From the NCBI RefSeq assembly GCF_009498735.1, contig NZ_ML762443.1, positions 20,818 through 64,730 of the forward strand: a stretch of 43,913 nt of DNA, in the 5' to 3' direction. Positions 1 to 43,913 of this stretch are shown piece after piece. This DNA is from Gracilibacillus oryzae. GTDB lineage: Bacteria > Bacillota > Bacilli > Bacillales > Amphibacillaceae. The notes below the pieces were generated by a model. The model did not search any database. It saw only the letters and a program-made list of their open reading frames with translations, and had not been told where the DNA came from. Every line of letters begins with the position of its first letter. Within the stretch, counting starts at the first letter, position 1. The position numbers and the translations under genes are program-made.

Positions 1-804
1 AAATCGTATGGCATTGTTTGGCAATTCTTCAATCACCTGATCATTGCTGTAGATTGATTCCTTCACTTGGTTGGAATATGGTGTTTCAATGATCAGGTCT
101 ACCTTGATCGGATCCTTAATAAAACCAAGTTGGGGAAATTGTTTGCGAATATCAAAAGCATCTGGCATCTCATAGTGATCAAATGTTTCTTTCACTTCAT
201 GTATGCGGATCAGTTTAAATGTACGCAAAGCTTTTTTCTTTTCACAATAAGCAACAGAATAAAGATTCTCATCATATACAACAAAGGCGTAAGGCTGAAT
301 CGTCCTTGTCGATACTTCATTTGTAGAAGCAGCGCCATATGTAAGTACAACTTTTTTCCTTTGATTAAATGCTTTATACAGCTTCTGGTAATGCTCCGAC
401 TGGTCACCAACTTCATTATTAATTAAGTAATCATTGGCGAAATAAAAATGCTTGCTGCTTAATTGTTCATCTCTTTGCGCTGCCTTGATTTTCTCCAGGG
501 CATTTCTTAATGTCACATCATGTTCCGGCTGTTTCGACAAATAGGCCTGGATCGCAATTTGCAGTTGACGGATTTCTTCAGAATGGAAATTTCGAATCGG
601 AAAGATCGATTTTTTATCCAAATAATATCCGCCATTTGCTCCACGTTCGCTTTCAATATAGATCCCCGCTAACTCCAGCTCTTGTTTATACTGGCGGATC
701 ATACGCGGTTTCACTTCCAATTCTTCCGCTAATTCATCAATTTTCATTTTGTTGCGGGCCATTAATAATTGTACCATTGCAAAACAATTGCTAAGTTTAC
801 TCAT
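1..804 (-). CDS. WYL-domain HTH transcriptional regulator (partial, C-terminus beyond left edge)
   Basis: The minus strand is open from an ATG at 804 through the left edge, giving 268 codons without a stop. A good ribosome binding site (AAAGGACG) lies 5 nt before the ATG. Residues about 8-55 read as a winged helix-turn-helix of the DeoR/YafY type (KIDELAEELEVKPRMIRQYK), followed by the GGYYL wing typical of this family. The rest resembles a WYL ligand-sensing module (the strand-rich IQPYAFVVYDENLYSVAYC and a later RTFKLIRI). WYL regulators usually bind nucleic acid or nucleotide ligands and act as repressors or activators; the target here is unknown. It is not part of the conserved yqe block beside it, where comER would normally stand, so synteny breaks at this point. 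A TATAAT hexamer about 60 nt upstream is a possible -10 with a poor -35. Confidence 0.8.
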   Translation of the reverse strand, partial: MSKLSNCFAMVQLLMARNKMKIDELAEELEVKPRMIRQYKQELELAGIYIESERGANGGYYLDKKSIFPIRNFHSEEIRQLQIAIQAYLSKQPEHDVTLRNALEKIKAAQRDEQLSSKHFYFANDYLINNEVGDQSEHYQKLYKAFNQRKKVVLTYGAASTNEVSTRTIQPYAFVVYDENLYSVAYCEKKKALRTFKLIRIHEVKETFDHYEMPDAFDIRKQFPQLGFIKDPIKVDLIIETPYSNQVKESIYSNDQVIEELPNNAIRF

Positions 805-928
805 CAGAATCGTCCTTTGATTGTTATTGGTAGTCCTTTAATCACTGTGTAAATATACCTATTATTATAACAAAAGAAGACGCTTGAGACATCCATTTTT
901 TGCATTTTTTAGTTTTGCTTTTTTTTTT

Positions 929-1279
929 AACAGGAAATCGTAGTGTGATTTCCTACGTTTTCCGGTTTATCTTCCTTTTAACAGGAAAACCCTGCTGGCT
1001 CGCTCTTTGTTTTCCCGTTTATCTTCCTTTTAACAGGAAAACCCTGCTATCTCGTACTTTGTTTTCCGCTTTATCTTCCTTTTAACGGGAAAACCATGCT
1101 GGCTCTTACTTTGTTTTCCTGTTTATCTTCTTTTTAACAGGAAAACCCTGCTGGCTCTTACTTTGTTTTCCGGTTTTTCTTCCCTTTAACAGGAAAACCA
1201 TGCTGGCTCGCTCTTTGTTTTCCTGTTTATCTTCCTTTTAACGGGAAAACCATGCTGGGACTCTCTTTGTTTTCCGCTT
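929..1279. repeat. 52-bp tandem repeat, seven units
   Basis: Units start at 929, 980, 1032, 1084, 1136, 1188 and 1240, so the period is 52 bp (51 for the first). Each unit begins AACAGGAAAAC or AACGGGAAAAC and contains GTTTTCCTGTT or a close variant about 18 nt later, so each can fold into an 11-bp hairpin. The first unit is diverged but has its own perfect hairpin (AGGAAATC/GATTTCCT). The period is not a multiple of three and no reading frame persists, so it is non-coding. The rest of the 805-1377 gap holds only a possible promoter for the WYL gene and the terminator of the yqe operon. Confidence 0.85.
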
Positions 1280-1350
1280 TGTCCGCAAATAAACAAAGAT
1301 TTCCGCTCGCTCTATCCATAAACAACCACTAAATCTATACAAAACCATAA

Positions 1351-1377
1351 AAAAAACGCCCCTCCCAAGAGGTGCGT
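1351..1377 (-). terminator. Rho-independent terminator of the yqe operon
   Basis: On the minus strand a 9-bp GC-rich stem (ACGCACCTC/GAGGGGCGT, one mismatch) with a short loop is followed by a run of T. It starts directly after the yqeM stop codon. Confidence 0.85.
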
Positions 1378-2133
1378 CTATTTTTGACAAACAAAAAATA
1401 TGCGGTTGCCTGCTTCTGCTTCCGGATCTTTGCTTGGAATGATGGAAAAATCGGCATAAATATCTAATACATTCAAACCTGATTGTTCGAGGAACTGGCG
1501 GTATGCAGCGACAGAAAATGTTCGCTGATGATGGGTTTCATCAAACCGCTCATAAAGCGCCCCTTCCTCATTCTGGATGAAGAAAGTTAAATCATGAAAC
1601 AGTTCCCCGTCACGATCCCCTTCTTCACAGAACCAGACATAGGAAATATCGTCATAAATCTCTGCAAATGTCTGGTTGACCATATTTTTCTCAAAATGAT
1701 TCAAACTGTGAACATCAAAGATAAAAATACCGCCAGGGTTCAGTGCATTGGAAACATTTTGAAAAACTTTCTGTAAATCAACCGTATCTGTCACATAATT
1801 GATTACATCACATAAACTGATGATTAGGTCGAAACCAGCCAGCCCGTCTAGTTTCCGGATGTCCTGCTTGATATAATCAATCTGGACACCTGCTTCTTTC
1901 ATTGCAGACTGGGCATAGGAAAGCATATCTTCAGAAAAGTCAACACCTGTTACGTCCATACCATTTTTCGCCAGTCTTATGCTCATTTCGCCTGTTCCGC
2001 AACCAAGATCAAGTAGGCGAACAGCATGAGGACAGTGCTTCCTCATGATTTCATAGACAAATGCCTGCCAGTCATCATATGGGGCATCTTCCATTAGTAC
2101 ATCATATACATAGGCCAGCTTGGAATAGGCCAT
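1378..2133 (-). CDS. yqeM: YqeM, class I SAM-dependent methyltransferase
   Basis: This 251-residue protein has the Rossmann-like methyltransferase fold. Motif I (LLDLGCGTGEM) is at residues 40-50, followed by an acidic residue at the end of strand 2 (VTGVDFSEDML) and a motif near IISLCDVINYV. It matches YqeM of the Bacillus yqe operon in length and position. The methyl acceptor is not established. The start ATG directly abuts the rsfS stop codon, so the two are probably translationally coupled. It is the last gene of the operon, followed by a strong terminator. The next syntenic gene of Bacillus, comER, is not found. Confidence 0.88.
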   Translation of the reverse strand: MAYSKLAYVYDVLMEDAPYDDWQAFVYEIMRKHCPHAVRLLDLGCGTGEMSIRLAKNGMDVTGVDFSEDMLSYAQSAMKEAGVQIDYIKQDIRKLDGLAGFDLIISLCDVINYVTDTVDLQKVFQNVSNALNPGGIFIFDVHSLNHFEKNMVNQTFAEIYDDISYVWFCEEGDRDGELFHDLTFFIQNEEGALYERFDETHHQRTFSVAAYRQFLEQSGLNVLDIYADFSIIPSKDPEAEAGNRIFFVCQK

Positions 2134-2478
2134 TTATAATCTCACTTCAAGCTGAGGAGCATCTCCCCATAGTTTTTCCAGATTATAGTAGATCCGTTCA
2201 TCACGGTGGAAGACATGGCAGACGACATCACCTAAGTCGACAAGCACCCATCTTGCCTGCTCAAATCCTTCCAGTCGCTTTACATTTACTTCCTGTTCTT
2301 CCGCGACCTCTTTTACTTCACGGGCAATTGCCTGTACTTGACGTTCATTTGATGCATCGCAAATAAGGAAATAATCTGCCATTAAAGAGACTTCCTTCAT
2401 ATCCAGAATTGCGATATTCTCCGCTCGCTTGTCATCACAAGCTTTTGCTACAAGATCCACTAATTGTTTACTATCCAT
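2134..2478 (-). CDS. rsfS: Ribosomal silencing factor RsfS
   Basis: The 114-residue protein matches the RsfS/Iojap family (YqeL of Bacillus). The typical core is present: a start like LVDLVAKACDDKRAENI, then MADYFLICDASNERQVQAI, and a C-terminal WVLVDLGDVVCHVF. RsfS binds ribosomal protein uL14 on the 50S subunit and blocks joining with 30S when nutrients are low. A GGGAGGAAACTTA ribosome site precedes the ATG. It lies between yqeK and yqeM in a tightly packed operon. Confidence 0.95.
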   Translation of the reverse strand: MDSKQLVDLVAKACDDKRAENIAILDMKEVSLMADYFLICDASNERQVQAIAREVKEVAEEQEVNVKRLEGFEQARWVLVDLGDVVCHVFHRDERIYYNLEKLWGDAPQLEVRL

Positions 2479-2490
2479 TAAGTTTCCTCC

Positions 2491-3054
2491 CTATTTTTTT
2501 AACATTAATCTTTCGTTATATAACTGAAATGTGTCAGGATATACTGGTTGTTCATGTTCCATTAAGAATAGTACCGTATGTTGTGCAGCCATCCAGCAGG
2601 CTTGGTCGATGTCATCATAGACGATTGCCCGAATATCTTCCACTCCGGGAGTTTTTCGCCCTGGCTCAATATAGTCGGCAATATAGATGATTTTATCCAG
2701 TAAAGACATATGCCGTTTCCCTGTTGTGTGATAATAAACAGCACTCTGAATTTCTGCGTCTTTTATTCCTACTTCCCGCTCGATCATGAAGGAGCCTACC
2801 GGGCCATGTAACAGTTCATCACCATATTCCAATAAATCCTGCGGCAGATTTTCACTTATCACCCAGCGGCGCATTTCCTCAACATCCCGGTATTTGGCAT
2901 AATCGTGAAAAATGGCTGCCTGTTCTGCTTTTTTGACATCTGCTCCGTAGTGCTCTGCTAACTTTATAGCAGTCTCCATGACTCTGACAGTATGCTCATA
3001 ACGTTTTTTCTTTAATTGTTTTTCTACAATTGCTAGTGCTTTTTCTCGTTCCAA
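2491..3054 (-). CDS. yqeK: YqeK, HD-domain symmetrical Ap4A hydrolase
   Basis: The 187-residue protein is an HD-superfamily phosphohydrolase. The metal ligands visible are H21 (YEHTVRV), the H50-D51 pair (AIFHDYAKY) and a later HGPVGSFM plus YHTTG. Family members hydrolyse diadenosine tetraphosphate to two ADP, using a bound iron. The start is TTG, with a GAGGGAAG ribosome site upstream. It lies between nadD and rsfS, as in Bacillus. Confidence 0.93.
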   Translation of the reverse strand: MEREKALAIVEKQLKKKRYEHTVRVMETAIKLAEHYGADVKKAEQAAIFHDYAKYRDVEEMRRWVISENLPQDLLEYGDELLHGPVGSFMIEREVGIKDAEIQSAVYYHTTGKRHMSLLDKIIYIADYIEPGRKTPGVEDIRAIVYDDIDQACWMAAQHTVLFLMEHEQPVYPDTFQLYNERLMLKK

Positions 3055-3106
3055 TTCGTTTCTTCCCTCACTTTATCTGTTCAAGACATGTTACTTTATC
3101 CTATGA

Positions 3107-3679
3107 TCAAGCTTGCGTCTGATATAACTTCGATTTCTCGATGATTTCTCTTACAGCGTCTGTCGTGAAGTATCGAATGGACTGGCCTTTTGCTGCACGT
3201 TCTCTGATCATTGTTGAAGAGATATCGATTAAAGGCATTGCTACTTCTTCTACATTATATTCCGTTTTAATCGAATAGCCTGGCCGATTCACACCTGCAA
3301 ACTGCACCATTTTATTTAATTGGTCAATCTTATGCCAATGGGGTAAATATTCGACCATATCCCCGCCAATGATAAAGTAAAACTGAACAGCTGGGTATTG
3401 TTTTTGCAAATCGTGTATTGTATCGATCGTATAGGACTTTCCTCTCCGGGTTAGCTCCATGTCATTTACCCGAAAGGCTGGATGGTCCTTGATCGCTGCT
3501 TTTGTCATCTCTAATCTTATCTTCCCGTCAGACTTTGCCTCATCCTTGTGTGGCGGCTGATAGGTTGGAATAAACCAGACCTCATCAAGCTGGAGCGTCT
3601 GATAAGCTGCTTCTGCCATGATTAAGTGTCCGAGATGTGGTGGATCGAATGTACCGCCAAATAAGCCGATTTTCTGCAT
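3107..3679 (-). CDS. nadD: Nicotinate-mononucleotide adenylyltransferase NadD
   Basis: This enzyme adenylates nicotinate mononucleotide in NAD synthesis. The nucleotidyltransferase signature GGTFDPPHLGHL with the HxGH motif is at residues 8-19, and the ISSTMIR motif is near residue 155. The ATG at 3679 is preferred over an in-frame GTG at 3688, because AAGGTGG lies 5 nt before the ATG and would overlap the GTG. The product is 190 residues, normal for the family. It sits between yhbY and yqeK, as in Bacillus. Confidence 0.95.
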   Translation of the reverse strand: MQKIGLFGGTFDPPHLGHLIMAEAAYQTLQLDEVWFIPTYQPPHKDEAKSDGKIRLEMTKAAIKDHPAFRVNDMELTRRGKSYTIDTIHDLQKQYPAVQFYFIIGGDMVEYLPHWHKIDQLNKMVQFAGVNRPGYSIKTEYNVEEVAMPLIDISSTMIRERAAKGQSIRYFTTDAVREIIEKSKLYQTQA

Positions 3680-3694
3680 GATTCCCACCTTCTT

Positions 3695-3988
3695 CTATGG
3701 CAAAGTTATCTCCTTGTTTTCGGTTGATTCTTTATATAAAACAATGGTGTTACCGATAATTTGCACTACATATGCATCTGTTCCTTCTGCTAATGCTTCT
3801 GCCACGTCCTCTTTTTCTTCCAGGCAGTTCTGCAAAATCGATACTTTGATTAATTCACGTTTTTCCAATGCCTCTGCTACTTGTTTTACCATATTCTCAT
3901 TGACCCCGTCTTTTCCTACTTGGAATATGGGATTCAAATGATGTGCTTTTGAACGTAAAAAACGTTTCTGTTTACCTGTTAATTGCAA
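3695..3988 (-). CDS. yhbY: YhbY-family RNA-binding protein (YqeI)
   Basis: The 97-residue protein is a single CRM domain. It begins LTGKQKRFLRSKAHHLNPIF, followed by the GxxG-type loop (VGKDGVNE) and LIKVSIL. CRM proteins bind RNA, and YhbY associates with pre-50S particles. The start codon is TTG with AGAGGTG seven nt upstream. It begins 2 nt after the aroE stop and lies before nadD. Confidence 0.93.
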   Translation of the reverse strand: MQLTGKQKRFLRSKAHHLNPIFQVGKDGVNENMVKQVAEALEKRELIKVSILQNCLEEKEDVAEALAEGTDAYVVQIIGNTIVLYKESTENKEITLP

Positions 3989-3990
3989 AT

Positions 3991-4830
3991 TTATTCACCT
4001 CTTAGTTTCTGTTCCAGCTCGTCAACCAGATGGCTGACTTCCAAATTCTTCCCAGTCCATTTCTCGAATGCTAATTGACCTTGATATAAAAGCATGCTGT
4101 GCCCATGATGAATCTTGGCACCACGGTCTTTCGCATCCTTAAGTAGTCTGGTTGTAATCGGCTGGTAGACAATGTCACTTACAACCGTGCTTTCAAGGAG
4201 ATTATCCAATCTGATAATTTGTTCCTCTATATTAGGCTTCATCCCAACTGATGTAGTTTGAATGATAAGATCATACTCATGTAGATGCTGTTCCGCTTCT
4301 AGAAAAGACATCACTCTTGAGGACGAGGAACCATCATTTAATGGCAAAAGTGCTTCCGCTTTATCTAATGAGCGGTTGGCAATATCGACAGTTTTTACCC
4401 CTTTTTGAACGATCGCACGATAGATCCCTCTTGCTGCTCCGCCAGCACCTAATAATAACACAGATGTGCCTGGATGCAAAAGATCCGGATATGGCTCGAC
4501 TAAGGAACGGACATAACCTTCTCCGTCTGTTGAATAGCCTTTCCATTTCCCGTTTTCATTTACGACCGTGTTTACTGCACCAAGAATTTCAGCATCTTTG
4601 TCCAGTTCATCTAAATAGTCTACAATTACTTGCTTGTAAGGGACCGTAATATTAAATCCGTCAATACTCGCATTTTTTAAATGCTGAATAACGGAAGGCA
4701 GTTTTTCATGGTCTCCTTCATATAACTTATATTCCCCATTTAGGCCAGCTAAATCAATAAATTTTGCATGAATCCATGGTGATAATGAATGGCCGATCGG
4801 ATGACCGATTAAGCCAAGCTTTAACGACAT
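3991..4830 (-). CDS. aroE: Shikimate dehydrogenase AroE
   Basis: It reduces 3-dehydroshikimate to shikimate with NADPH in aromatic amino acid synthesis. The substrate-binding GHPIGHSLSP is at residues 9-18. The catalytic Lys66 (ITVPYKQ) and Asp102 (STDGEG) are present, as is the NADP-binding GAGGAARG at 128-135. The ATG at 4830 has AGGGGGAAGG upstream and is preferred over a TTG 18 nt earlier. The protein has 279 residues, normal for the family. It overlaps no neighbour, and follows yqeH by 27 nt. Confidence 0.95.
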   Translation of the reverse strand: MSLKLGLIGHPIGHSLSPWIHAKFIDLAGLNGEYKLYEGDHEKLPSVIQHLKNASIDGFNITVPYKQVIVDYLDELDKDAEILGAVNTVVNENGKWKGYSTDGEGYVRSLVEPYPDLLHPGTSVLLLGAGGAARGIYRAIVQKGVKTVDIANRSLDKAEALLPLNDGSSSSRVMSFLEAEQHLHEYDLIIQTTSVGMKPNIEEQIIRLDNLLESTVVSDIVYQPITTRLLKDAKDRGAKIHHGHSMLLYQGQLAFEKWTGKNLEVSHLVDELEQKLRGE

Positions 4831-4857
4831 TTCCCTTCCCCCTGACAATATCTGTTT

Positions 4858-5958
4858 TTAAATCAGCGCATTGCGAATTGAAATCTGGATGCCTTTCGGT
4901 ACATGAATCGTGACCGTAATGCCGCCTTCAGGAACAGTAATCCAGCCAAGTCCCGGAATAACAATATCGGTTTTTTCATGTGCTATTTTGAATGTCTGTC
5001 TCGTTAATGGTGGTAATTTTTCTAATGTCTCCTTACTTGGCGGCTGCAGCAGTTCTCCGACATGTTTTTCATAAAACTGGTCTGCCTGTTCAAGCTTTGT
5101 ACGGTGAATCATCAATGAATTGGCAAAATAACAGACAAAAGACTGCTTCATCCCTTTTTCAAAATCGAACCGGGCAAAGCCTCCGAAAAATAATGTCTGC
5201 TGATCCTGGAGCTGATACACTTTTGGCTTGATCTCTTTTTTCGGTGTAATCAGCTTCAGATCCTGATCTGTTACATAGTGCACCATCTGGGAACGATTGA
5301 CAACACCTGGTGTGTCAAACAATGATGACTGCTCATCTAATGGGATCTGGATAAAACCTAATGTAGTCCCAGGAAAATATGATGTCGTGATCGCGTCATT
5401 CACTCCGCTGGAACGGTTGATCAGCTGGTTAATAAATGTTGACTTCCCAACATTCGTACAGCCGACAACATACACATCCTTATCCTCTCTCATTTCTTCG
5501 ATTGCCTGTTCCACCTCTTCAAAACCGTAGCCTTTCGCAGCGGAAATCAAGAAAACATCCTGAACTTTCAGACCATAATCACTGGCTGTTTTCTTCATCC
5601 AGTGTATTAATTTATTCCGGTTCGTCGATTTTGGCAACAAATCAACTTTATTTCCAACTAATATAATAGGATTATTGCCTGTCAGTCTTTGCAAACCTGT
5701 AATAAAACTGCCATTAAAATCAAAAATGTCAACAATTTTCACAACAAGACTGCTTGTATCACTGATCTGATGAATCATGCGCAAATAATCATCATCCGTA
5801 TATTCCACATCCTGCACTTCATTATAATGCTTTAATCGGAAACAGCGCTGGCAAATGACATGTTCATTATCCCATGCACTTTTCGGCAAAAATCCTGCCT
5901 TTGTTTTATCTTCTGACTGCAGTTCTACCCCGCAGCCTTCACAGTGTACTACTTCCAT
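4858..5958 (-). CDS. yqeH: Ribosome-biogenesis GTPase YqeH
   Basis: This is a circularly permuted GTPase needed for 30S assembly. An N-terminal zinc finger (CxxC near residue 6 and again near 36) is followed by the G motifs in permuted order: G4 GNKVDLL, G5 ISAAKGYG, G1 VGCTNVGKST, G2 TTSYFPGTT, G3 DTPG. The ATG at 5958 is chosen because GGGAGGAC stands 5 nt before it. The longer frame to 6000 lacks such a site and would overlap yqeG. The product has 366 residues, as in Bacillus. It begins 2 nt after the yqeG stop, so coupling is likely. Confidence 0.95.
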   Translation of the reverse strand: MEVVHCEGCGVELQSEDKTKAGFLPKSAWDNEHVICQRCFRLKHYNEVQDVEYTDDDYLRMIHQISDTSSLVVKIVDIFDFNGSFITGLQRLTGNNPIILVGNKVDLLPKSTNRNKLIHWMKKTASDYGLKVQDVFLISAAKGYGFEEVEQAIEEMREDKDVYVVGCTNVGKSTFINQLINRSSGVNDAITTSYFPGTTLGFIQIPLDEQSSLFDTPGVVNRSQMVHYVTDQDLKLITPKKEIKPKVYQLQDQQTLFFGGFARFDFEKGMKQSFVCYFANSLMIHRTKLEQADQFYEKHVGELLQPPSKETLEKLPPLTRQTFKIAHEKTDIVIPGLGWITVPEGGITVTIHVPKGIQISIRNALI

Positions 5959-5960
5959 GT

Positions 5961-6476
5961 CTAGTCCTCCCATTTGATCATCCCTTTTTTCCGCATCCAA
6001 TGCAGAATCCGCCGTTCCATCATGCGATTGATTTTAGTTATTTTCCCGTCCGTTTTGACAATTGGGACAACAAGGATCGTATGAAACCCGGCAAAATTGC
6101 CACCAAGGACATCTGTCATTAATTGATCACCAATTACGACAACTTCTTCCTTTTTCAGGTTCATTTTCTTTGCTGCACGTTTAAATGCATGGATCAACGG
6201 TTTTCTTGCACTGAATACATATGGTGTTTCCAAGGGTTCAGAAAAAATACTGACACGCTCTTGATCATTATTTGAAATAATCATTACATTTATCTCATAT
6301 CTTTTCATTTCTTCAAACCACTCGATAATTTCCGGTGTGGCATCCCTGACGTTCCATGCCACTAATGTATTATCAAGATCTGTAATTACACCTTTTATCC
6401 CCATGTTTTTCAACTTGGCTGGAGTAATGTCTAATACAGACTTCACGTGTTCATTTGGTAAAAAATTTTTTAACAA
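5961..6476 (-). CDS. yqeG: YqeG, HAD-family phosphatase
   Basis: The 171-residue HAD protein has motif I DLDNTLVAW at residues 33-41 with both catalytic Asp residues. Motif II is IISNN, and motif IV is GDQLMTDVLGGN. It belongs to the YqeG/HAD IIIA group, whose substrate is not settled. The start is TTG, preceded by GAGGTGG seven nt upstream. It is the first gene of the yqe operon. About 600 bp separate it from the divergent sda gene. Confidence 0.93.
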   Translation of the reverse strand: MLKNFLPNEHVKSVLDITPAKLKNMGIKGVITDLDNTLVAWNVRDATPEIIEWFEEMKRYEINVMIISNNDQERVSIFSEPLETPYVFSARKPLIHAFKRAAKKMNLKKEEVVVIGDQLMTDVLGGNFAGFHTILVVPIVKTDGKITKINRMMERRILHWMRKKGMIKWED

Positions 6477-6835
6477 TGATTAGCCACCTCTATTAGTAAT
6501 TTTCCGTAAGTACTTGACCTTTTCCTATGATAAACAATTTTCAGCAATTCTTCCACTAATAATAAGTGAAAGATGTCAATTTCACACTATTACCAGATAA
6601 CGGAAGGAATAAACAGGTTTTAACGTGCATTTCAATCGAACGTATGTTAGTATATAACAGGAAAGTTATGTTAGTCACTGATATAGTACGATAAGGAACA
6701 ATGTAGGGAGACAGAAAAAATACCAGGACAAGCAAGAAGAGAAAAATGGATAAACATACTAAAATATGTACGATTCCTCTCATTATTGCATGTCCAAAGT
6801 AAGAATCGTTCGACAAATTACAACAAACTGTTTCC

Positions 6836-6935
6836 TGTGGATAACTTTATGCACATTTTCCACACTAAATAGAGCATAGTTGGCGATGTTTATCACCAGC
6901 TTATCCACAAATTACGAACAACTCTTTGTAGATAA
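6836..6935. promoter_or_regulatory. DnaA-box cluster upstream of sda
   Basis: Two perfect TTATCCACA boxes are present: 6836-6844 on the minus strand and 6901-6909 on the plus strand. One-mismatch boxes lie at 6856-6864 (TTTTCCACA) and 6927-6935 (TGTAGATAA). In B. subtilis, DnaA activates sda through such boxes to delay sporulation during replication, and the position here is equivalent. The rest of the 6477-7081 gap shows no convincing gene. Confidence 0.8.
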
Positions 6936-7081
6936 CTTATCACTTGTTCGTTCAACTGTTTCATGCTAAAGTTACGTTAATGAAAGAATTGGTCAGAACA
7001 TTTTAAGGAAATTTTTATTAACTGCTGGTTAGAGAGAGACTATTTTGAATACAAAATACCCTGTAATCGGAGGGACATGCA

Positions 7082-7222
7082 TTGGAAAATTTATCGGATG
7101 AGCTTTTAATTGAATCATACAAAAAAGCGAATGAATTACAACTTAGTTATGAATTTATTCGGTTAATGGAAGAAGAAATGAAAAGAAGATCCTTACTAGA
7201 TGAACTTTATCATACGAATTAA
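7082..7222 (+). CDS. sda: Sporulation checkpoint inhibitor Sda
   Basis: This small gene encodes 46 residues beginning [15 protein letters not shown] and containing [10 protein letters not shown]. That matches the helical-hairpin protein Sda ([10 protein letters not shown] and IKRRSL in Bacillus). Sda binds the histidine kinase KinA, blocks its autophosphorylation and holds back sporulation when replication is disturbed. The start is TTG with GGAGGG seven nt upstream; an ATG just before it is in another frame. The gene is divergent from yqeG, as expected from synteny. The DnaA boxes upstream support the identification. Confidence 0.92.
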
Positions 7223-7231
7223 TCTCCCAGA

Positions 7232-7266
7232 AGCAGATGGAAAGAATGCCTTTCTATCTGCTTTTT
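7232..7266 (+). terminator. Terminator of sda
   Basis: A hairpin of about 12 bp (GCAGATGGAAAG/CTTTCTATCTGC, one mismatch) is followed by TTTTTC. The remaining 7267-7593 has no gene. It contains a possible sigma-A promoter for mrpA (TTGTAT, 18 bp, TAGAAT near 7512-7541). Confidence 0.85.
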
Positions 7267-7593
7267 CTTCTTTCTATATGAATACAGACCGGTCCGTTCG
7301 CCTATGAGCGTCAGGCATACCTGTCTGGTTTTCTCCTCCGATGAATAACCCCCCACTATATTGGCAAAGCTATTTCCTGACATCAGTTGGACATTTTATC
7401 CACTTCACTAAACTAACTTTTCATGAAAAAAATTTTTCCCGGTTATTTTAAATAGGATATTTCTCGTCACAAAATGTCAGACAAGTGTTTGATAGTGTGC
7501 TCTCCTCTTGTATTTATGCATATTTATAGATTAGAATATAAGAAAGCACAAGTATACAATTAATTAAAGATACATAAGGGGGATCATCACTAG

Positions 7594-9927
7594 ATGTTAT
7601 TTGCTGTGTTTTTGCCAGCTTTATTGGCAATTTTCATTCCATATTTAAGCAAATGGAAAGAAAAGATACATACAGGCTATTTTGTGCTGCTCGCGCCATT
7701 GGCTGTATTTATTTATTTCGTTTCCTTTGTTGGAGGGGACTTCGAACCAGTTACACAGAACTATAACTGGATACCGTCGTTAAATATCGGCTTTGACTTT
7801 TACCTTGACGGGTTAAGTCTGTTGTTTGCCTTATTAATCAGCGGGATCGGCTCATTAGTCGCATTTTATTCGATTTTCTATCTACATAAGACAGAACGAC
7901 TGGATCAGTTTTACGTCTATTTACTTCTTTTTATGACTGCCATGTTCGGTGTCGTCCTGTCAGACAACGTTTTTGTACTCTATTCTTTCTGGGAGTTAAC
8001 CTCCATTTCCTCATTCCTGTTAATCGGTTATTGGAATTATAAGGAACGATCACGATATGGTGCACTAAAGTCCATGCTAATCACCGTTTTTGGCGGTTTG
8101 AGTATGCTTGGCGGGTTTATTCTGCTGACAATGATTACTGAAACAACCAGCATTCAGGAAATGATTGCACAGGCAGATGTTATTTTATCACATGAGTATT
8201 TCGGACTAATTATGGCCTTAATTCTGTTAGGTGCCTTCACGAAGTCGGCCCAGTTTCCATTTCATATCTGGCTGCCTGATGCGATGGAAGCTCCGACACC
8301 TGTCAGTGCCTACTTACACTCTGCTACAATGGTAAAAGCGGGTATTTTTCTTGTTGCACGTTTTACACCTATTTTGTCACAAAGTGAATGGTTCTTTGTG
8401 TTCGTCAGCGGAATCGGAATATTGACCCTTGTCTGGGGTTCCTATATGGCTGTTCGTCAGACAGATTTAAAAGGGATTCTCGCCTTTTCTACCATCAGTC
8501 AGCTTGGTATGATTATGGCAATGCTTGGATTTGGTACAAGTGCAGCAATATTTGGTGCTGTTTTTCATATTTTGAATCATGCGACTTTCAAGGGAAGTCT
8601 GTTTATGGTTGCAGGGATTGTTGATCATGAATCTGGAACAAGAGATATAAGGAAGCTGGGCGGACTTGCCACATTAATGCCGATATCGGCGACACTGGCA
8701 TTTTTCGGAACCTTCTCTATGGCAGGGGTCCCTCTTCCATTCTTAAACGGTTTTTACAGTAAAGAAATGTTCTTTGATGCAAGTATTGAACTGGAATCAT
8801 CTTCTTTGATGATTGCAGAACTATTGCGCACAGCTATTCCATATCTGGCGGTTTTTGGCAGTATTTTTACATTTGTTTATTCGATGTATTTAGTGTTCGG
8901 CACATTTATGGGGAAAAAGAAACTCGAACAATTGCCGAAAAAACCACATGAAGCACCAATTGGCATGCTTGTGCCGCCGATTATTTTAGTGTTAGGTGTT
9001 ATTATTATCGGGATTCTTCCTGAAACGTTTAATGGCAATCTGCTTGCACATGCTGCAGAAGCGATTTACGGAGCACCGGTTGATAAGCATATCCAGTTCT
9101 GGCATGGCTGGATCACACCATTGTACATGTCACTAGCGGTTGTTGTAATCGGGGCTATTCTCGCATTTGTACGCAAATCCTGGAGCGGGATATACAGTTT
9201 CTTCCCTGGTAAATTAAGTTTTAATAAAGCTTATGACTTTATTGTTGATCAATTAGAAAAAACTTCTGCAAGAATTACCAACAGTTATATGAATGGTTCA
9301 TTAAGAAGATATATGGTGCTTATTCTTTCAGCGATTCTTATTGTCACTTTCACCTTTATCGGTCTGACTGGCGGATTTGCCTGGGACACAAGCAACTTAG
9401 CGGAAATAACTGTTCACGAAGTGGTAATCGCACTTGCAATGGCTATAGCTGCTATTGCCACCATATTTACTAATAACAAAATCGGCGCCATTTTAATTTT
9501 AGGTGTCGTAGGTTACGGGTTAGCCCTGTTATTTGTTGTCTACCGTGCGCCAGATTTAGCTTTAACACAATTAGTGGTAGAAACAATTACTGTGGCATTA
9601 TTCCTGCTGTGTTTTTATCATTTACCGAACTTGCGCGTTCGTACAGATTCTGTTTTTGAAAAAACGACAAATATTATTATTTCAATTGGTTTCGGAGCGT
9701 TAATGACCGTTGTGGCTATTTCTGCTCACAGTACGAAATTATTTGATACCATCTCCAGCTATTTTGTGGAAAATTCCTATAAGCTAGGCGGTGGGGATAA
9801 TGTCGTGAACGTTACCCTTGTTGATATTCGTGGAATAGATACGTTGTTTGAGATTGTGGTGCTCGGCATTGCCGCACTTGCAATCTACGGAATGATTAAA
9901 CTGCGCCACAAGAAGGGGGCAAAATAA
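7594..9927 (+). CDS. mrpA: Na+/H+ antiporter subunit MrpA
   Basis: The 777-residue membrane protein is the largest subunit of the Mrp antiporter, homologous to NuoL/ND5 of complex I. The conserved core has KSAQFPFHIWLPDAMEAPTP and the following histidine-rich helix SAYLHSATMVKAG. The C-terminal third carries the MbhD/MbhE-type domains (YRAPDLALTQLVVET, VTLVDIRGIDTLFEI). There is no MrpB-type sequence fused at the end. Mrp exports sodium in exchange for protons and supports growth at high pH or salt. The start ATG has AAGGGGG at 11 nt. The TAA stop is followed immediately by the mrpC ATG, with mrpB absent. Confidence 0.95.
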   Translation: MLFAVFLPALLAIFIPYLSKWKEKIHTGYFVLLAPLAVFIYFVSFVGGDFEPVTQNYNWIPSLNIGFDFYLDGLSLLFALLISGIGSLVAFYSIFYLHKTERLDQFYVYLLLFMTAMFGVVLSDNVFVLYSFWELTSISSFLLIGYWNYKERSRYGALKSMLITVFGGLSMLGGFILLTMITETTSIQEMIAQADVILSHEYFGLIMALILLGAFTKSAQFPFHIWLPDAMEAPTPVSAYLHSATMVKAGIFLVARFTPILSQSEWFFVFVSGIGILTLVWGSYMAVRQTDLKGILAFSTISQLGMIMAMLGFGTSAAIFGAVFHILNHATFKGSLFMVAGIVDHESGTRDIRKLGGLATLMPISATLAFFGTFSMAGVPLPFLNGFYSKEMFFDASIELESSSLMIAELLRTAIPYLAVFGSIFTFVYSMYLVFGTFMGKKKLEQLPKKPHEAPIGMLVPPIILVLGVIIIGILPETFNGNLLAHAAEAIYGAPVDKHIQFWHGWITPLYMSLAVVVIGAILAFVRKSWSGIYSFFPGKLSFNKAYDFIVDQLEKTSARITNSYMNGSLRRYMVLILSAILIVTFTFIGLTGGFAWDTSNLAEITVHEVVIALAMAIAAIATIFTNNKIGAILILGVVGYGLALLFVVYRAPDLALTQLVVETITVALFLLCFYHLPNLRVRTDSVFEKTTNIIISIGFGALMTVVAISAHSTKLFDTISSYFVENSYKLGGGDNVVNVTLVDIRGIDTLFEIVVLGIAALAIYGMIKLRHKKGAK

Positions 9928-10266
9928 ATGGAAATCATTATGTCTATTCTTGCAGGCGTCCTTTTTACAACAGGTGTCTATAACTTATTACAGAAACAGC
10001 TGTTACGGATTGTCATTGGTACGGCCCTTATTTCCCACGGTGCTCACCTGTTTATCTTAACAATGGGTGAGTTAAAACGAGGGGCACCTCCAATATTAGA
10101 TGATGCAATCTCAGATTACACAGACCCACTGCCGCAAGCTCTGATTCTGACATCAATTGTTATTAGTTTTGGTGTCACGAGTCTTTTACTAGTATTAGCC
10201 TATCGGGCATCAAAAGAGAATGGGACAGATAATATGGATAAATTGAGGGGAAGCGAAAATGATTAG
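9928..10266 (+). CDS. mrpC: Na+/H+ antiporter subunit MrpC
   Basis: The 112-residue protein has three membrane helices and is homologous to NuoK. Typical motifs are GVYNLLQKQLLRIVIGTALI, then HGAHLFIL and DPLPQALILTSIVI. It starts directly after the mrpA stop, using the AAGGGGG that lies in the end of mrpA. Its end overlaps the mrpD start by 8 nt. In known operons mrpB would come between mrpA and mrpC. Confidence 0.95.
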   Translation: MEIIMSILAGVLFTTGVYNLLQKQLLRIVIGTALISHGAHLFILTMGELKRGAPPILDDAISDYTDPLPQALILTSIVISFGVTSLLLVLAYRASKENGTDNMDKLRGSEND

Positions 10267-11740
10267 TAATTTAGCAGTATTGCCAATTGTTATTCCACTT
10301 CTTGCAGGTATTCTTACAATCTTCTTTCACAAAAAACTGCCGATTGTAAGAATATTTACTCAAGCAGTGTTAGCAATTAATCTTGTCGTCGTGTCGTACA
10401 TACTTTGGTATGTGAATCAAAATGGTACCATCGTATTGGAATCTGGTGACTGGGCAGCTCCTTTTGGGATTGTCTTAGTTGCCGATATGTTATCACTATC
10501 ACTTGTGTTAACAACAAATATCGTAGCATTTGCCTGTGCGCTTTATGCACCAAAATCGTTAAGTATACAAAAGGAAGAATTTTATTTTTACACCTTTTTC
10601 CTTCTACTAATTACAGGAGTGTCCGGTGCATTTATTACTGGTGACTTGTTTAACTTGTTCGTATTCTTTGAGGTGCTGCTAATGGCCTCTTATGGACTGA
10701 TTGTACTTGGTGGCGAAAAAGTGCAACTCCGTGAATCGATCAAATATGTTTTAATCAACTTATTTTCATCCATGCTATTTGTTACGACAGTTGCGTTCCT
10801 CTATTCTGTTGTGGGTACAGTCAATATGGCCCAAATTTCACAGAGGGTGGCAGAAGAAGGACAAACAGGTATTCTTACAGGGATCGGAATTCTCTTATTC
10901 TTTGTCTTCGGTACGAAAGCAGCTTTATTTCCATTGTATTATTGGTTACCAAAGCCTTATATTGTGCCAAACCCTGTCGTATCGGCTCTGTTTGGTGCAC
11001 TATTAACAAAAGTCGGTATCTATTCTATCCTGCGAGTATTTTCCTTAATATTTTTCCATGAGCAGATGGTATTTGACTTCTTTATCTGGATTGCTGGATT
11101 TACCCTTATCTTCGGGGCAATCGGCGCTCTGTCAACAAACAATATAAAAATGATTATTGCTTATAACATTATTCCTGCAATCGGGTTTATGCTGATGGGA
11201 ATTGCTGTATTTAATGAGAATGGTCTAAGTGGCTCTATTTACTACTTAATTCAGGACATGATTATTAAAGCTGCATTATTTTTAATGGTTGGAGCGGTTG
11301 CCTATCTGGCTGGTACAAGTGATCTGCGCAAAATCAGAGGGCTTATTCACCACTACCCTTTCTTAGGCTGGCTGTTCTTCCTTGCTTCCTTCGTGTTAGC
11401 AGGTATCCCGCCATTTAGTGGTTTTATCGGGAAATTACTGCTCGTGCAAGGTGCATTTGAAGAAGGGGAAATTGCGATTGCTCTTATTGGTTTAGGTGTA
11501 AGTCTGCTTATCTTATATTCTGTTATGCGAATCTTTATCAGAGGCTTCTGGGGAGAGAAAGATGATGCGATTATACCCGATCATAAAAAAGCAAGAGGAT
11601 TTATCGTCCCAATTGTTTTCCTGCTCTTCTTCAATGTACTGCTTGGTGTAGGAGCGGAATGGTTCTATCCAGGTATTGAATCAATCGGAAGCTACCTGTT
11701 AGATCCGGAAATTTATATTCAATCTGTTTTAAAGGAGTAA
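10259..11740 (+). CDS. mrpD: Na+/H+ antiporter subunit MrpD
   Basis: The 493-residue polytopic protein is homologous to NuoM/NuoN. Conserved signatures include FNLFVFFEVLLMASYGLI with the key glutamate in helix 5, GTKAALFPLYYWLPKPY, and GIPPFSGFIGK. It is a proton-channel-like subunit of the Mrp complex. The start overlaps mrpC, and mrpE follows after 6 nt. Confidence 0.95.
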   Translation: MISNLAVLPIVIPLLAGILTIFFHKKLPIVRIFTQAVLAINLVVVSYILWYVNQNGTIVLESGDWAAPFGIVLVADMLSLSLVLTTNIVAFACALYAPKSLSIQKEEFYFYTFFLLLITGVSGAFITGDLFNLFVFFEVLLMASYGLIVLGGEKVQLRESIKYVLINLFSSMLFVTTVAFLYSVVGTVNMAQISQRVAEEGQTGILTGIGILLFFVFGTKAALFPLYYWLPKPYIVPNPVVSALFGALLTKVGIYSILRVFSLIFFHEQMVFDFFIWIAGFTLIFGAIGALSTNNIKMIIAYNIIPAIGFMLMGIAVFNENGLSGSIYYLIQDMIIKAALFLMVGAVAYLAGTSDLRKIRGLIHHYPFLGWLFFLASFVLAGIPPFSGFIGKLLLVQGAFEEGEIAIALIGLGVSLLILYSVMRIFIRGFWGEKDDAIIPDHKKARGFIVPIVFLLFFNVLLGVGAEWFYPGIESIGSYLLDPEIYIQSVLKE

Positions 11741-11746
11741 ATCAGT

Positions 11747-12223
11747 ATGCCTCTTCAGATTATTTTAAACTTAATTATCGCCATAATGTGGATGTTTCTA
11801 AGTGAGAGTTACCAGTTCACCAGTTTCTTAACAGGATTTATTATTGGTGCTTTGCTGTTATATCTTTTACAGCGTTTTATACCAGATGCCTTTTATCTCT
11901 CGTATGTCTGGAAAATAATAAAGCTGTTATTCCTTTTTGCTAAGGAACTGGTCTTATCCAATGTTGAGATTGTAAAGTGGGTATACAAACGTGGCCGTGA
12001 TTACAATCCTGGAATCTTTGCGATGCCAACTGATTTAAGAACAAATTGGGAGATTACCATGTTAACCTCTCTTATCTCATTAACACCTGGAACGCTTTCT
12101 GTTGCCATCTCTGATGATAATAATATGATCTACATCCATGCAATGGATATTGACGATAAAGAGGAAGCAATCCTTGCAATTAAAGATACATTTGAGAAGG
12201 CAATTATGGAGGTGACACGATGA
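11747..12223 (+). CDS. mrpE: Na+/H+ antiporter subunit MrpE
   Basis: The 158-residue protein has two or three N-terminal membrane helices (residues about 5-40 and 55-75). A cytoplasmic part follows with SLTPGTLSVAISDDN and a C-terminal HAMD segment, characteristic of MrpE. The stop TGA overlaps the mrpF start (ATGA). This use of TGA as a normal terminator in the operon shows that UGA is not generally reassigned. Confidence 0.95.
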   Translation: MPLQIILNLIIAIMWMFLSESYQFTSFLTGFIIGALLLYLLQRFIPDAFYLSYVWKIIKLLFLFAKELVLSNVEIVKWVYKRGRDYNPGIFAMPTDLRTNWEITMLTSLISLTPGTLSVAISDDNNMIYIHAMDIDDKEEAILAIKDTFEKAIMEVTR

Positions 12224-12531
12224 GTGAGTTTGCCTCATTTTTACCAGACCTTATTTCTGTGATTACCGTTATTTGTATGGTTGTTGTTACGATTTCGATA
12301 ACTATCCTGCTTTATCGGGTTGTCAAAGGTCCTACAAATCCTGACCGTGCCGTCGCTTTAGATGCGATAGGCATTAACCTGATGGCAATGGCAGGGCTTG
12401 TCGCAATCTTACTTACATCAACCCAGTTAAATGATGTAATCCTGCTTATCGGTATCTTACTTTTTATCGGTACAATTGCTTTAGCAAAATATCTAGAAAA
12501 GGGTGTTATCATTGACAGAAACCGTGATTGA
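12220..12531 (+). CDS. mrpF: Na+/H+ antiporter subunit MrpF
   Basis: The 103-residue protein has three membrane helices and the family motif GPTNPDRAVALDAIGIN, with the conserved Asp that is thought to matter for ion passage. GGAGGTG in the end of mrpE serves as ribosome site. It ends in TGA and overlaps the mrpG start. Confidence 0.95.
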   Translation: MSEFASFLPDLISVITVICMVVVTISITILLYRVVKGPTNPDRAVALDAIGINLMAMAGLVAILLTSTQLNDVILLIGILLFIGTIALAKYLEKGVIIDRNRD

Positions 12532-12883
12532 TGTAATATTTGATATTCTTGTCATCTTGTTACTTATCTCTGGAGCGTTTTTCATCATATCTGCTACAAT
12601 CGGAGTGATCCGGTTTCCTGATGTCTATACAAGATTACATGCCTCTACAAAAGCCGCTACCCTTGGGATATCCGGTATCTTAATTGGCGCATTTATCTTT
12701 TTGTATGCAAATCATGGAATCATCAGCGGAAAGCTCATTCTTGGGATTATTTTCGTCTTACTGACTGCACCTGTTTCGGCACATATGATTGGCCGAGCAG
12801 CCCACAGCTCAGGTGTTGAACCATGGTCCAAAACTGGCGAAACACGGGACGAATATGCAGAAATAAAAAACAAAGGTTCCTAA
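12512..12883 (+). CDS. mrpG: Na+/H+ antiporter subunit MrpG
   Basis: The protein has three membrane helices and the MrpG/PhaG signature IGVIRFPDVYTRLHASTKAAT. The TTG at 12512 is preferred because AAAGGG lies 8 nt upstream; a GTG at 12503 is also in frame. The product has 123 residues. It is the last gene of the operon and is followed by a terminator. Confidence 0.92.
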   Translation: MTETVIDVIFDILVILLLISGAFFIISATIGVIRFPDVYTRLHASTKAATLGISGILIGAFIFLYANHGIISGKLILGIIFVLLTAPVSAHMIGRAAHSSGVEPWSKTGETRDEYAEIKNKGS

Positions 12884-12885
12884 AC

Positions 12886-12917
12886 AAAACTCTCACCAAA
12901 TCGGTGGGAGTTTTTTT
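12886..12917 (+). terminator. Terminator of the mrp operon
   Basis: A stem ACTCTCACC/GGTGGGAGT with a 5-nt loop is followed by seven T, directly after the mrpG stop. Confidence 0.9.
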
Positions 12918-13054
12918 GTATCCCCCACTTCCTTTCTTCGTGTTGCTTGAAGGTATTAATGAGACGGTTGATGCTCTGATCATAACTCCTCCCTATTATT
13001 CCACTTCAAAACTTCTTTTCAGAGGACAATCTCTTTTTCGATATTTCTGACACA

Positions 13055-13078
13055 ATGGACAAATTGTCTACATATGAT
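13055..13078 (+). promoter_or_regulatory. Possible mother-cell control site of sigK (SpoIIID-like site and -10-like CATATGAT)
   Basis: ATGGACAAAT at 13055-13064 fits the SpoIIID consensus WWRRACARNY and lies in a perfect palindrome GACAAATTGTC. CATATGAT at 13071-13078 resembles a sigma-E/sigma-K -10. SpoIIID is known to act at sigK in Bacillus, so a site here is plausible. This is a consensus match only. Confidence 0.35.
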
Positions 13079-13119
13079 GAAATATGGGCAAATACCTACT
13101 CTAGTCAGGAGGTGTGAGA

Positions 13120-13821
13120 TTGTCAATTCTGCTTAGTATCATTGCATTGTTTAAAGAAGCGTTATTTTTTGTTGCCTATGTAAAAAATAATACCTTCCCG
13201 CAACCGCTTCCGCCAGACCAGGAAGCCAAGATGATTGAAAAGATGAAAGACGGCGATGAATATGCCAGGAACAAGCTGATCGAACATAACCTGCGTCTCG
13301 TCGCACATATCGTAAAAAAATTCGAAAGCACTGGGGAAGATGTGGAAGACCTTATTTCCATTGGAACGATCGGTTTAATAAAGGGCATTGAGAGCTATTC
13401 CAGTGATAAAGGAACGAAGCTGGCAACATATGCTGCAAGATGTATAGAAAACGAGATTCTGATGCATTTACGTGCAATTAAGAAAACGAAGAAAGATGTC
13501 TCACTGCAAGACCCGATTGGCCAGGATAAAGAAGGCAACGAAATCAGTCTGATGGACATATTAGAAGCAGAAAATGAAGACATTACAGAAGCAATCCAAC
13601 TTCATATGGAATTAGAAAAGATTCAAAAATACTTACGCGTGTTGGATAACCGTGAAAAAGAAGTCATCATTGCAAGGTTCGGGCTTGGCAACAAAGATGA
13701 ACTGACACAAAGAGAAATAGCCAAAAAATTAAAAATCTCCCGCAGTTATGTTTCTCGAATCGAAAAACGCGCATTAATGAAAGTCTTTCACGAATATTAC
13801 CGCAATGAATTAAAAAAGTGA
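13120..13821 (+). CDS. sigK: Sporulation sigma factor SigK (pro-sigma-K, uninterrupted)
   Basis: The 233-residue protein is the late mother-cell sigma factor. A hydrophobic pro-sequence (residues 1-19) ends at the A-Y junction before [11 protein letters not shown], which corresponds to the SpoIVFB cleavage region. Region 2 is nearly identical to Bacillus SigK ([48 protein letters not shown]). Region 4 carries the helix-turn-helix [20 protein letters not shown]. The TTG at 13120 has AGGAGG 7 nt upstream; a GTG at 13114 is too close to that site. The gene is whole, unlike in B. subtilis 168, where the skin element splits it. Confidence 0.95.
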
Positions 13822-13829
13822 TGGAACAA

Positions 13830-14028
13830 AGGCGCAAGCGCCCGTTTAGAGACGTAGCGAGTGGAGCGAATCAACTGAGATAAAGGAATCACGGTGAGGT
13901 AACGAACCGATGATGACTTTCACCCATGGGCATAAGGGCGACTAAGCCTCTGGTAAACCAATCGGCAAGTCTTCTTTATCGTAGGGCGATTTCGCGAAGT
14001 CGCCTAGTCTCTGGGCGCTGGAGCCGGA
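13830..14028. repeat. Structured intergenic repeat element (family A) with inverted GC-rich ends
   Basis: The ends are imperfect inverted repeats (GGCGCAAGCGCCC at 13831-13843, GGGCGCTGGAGCC at 14013-14025). Inside is a near-perfect hairpin GGCGATTTCGCGAAGTCGCC at 13985-14004. A module at about 13928-13980 carries GGCATAAGGGCGAC, then a GCC-TGGT/ACCA-GGC stem, then GTCTTCTTTAT. No reading frame is apparent. It lies just after sigK and may act as a terminator or structured RNA. Confidence 0.6.
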
Positions 14029-14088
14029 CGTGGCCGTTTCTGTCAGCGAATATTATATAGTCAAAATTTTATACTTTCTTTACTGATT

Positions 14089-14136
14089 AGAAAAACTCGC
14101 ATTCGCTCGTCTTTTAGCGAATGTGCTAGTTTTTCT
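14089..14136. repeat. Long imperfect hairpin
   Basis: AGAAAAACTCGCATTCGCT pairs with AGCGAATGTGCTAGTTTTTCT across an 8-nt loop. A shorter relative lies at 24041-24077, where wobble pairs keep the inner stem. Confidence 0.6.
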
Positions 14137-14214
14137 TATACTTTGTACTTCAAAATTTCTACTGCGTCGATCGATACTTCCTTGCAGAAATTTTATACTT
14201 TCCTAACGTGTAAC

Positions 14215-14250
14215 AAAAAGCAGCTGATCTCTATTTGACCAGCTGCTTTT
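14215..14250 (-). terminator. Terminator of mtnN
   Basis: An 11-bp stem (AAAAGCAGCTG/CAGCTGCTTTT) on the minus strand directly follows mtnN and is followed by a T. Confidence 0.85.
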
Positions 14251-14254
14251 CCAA

Positions 14255-14944
14255 TTAAGAGTTTTTCACAACGTCCATTATCAAATTAGCGGCGTTTTCT
14301 GCTGCTTTCGAAAGAAAGGCATCAAATGATACAGAAGATTCCTTGCCTGCAATATCGGAAAGTGCGCGAATCACTACAAATGGTGTTTCAAATTGATAAC
14401 ATACCTGTGCAATTGCTGCTGCTTCCATTTCTGCTGCAATTAGATTCGGAAATTTACTGCGGACAAACGCTATTTTGTCCTCATCCTGCATAAATGTATC
14501 ACTTGTCGAAATTAAACCTTTCATTGCCTGAACATCAGTTAAATGCTTAGCGGCACTCATCGCTTTTTCAATAAGCACAGGATCTGCCTCAAATGATGCT
14601 GGCAGTCCAGGCACCTGGCCATATTCATAATCAAATGCCGTTACATCCACATCATGGTGAACGACAGATGAAGAGATAACAATATCCCCTACTTCCAAAT
14701 CATGGTGAAAACCGCCTGCTGAGCCTGTATTAATCACAAACTCCGGCTGGAACTTTTCAAATAAAATAGTCGTCGCAATGGCTGCATTCACTTTACCGAT
14801 ACCAGATTTTAACAGAACTACTTCTTTTCCTTCCATTTCACCAATATAAAAGTCGCCTCTGGCAATTACCTTATGTTCTTTCAGGTCCATTTTGTTCTTT
14901 AATAATTCTACTTCTTCATCCATTGCTCCGATAATACCGATCAA
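14255..14944 (-). CDS. mtnN: 5'-Methylthioadenosine/S-adenosylhomocysteine nucleosidase
   Basis: This enzyme cleaves adenine from methylthioadenosine and S-adenosylhomocysteine in methionine recycling and autoinducer-2 formation. The protein begins MIGIIGAMDEEVELL with the catalytic-site Glu11. It contains VINTGSAGGF, the substrate Glu in AAEMEAAAIAQ, and the general-acid Asp in RALSDIAG. Its 229 residues are normal for the family. The start codon is TTG with AGGGGG 7 nt upstream. It lies downstream of yrrS, 11 nt apart. The yrrT gene often found between them is absent. Confidence 0.95.
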   Translation of the reverse strand: MIGIIGAMDEEVELLKNKMDLKEHKVIARGDFYIGEMEGKEVVLLKSGIGKVNAAIATTILFEKFQPEFVINTGSAGGFHHDLEVGDIVISSSVVHHDVDVTAFDYEYGQVPGLPASFEADPVLIEKAMSAAKHLTDVQAMKGLISTSDTFMQDEDKIAFVRSKFPNLIAAEMEAAAIAQVCYQFETPFVVIRALSDIAGKESSVSFDAFLSKAAENAANLIMDVVKNS

Positions 14945-14955
14945 CGTTATTCCCC

Positions 14956-15708
14956 CTAGTTTCTTTTATTCTCAATCAGTTCTTCTACTAATGTAGGCTG
15001 CCATCCTTGCTCTTCCACCCACACCAGATGAACTCGGTAGACTTGTGATTCATCTGAGTCCGGGGATACCGTAACTTCGACTGCATCTTCACCAGCTCTT
15101 CCAGCCCACCAGGTAATCTGCTGTCCTGCCGGAATACCTGTTGCCACTTCCACTGCCCTGCTCATTTCTTTTCTGTCAACAGATCCATCATCATACTCTG
15201 TTACATGCGGTCCTTCCTGTTCTGTCCCAACAGGCTGCCAGTTGCCTTCATATGCTTTCTTTACATTTTCTCCAGCTGGTTCCACATCATACGTCTCTGC
15301 ATTATTATTATTATTTGCTTGTTCATTTTGTTCATTCTGCTCACCATTCTGATTACTTTCTTCATCATGGTCTGATGATTGGTTTTCATCTTCCTCATCA
15401 GGAACTTCCACGACTAAAGGTTCTTCTGTGGTTGAGTCACTGTTTGCATCCGATTCATCATTCTCGTCATCTTCTAAAATCACTTGATTCTCCGGACTGT
15501 TTGGATTATTTCCTTCAGATCCTTCATTTTCTGTCTGCTGATCATTTGTTCCAGCGGCCTCTTCATCATTGCCGCCAAGCAGTAACACTGCAATCAACAC
15601 AACCAGCAGAATGAAACCTGAGATATAGAGTATTGTCAGAGTTTTGGTGCTTTTTCTTTTTTTACTGAAACGATTGGATCTTGTGATATTTCCATACTGA
15701 TCTGCCAT
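14956..15708 (-). CDS. yrrS: YrrS-like membrane-anchored protein (DUF1510)
   Basis: The 250-residue protein has a basic N-terminus, one membrane helix (residues about 23-45), and a linker of about 90 residues rich in Asp, Glu, Asn, Ser and Gln (about 48-140). The C-terminal globular domain has YEGNWQPVGTEQEGPH and WWAGRAGEDAVEVTVSP, as in the DUF1510/YrrS family. The function is not established, although in Bacillus the gene lies beside a penicillin-binding protein gene. The ATG at 15708 is chosen because GGGAGGGTG stands 5 nt upstream. The long acidic linker suits an exported segment in a salt-tolerant organism. Confidence 0.85.
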   Translation of the reverse strand: MADQYGNITRSNRFSKKRKSTKTLTILYISGFILLVVLIAVLLLGGNDEEAAGTNDQQTENEGSEGNNPNSPENQVILEDDENDESDANSDSTTEEPLVVEVPDEEDENQSSDHDEESNQNGEQNEQNEQANNNNNAETYDVEPAGENVKKAYEGNWQPVGTEQEGPHVTEYDDGSVDRKEMSRAVEVATGIPAGQQITWWAGRAGEDAVEVTVSPDSDESQVYRVHLVWVEEQGWQPTLVEELIENKRN

Positions 15709-16046
15709 ATTCTCACCCTCCCGAGACTCTATTATACTAAATATCAATATCTTATAGCAAAAATCTGTTAAGAAAAAAATATTAAATTTCTATTACGATT
15801 TTCTTCTTTTTTTGTCATTTTTGCAGGATTTTGAACATATATATGGAATATAACCATATAGAGGTTTTAAAAGATCTATTTTTAAAAGGAGGGTTAACAA
15901 GTCTCAAGGAGTTCTATTCAAGACAGAATCCCATGATGTGCTTAAACTCCGGAAATTAGTACAAGTACCTCGAATGCAAAATAGTGAATTATTGTAATCT
16001 TGAGGGAAGATAAGGAAACCTCTATGAAAAGTGAGGAGAGTGAATA

Positions 16047-16280
16047 TTGTTGAGAACGACTACTTTTAATCGTGATTTGTGGCAATTGAACTCATTTGAT
16101 TCCATTGGCTATGACAAAGAGAAACTTTTACTTGATATTTATTTTTTTGATGGGAACACATTACAATTTCACTCCATTACAGAAGATATTCTCTTTGCAC
16201 TTATTTTAGACAAACAAAAAGAGAAATTTATTGAAGAAAAATTAAAACCAACTCATTTAATTGAACCAATTAATGCTTAA
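16047..16280 (+). CDS. Small KTSC-like domain protein
   Basis: The 77-residue protein resembles the KTSC domain, with a central FDSIGYDKEKLLLDIYFFDG followed by a short helix FALILDKQKEKF. KTSC domains occur alone or at the end of some lysyl-tRNA synthetases and have no firm function. A TTG at 16047 has GAGGAG 8 nt upstream; a second TTG follows at once. The gene converges on greA and shares a terminator with it. The gap 15709-16046 upstream has an unexplained strong AAAGGAGGG with no matching standard start. Confidence 0.6.
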   Translation: MLRTTTFNRDLWQLNSFDSIGYDKEKLLLDIYFFDGNTLQFHSITEDILFALILDKQKEKFIEEKLKPTHLIEPINA

Positions 16281-16303
16281 GAATGACTACATAACTTATA
16301 TAG

Positions 16304-16339
16304 AAAAAGATGCCTATGTGATATAGACATCTTTTTTTT
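16304..16339. terminator. Bidirectional terminator between the KTSC gene and greA
   Basis: A stem AAAGATGCCTAT/ATAGACATCTTT is flanked by A on one side and T on the other, so it can serve both convergent genes. Confidence 0.8.
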
Positions 16340-16347
16340 GCATCTAT

Positions 16348-16824
16348 CTATTCTACTTTTAAAATCTTTACTTCCATATCACCAGCTGGTGTTGGAACCG
16401 TTAACTCTTCTCCAACAGAATGTCCCAGGAGGCTTTTGGCGATTGGAGAATCATTCGAAATTTTTCCTTCGAACGGATCAGCTTCTGCACTGCCGACAAT
16501 GGTATAGCTTTCTTCTTCCCCATCAGGCAGTTCCTGGAATGTGATCGTTTTCCCTAATGCTACCGTGTCCGGATTCTCGTTGTCATTCTCAATGATAACA
16601 GCATTACGGATCATATTCTCAACCTGAGCAATTCTTGATTCAACAAATGCCTGCTCATCTTTAGCCGCATCATATTCTGAGTTCTCCGATAAATCACCAA
16701 ATCCTCTGGCGATTTTAATTCTTTCTACTACTTCTTGTCTTCTTTCCGTTTTTAAATATTCTAATTCTTGTTCTAATTTTTCTTTACCTTCTTGGGTCAT
16801 ATAATAACTTTTATCTTCTGGCAC
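16348..16824 (-). CDS. greA: Transcription elongation factor GreA
   Basis: The 158-residue protein has an N-terminal antiparallel coiled coil (residues about 10-80). Its acidic tip is in [16 protein letters not shown], which reaches the polymerase active site to stimulate cleavage of backtracked RNA. A C-terminal FKBP-like domain follows ([20 protein letters not shown]). The start is GTG with GGAGTG upstream. The neighbour udk matches the Bacillus order. Confidence 0.96.
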
Positions 16825-17046
16825 TGTCCTACACTCCTTCTATATACATTGTACCGATTGATTAACATGATTGTTGTTTCATTTTATGAATCAATCTTAT
16901 ATTTATCCCTAATATTTATAGCTTGGTTTGTCGAATGAGGAAACCATCGGACTCTGCTTGCTAAAAATATTTTACTAACCATTACTATGGCAGATTTTAT
17001 CGATTTTTTCAATAGTTTTCTATCCGTTTCTGTAATCAAAAATAGA

Positions 17047-17691
17047 TCACATATTCTGACCGTTCCCATCATGGAGGACTTTCTCTATTTTTGTTGCCAG
17101 TATATCGATAGCAACAGTGTTCTGGCCGCCTTCAGGAATGATAATGTCTGCATACCGCTTCGATGGCTCAATGAATTGCAAATGAGCAGGTCTTACTGTC
17201 TGTATATACTGATTGATAACAGAGTCAATCGAGCGTCCTCTTTCTTTAATATCCCGAAGTAATCTGCGGATAATGCGCAGGTCTGCATCTGTATCAACAA
17301 ACACTTTAATGTCCATTAACTCTGTTAACCTTGGATCATCAAGGATTAAGATCCCTTCAATAATGATAACATCCTTTGGTTCAATTGGAATTACTTCTTC
17401 TGAACGTGTATGCAAGGTATAATCATAGACTGGTTTGTTGACAGGCTGATGATTTAATAATGCTTTAATATGTTCGACCAAAAGGTCATTATCAAATGCG
17501 AGCGGATGATCATAATCTGTTTTTAATCTCTCTTCCATCGGCAAGTCTGATTGATCTTTATAATAATAATCCTGCTCAATAACAAGAACAGACTGATCTG
17601 TAAAACGGTTCTCTATTTGTCTTGTTACAGAAGTTTTCCCGGAGCCGGATCCTCCTGCAACTCCAATGATGACTGGCTTGTGCTTTTCCAT
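17047..17691 (-). CDS. udk: Uridine kinase
   Basis: The 214-residue kinase phosphorylates uridine and cytidine in pyrimidine salvage. The P-loop [13 protein letters not shown] is at residues 10-22, followed by [13 protein letters not shown] and the DHPLAFD motif of the nucleoside site. The ATG at 17691 lies 1 nt after the trmR stop, and AGAGGTG in the end of trmR is the likely ribosome site, so translation is probably coupled. Confidence 0.96.
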
Positions 17692-17692
17692 G

Positions 17693-18385
17693 TTATTCGG
17701 ACACCTCTTCTTTTGCTTTTGGTACACTTATTGCTATCCCGTCTCCAACGGGAAGAATGGTTGTATGATAACTGCCGTGATCAGTTAACCACTTATTGTA
17801 ACTGTTAATTTTTTCTGCTAATTTCTGCATTCTTTTGCTTGCATCACGATGATCTGCTACAAGACCGCGAAACAGTACATTGTCTGTCACAATCATACCA
17901 TCCGGGCTCAGCATTTTCTCATACATTGTAAAGAATTTCTGATATTGACCTTTGGCTGCATCAATAAAAATCAGATCATATGGTGCTTTTTGTTCCACTG
18001 TTTCTGCTACATCCAGTGCATCGCCGAAAATAACATCAATCTGATCTTCTTTCTTGCGTTCTGCAATATGATGAGTTGCCCGTTCATACATTGCCTGATC
18101 TCGTTCTATTGTTACAATCTTTGTGTGTTTATATGCATATGCCATTCTTAAGGAAGAATAACCAATTGCTGCACCTATTTCAAGAATGTTCTCAGGCTGT
18201 TTGATTCGGATAATTTGTTCCAAGAAAGCAATCCCGATCTTGTCCATTATCGGAACATGGTTTTCTATGGCCTCATCTTCTAATTCTCTTATCCATTGTT
18301 CATTCTTTTGATTTAAGTTTACTAAGTATGATAGTACATTAGGATCTAACAATGCTTGCCCCTCTTTTCCTTGCAAAGATATCAT
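17693..18385 (-). CDS. trmR: tRNA 5-hydroxyuridine methyltransferase TrmR (YrrM)
   Basis: The protein belongs to the class I O-methyltransferase (family 3) group. In Bacillus, TrmR makes 5-methoxyuridine at wobble position 34. Motif I is [17 protein letters not shown], followed by VTIERD and the metal-site motif [16 protein letters not shown], then VTDNVLFRG. The start is uncertain: the ATG at 18385 has no clear ribosome site, whereas a TTG at 18352 has AAGAGGGG 6 nt upstream and fits the Bacillus length better. mltG is upstream and udk downstream. Confidence 0.9.
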
Positions 18386-18398
18386 TTTCTTTATGAAA

Positions 18399-18433
18399 CG
18401 GGAAAAGCAGGGCGTATGGAACCCTGCTTCCCC
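18399..18433 (-). terminator. Hairpin after mltG
   Basis: A stem of about 11 bp (GGGAAGCAGGG/CCCTGCTTTTCCC) with a 9-nt loop lies between mltG and trmR. The T tract is weak, so it may attenuate rather than stop transcription. Confidence 0.6.
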
Positions 18434-18438
18434 ATTAA

Positions 18439-19593
18439 TTAATCCTGTGAATGGATATATTGTTGTTCATAAGCCTGGTGTTGTTCATATGTTTCTGAAT
18501 AATGAACATTTCCTTCTGCATCTGCCAGGAAATATAAATAATTAGAGTCTTCTGGTTCTAAAACTGCCTGCAGGGAGCTCTCACCATAGTTCGCGATTGG
18601 ACCAACAGGAAGACCCATTACTGTATACGTATTGTAAGGTGACTGAATTTCATAATCCTCATAAGTTAAGCGCGAGATATGTTCGCCATGGGCATAGATT
18701 ACCGTCGGGTCTGTCTGCAGCATCATATCCTGTGCCATACGATTATAGAACACGCCAGCAATACGTTTCCTGTCTTCCATTGATGGTGCTTCCTCTTCTA
18801 CCAATGAGGCAAATGTTACAATATCATGGATCGTAAATTGCTCCAGACTGTCGATTTGATCCATATAGATAAAAAGAATGTCCCTTGATTTGTTAAGCAT
18901 ATTCGTGACGATGGTATCAATGGTAGGCTCTTCTTCATAGAATTCATACGTCGCCGGGAACAAGTACCCTTCTAATGGATAGCGGATGTCTTCTTGTAAG
19001 ATTTCTTCCGTTAAAATGTTCGGATATGTTTCCATTAATTCTTGTATATATGCTTGATCATTCATTTTTTCTAAAAATTCTTCCCGGTTAATTCCGGCAT
19101 TTTCCTCATAGATTGTGGCGATTTCTTCGATATTACGTCCTTCTGGTACGGTAACGCGCAAAACGGCCTCTTTGTGAACAGTACCTGTCTCCAACTGGGA
19201 TGTTATCTCTGCCAATGTCATGGAAGGAGAAAGTGTATAATCACCTGCCTGAAAGTCTGCAGCATTATTGAATTTGACATAAAACCGGTAGATCAGGCTG
19301 TTATTTATTAAACCCGCATCTTCAAGAATTGTGGCAATATCTGTTGTGCTCGATCCCATTGGAATGGTCACTTGCACTTGTTCTTCAGTGTCTGGCTCTA
19401 CTGGCGCTAAACCGTTTGCAACATATTTGTATGCGGAATATCCACCAATCACAATGAAAGCAATTAATATGATAAAAATAAAAAAGAAGATTTTTCTCGC
19501 AATACTGGCCTCTCTGCCTCGTTCCTGTGCGATCTCTTTATATGTCGGTTTCTTTCTCTCTTTTTTGTTCGAATCGTCGGTACTCTTACTCAT
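18439..19593 (-). CDS. mltG: Endolytic murein transglycosylase MltG (YrrL)
   Basis: The 384-residue protein has a basic cytoplasmic N-terminus, one membrane helix (about residues 34-56), and the YceG-like domain. The catalytic glutamate lies in TFASLVEEEAPSMEDRKRIA, followed by VFYNRM and MLQTDPTVIYA. MltG cuts nascent peptidoglycan strands and is thought to end glycan polymerisation. AAAGGGGGA stands upstream of the ATG. It follows yrzB after a gap that holds a repeat element. Confidence 0.95.
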   Translation of the reverse strand: MSKSTDDSNKKERKKPTYKEIAQERGREASIARKIFFFIFIILIAFIVIGGYSAYKYVANGLAPVEPDTEEQVQVTIPMGSSTTDIATILEDAGLINNSLIYRFYVKFNNAADFQAGDYTLSPSMTLAEITSQLETGTVHKEAVLRVTVPEGRNIEEIATIYEENAGINREEFLEKMNDQAYIQELMETYPNILTEEILQEDIRYPLEGYLFPATYEFYEEEPTIDTIVTNMLNKSRDILFIYMDQIDSLEQFTIHDIVTFASLVEEEAPSMEDRKRIAGVFYNRMAQDMMLQTDPTVIYAHGEHISRLTYEDYEIQSPYNTYTVMGLPVGPIANYGESSLQAVLEPEDSNYLYFLADAEGNVHYSETYEQHQAYEQQYIHSQD

Positions 19594-19770
19594 CAGAGTA
19601 TCCCCCTTTCACCCGATATATTATACTACAATTTTCGGCAAAGGGAAACAGAGGAAGAAAGATTAGCCATTAAATGTCTTTTAATTGTAATATTTGATAT
19701 TTTTAAAGACTCTCTTTACTGCCAAAACGCGATAACTTTCTAATTTTAATCTTGAGTGATACGTCGTTCC

Positions 19771-19883
19771 GTAAATAAACTGCGCTTTCCGCGGGTGTCT
19801 GACAAGCCTCCTCGTTCGCAAAGACCGCTTTCTGCGGGGTCTCGTCTAGGCCTCTGATCCCGCAGGAGTCTCCGTTTATTTAC
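19771..19883. repeat. Palindromic intergenic repeat (family C)
   Basis: The ends are perfect inverted repeats (GTAAATAAAC and GTTTATTTAC). On the minus strand the core reads GAGACTCCTGCGGGA near one end and CCCGCGGAAAGCG near the other. This core is shared with the elements at 39171 and 40660, but the terminal stem differs. It fills part of the 19594-20115 gap; the rest shows nothing recognisable except the yrzB terminator. Confidence 0.75.
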
Positions 19884-20077
19884 TACACTTGAAATGAGCT
19901 TTGTATTTTCCGGTGCAAATATTACATCGGGATAATACACGTGCTACACATATTGATTTATTAAGCTGAGTTCGACATATAATATTTCATCCTCTCATCG
20001 GTATCTATGCTTTATTAGGGTCTCTTCTATTTATATAAGTCATCTATTGTTAGTCTATGAAATAATTATCCAATAGA

Positions 20078-20108
20078 ACAACCCGCTTCGGCTTGGAAGC
20101 GGGTTGTT
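20078..20108 (-). terminator. Terminator of yrzB
   Basis: A perfect 12-bp stem (ACAACCCGCTTC/GAAGCGGGTTGT) with a 6-nt loop lies just after the yrzB stop. Confidence 0.75.
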
Positions 20109-20115
20109 GTGATGT

Positions 20116-20403
20116 TTATTCTGACAAGTCTTCGTTGTCGGCGATGGTGTTTAGTACTTCTTCGACCATTTCCCATTCTTCTTCTGACTCAATCTGGTAG
20201 AGAGAGAGGTCGTCGTCATTGTCTTTTTCTTCGTAACGAAAAGCAAAAACTTCTACTTCCTCGTCATCTTTCTGATCTGCAGGTACTACTGCTACATAAG
20301 ATTGTTCTGTTTCATCTACATCAAATGTAAACAATACTTCAAACAGATGCTCTTCCCCGTTCTCGTCAGGGATAATAATTCGTTCTTTTTCTTCTAATGC
20401 CAC
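20116..20403 (-). CDS. yrzB: DUF1292 protein YrzB
   Basis: The 95-residue, very acidic protein starts MALEEKERIIIPDENGEEHL and contains VLFTFDVDETEQSYVAVVP, typical of DUF1292. The function is unknown. In Bacillus it follows yrzL and yrrK (ruvX), as here. Here a hairpin repeat separates it from ruvX. Confidence 0.92.
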   Translation of the reverse strand: MALEEKERIIIPDENGEEHLFEVLFTFDVDETEQSYVAVVPADQKDDEEVEVFAFRYEEKDNDDDLSLYQIESEEEWEMVEEVLNTIADNEDLSE

Positions 20404-20536
20404 AGTAAAAACCTCCTTAAATTCTCACTTTAACACAGCGTTAACCGTCTGTAATATCCCATCTTTCGTTCAGGGCTACATTTAGTAAGTAATTTGGGGA
20501 TAACAGACGCTAAACATCCTGATAAGTTTCGCTAAT

Positions 20537-20580
20537 GATCTGTGGGGAAAATCGCCCCACAGATCAAAGTCTCACTTTAT
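20537..20580 (-). repeat. Hairpin plus AAAGTGAGACTTT repeat after ruvX
   Basis: A perfect 11-bp stem GATCTGTGGGG/CCCCACAGATC is joined to AAAGTCTCACTTTA, which overlaps the ruvX stop codon. A related copy lies at 31796-31848, and solo AAAGTGAGACTT motifs occur near 24100 and 40560. It may act as the ruvX terminator. Confidence 0.65.
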
Positions 20581-20993
20581 ATACTGTCCAAATAGCCTTG
20601 TAATATCATTACGGCAGCCATTTTGTCGATTACTTTCTTGCGTTTTTTCCGGCTCATATCTGCTTCGAGCAAAACTTTCTCTGCAGCCATTGTTGTTAAT
20701 CTTTCGTCCCAAAAGATCACTTCAACAGAAAAAGTTTCTTCCATAAAAGCTGCAAAATCCTGTGAAGCTTCACCTCTTGGACCAATCGTACCATTCATAT
20801 TCTTTGGTAAGCCGACCACGATCTTGTTTATATCATTTTCCTCAATCAATTGACGGAAATCTTCCTCAACTGACGAATAGTCAGGCTCTTCCCAATAGAG
20901 TGTGGTAAGACCCTGGGCTGTCCAGCCAAGAGCATCACTCACCGCAACTCCGATTGTTTTTGAACCGACATCTAGTCCTAATACTTTATTCAT
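20577..20993 (-). CDS. ruvX: RuvX/YqgF Holliday junction resolvase family (YrrK)
   Basis: The 138-residue protein has an RNase H-like fold with catalytic residues in [26 protein letters not shown] and the final DKMAAV region. The family is linked to recombination and 16S rRNA 5'-end processing. The ATG at 20993 overlaps the end of yrzL, so it depends on coupling because no ribosome site of its own is visible. The length equals that of B. subtilis YrrK. Confidence 0.94.
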
Positions 20994-21255
20994 TATGTTT
21001 ATTTGAGCTGATGTAATATTGAACCAGTTCTTCAATTATCTCATCACGCTCAATTCTCCTTATTAAATTTCGTGCATCCTTATGACGGGGAATATAGGCT
21101 GGATCACCTGATAATAAATAGCCGACAATTTGATTGATCGGATGATAACCTTTTTCTTCAAGGGCTTCGTGTACGAGTAATAAGACCTCACTTACATCCT
21201 TTTCAACGGGCTCATCAGCAAAATTAAATTTCATTGTTTTATCCATTCCATCCAT
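20986..21255 (-). CDS. IreB-family regulatory phosphoprotein (YrzL)
   Basis: The 89-residue protein has [12 protein letters not shown] at its start, then [19 protein letters not shown] and [15 protein letters not shown]. This matches YrzL of Bacillus and IreB of Enterococcus, a substrate of the PASTA kinase that influences cephalosporin resistance. The ATG at 21255 is chosen because GGGGGTG lies 6 nt upstream and the protein length fits. The gene stands between alaS and ruvX. Confidence 0.93.
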
Positions 21256-21388
21256 GGAAGCACCCCCATTAATTGCTAGAACATGATCTTGAAAAAAACT
21301 GTCATCTAATAATACAGCAATATTGCATTGATGTAACATGATCACTATATCTAATCATTATACAGCTTATCCTGTAAAATTACCAAAC

Positions 21389-24022
21389 TTAACCTTCTTT
21401 TTGTGCATATTTTTCTACATATGCTAATGCTTCCGGTAATTTGTTTGGATCTTTTCCGCCTGCCTGTGCCATGTCTGGTCGGCCGCCACCGCCGCCGCCG
21501 CAGATTTTGGCAGTTTCTTTAATCAGATTACCAGCATGATATTCCTTCACTAAGTCTTTGGTCACACCTGCCGCTAACTGTACTTTCCCGTTTTGTACCG
21601 CTGCTAGCAGGATGATTGCTGTATCAAGCTTTTGCTTCATATCATCCACCATCTGACGTAATTGGTTCATATCAGACACATCCACTTGTTTTGCCAAAAC
21701 TTTTACACCATTAATTTCTTTGACATCATCCAAAATAGAGGATGCTTCAAGTTGAGATATCTTCCCTCGCAGTGATTCAATCTCACGCTGCTGTTCTTTC
21801 ATATCTTTAAATAGAGACTCAATTCGGTCATTTACTTGGTCTTCTTTCGTTTTTAACAAGCCTGCAGCTGTTTTTAACTGGTGGTGCTTTTCATTGACAT
21901 ACTCATATGCTGCTTTGGCTGTTACAGCTTCGATCCGTCTCGTACCAGCTCAAATGCCTGATTCTGACACAATTTTAAATAAGCCGATTTCTGCCGAGTT
22001 ACGGACATGACAGCCACCGCAAAGTTCCAGGCTGTAATCCCCAATTTGCACTACTCTTACAACATCGCCGTATTTCTCTCCAAACACTGCCATTGCTCCC
22101 ATTTCTTTAGCTTCAGCAAGTTTTTTGTTGCTGATATTAACCGCAATGGATGCCCAGATTTTTTCATTGACAATCTGTTCAATCTTCACCATTTCTTCTG
22201 CTGTTACGGAACCAAAATGAGAAAAGTCAAAACGCAGTCTTTCCGCAGCAACCATGGAACCTGCCTGATTGACATGTGTACCTAACACATCTTTTAATGC
22301 CTGATGCAATAAGTGTGTTGCCGTATGATTTTTGACAATAAACTGGCGGGAAGTCTGGTCAACTGCTGCTGTAACCTGCTCCGCTTCTGCCAACGTACCT
22401 TCCTTCACCACAATTTTATGCAAATTCTGGCCATTTGGCGCTTTTTGGACATCTACTACTTCAGCTTGTCCATTTTGCCCGATAATCAAACCTTTGTCCG
22501 CGATTTGTCCACCACTTTCCGCATAGAAAGGTGTTTCTTTTAAAATCACATATGCTTCTTTGCCGGCAGAAACAGAATCCACAGTTTCTTTCTCCACTAC
22601 AATCGCGCTGATGCTTGATGTTACAGACAATTGATCATATCCGACAAATTGGCTTTCTTCTGTAATACTTGCTAAAACACCGTCCTGAATCTGCATGCTA
22701 TCAACTTTTTGTCTCGCATTACGGGCTCTGTCCCGCTGTTTTTCCATCTCTGTTTCGAATCCTGCTTCATCAATCGTAAAGCCAGCTTCTGCCACATATT
22801 CTTCGGTTAATTCTTTCGGGAAACCATAGGTGTCATATAAACGGAAGACTTCTTCCCCAGGGAAAACGGTACTTCCCGTTTCTTTTTCCTTTTCCACTAC
22901 AGCATTCAGGATCTGCAAGCCTTCCTGCAATGTTTCATGAAATCTTTCTTCTTCTGTTTTGATCACATTCTGAATAAAATCCTGTTTTTCCTTCACTGCT
23001 GGATAGAATGCTTCCATAATTCCGGCAACAGTTGGAACAAGCTCATGCATAAATGGTTTTTCAATGCCGATTTGTTTGGCATATCTTACTGCCCGGCGTA
23101 ATAATCGTCTTAATACATAGCCGCGGCCTTCATTTGATGGCAATGCTCCATCACTTACCGCAAATGTAACCGTACGAATATGGTCTGCAATAACTTTAAA
23201 AGAAACATCCGCTTCTTCTGACGCATTATATTTTGTATTAGCGATCTTTTCCGTTTCCTGAATAATTGGCAGAAATAAATCTGTTTCAAAATTTGTTCTG
23301 GTACCTTGAATCACACTGACAAGACGTTCGAGTCCCATCCCTGTATCAATATTTTTCTTCGGCAGCGGTGTATATGTGTCATCCGGATTATGGTTAAATT
23401 CAGAGAATACTAAATTCCAGATTTCCAGATAACGTTCGTTTTCCCCGCCTGGATATAATTCCGGATCTTCGAAATCATTGCCATAGCTCTCACCGCGATC
23501 ATAGAAAATCTCGGTATTTGGCCCACTTGGCCCTTCCCCGATATCCCAGAAGTTTTCTTCAATGCGGATGATCCGCTCTTCTGGCAAACCGATTTTGTCC
23601 CGCCATAATACATACGCTTCTTCATCCTCCGGGTGTACCGTGACAGATAATTTTTCCGGATCAAAGCCAATCCATTTTTCTCCTGTAAGGAACTCCCATG
23701 CAAAATCAATCGCTTCTTCTTTAAAATAATCTCCAATGGAGAAATTCCCAAGCATCTCAAAGAATGTATGGTGACGTGCTGTGTAACCAACATTCGTGAT
23801 GTCATTTGTTCTGATTGATTTTTGTGCATTGGTAATACGTGGATTCTCCGGCACTACTCGTCCATCGAAGTATTTTTTCAATGTTGCCACACCACTGTTG
23901 ATCCATAATAATGTTGGATCTTCATGTGGTACTAAAGAAGCACTGGGCTCCACACTATGACCTTTTTCCTGAAAGAAATCGAGAAACATTTGGCGCACTT
24001 GCGCTGAAGTAAGCTTTTTCAT
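21389..24022 (-). pseudogene. alaS: Alanyl-tRNA synthetase gene with one in-frame TGA
   Basis: The frame runs for 877 codons, the normal length, but codon 691 (21950-21952) is TGA where the family has a Gly codon (SESGI-stop-AGTRRIEA; family SESGIGAGTRRIEA). No frameshift is present. Residues 1-690 (21950-24022) hold the class II catalytic core and the editing domain ([20 protein letters not shown]). After the stop, the coiled coil and C-Ala domain with its glycine stretch (GGGGGGRPDMAQAGG) remain intact; a TTG at 21859 could start a separate fragment. AlaRS is normally essential. The break falls between the editing and C-Ala domains. It may be a base error, a real mutation, readthrough or gene fission. 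A T-box leader lies upstream. Confidence 0.85.
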
Positions 24023-24127
24023 ATTCTAACCCTCCATTTTATTAGAAGAACGCGCATTTGCTCGTCCTTTTAGTGAATAATTTCATAATATAAAGTGAGA
24101 CTTGGATTAACTTTTCTAAACATATTA

Positions 24128-24350
24128 AAAACTCCCATCACTGCTTGATGCAGGGACGAGAGTATAATTTCCGCGGTACCACCCTAATTATAGCAAGGAA
24201 TTGCTATCAGCTTAATGTCCGTAACGTGGACAAACGGCAGGGATTAACTGCACTTCGAACCAGCTTCAATGACCATTGCATTTAGAATTTCTTCCAGCCT
24301 AAGGAAATTCCTCTCTATAAACGGTAGCCATCTACTCTTGTTCTTCAACG
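24128..24350 (-). promoter_or_regulatory. T-box riboswitch of alaS (alanine)
   Basis: On the minus strand the T-box core AGGGTGGTACCGCGG lies at about 24172-24187. The terminator (ACTCTCGTCCC through GATGGGAGTTTTT) is at 24128-24162. In the stem I region GAAGCTGG places a GCT alanine codon at 24262-24264 as probable specifier. Uncharged alanyl tRNA would favour the antiterminator. Between it and alaS (24023-24127) are a short hairpin repeat and an AAAGTGAGACTT motif. Confidence 0.93.
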
Positions 24351-24406
24351 TTTTATTCAATATGTATGCTGATGATACATGTTTGTAAATATGACTTCGC
24401 TAGCAT

Positions 24407-24435
24407 ATTATAGATAATTTTTGCCTATCTGTCAA
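24407..24435 (-). promoter_or_regulatory. Sigma-A promoter of alaS
   Basis: Consensus -35 TTGACA (24430-24435) and -10 TATAAT (24407-24412) with 17-bp spacing stand directly upstream of the T-box leader. They overlap the last codons of the upstream gene yrrI. Confidence 0.9.
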
Positions 24436-25498
24436 TTTCTTTTACCTGTTTCATAATCAGCGGAACCGCAACACGGCCAACTGCAAGCATTGGAATTGCC
24501 AGAATCATGCCAATCACTCCTGCAATCTTTGCTGCAATAAATAAAGTTAAGATAATATAGACAGGATGAATGTGCATACTCTTTCCTACAATAAATGGTG
24601 ACAATAAATTGCCTTCAGCTAATTGCACTGCCATAATAACCAAAAGAACATACCAGACCATGTTAGGTGATACGGTAAAGGCAATCAGTAATGCCGGAAT
24701 TGCTCCGATCACCGGACCGAAATAGGGAATAAAGTTGGTAAAACCGATGATTACTGCAAGCAATAAGGCATATGTCATCCCAATCCATTTAAGGAGCAGA
24801 AAACTTAATAACCCGACAAGAAAGCAGACAAGAATCTGGCCGCGGATATACTGGCCAAGACTGTTTTCCATTTTATCCGCCAAATTTTTGGTAAAAGCAT
24901 GATACTTAGCAGGAATGATGTGCAGAACACTATGCTGGAGCTTTTGGTAATCTTTAAGAAAATAAAAAGTCAAAATTGGAATAACCGCAATCATGACAAA
25001 CATATCAAACAATACATTGATATTTTTCAAAAGGGAGGTGATCCGGTCAGCCAGGCTTGTTTCCATCTCACTAAAAAAAGCGTCCATACGATCATGAAAT
25101 CCTTCTGGCAGAAACGATGTCTGATCATACAGGTCATAAATGAATAAGCGATAGGAATTAACCAGATTTGGTATATTTGTCTGAAACTCCTGAATTTGCC
25201 GGAGCATTGTCGGCAAGGAATAGTAGATACCAAATCCCACAAGTAAGAAAAATAATAAATAGATTGCTAATATGGCGACAGGTCTTGGTATCTTTCTTTC
25301 ATAAATCCATTCAATTACCGGATGCAGCAAATAGGCAATTAATCCAGAAATTAAAAATGGGAGTGAAATTTGAAAAACAATCAGTAATATATTTTTATAG
25401 AAAGGAAACAATGTGATCATTAAATAAAGAAATAAAACCGTCAAACAAAGGATGACAAGCTTTAATACTGTTCGTATTCTTTTCGTTTGATCAGCCAT
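24425..25498 (-). CDS. yrrI: AI-2E family transporter YrrI
   Basis: The 357-residue membrane protein has about eight helices and the UPF0118/AI-2E pattern. An N-terminal pair of helices precedes GLIAYLLHPVIEW, then a soluble helical segment with FQTNIPNL, and a C-terminal GFTNFIPYFGPVIGAIPALL and EGNLLSPFIVGKSMHIHPV. Family members include the AI-2 exporter TqsA and sodium/proton antiporters, so the substrate is open. It lies upstream of alaS, as in Bacillus. Confidence 0.92.
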   Translation of the reverse strand: MADQTKRIRTVLKLVILCLTVLFLYLMITLFPFYKNILLIVFQISLPFLISGLIAYLLHPVIEWIYERKIPRPVAILAIYLLFFLLVGFGIYYSLPTMLRQIQEFQTNIPNLVNSYRLFIYDLYDQTSFLPEGFHDRMDAFFSEMETSLADRITSLLKNINVLFDMFVMIAVIPILTFYFLKDYQKLQHSVLHIIPAKYHAFTKNLADKMENSLGQYIRGQILVCFLVGLLSFLLLKWIGMTYALLLAVIIGFTNFIPYFGPVIGAIPALLIAFTVSPNMVWYVLLVIMAVQLAEGNLLSPFIVGKSMHIHPVYIILTLFIAAKIAGVIGMILAIPMLAVGRVAVPLIMKQVKEIDR

Positions 25499-25500
25499 AC

Positions 25501-25692
25501 TTAAGACCTTTCTACCTTTCGTTCATCTTCAGAGAACAAATCATTTAACGAGCTTAATGAACCATCTAATTCTACTTCATGCAAATGCAGAATCCCATTC
25601 TGTATCGACAGTTCAATATAACAATTCCAACAGTAATATTGGTTCGACCCAATAATCCCGATATCTTTACTTCTGCAGTTTGGACAAATCAC
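25501..25692 (-). CDS. Small zinc-ribbon protein
   Basis: The 63-residue protein has CPNCRSKDIG and YYCWNCYIEL, two CxxC pairs that make a zinc ribbon, followed by an acidic tail. GTG at 25692 is chosen because GAGGG lies 8 nt upstream and homologous small proteins begin just before the first CxxC. Its place between recD2 and yrrI matches the position of yrzR in Bacillus. The function is unknown. Confidence 0.8.
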   Translation of the reverse strand: MICPNCRSKDIGIIGSNQYYCWNCYIELSIQNGILHLHEVELDGSLSSLNDLFSEDERKVERS

Positions 25693-25780
25693 AAGCACTT
25701 CCCTCACTTTATTTTGCGTTTTGTTTGACAGTATTGCCAAAAGTGGGGAATTTATACATAATTCAGGCCGGATCGGTTAT

Positions 25781-25812
25781 AAAAAAAACACACCTATCGA
25801 TAGATGTGTTTA
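25781..25812 (-). terminator. Terminator of recD2
   Basis: A stem AACACATCTA/TAGGTGTGTT with a short loop is followed by eight T on the minus strand. It begins at the recD2 stop codon. Confidence 0.9.
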
Positions 25813-28185
25813 TTCCATAAAATCATATGGGGAGAATTCCTCCTGACCTACTTCCACTGCCAGAAGTTTCTCATCTGCTGTCAACTCCTGGTCCTGTTCT
25901 TGAGCTTTCTGCTTTCCCTTTTCCTTTACATCAAAAAGCTCCTGCAAATAACTTACCAATGAAGTATAACGTTTATTAGTGTCTTCTGTTCTCACTCCAC
26001 GCAAGAATGCATCCTTGTCACCGCAAATAATCAAGGATTGCTTTGCCCGTGTGATTCCGGTATAAATCAAATTCTTTCGCAACATCCGGTTATAGCCTTG
26101 TATAATCGGCATAATCACAATCTGGAATTCACTGCCCTGTGATTTATGAATGGATGTACAATAGGCATGCATTAAATTAATCAAATCCGCTTTTCCATAC
26201 GCTACTTCTTTCTCATCAAAGGCAACTACAAGCTGTTCTTCCTGCTCTTTGTTCTCATCTTTTTCAAAAATGGCCACAACTTCGCCAATATCTCCGTTAA
26301 AGACCCCATCCTCCGCCTGATTGATAAGCTGGATCACCTTGTCCCCTTTGCGGTAGACGGTATCACCAAAACGCATTTCCCTGACACCACTCGCCTTGGG
26401 ATTCAGGACTGCCTGCAGCTCTTCGTTCAATTTATGAATACCTGCTTTGGAGCGGTACATTGGTGCCAGTACCTGCACCTGCTTTGGATCCACACCTTTA
26501 TCATATGCCTTCTTGACAATCTGTCTGACAATATCCACAACCTGATATTCCGGACAGGGGAAAAAATTAAAGTCATTTGCTTTTACAAGTGTCTCCTCTT
26601 TGACTTGTCTGTTTTTAATTTCATGTGCCAACTGAATGATTTTCGAGCCTTCTTTCTGCCGGTACACTTCTTTCAGCTGGATCGATGCCACAGAACCGCT
26701 TGCCAGCAGGTCTGACAGTACTTGCCCTGGCCCTACTGATGGCAATTGATCCTCATCGCCGACAATCAGAACTTGCATATGGCTGGGAATTGCGCGGAAC
26801 AGCTGGTAGGCAAGCCATGTATCGACCATGGAAAACTCATCAATCACAATAATTTTTCCTTCTAATTGATTGTCTTCATCTTTATCGAATGTCTCATGGC
26901 CATCCCAGCCTAATAATCGGTGAATGGTCATACTCTCAATTCCAGTTGATTCCTGCATCCTTTTGGCTGCTCTGCCTGTTGGAGCTGTTAAAACAAATGG
27001 ATAGACTTTATCATCATCATAATCTGTCTTATTTATCGATAAGTCATGGATTTGGGCATATGCATTAATTATCCCTTTAATAACCGTCGTCTTCCCTGTT
27101 CCCGGCCCGCCTGTCAGAATCATAATTTTCTCAGAAAGAGCTGTCTCGATCGCTTCATACTGTTCCTTGCCATAACTGATGATCTCTTCTTCTTCAATTT
27201 TGCCGACAATCTTTAACAGTTCCGCATCAGTAAACGGTTTTTCCAGTTTCTTATCCGCAATCCGCTTCACTTGCGCACAAAAGCCCGTTTCCGAATAATA
27301 AAGGGATGGCAAATAAGCTTTATTATCTGTCACAATGATTTCTTTCTCTTTATTCAGTTCAACAATCTGTTCCGTCATTTTATCTGGGGAAATATCATTA
27401 GTTACCCCATCAAGCATCTGGTCCATTTCACTTAACAAATAATCCAGCGGCAGATAAGTGTGGCCATCCTGGATACTGTTTTGCAGCACAAAAATACAGG
27501 CAGCCTGCAATCTTGTCGGATGATCGACAGTAATCCCATTCTGTCTCGCAATCTGATCTGCGCGCAGAAAACCAAATCCATCCACTTTAAAGACAAATAA
27601 ATAAGGATTTTGTGACAAGTGTTCGAGGGTATCTTCCCTGTATGCACTGTACATTTTCTGGGCCATCTTGAGCCCAAATCCATATTTGGACAATTCAATC
27701 ACAATATGCTCAAAACCCTGGTTCTCCTGCAAAATTTGATAGATTTTCTCCTGCTTGTCATCAGGAAGTCCTTTTACCTGCCCAAGCACAGTTTTATCAG
27801 TTAATATTTGCGATAAAGCTGTTTCGCCAAGGGTTGTGACAATGCGTTCGGCTGTTTTTTTGCCGATCCCTGGAAACAAATCACTGGATAAGTAGGCTAT
27901 AACTCCTTCTTTTGATTCTGGCAAAAACCGCTGATAGCTGTCTACTTGAAACTGCCGTCCAAACCGTTTATGCTCGACAAGTCTGCCATAAAACTCATAC
28001 GTTTCTCCGGGATCCAGTCTGCGGAAATAGCCTTTTACGACAATCTCCTGCTCATCCAGCTGTTGATTTGTCTCAATCACTTTGATTTTAGCAATGGAGA
28101 AATGTTCATTTTTATTTTCAAAAATCGTATGGATCATTTCCCCTTTTATAAAATTTTTCTGATCAACGATTTGTTCTGTTTCCAT
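25810..28185 (-). CDS. recD2: SF1B DNA helicase RecD2 (YrrC)
   Basis: The 791-residue protein has the long N-terminal part of RecD2, with helix-hairpin-helix motifs (PGIGKKTAERIVTTLG near residue 105). The helicase core has Walker A ILTGGPGTGKTTVIK (about residue 355), TAPTGRAAKRM, the DEFSMVD box, GDEDQLPSVGPGQVL, and a C-terminal CTSIHKSQGSEFQIV. RecD2 unwinds DNA 5' to 3' and takes part in replication-fork restart and mismatch repair, without RecBC. The neighbours (yrrB upstream, zinc ribbon downstream) match Bacillus. Confidence 0.96.
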   Translation of the reverse strand: METEQIVDQKNFIKGEMIHTIFENKNEHFSIAKIKVIETNQQLDEQEIVVKGYFRRLDPGETYEFYGRLVEHKRFGRQFQVDSYQRFLPESKEGVIAYLSSDLFPGIGKKTAERIVTTLGETALSQILTDKTVLGQVKGLPDDKQEKIYQILQENQGFEHIVIELSKYGFGLKMAQKMYSAYREDTLEHLSQNPYLFVFKVDGFGFLRADQIARQNGITVDHPTRLQAACIFVLQNSIQDGHTYLPLDYLLSEMDQMLDGVTNDISPDKMTEQIVELNKEKEIIVTDNKAYLPSLYYSETGFCAQVKRIADKKLEKPFTDAELLKIVGKIEEEEIISYGKEQYEAIETALSEKIMILTGGPGTGKTTVIKGIINAYAQIHDLSINKTDYDDDKVYPFVLTAPTGRAAKRMQESTGIESMTIHRLLGWDGHETFDKDEDNQLEGKIIVIDEFSMVDTWLAYQLFRAIPSHMQVLIVGDEDQLPSVGPGQVLSDLLASGSVASIQLKEVYRQKEGSKIIQLAHEIKNRQVKEETLVKANDFNFFPCPEYQVVDIVRQIVKKAYDKGVDPKQVQVLAPMYRSKAGIHKLNEELQAVLNPKASGVREMRFGDTVYRKGDKVIQLINQAEDGVFNGDIGEVVAIFEKDENKEQEEQLVVAFDEKEVAYGKADLINLMHAYCTSIHKSQGSEFQIVIMPIIQGYNRMLRKNLIYTGITRAKQSLIICGDKDAFLRGVRTEDTNKRYTSLVSYLQELFDVKEKGKQKAQEQDQELTADEKLLAVEVGQEEFSPYDFME

Positions 28186-28204
28186 TGCTAAAATACCCCT
28201 TTAC

Positions 28205-28870
28205 TTACTCATTTTCGGCTAACATTTTCTCAATTTGTGTTTTTCCGTTCCCTGCCAGCAAATGATCTGGCTGGATCGCTAATGCCTGGTCAAAATGGGC
28301 CAATGCCTGATTGATATCATCATGAAATAAACTGATCACCCCTAAATTATAATGGGCATCACTATGTTCTTCCTCTAATTGTAACACTTGTTCAAAAACT
28401 TTTTTCGCCTCAACCAGCTGCTCTGTCTGGGCAAGTGCTAAGCCATATTGAAACAGAACATCTGCATCGTCTGGATTTAATTCCGTTGCCCGCTGCAGAT
28501 ATGGTAAAGCAAATTTGAACTTCTCATCATACAAACAAGCAAGACCTAGCATAAAGTAAACGTCCGCTTCCTCTAAACCAAGCTGCAGGGCTTTTTGAAA
28601 ATTCTCTCTTGCCTTACTAAAGTCCTCTTGTTCAAAATACACATTCCCTAAACCGTAAAAGGCTGTCGCCGCTTGTCCGTCCAGCTCTGTTGCTTTTCCA
28701 TAAAACCTGACGGCACGGTCATAGTCTTTCATATGTAATAACAAATTGCCAAAATTAATATAATGAACCGGTTCTTCCGAATTTGCCTCAATTGCTTCTG
28801 TAAAATACTTCGCTGCTTCTTCCAATTTTCCTTCTTGCATTAATTGAATTCCCTGATCCATTTCTGTCAT
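28205..28870 (-). CDS. yrrB: TPR-repeat protein YrrB
   Basis: The 221-residue protein is built of about six tetratricopeptide repeats (for example EAAKYFTEAIEANSEEPVHY, AVRFYGKATELDGQAATAFY and KARENFQKALQLGLEEADVY). It has no signal peptide. Such proteins are protein-binding scaffolds, and the partner is unknown. GGAGG lies 9 nt before the ATG. The gene is between mnmA and recD2, as in Bacillus. Confidence 0.93.
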   Translation of the reverse strand: MTEMDQGIQLMQEGKLEEAAKYFTEAIEANSEEPVHYINFGNLLLHMKDYDRAVRFYGKATELDGQAATAFYGLGNVYFEQEDFSKARENFQKALQLGLEEADVYFMLGLACLYDEKFKFALPYLQRATELNPDDADVLFQYGLALAQTEQLVEAKKVFEQVLQLEEEHSDAHYNLGVISLFHDDINQALAHFDQALAIQPDHLLAGNGKTQIEKMLAENE

Positions 28871-28943
28871 GTCATAAAACCTCCATACCCCTATTTTACT
28901 TGAACACTGTGAAAAAATTAAGCAAAACTTGATTTTGATATAA

Positions 28944-28981
28944 AGAGAGGACAGACTTTTTAAAAGTGCTGTCCTGTCCTC

Positions 28982-28982
<1 letters not shown>
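28944..28982 (-). terminator. Terminator of mnmA
   Basis: A long stem (AGAGGACAG/CTGTCCTCT, with a shorter alternative pairing) lies after the mnmA stop codon and is followed by TTTATA on the minus strand. Confidence 0.7.
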
Positions 28983-31248
<2,266 letters not shown>

Positions 31249-31266
31249 GCTAGTCAGTCCTTTTTC

Positions 31267-31686
31267 TTAAATATAGAACATATATGGATCTTGAACGCCT
31301 TTTTCCCCATATGTCGATAAATCTTCTAATGTCGTTGTATCAAGCACATCTTTCACTGCATCTCTGATTCGAATCCAAAGCTCCTGCTTGGCCGGCTCTT
31401 CGTCTTCAATACCTTCTACTGGTGTAATCGGCCCTTCTAAGATACGAATAATATCACCTGCTGTTATTTCATGCGGCTGTTTTGCTAAAATATATCCACC
31501 ATAGGCACCACGAATACTTTTTACCAGGCTTGCATTTCTGAGTGGTGCTACAAGTTGCTCTAAATAATGTTCGGATAAGTCATTTTCTTTGGCTATTGTT
31601 TTGAGAGACATTGGTCCATTGCCATTATTTTTTGCCAATTCGATCATAATGGTTAGGCCATATCGCCCTTTTGTTGAGATTTTCAT
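31267..31686 (-). CDS. cymR: Rrf2-family cysteine regulator CymR
   Basis: The 139-residue regulator has the Rrf2 start MKISTKGRYGLTIMIELAK and helix-turn-helix MSLKTIAKENDLSEHYLEQL. Unlike IscR it has no cysteines, so it binds no iron-sulfur cluster. This and the ending QDPYMFYI match CymR of Bacillus, the master repressor of sulfur amino acid genes acting with CysK. The gene precedes the cysteine desulfurase gene by 18 nt. Confidence 0.93.
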   Translation of the reverse strand: MKISTKGRYGLTIMIELAKNNGNGPMSLKTIAKENDLSEHYLEQLVAPLRNASLVKSIRGAYGGYILAKQPHEITAGDIIRILEGPITPVEGIEDEEPAKQELWIRIRDAVKDVLDTTTLEDLSTYGEKGVQDPYMFYI

Positions 31687-31795
31687 ATTGACACCTCATC
31701 TTTATTGTCTATAATAATATAATTTAAATTCCTATCGTTAGTTGCTATTATAGCATGAATGATATAATAAGTGCGGAACTGTGCTTTTCACACAG

Positions 31796-31848
31796 GCTAA
31801 TGATCCGTGTGGTATCCAAAACCCTCCCACTGATCAAAGTCTCACTTA
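31796..31848. repeat. Hairpin plus AAAGTCTCACTT repeat (second copy)
   Basis: GCTAATGATCCGTGTGG is followed by an imperfect partner CCCACTGATC and AAAGTCTCACTTA. The same parts lie in the same order at 20531-20580. The copy sits between the divergent genes cymR and rarA; the rest of this gap shows nothing else. Confidence 0.6.
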
Positions 31849-31965
31849 ATTCAATTCAGCTGTAAGATAAATCCCTACAAATAAACTAGTCTAAGAAATA
31901 GAGATCAAATTGTCAAGTTTACTGTTTAACATTGGAATATATTGTTAGAAGAAAGGAAGAGTACA

Positions 31966-33231
31966 ATGCCGACACAACCTTTAGCATTCCGTATGCGGCC
32001 CAAAAATATTGATGAAGTGATCGGACAATCCCATCTTGTTGGGGAAGGGAAAATGATCAGAAGAATGGTCGATGCCGGCCGCCTGCATTCTATGGTACTT
32101 TACGGACCGCCGGGAACAGGAAAAACATCGATGGCGATCGGAATTGCTAACAGTTTAAATACGAGATATAAGCTGCTTAATGCCACTATTCATAAGAAAA
32201 AAGATATGGAAATTGCTGTAGAAGAAGCGAAAATGAGCGGACAGCTTGTTGTCATTCTTGATGAAGTTCACCGTTTGGATAAGGCCAAACAGGATTTTCT
32301 TCTGCCACATGTGGAGTCCAATTTAATTACATTAATTGGCTGTACGACAAGCAACCCTTATCATTCGATCAATCCGGCAATCCGGAGCAGAACCCATATC
32401 TTTGAATTACACCGTTTGGAAAAAGACGATATCAAAATTGCAATTCAACGTGCACTGGATGATTCAGTTAATGGACTGGGAGAGCTTGACATTGAGCTGG
32501 AACAAGAAGCAATCGAACATTTTGCCATTGCAGCCAATGGGGATCTGAGAGCTGCACTCAATGGTCTTGAGCTTGCAGCATATTCCAATCCAAGAGATGC
32601 GGATGGCAAAATTGTGATTGACCTGGAAACAGCTGAAGCTTCCATGCAGAAAAAAAGCTTTTCACATGATAAAGGCGGTGACGCGCATTATGACGTCCTA
32701 AGCGCTTTTCAGAAATCGATCAGAGGCAGTGATGTCGATGCAGCCTTGCATTATTTAGGTCGTTTAATTGAAGCAGGCGATTTAGAAAGTATCGGCAGAC
32801 GCATGCTTGTTTGTGCCTATGAAGATATTGGTCTAGCAAATCCGCAGGCAGGACCGCATACCTTGGCTGCAATAGAATCAGCAGAACGACTGGGCTTCCC
32901 TGAGGCGAGAATCCCGCTATCTGTTGCGATTATTGAACTTTGCCTTTCACCTAAATCGAATACGGCATACAAAGCACTGGATGCTGCCCTTGCTGATATC
33001 CGCAAAGGAGATACTGGCGAGATTCCGTCTCATTTAAAGGACAGCCATTATAAAGGCGCCGCATCACTAGGCCGCGGTGTTGACTATAAATATCCGCATG
33101 CCTATGATGCCGGCTGGGTCCAGCAGCAGTATTTACCAGATAAAATGAAACAGAAGCAATATTACCATCCAAAAGAGACAGGTAAGTTTGAAAGAAACTT
33201 AAAACAAATTTACCAAAATTTAAAAAAATAA
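31966..33231 (+). CDS. rarA: Replication-associated recombination protein RarA (YrvN)
   Basis: The 421-residue AAA+ ATPase has Walker A VLYGPPGTGKTSMA, Walker B VVILDEVHRLDKAKQDFLLP, and sensor 1 LIGCTTSNPYHSINPAI. The MgsA C-terminal region has VCAYEDIGLANPQAGP. RarA works at stalled replication forks. The ATG at 31966 has AAAGGAAGAG upstream. The gene is divergent from cymR. Confidence 0.95.
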   Translation: MPTQPLAFRMRPKNIDEVIGQSHLVGEGKMIRRMVDAGRLHSMVLYGPPGTGKTSMAIGIANSLNTRYKLLNATIHKKKDMEIAVEEAKMSGQLVVILDEVHRLDKAKQDFLLPHVESNLITLIGCTTSNPYHSINPAIRSRTHIFELHRLEKDDIKIAIQRALDDSVNGLGELDIELEQEAIEHFAIAANGDLRAALNGLELAAYSNPRDADGKIVIDLETAEASMQKKSFSHDKGGDAHYDVLSAFQKSIRGSDVDAALHYLGRLIEAGDLESIGRRMLVCAYEDIGLANPQAGPHTLAAIESAERLGFPEARIPLSVAIIELCLSPKSNTAYKALDAALADIRKGDTGEIPSHLKDSHYKGAASLGRGVDYKYPHAYDAGWVQQQYLPDKMKQKQYYHPKETGKFERNLKQIYQNLKK

Positions 33232-33341
33232 TGTTTAAAACACTCCTTTCTGGTCAGAATAATAGATAAGCTCATGTGAGGAACGATTATGAATCTATTG
33301 AGAAATCTTTTAATATATGAGACAAGTTAGGAGTGGAATAC

Positions 33342-34043
33342 ATGGCCAAAGTACGCCAGGATGCCTGGTCACATGAAGATGATCTATTATTAGCAGAAAC
33401 GGTGCTGCGACATATTCGTGAAGGAAGCACCCAATTAAAAGCATTTGATGAAGTTGGCGATAAACTGAATCGCACATCTGCAGCCTGTGGTTTCAGATGG
33501 AATGCAGAAGTAAGACAAAGCTATGAACAAGCTGTACAAATAGCGAAAAAACAACGCAAAGATAGAAAAAGAGCTTTAGTAAATCAAGAGAATGCTGCCA
33601 CGAATATGAATTTACACTTACCAGAAGAGGAAGAAGTGGAAGCATCAATAAATAATGACAGCAATATGTTATGGAACTGGGAGCCGCCGAAGGAAACAAT
33701 CCCAGCACCTGTTCAGGAAACTGTCCAAGAAACAATAGATATGGGGCAAGTGATTCGCTTTTTGCAAAACTTGAAAAAAGAGCAGCAGCAATTCAAATAC
33801 TCACAATCTAACATGGAACGCTTAATTCATGAAAAAGAGCAGCTTCAACATCAATTAGAATCAAAAGAAAAAAGAGTAAAAGAATTGGAAAGAGAATTAA
33901 TGACAATGAACGAAGACTATCAAGCTTTTATGCAAATAGTCGAGCGCGCAAGAAAAATGGTTGTTTTTGAAGAGGAACAGCCAAGACCTGTACCGAAATT
34001 CCGTATGGATAAAAACGGGAATCTGGAGCAAGTGGCGAAATAG
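33342..34043 (+). CDS. RsfA-family sporulation transcription factor
   Basis: The 233-residue protein starts MAKVRQDAWSHEDDLLLAET with a Myb/SANT-like DNA-binding domain (residues about 6-55, with tryptophans in DAWSHEDD and FRWNAEV). After an acidic linker comes a long coiled coil (about 140-200). This matches the prespore RsfA/YlbO family, which tunes sigma-F genes. AGGAGTGG stands before the ATG. Its placement beside rarA is not that of B. subtilis rsfA, so it may be a paralogue. Confidence 0.88.
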   Translation: MAKVRQDAWSHEDDLLLAETVLRHIREGSTQLKAFDEVGDKLNRTSAACGFRWNAEVRQSYEQAVQIAKKQRKDRKRALVNQENAATNMNLHLPEEEEVEASINNDSNMLWNWEPPKETIPAPVQETVQETIDMGQVIRFLQNLKKEQQQFKYSQSNMERLIHEKEQLQHQLESKEKRVKELERELMTMNEDYQAFMQIVERARKMVVFEEEQPRPVPKFRMDKNGNLEQVAK

Positions 34044-34270
34044 GTTTAATGAGAAGTATGTAAAACTGATCGAGCTTGAGATTGAGATAAATGACTGTTT
34101 TTGAAACTGCTAATATGCCGTTCCGTATATTGAACCTGCTGATATTACAGGAGGTTCATTGACGTGCTTGTAGGAAATATTGCTGATTTGCAGTAAAATA
34201 CTCCATTTTCATTGCTTTATCCTTAGAACATTACTTTACTTAGCAAAACTACTATACAACTCATCAATAC

Positions 34271-34304
34271 AAAAAAGCACATCTACTATTAATAGATGTG
34301 CTTT
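34271..34304 (-). terminator. Terminator of 6S RNA (also faces the rsfA-like gene)
   Basis: A perfect stem AAAGCACATCTA/TAGATGTGCTTT with a 7-nt loop has a T run on the minus strand. The region 34044-34270 before it has only a short hairpin near 34134-34162 and no gene. Confidence 0.85.
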
Positions 34305-34312
34305 ATTATTTG

Positions 34313-34522
34313 CATTCGACAATCCCAATCGTGCCGTCGTTTTTGGGATGAAGTTTTGAACCCGCTCCCTGCAGGTGGGTGCCCTGTCTTGCAGTTCGTG
34401 CTTCCGCCAGGTAACATAAGTACAGCGGCATGCACTAGATACAAGAACGCTAAGCTCCCGTAGATAAAATGTTAGGTCAAAACGTCATTGATGCGACGAA
34501 CACATCAGGATTGTTAACTTGT
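34313..34522 (-). ncRNA. bsrA: 6S RNA (6S-1/BsrA type)
   Basis: The region lies between aspS and the rarA group, where B. subtilis has bsrA. The transcript would start near ACAAGTTAACAATCCTGATG. The 5' segment ACAATCCTGATGTG (from 34513 down) pairs with the 3' segment at 34319-34339 to close a long rod with G-U pairs, as in 6S RNA. A strong promoter and terminator flank it at the right distance, giving about 200 nt. 6S RNA mimics an open promoter and holds sigma-A RNA polymerase. The tcdA (yrvM) gene next to it in Bacillus is absent here. Identification is from structure, promoter and synteny. Confidence 0.8.
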
Positions 34523-34528
34523 AAATAA

Positions 34529-34557
34529 ATAATAGCATATAGTTAGCTCGATTTCAA
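34529..34557 (-). promoter_or_regulatory. Sigma-A promoter of 6S RNA
   Basis: TTGAAA (34552-34557) and TATTAT (34529-34534) are spaced 17 bp on the minus strand, with transcription expected from about 34522. Confidence 0.85.
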
Positions 34558-34596
34558 CCATACTATCTTTACAGTTTCTTTACAAAGCAGCTGATA

Positions 34597-36354
34597 TTAT
34601 TTTAATTTTAAATGCAATTCATTTAACTGTTTTGGATCAACTGCACTTGGCGCTTCTGTCATTGGATCAGAAGCTGAAGCTGTTTTCGGGAACAGAATTG
34701 TATCACGTAAATTTGTACGGCCTGCTAGTAACATAATCATACGGTCAAAGCCTAATGCTATCCCGCCATGTGGTGGTGCACCAAATTCCAATGCATCAAG
34801 CAGGAAGCCAAATTGATCCTCTGCTTCTTCTTTTGTAAAGCCAAGTTTTTCAAACATCTGGTTCTGCATTTCTCGTTGGTAAATACGAAGCGATCCCCCG
34901 CCTAATTCATAACCATTTAATACTAAGTCATAAGCTTGAGCACGCACTTCACCAGGGTTTGTTTCCAGTTTATCAATATCTGACTCAAACGGCAGTGTAA
35001 ATGGATGGTGTGCTGCATGATAGCGGCCAGCTTCTTCATCGTACTCTAATAATGGCCAGTCAGTAATCCATAGGAATTCAAATTTACTTTCATCAATTAA
35101 ATCATGATCTTTGGCAAGTTTTAAACGAAGTGCACCTAATGTATCATAAACGACTTGGTTTTTATCTGCTACAAAGAACAATAAATCGCCAGCATTAGCA
35201 TCTAGTAAGGAACGGAATTGTGCTTGTTCCTCATCTGAGAAGAACTTGGCAATTGGTCCAACTAAAGCATCTTCTTCCACTTTCAGCCATGCTAATCCTT
35301 TGGCACCATAAATTTTGGCAAAGTCTGTCATGTTGTCTAAATCTTTACGGGAATATTGGTCTGCTTTTCCTTTCAAGTTTAAACCACTTACTTTTCCGCC
35401 ATCTTCCACTGCCTGACGGAATACTTTAAAGCCAGAATCCTTCACAGCTTCTGATAAATTGACTAACTCCATTTCAAAACGAACATCAGGCTTATCGGAA
35501 CCGAATCGCTCCATTGCCTCATCATATGGCATACGAGTGAAGTTTGCCGGTACATCCAGTCCTTTGACTTCTTTCATCACTTTGACCATCATGCGCTCTG
35601 TCATTTCGATAATTTCATCCATTGATAAGAAAGATGTTTCAATATCAATCTGGGTGAATTCCGGCTGACGGTCTGCACGTAAGTCCTCATCACGGAAACA
35701 GCGAGCAAATTGATAATATTTTTCAAAACCTGCTACCATTAATAACTGTTTAAACAATTGAGGTGATTGCGGCAATGCATAGAAATAACCTTCATGCACA
35801 CGGCTTGGCACTAAATAATCTCGGGCACCTTCTGGCGTGCTTTTTGTTAACATTGGTGTTTCCATTTCAAGAAAAGCTTCGTCATTTAAAAACTGGCGAA
35901 TTGTTTGTGTTACCTGATGACGTAATTTAAATGTTTCCTGCATGACATCACGTCGCAAATCTAAATAACGGTATTTCAAGCGGATATCTTCTGAAACATC
36001 AATATCATCTGTTAAAGAAAATGGCGGTGTTTTTGATGCATTCAATACCGTAATACTGTCTGCAAACACTTCAATTTCACCTGTGTCAATTTTCGGATTA
36101 ACTGTCTCAGCGTCACGCTCTACCACTTTTCCTGTAACCTCAAGTACATACTCACTTCTGACACTGTCGGCAATTTCCAATGCTTCTTTGGAAATTTCAG
36201 CATTAAACACAACCTGAACAACACCAGAACGGTCACGGAAATCCATGAAGATTATTTCCCCAAGGTCACGGCGTTTCTGTACCCACCCTTTTAATACTAC
36301 TTCTTCGTTAATATGCTCTTTTCTTAGTGAACCTGCTAATGTACGGTTTGACAT
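34597..36354 (-). CDS. aspS: Aspartyl-tRNA synthetase
   Basis: The 585-residue class IIb synthetase has an N-terminal OB-fold anticodon domain ([20 protein letters not shown]). Motif 2 is in [21 protein letters not shown], a bacterial GAD insertion follows, and motif 3 is [23 protein letters not shown] lies before the ATG. The gene follows hisS by 13 nt, and one T-box leader controls both. Confidence 0.97.
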
Positions 36355-36366
36355 AATCTTTCCCCC

Positions 36367-37629
36367 TTAAATAATTCCTTCGATATATGAAGTGATTTGA
36401 TCTATAGCGACATTTTCCTGTTCGCCAGATTCCATATTTTTCACTGCTATCACATTATTCTCAAGCTCTTCTTCTCCTAATACAAGAACGAAACGAGCTT
36501 TTAATCTGTCAGCAGCTTTAAATTGTGCTTTCATTTTTCGATCGAGATAATCTTTATCTGTTTGCATACCAGCTTGTCTTAGCTGCTCTGTAATCGCTGC
36601 TGCTTTCACTTTCGCCTCATCACCTAATGCAATGACAAAACAATCAAGACTCTGATCAATTGGCAGTTCCACGTTCTCTGCTTCCAATGCCATACGCAGT
36701 CTTTCAATACTTAAAGCAAAACCAATCCCAGGTGTTTCCGGACCGCCAAGATCCTGAACGAGTCCATTGTATCTTCCGCCGCCAGATAGTGTAGTTATCG
36801 CGCCAAAGCCTTCTGCATCACTCATAATCTCAAATGCTGTGTGGTTATAATAATCCAGCCCGCGGACAAGATTTTTATCAACAACATAAGCAATTCCCAT
36901 CGCATCCAAATATGCCTGCACTTGTTCAAAATAGTTTCTGGAATAATCATTTAAAAACTCTAAAATGGACGGAGCAGTTCCCATTGCCGGATGATCACGG
37001 TCTTTCTTACAGTCCAGAATTCGAAGCGGATTTTTTTCCAGACGTGATTGACAGTCTGAACAAAGCTCTTCTTTTACCGGAGAAAAGTGATCAATCAATG
37101 CCTGGCGGTGATTGTTGCGGCTTTCTGTATCACCTAAGCTGTTGATTACTAATTTTAATGATTGTAAACCAAGTTCTCTGTAAGCATTCATCGCAAGTGC
37201 AATGACTTCTGCATCCATTGCTGGATCTTCACTGCCTAATGCTTCTACACCAAACTGCACAAACTGGCGCATTCTTCCTTGCTGTGGTCTTTCGTAACGG
37301 AACATTGGTCCAATATAAAATAACTTCGTCGGCTGGTTCGCTAAGCCAAATAACTTATGCTGAACAAATGAACGAACAACAGATGCTGTCCCTTCCGGTC
37401 GTAATGTGATGCTGCGGTCACCCTTATCCGTAAATGTGTACATCTCTTTTTGCACGATATCTGTTGTATCACCAACACCTCGCTGGAAAAGTTCTGTATG
37501 TTCAAAGATCGGTGTGCGAATTTCATGATAATTGTAGCGTGCACTCAAATCTTTCAATTTCGCTTCAACGTATTGCCACTTTTCTGTAACACCAGGTAAT
37601 AAATCCTGTGTTCCTCTAGGTCCTTTCAT
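36367..37629 (-). CDS. hisS: Histidyl-tRNA synthetase
   Basis: The 420-residue class II synthetase begins [13 protein letters not shown]. Motif 2 is [20 protein letters not shown], the histidine motif is [15 protein letters not shown], and a C-terminal anticodon domain follows. The ATG at 37629 has AAGGAGGAG 6 nt upstream and is preferred over a TTG further up. It is the first gene of the T-box-controlled hisS-aspS operon. Confidence 0.97.
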
Positions 37630-37695
37630 AAAAAACTCCTCCTTATCGGTCAATCGATTAAATGCCTGATCGCTATGACGGAAATAAAAATATAC

Positions 37696-37908
37696 ACAAA
37701 AAAACTCCCATCCCTAAAAAAGGGACGAGAGCTTACCCGTGTTGCCACCCTAGTTGAAGTATGATTATACTTCCACTCAAACAGTTAACGCCTGTATACG
37801 TTCATACTTACTCAATTTTTCAGTATGAAGCTTCCGGAATGTCTTTCATAAAGGCAGTCAGCAAGAATTCTTTCAGCCAGGGGAATTCTCTCTCTTCGCT
37901 CTTATCCT
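37696..37908 (-). promoter_or_regulatory. T-box riboswitch of hisS-aspS
   Basis: The T-box core AGGGTGGCAACACGGG lies at about 37736-37752 on the minus strand. A terminator (CTCTCGTCCC, then AGGGATGGGAGTTTTTTT) is at 37696-37732. In the 3' half of stem I, AAAGACATTCC offers GAC (Asp) overlapping CAT (His). Low charging of the matching tRNA would allow readthrough into both synthetase genes. Confidence 0.92.
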
Positions 37909-37959
37909 TTATTACTCTTTCCTTCAATAGCTTTTGAATCGATCCATTTAATTGTATAT

Positions 37960-37989
37960 ATCATAATCGTTTTAAAATGCTTTTGTCAA
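37960..37989 (-). promoter_or_regulatory. Sigma-A promoter of hisS-aspS
   Basis: TTGACA (37984-37989) and TATGAT (37960-37965) are spaced 18 bp upstream of the T-box. The -35 overlaps the stop of the small gene at 37986. Confidence 0.8.
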
Positions 37990-38159
37990 GTTGGTTTCTG
38001 CATTTTTTTCATTTTTTGTGTCGAATGTATGGTTATCCCGATCTGATCCGCAATTTCTGTCTGATAATCCCGAACACGAAACTCTGAGAATTGATGCAGT
38101 TGATGAGGACCATGATGACTGGAAAAAAGGCTTTTCTGCTGCTTCTGACTAAACTTCAT
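37986..38159 (-). CDS. Small hypothetical protein upstream of hisS
   Basis: This 57-residue protein is rich in Lys, Gln and His (MKFSQKQQKSLFSSHHGPHQ at the start). It has no membrane segment. AAGGGAG lies upstream of the ATG at 38159. Its position between the amidase gene and hisS is that of the small gene yrzK in B. subtilis, but that identity is not certain. The function is unknown. An extension of the frame to 38339 would run into the divergent amidase gene and is unlikely. Confidence 0.55.
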   Translation of the reverse strand: MKFSQKQQKSLFSSHHGPHQLHQFSEFRVRDYQTEIADQIGITIHSTQKMKKMQKPT

Positions 38160-38283
38160 GATGATAAACTCCCTTTCCTTTCTATTGACAAATGAGAAAT
38201 CTCCGCATTCTTTATAGTTACGTGCAAAAATGGCCAAACTTAGGTAATATAGAATTAAATCCCAACGGAGGGGGCGACTATGA

Positions 38284-39159
38284 TTGCGTAAGAAAGTATT
38301 GGTCATTTCTCTTTTCAGTATGCTGCTTATTCTTTCCATGTCTTTAATAATTTATGCAAAAGATGCGTATATTGATGGAGATAATTTGAATGTCCGCTCA
38401 GGCCCTGGAACAGAATATGAAGTTATCGGTCAGGTTCATCCACCAGATGTTTATCCAATATTGGAGGAAAACGAAGAATGGCTGAAAATTGACTATCAAA
38501 ACCAGCAAGGATGGATTGCAAGAGAATTTGTAACAATAAAAGAAAGTACCGAAGCACAGAAAGCGACAGAGAAAAACAGGGAAAAACGTGTATTTCCTGC
38601 AATCATTCCAAATGGACTGGCAGGCAAAGTGGTTGTCATTGACCCCGGGCACGGCGGTCGTGATGTTGGTGCGATAAGTGTGAGTGAAGAATTTGAAAGC
38701 ACCTACACCTTACATACAGCAAAAGTTTTAGCGGAAATGCTAACAGCGCACGGTGCTATTGTTCATATGACAAGAGAAGATGACCGCTATATTACTTTAT
38801 TTAGTCGCAGTACATACGCCAATACAGTTCATGCAGATGTCTTTTTAAGCTTGCACTATAACAGCATTCCAGAATACCCAAATGTCTCTGGTGCGAGTAC
38901 ATTTTATTATAATGACCGTGATCAAAAGCTTGCTGAACTTGTTCAGGATGGCATTATTACCGAGACGGGCATGAATGACAGAGGAATAAAGCAGGAGGAC
39001 TTGCAGGTATTACGAACAAACCATCGCCCTGGACTGTTATTGGAGATAGGATTTATCTCCAATCAGGAGGAAGAAGAACATAATCATGCAAGGGTTTTTA
39101 TTGAAGCAACAAGCAGAGGGATCGTAACAGGACTCGAACAGTATTTTCATAATCAATAA
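38284..39159 (+). CDS. N-acetylmuramoyl-L-alanine amidase with SH3 domain (YrvJ-like)
   Basis: The 291-residue exported protein has a signal peptide (residues about 1-25), one bacterial SH3 domain (AYIDGDNLNVRSGPGTEYEV), and an Amidase_3 domain. Zinc ligands are in VVVIDPGHGGRD, the Glu of EFESTYTLH and SLHYNSIPE; the catalytic Glu is in LLLEIGFISN. It cleaves the bond between muramic acid and the peptide. TTG at 38284 is the start, with GGAGGGG 9 nt upstream. B. subtilis YrvJ has several SH3 domains; this one is shorter. In Bacillus it lies next to dtd, from which a repeat block now separates it. Confidence 0.93.
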   Translation: MRKKVLVISLFSMLLILSMSLIIYAKDAYIDGDNLNVRSGPGTEYEVIGQVHPPDVYPILEENEEWLKIDYQNQQGWIAREFVTIKESTEAQKATEKNREKRVFPAIIPNGLAGKVVVIDPGHGGRDVGAISVSEEFESTYTLHTAKVLAEMLTAHGAIVHMTREDDRYITLFSRSTYANTVHADVFLSLHYNSIPEYPNVSGASTFYYNDRDQKLAELVQDGIITETGMNDRGIKQEDLQVLRTNHRPGLLLEIGFISNQEEEEHNHARVFIEATSRGIVTGLEQYFHNQ

Positions 39160-39170
39160 CGAGAAAGAAG

Positions 39171-39462
39171 TGGGACATAACAAAAATAGTTAATTTTAAT
39201 TTAAAACCGAAAAATATAGAAACATTTGTGGTACTCACTAATGTACTAATATAGATAGTTCTAGAACACCGCTGGGGAAAATACTCGCTTTCACCACTGG
39301 CATAAGGGCGACATCTACTCAAGCAAAATGCACTTGAGAAGTGTCTTCTTTACCGTAGGCACGGCGGTCTGCTAACTTGTTAAAGAAGACCACTTTAACA
39401 AGTGGATCTTCAGCTCGCGCTGTTCCTACTGGAGTCTCGCATTTTCCCCAGCTTTTTATGGT
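39171..39462 (-). repeat. Intergenic repeat element (family B/D), left copy with extra module
   Basis: The element matches that at 40660-40880 in opposite orientation. Shared parts are GGGACATAAC, ACTCACTAATGTACTAATA, GCTGGGGAAAATACTCGC, a hairpin ACTTGTTAAAG/CTTTAACAAGT (39375-39403), and GCATTTTCCCCAGCTTTTTA. The left copy has about 61 bp more (39297-39357), a module also seen near 13928-13980. Confidence 0.8.
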
Positions 39463-39784
39463 TTCCTGGACTAATATGCAGAACGAATATCATCCTTTAA
39501 AAACAGCTTCACTTACAGTCAGTTTAGGCACGGTCACCCATTTAATTGAAAAGTCTTTCTTCCAAATTAAGAAGTTTATCTTAGGCAGAGGATGATCAAT
39601 CCTGTTCTCATAAAACAAATAAACCGGACGATTCTGATATGCTCCCCATAAGGTAGACAGATTAAAAATATAAAATCTGTTCACCTTATGGGGAGTTTTT
39701 ATTCCTAATCAATCTCATTCTATTGAATTTAAATTAGATCCACGCTTATTCAGTAAGAGAATTATGTTCCAAAGTGGATTATTA

Positions 39785-40062
39785 TTTCGATGACTAAGAA
39801 CATAGCTGACAATGGCTCCATCATATATCACACTTAATTAAGCTTTTGGGGACATCCTATACTCAAATTCACTGACATCTGTTACCCATTTTTCATTTGG
39901 CTTCTCTGCTTTAAATTCGCGATTCAGGATGTTTTCGACCACTTGTTGGGGAATGAAACGTTTATAGTGATTCTTCTTTTCAGTATAACTGATTGTATTC
40001 TTGCAACTTTCATCAATCGATAAATTCTTTTATGGTTAAATCTCTTTTTAAACTTTTATACC
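39785..40062 (-). pseudogene. IS3-family transposase OrfB, N-terminal half, broken
   Basis: On the minus strand, pieces read KRFNHKRIYRLMKVARIQSV, then after a frameshift KRFIPQQVVENILNREFKAE and KPNEKWVTDVSEF. The last contains the first Asp of the DDE triad. A TAA then interrupts before AIVSYVLSHRNNN. The remainder of OrfB does not follow in this orientation. Confidence 0.75.
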
Positions 40063-40088
40063 CATTCGTATAATGACATGTTATGAAA

Positions 40089-40441
40089 TTGATATTTGTT
40101 TTCGAAACATTAGATTTAGCGATCGCTACGTTAAAAGAAGGAGAACATTCCCTTCTTCATAATGACAGAGGATTTCAATATACTTTTTATAAGTTCAAGA
40201 GGAAATAGATAAAGCAAAAATGACGCATAGTATGTCTCGTGTTGGAAAATGTATTGATAATGCCTCAATGGAATCATTTTGGGGAACGCTTAAGTGTGAG
40301 AAATACTACTTACATAATTACAAGACATTTGAAGAGCTTTCTAAAGCAATAAATAATTACATTTATTTTTACAATCATAATCGATACCAAGAACGATTAA
40401 ACGGCCTCAGTCCAATGGAATACAGGACAAAGACCACCTAG
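40089..40441 (+). pseudogene. IS3-family transposase OrfB, C-terminal half, broken
   Basis: The plus strand reads FVFETLDLAIATLKEGEHSL and LHNDRGFQYTFYKFKRK, holding the second Asp of the DDE triad. A stop and frameshift follow. Then comes MTHSMSRVGKCIDNASMESF, with the catalytic Glu region, and it ends SPMEYRTKTT. It continues where the inverted N-terminal half stops. Confidence 0.8.
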
Positions 40442-40458
40442 ATCATTTTTATTATTTC

Positions 40459-40486
40459 CACTGTCTTCTTGACAGGGGGCAGTTCA
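40459..40486. repeat. Terminal inverted repeat of the IS3-type element
   Basis: The 28 bp ending in GACAGGGGGCAGTTCA are repeated in inverted orientation at 43837-43863, with a one-base difference in the centre. Confidence 0.8.
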
Positions 40487-40659
40487 AATTCGTCCGGTTT
40501 TTTTGCTTTTTATAAGAGTTTCTCTAATCCTCTACTTAATTTCACGTTCTTGCTTTTAAAAGTGAGACTTTCAAGTGGAGTTGATGATCGTGCCTCAACT
40601 TACCTTAAATTATGCTGTCTTAACAGGATGATATTCGTTCCGCTTATTAGTCTAGGAAG

Positions 40660-40880
40660 CAATAAAAAGCTGGGGAAAATGCGAGACTCCTATGGGAACA
40701 GCACGAGCTGAAAATCCACTTGGTAAAGTGACTTTCTTTACCAAGTTAGTTGAAGCCGAGCCCACGGAAAGCGAGTATTTTTCCCCAGCGGTAACCTAGC
40801 ACTATCTATATTAGTACATTAGTGAGTGACATACTTTTGTATATCATTTTTAGATTAACTATTTTTCGTTATGTCTCAAC
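40660..40880 (+). repeat. Intergenic repeat element (family B/D), right copy
   Basis: The outer stem pairs GCTGGGGAAAAT (40669-40680) with ATTTTTCCCCAGC (40777-40789). An inner perfect 11-bp hairpin ACTTGGTAAAG/CTTTACCAAGT lies at 40718-40746. The flank ATTAGTACATTAGTGAGT is shared with the left copy. The core GAGACTCCTATGGGAACAGC also resembles the element at 19771. Confidence 0.8.
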
Positions 40881-40886
40881 CTTTTA

Positions 40887-41333
40887 TTATCTGTCAGCAG
40901 ATTCCAAAATAATCGTAACTGGGCCATAATTTGTGAAAGAGACATCCATCATTTCACCGAATATTCCTGTTTCAACAACAATTCCGCTGTCTTTTATTTG
41001 CTTATTAAAGCTCTCATAAAGCGAGCGTGCCATATCTGGCTTTGCTGCCTGCATGAAGTTTGGCCGCCTTCCTTTACGGCAATCCCCATATAAGGTGAAT
41101 TGAGAAATGGATAATATTTTCCCGCCAACATCTTTTAATGATAAATTCATTTTCTCATTTTCATCCTCAAACACACGGAGATGGATTATTTTATTCACTA
41201 AATAGTCGACATCTGCCTCTGTATCTGAATGGGTGACACCAACGAGTGCAACAAACCCGTCGTCAATTGCACCAACTGTTTCCCCATTTACCGTAACAGA
41301 GGCATCTTTCGCTCGTTGTAATACTACTTTCAT
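40887..41333 (-). CDS. dtd: D-aminoacyl-tRNA deacylase Dtd
   Basis: The 148-residue protein removes D-amino acids from charged tRNA. The SQFTLYGD motif is present, with the chirality-checking GP cis-peptide in FTNYGPVTI and [10 protein letters not shown]-like text ([14 protein letters not shown]) following. The ATG at 41333 has AAGGGAG about 10 nt upstream and is preferred over an ATG 9 nt earlier. It follows relA by 15 nt, as in Bacillus. Confidence 0.95.
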
Positions 41334-41348
41334 CAGGCACATACTCCC

Positions 41349-43553
41349 TTATTGAATCGTTCGTTCTACAGTATAAACATCTTTAATTTGCTTTAATTTT
41401 TCGACAATTCGTCTTAAATGATTAATATTATGGATTAATATTGTAACATGAATAATCGCTATTTTATTGCGATCAGAGCGCCCATTCACCCCAATAATAT
41501 TCGTTTTCATTTCATTAATAACCTGAAGCACATCATTTAACAAACCGCGTCGGTCATAACCGGAAATTTCCAAGTCCACATGATATTGCTTTGATTCCGC
41601 CTCTTCATTCTCCCAGTTAACTTCCATTAAACGATCTTTTACTTCATCTGTCTGAACATTCGGACAGTCTAGTCTATGAACAGAAACACCACGCCCTTTG
41701 GTGATATAACCCACAATCTGGTCACCAGGAACCGGATTACAGCATTTTGATAACCTTATCAGCATGTTATCAACACCTTCAACCCTTACACCTGAATCCC
41801 GTTTCGGTTTTTTCTTCAGATTCTGCCCACTTGCATTAACCTCTTCAATTGTTTCCTCGATTTTTTTATTCTTTTCTTTCTCTTCCCGAATCTTCTCTGT
41901 TAAGCGAGTAACAATTTGAGCTGCCGTAATACCGTGATAGCCGACTGCTGCGAACATGTCCTCTTCTGAGGTAAAGCTGAATTTATCCATTGCCAACTGG
42001 ACATTTTCTTCTGTCAAAGTTTCTTTCGGCTCATATCCTGCCAGCCTAAGTTCCTCTTCCACCAGTTCCCGGCCTTTTATCACATTTTCTTCACGAAGCT
42101 GTTTTTTGAAAAATTGCTTAATCTTATTTTTCGCTTGTGATGTCTGGGTCATTTTCAGCCAGTCTTGTGAAGGACCATAAGAATGCTTGGACGTCATCAC
42201 TTCGACAATGTCACCATTTTTTAATTGATAATCCAATGGTTCCATCTTGCCATTCACCTTAGCACCGATCGTATGATTCCCAACTTCTGTATGAATTTTA
42301 TAGGAAAAGTCAATTGGCACTGAACCCCTTGGCAGTTCAATTACATCCCCTTTGGGTGTAAAAACATAAACCATATCTGAGAACAGGTCAACCTTTAATG
42401 ATTCCATAAATTCTTCCGCATCATGGGTATCATTTTGCCATTCAATGATTTCCCGGAACCAAGCTCATTTATCTTCATTGGATTGTTTTGCTGGATTAAT
42501 ATTTTTGCCTTCTTTATATGCCCAGTGTGCCGCAATCCCGAATTCGGCAATTTCGTGCATTTCTTTTGTCCTGATCTGCACTTCTAACGGCGCGCCTTTT
42601 GGCCCAATTACCGTTGTGTGCAAGGATTGGTAAAGGTTCGGTTTAGGCATGGCAATATAGTCTTTAAATCTGCCAGGCATCGGCTTCCAGCATGTGTGAA
42701 TAATACCCAGCACAGCATAACAATCCTTAATGCTCGAAACAATGATCCTGACTGCAAGCAAGTCATAGATTTCATTAAACTGTTTCTTCTGCAGCATCAT
42801 TTTGCGATAGATGCTGTACAAGTGTTTCGGCCTTCCGGAAAATTCTGCCTGAATATTGACTTCATTTAATTGTTTTCTGACTTCCTGCATCACTTCTTCA
42901 ATATAATGCTCACGTTCTTCTCTTTTTTGTTTCATTAAATGTACAATACGATAATATTGCTGTGGATTTAAATAACGGAGTGCAGTATCTTCCAATTCCC
43001 ACTTAATCGCAGAGATTCCGAGCCTGTGTGCAAGTGGTGCAAATATTTCTAATGTTTCGTTGGAAATACGACGCTGCTTTTCCATTGGTAAATGTTTTAA
43101 TGTCCGCATGTTATGCAATCGATCTGCCAGTTTAATTAAGATGACACGAATGTCTTTGGCCATCGCGATAAACATTTTGCGATGATTTTCCGCCTGCTGC
43201 GCCTCTTTGGACATATATTTAATTTTCCCTAATTTGGTAACCCCATCAACAAGCATGGCTACTTCTTCATTAAATGCGGAGTGCAGATCCTCTACTGTTA
43301 CAGAAGTATCTTCCACCACATCATGAAGAAAGCCGCCTGCAATTGTTTCAGGGTCCAGTCTTAGATTTACTAATATTCCAGCAACCTGAATGGGATGAAT
43401 AATATATGGTTCACCAGATTTACGGAATTGCCCCTCATGAGCTTTTTCTGCATACTGATAGGCGTGTTTAATGAACTTAATATCTTCATCATTTAAATAG
43501 CTTTCCGCTTGTTCAAAAATCTCTTCAGGCACTAAAATTTTATCTTTTGCCAT
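41349..43553 (-). pseudogene. relA: RelA/SpoT-type (p)ppGpp synthetase/hydrolase gene with one in-frame TGA
   Basis: The frame spans 734 codons, the length of B. subtilis RelA, but codon 363 (42465-42467) is TGA where the family has Leu (EDK-stop-AWFREIIEW). Residues 1-362 hold the HD hydrolase ([21 protein letters not shown]) and synthetase ([19 protein letters not shown]) domains. After the stop come TGS (DMVYVFTPKGDVIELP), the zinc-finger/RIS part (SKCCNPVPGD) and ACT. Translation after the stop could restart at ATG 42407. The 1-362 fragment resembles catalytic Rel fragments that act without ribosome control. AAAGGTG precedes the ATG, and an extended -10 (TGGTATGAT) lies near 43607. A base error is possible. 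Confidence 0.85.
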
Positions 43554-43836
43554 GTAATCACCTTTTATTTTAGACTTCCCACATCACCATAATCTGTGTT
43601 TGTACTATCATACCAAAAAATAGCGCGCATTTCCTTATATTCTTTTTCATTTCTCGACATTTTATTAATGTAAGCGTAAACAGTAAAACCGAATGCTCTA
43701 TATGGGATGAGATATTGTGTAACAATGATCCCTAGCTGCTGAATAGAAGGTGTTAACTAACGCCATTTCCTCTATTATTCCTTATGAAAACATACTAAGA
43801 CAAAATATTTTATTGCGATAAAACCCGAACTTTAAC

Positions 43837-43913
43837 TGAACTGCCCCCTGTCAAGTAGACAGTGGAAATAATAAAAATGATCTAGGCGGCCTTTGTCCTG
43901 TATTCCATCGGAC
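43837..43913 (-). mobile_element. End of a second IS3-type element (cut by right edge)
   Basis: The 77 bp match 40410-40486 in opposite orientation with about four differences. They include the terminal inverted repeat TGAACTGCCCCCTGTCAAG. The stretch 43554-43836 before it shows only the probable relA promoter. Confidence 0.85.
43882..43913 (-). CDS. IS3-family transposase OrfB C-terminus (partial)
   Basis: Only the last residues SPMEYRTKAA and the TAG stop are inside the window. They match the end of the transposase fragment at 40089-40441 (SPMEYRTKTT). Nothing can be said about whether this copy is intact. Confidence 0.75.
   Translation of the reverse strand, partial: PMEYRTKAA

Follow-up and report, generated by a model that had tools for sequence, protein, structure and literature searches.

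An in-frame TGA between the catalytic and regulatory halves of rel in a Gracilibacillus oryzae draft genome, possibly a wrong consensus base in an assembly with other core-gene stops

The window we analysed, 43,913 nucleotides in length, makes up the right-hand 43.9 kb of a contig of 64.7 kb (C20) in the draft genome of Gracilibacillus oryzae (G000; 4.63 Mb in 53 contigs). It carries rel on the minus strand, running from a start at 43553 to the normal end of the gene at 41349. An in-frame TGA interrupts the gene at codon 363 (42467-42465, minus strand), and the frame beyond it stays open as far as the normal end. The features of the rel region are the following:

42465..43553, minus strand: 5' part of rel from ATG to TGA, 362 aa, with HD and RelA_SpoT domains (Pfam, structure matches, alignment)
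42465..42467, minus strand: in-frame TGA, codon 363, aligned to Leu in 79 of 80 relatives (sequence and relatives)
41349..42464, minus strand: remainder of the rel frame (371 codons plus the normal stop), encoding TGS, AH/RIS and ACT (Pfam; no sign of relaxed constraint)
42405..42407, minus strand: first in-frame start past the stop, ATG at codon 383, a candidate restart (open reading frame, Shine-Dalgarno energy)
40887..41342, minus strand: dtd (D-aminoacyl-tRNA deacylase), intact neighbour of rel (sequence)
43837..43913, no strand assigned: end of a repeated element, which forms the end of the contig and lies 284 bp upstream of the start of rel, with an inverted copy at 40410-40486 (repeat comparison)

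The gene encodes a long bifunctional RSH enzyme, Rel, with HD hydrolase and RelA_SpoT synthetase domains and their conserved residues. The top matches of its product in a search of solved structures are Rel proteins, and the catalytic half retains the invariant columns of a 28-row alignment in which its own row is included. Pfam places HD_4 at residues 31-180 and RelA_SpoT at residues 240-350, both 5' of the stop; TGS, RelA_AH_RIS and ACT_4 lie 3' of the stop and are all encoded only past the TGA. The stop falls between the synthetase domain, which ends at residue 350, and TGS, which begins at residue 395, and this is the layout of a Rel allele cut after the synthetase domain. The original prediction had placed an in-frame TGA in rel at 42465-42467, at the border between the catalytic and the regulatory half, and had proposed a product of residues 1-362 that holds hydrolase and synthetase and lacks the ribosome-sensing part; position and border are confirmed, and the Pfam domains agree with the proposed content. 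The predicted length of 362 residues is also correct, but the mass given as near 41 kDa is not, the computed value being 42.2 kDa. When the intact Rel of G. ureilyticus is modelled, the cut lies inside a predicted helix (residues 359-375, pLDDT below 50). Around the cut the AlphaFold models have low confidence (pLDDT below 50 at residues 356-362 and 331-431) and therefore do no more than place the cut in a predicted helix.

The nearest named relative is G. ureilyticus, with 96% identity over Rel residues 1-362, and the sister genome used throughout (G016) was taken as this species. For the comparison of rel we used 80 loci (L004-L083), the best 80 of 386 that encode a relative. Among these best 80 the residue aligned to codon 363 is Leu in 79, and the length of Rel is 729-736 aa in 79, the exception being a draft of G. 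boraciitolerans (L026). The claim that the stop replaces a Leu codon fits these relatives; the ancestral codon may have been TTA, as proposed, although G. ureilyticus has another Leu codon at this site. In a family search over 159 genomes, 148 of the 150 genomes listed have an open rel frame of at least 729 codons, and the only short frames among those 150 are found in G. oryzae (372 codons) and in one further genome, G001 (404 codons). The TGA is private to the G. oryzae genome among the relatives examined. In the G. boraciitolerans draft the short frame (387 aa) results from a one-base deletion near codon 345, beside a run of G; the downstream half is intact in another frame, and the gene also has two extra Gly codons elsewhere. 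G001 matches L026 at both places probed. The extra Gly codons and the deletion look like homopolymer errors of that draft, and we rejected L026 as a second, independent break at the same rel border within the genus: it is a one-base deletion, which we take as an assembly error and not as convergence.

The repeated element ends at 43837-43913 and 40410-40486 appear insertion-sequence-like by our own reading, and as an inverted pair they flank rel and dtd. Further copies of the element end are found on contigs C6, C9, C16 and C41, always in the first 220 bases. The approximately 1.7 kb between a CwlD-like amidase gene and dtd (39182-40866) hold nested inverted repeats with arms of 195, 72, 65 and 36 nt and contain what is, by eye, an apparent transposase remnant. 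In the sister, about 60 bp separate these genes.

Substitutions in rel were polarised with seven outgroup species. After the stop, the ratio of nonsynonymous to synonymous changes is 14:62 in this lineage versus 10:64 in the sister (p = 0.51); in this lineage alone it is 14:62 after the stop versus 5:58 before it (p = 0.09). The relaxed constraint that would mark a decayed pseudogene was thus not found 3' of the rel stop in the polarised counts against the sister. Private changes at conserved sites are unevenly distributed, with two before the stop and 11 after it (not counting the stop or the upstream extension), which could be read as relaxed selection past the stop; however, the polarised counts match those of the sister, and we discarded this reading. 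For alaS, which is also interrupted in the window, the ratio after its stop is 7:24 versus 7:37 in the sister (p = 0.55). The parts beyond the rel and alaS stops show no sign of decay, in counts that are small. Constraint on the part of rel past the stop matches that in the sister, so either the change arose very recently, or the whole protein is still made, or the base is wrong.

The interruption of alaS is the second in-frame TGA of the window:

21392..24022, minus strand: alaS frame broken by a TGA (sequence, genome search)
21950..21952, minus strand: in-frame TGA in alaS, codon 691 (comparison with the sister)

The sister has Gly at this codon, which lies inside the second additional domain. 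alaS has one match above the cut-off in the whole genome, and a stop at codon 691 of a sole alaS is expected to be very harmful. A literature search on truncated AlaRS returned nothing of use.

A comparison from the sister to G. oryzae used 309 G016 open reading frames as queries; 107 had an orthologue in the part of the G. oryzae genome compared, giving 34,705 aligned residues. Seven stop events were found in these 107 genes. Four of them fall within the first 11 query residues and reflect start choice, and the three internal stops are those in rel, in alaS and in the gene for a 150-aa protein on contig C16 (about 16544-16993, L123), where an in-frame TAA stands at a Glu codon of the sister. 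No frameshift splits were reported among the 107 genes. In the reverse comparison, 110 of 426 open reading frames had an orthologue, and the six stop events in G016 were all near gene ends, none of them internal. Likewise, no internal stop was found in 196 gene copies of the window region from seven further species, a control in which two stops within the first 12 codons in one species (G011) were left uncounted. A stop inside a match to a penicillin-binding protein in G011 was rejected as an internal stop because it is the normal end of that gene.

We also applied a composition-based scan, whose threshold is exceeded by 72-75% of coding windows, to 942 kb and 841 open reading frames of the G. 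oryzae genome. It returned 12 matches, of which we kept five as broken genes: rel, alaS, the C16 protein, and two genes newly shown to be broken. One of these is a ctpB-like protease gene on contig C9 (L230:617-1606 onward), which has two in-frame stops, a TGA where the sister has Leu and a TAA where it has Ser, and is open in all eight of the eight relatives searched. The other encodes a penicillin-binding protein on contig C15 (L247:11406-13574), with a TAA inside the transpeptidase domain where the sister has Tyr. A related penicillin-binding protein gene at C31:18089-18740 was matched in two frames and has further stops; this gene and ctpB, with its two stops, look like genuine pseudogenes. 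A match on contig C5 was rejected as a broken gene, as Pfam shows two different adjacent genes there; five of the remaining matches were set aside by eye, and the match at C1 145643 is also outside the five kept. Stops near the starts of a sigma-factor gene (13102), which we take to be sigK-like, and of the CwlD-like amidase gene (38281), and one upstream of a small synthetase gene on C16, were dropped as matters of start-codon choice. A phage-type gene on contig C1, in which a TAG is followed by 38 more codons, appeared in one comparison and is absent from the composition scan; it was left uncounted. In the scan controls there were no matches among 335 open reading frames of G016 and six among 341 of seven other species, and these six were rejected as broken genes, since by eye they look like starts of the next gene.

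The excess of internal stops in G. oryzae over these controls is suggestive only and statistically weak. It amounts to 3/107 versus 0/110 genes in the comparison with the sister (p = 0.12) and to 5/841 versus 0/676 in the scan (p = 0.07); in the window region it is 2/32 versus 0/196 (p = 0.02), for a window that was chosen because of a stop.

Five of the stops can be assigned to one step from a codon for the residue of the sister: those at rel Leu, alaS Gly, C16 Glu, and ctpB Leu and Ser. The stop in the C15 penicillin-binding protein gene is ambiguous as to the base change and stands outside these five. For three of these five (rel, alaS and the second stop in ctpB) the starting codon was reconstructed, because the sister has a different codon for the residue. 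All five assignable stops are G<->T or A<->C transversions. Codon usage places 43% of stop-making steps in this class, and five out of five would be expected about 1.5% of the time by chance, for a pattern that was noticed post hoc. Changes of this class are typical of guanine oxidation and of cross-talk between colours in older four-colour Illumina data. A high density of random errors in the window was rejected. If the two window stops reflected the local density of random errors, about 15 extra missense changes of this class would be predicted at conserved sites, whereas 17 were observed and natural divergence by itself predicts about 22. Given this lack of surplus missense changes, base errors can only be sparse; a density estimated over 942 kb is compatible with the counts. 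The nonsynonymous share at conserved sites is higher in G. oryzae (157:125) than in the sister (115:176; p = 1e-4), and the share of single-step changes is alike (120/157 and 87/115, respectively). This equal single-step share suggests that the higher nonsynonymous share is due to an effect of the lineage and not to base errors. A mutator driven by oxidative damage may be at work, since it would yield base changes of the kind proposed for the miscalls; a mutY-deficient mutator was rejected, the mutY match being above the cut-off and without an internal stop.

The likeliest cause of the rel TGA appears to be a wrong consensus base in the draft, to which we assign a probability of about 0.5. The stop itself, its restriction to this genome among the relatives examined, the further stops in the genome and the constrained downstream half are observed; that the base was miscalled and not mutated we infer. 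The TGA would then represent a single-base change at a Leu codon of an ordinary, recently intact rel, the wrong base would be among several G/T or A/C changes creating stops in core genes, and the cell would contain normal full-length Rel and no split protein. We regard a consensus error as slightly likelier than a nonsense mutation at the level of the strain because the stop is private, other core genes carry stops, the only alaS match is among those hit, the changes belong to one class, and the downstream half is constrained. An alternative explanation, which we consider tentatively and which has a real though lesser chance of being correct, is that a genuine and very recent nonsense mutation occurred in the strain. 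Rel 1-362, lacking TGS, AH/RIS and ACT, would be blind to starved ribosomes, and residual control of the alarmone would come from any hydrolase activity that the fragment retains and from two small synthetases. The genome does contain two further RelA_SpoT genes, presumably of the RelP/RelQ type, with short open frames and no internal stops. This speaks for such a mutation, as do the conservation of the catalytic half of rel and the presence of other real-looking pseudogenes in the strain; because of the same two genes, a cell with a poor hydrolase is expected to suffer. An allele of this kind is described as having arisen in Staphylococcus aureus (PMC3857269), but the Bacillus subtilis fragment Rel 1-373, which is longer, is reported to have failed to rescue a rel deletion (PMC7058999). 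If the alaS stop is real, the strain must also survive with a truncated sole AlaRS. The absence of relaxed constraint after the rel stop also weighs against a nonsense mutation, but shows only that it would be recent.

UGA is leaky in B. subtilis, and readthrough frequent enough to produce full-length Rel, at a lowered level, would fit the constraint seen past the stop. In-frame stops within genes that are under purifying selection have also been described as widespread in bacteria (PMC7918605). However, we consider readthrough of the rel TGA improbable. The stop occurs in no other relative among the best 80, the release factor 2 gene matches model residues 12-353 without an internal stop, and tRNA-Sec has no match over the cut-off in the genome. 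Among 23 tRNA genes (ARAGORN, 10 loci; 23 of 25 tRNA matches), in an assembly whose tRNA set looks incomplete, none has a UCA anticodon, and tRNA-Trp has a CCA anticodon and a 5-bp anticodon stem as read by eye from the letters. Selenocysteine and a suppressor tRNA were rejected on these grounds, and no sign of recoding was found for the rel TGA. A functional split, in which residues 1-362 and a separate chain from residue 383 cooperate with or oppose each other, is very unlikely. As the original prediction stated, the C-terminal half remains open and could start again at the ATG at 42407 (codon 383), which opens a frame of 352 aa (40.3 kDa) behind a moderate Shine-Dalgarno match (anti-Shine-Dalgarno duplex energy of -4.6 kcal/mol, versus -4.9 at the rel start). 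The ATG itself is nevertheless ordinary, since an equal or stronger Shine-Dalgarno energy is found for 11 of the 78 other internal ATGs across six window frames, and the split is found in none of the relatives examined. Equally hard to credit is the idea that both window stops are real and linked, in that a crippled sole alaS would lead to uncharged tRNA-Ala and a constant alarm, which the truncation of rel would silence as a natural suppressor. A purposeful or adaptive split of rel is not supported. The original prediction considered rel by itself; scattered nonsense load or base errors account for the TGA better, because other core genes have in-frame stops, including the only copy of alaS. 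The simplest explanation is a base that is either wrong or mutated very recently, in a single draft with further stops of this sort.

With a wrong base, the rel stop would be no real feature, and the case advises caution against reading biology into a lone in-frame stop of a single draft; looking for stops in that draft's other core genes is a cheap check. If the stop is real, it is a rel allele cut between catalysis and sensing in a non-clinical genus, and it repeats a kind of allele known from a strain of S. aureus (PMC3857269) and from engineered constructs (PMC7058999, PMC6053245). The pairing of a truncated rel with a broken alaS would be of interest if both are real. In the texts available to us, a literature search on Gracilibacillus and the stringent response found no paper on the subject.

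In Escherichia coli relA1, relA is reportedly interrupted in such a way that two fragments could be made, but the break is said to be an insertion element near the N-terminus, unlike the stop between the two halves here. The 476mut relA allele of S. aureus (PMC3857269) is similar to the present case in that the stop follows the SYN domain, TGS and ACT are lost, and the allele arose in one strain. It came to light in a comparison of full genomes from susceptible and resistant cells, whereas the rel allele described here comes from one draft assembly and from sequence alone; furthermore, the S. aureus stop is reported to go with an approximately fourfold (p)ppGpp level, whereas here other core genes are hit as well. 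The original prediction that Rel fragments of this type keep catalysis without normal control is partly supported: it agrees with that allele and with the CTD-deleted Rel of S. aureus, which is described as hydrolase-on and unable to mount a stringent response (PMC6053245). It agrees less well with B. subtilis, in which Rel 1-373 is reported to have weak net synthesis and, like Rel 1-336, not to rescue a rel deletion (PMC7058999). The CTD-deleted Rel of S. aureus and Rel 1-373 of B. subtilis resemble the fragment encoded here in consisting of the catalytic half only; Rel 1-373, however, is 11 residues longer than 1-362 and would mostly keep the helix at 359-375 in which the cut is predicted to lie.
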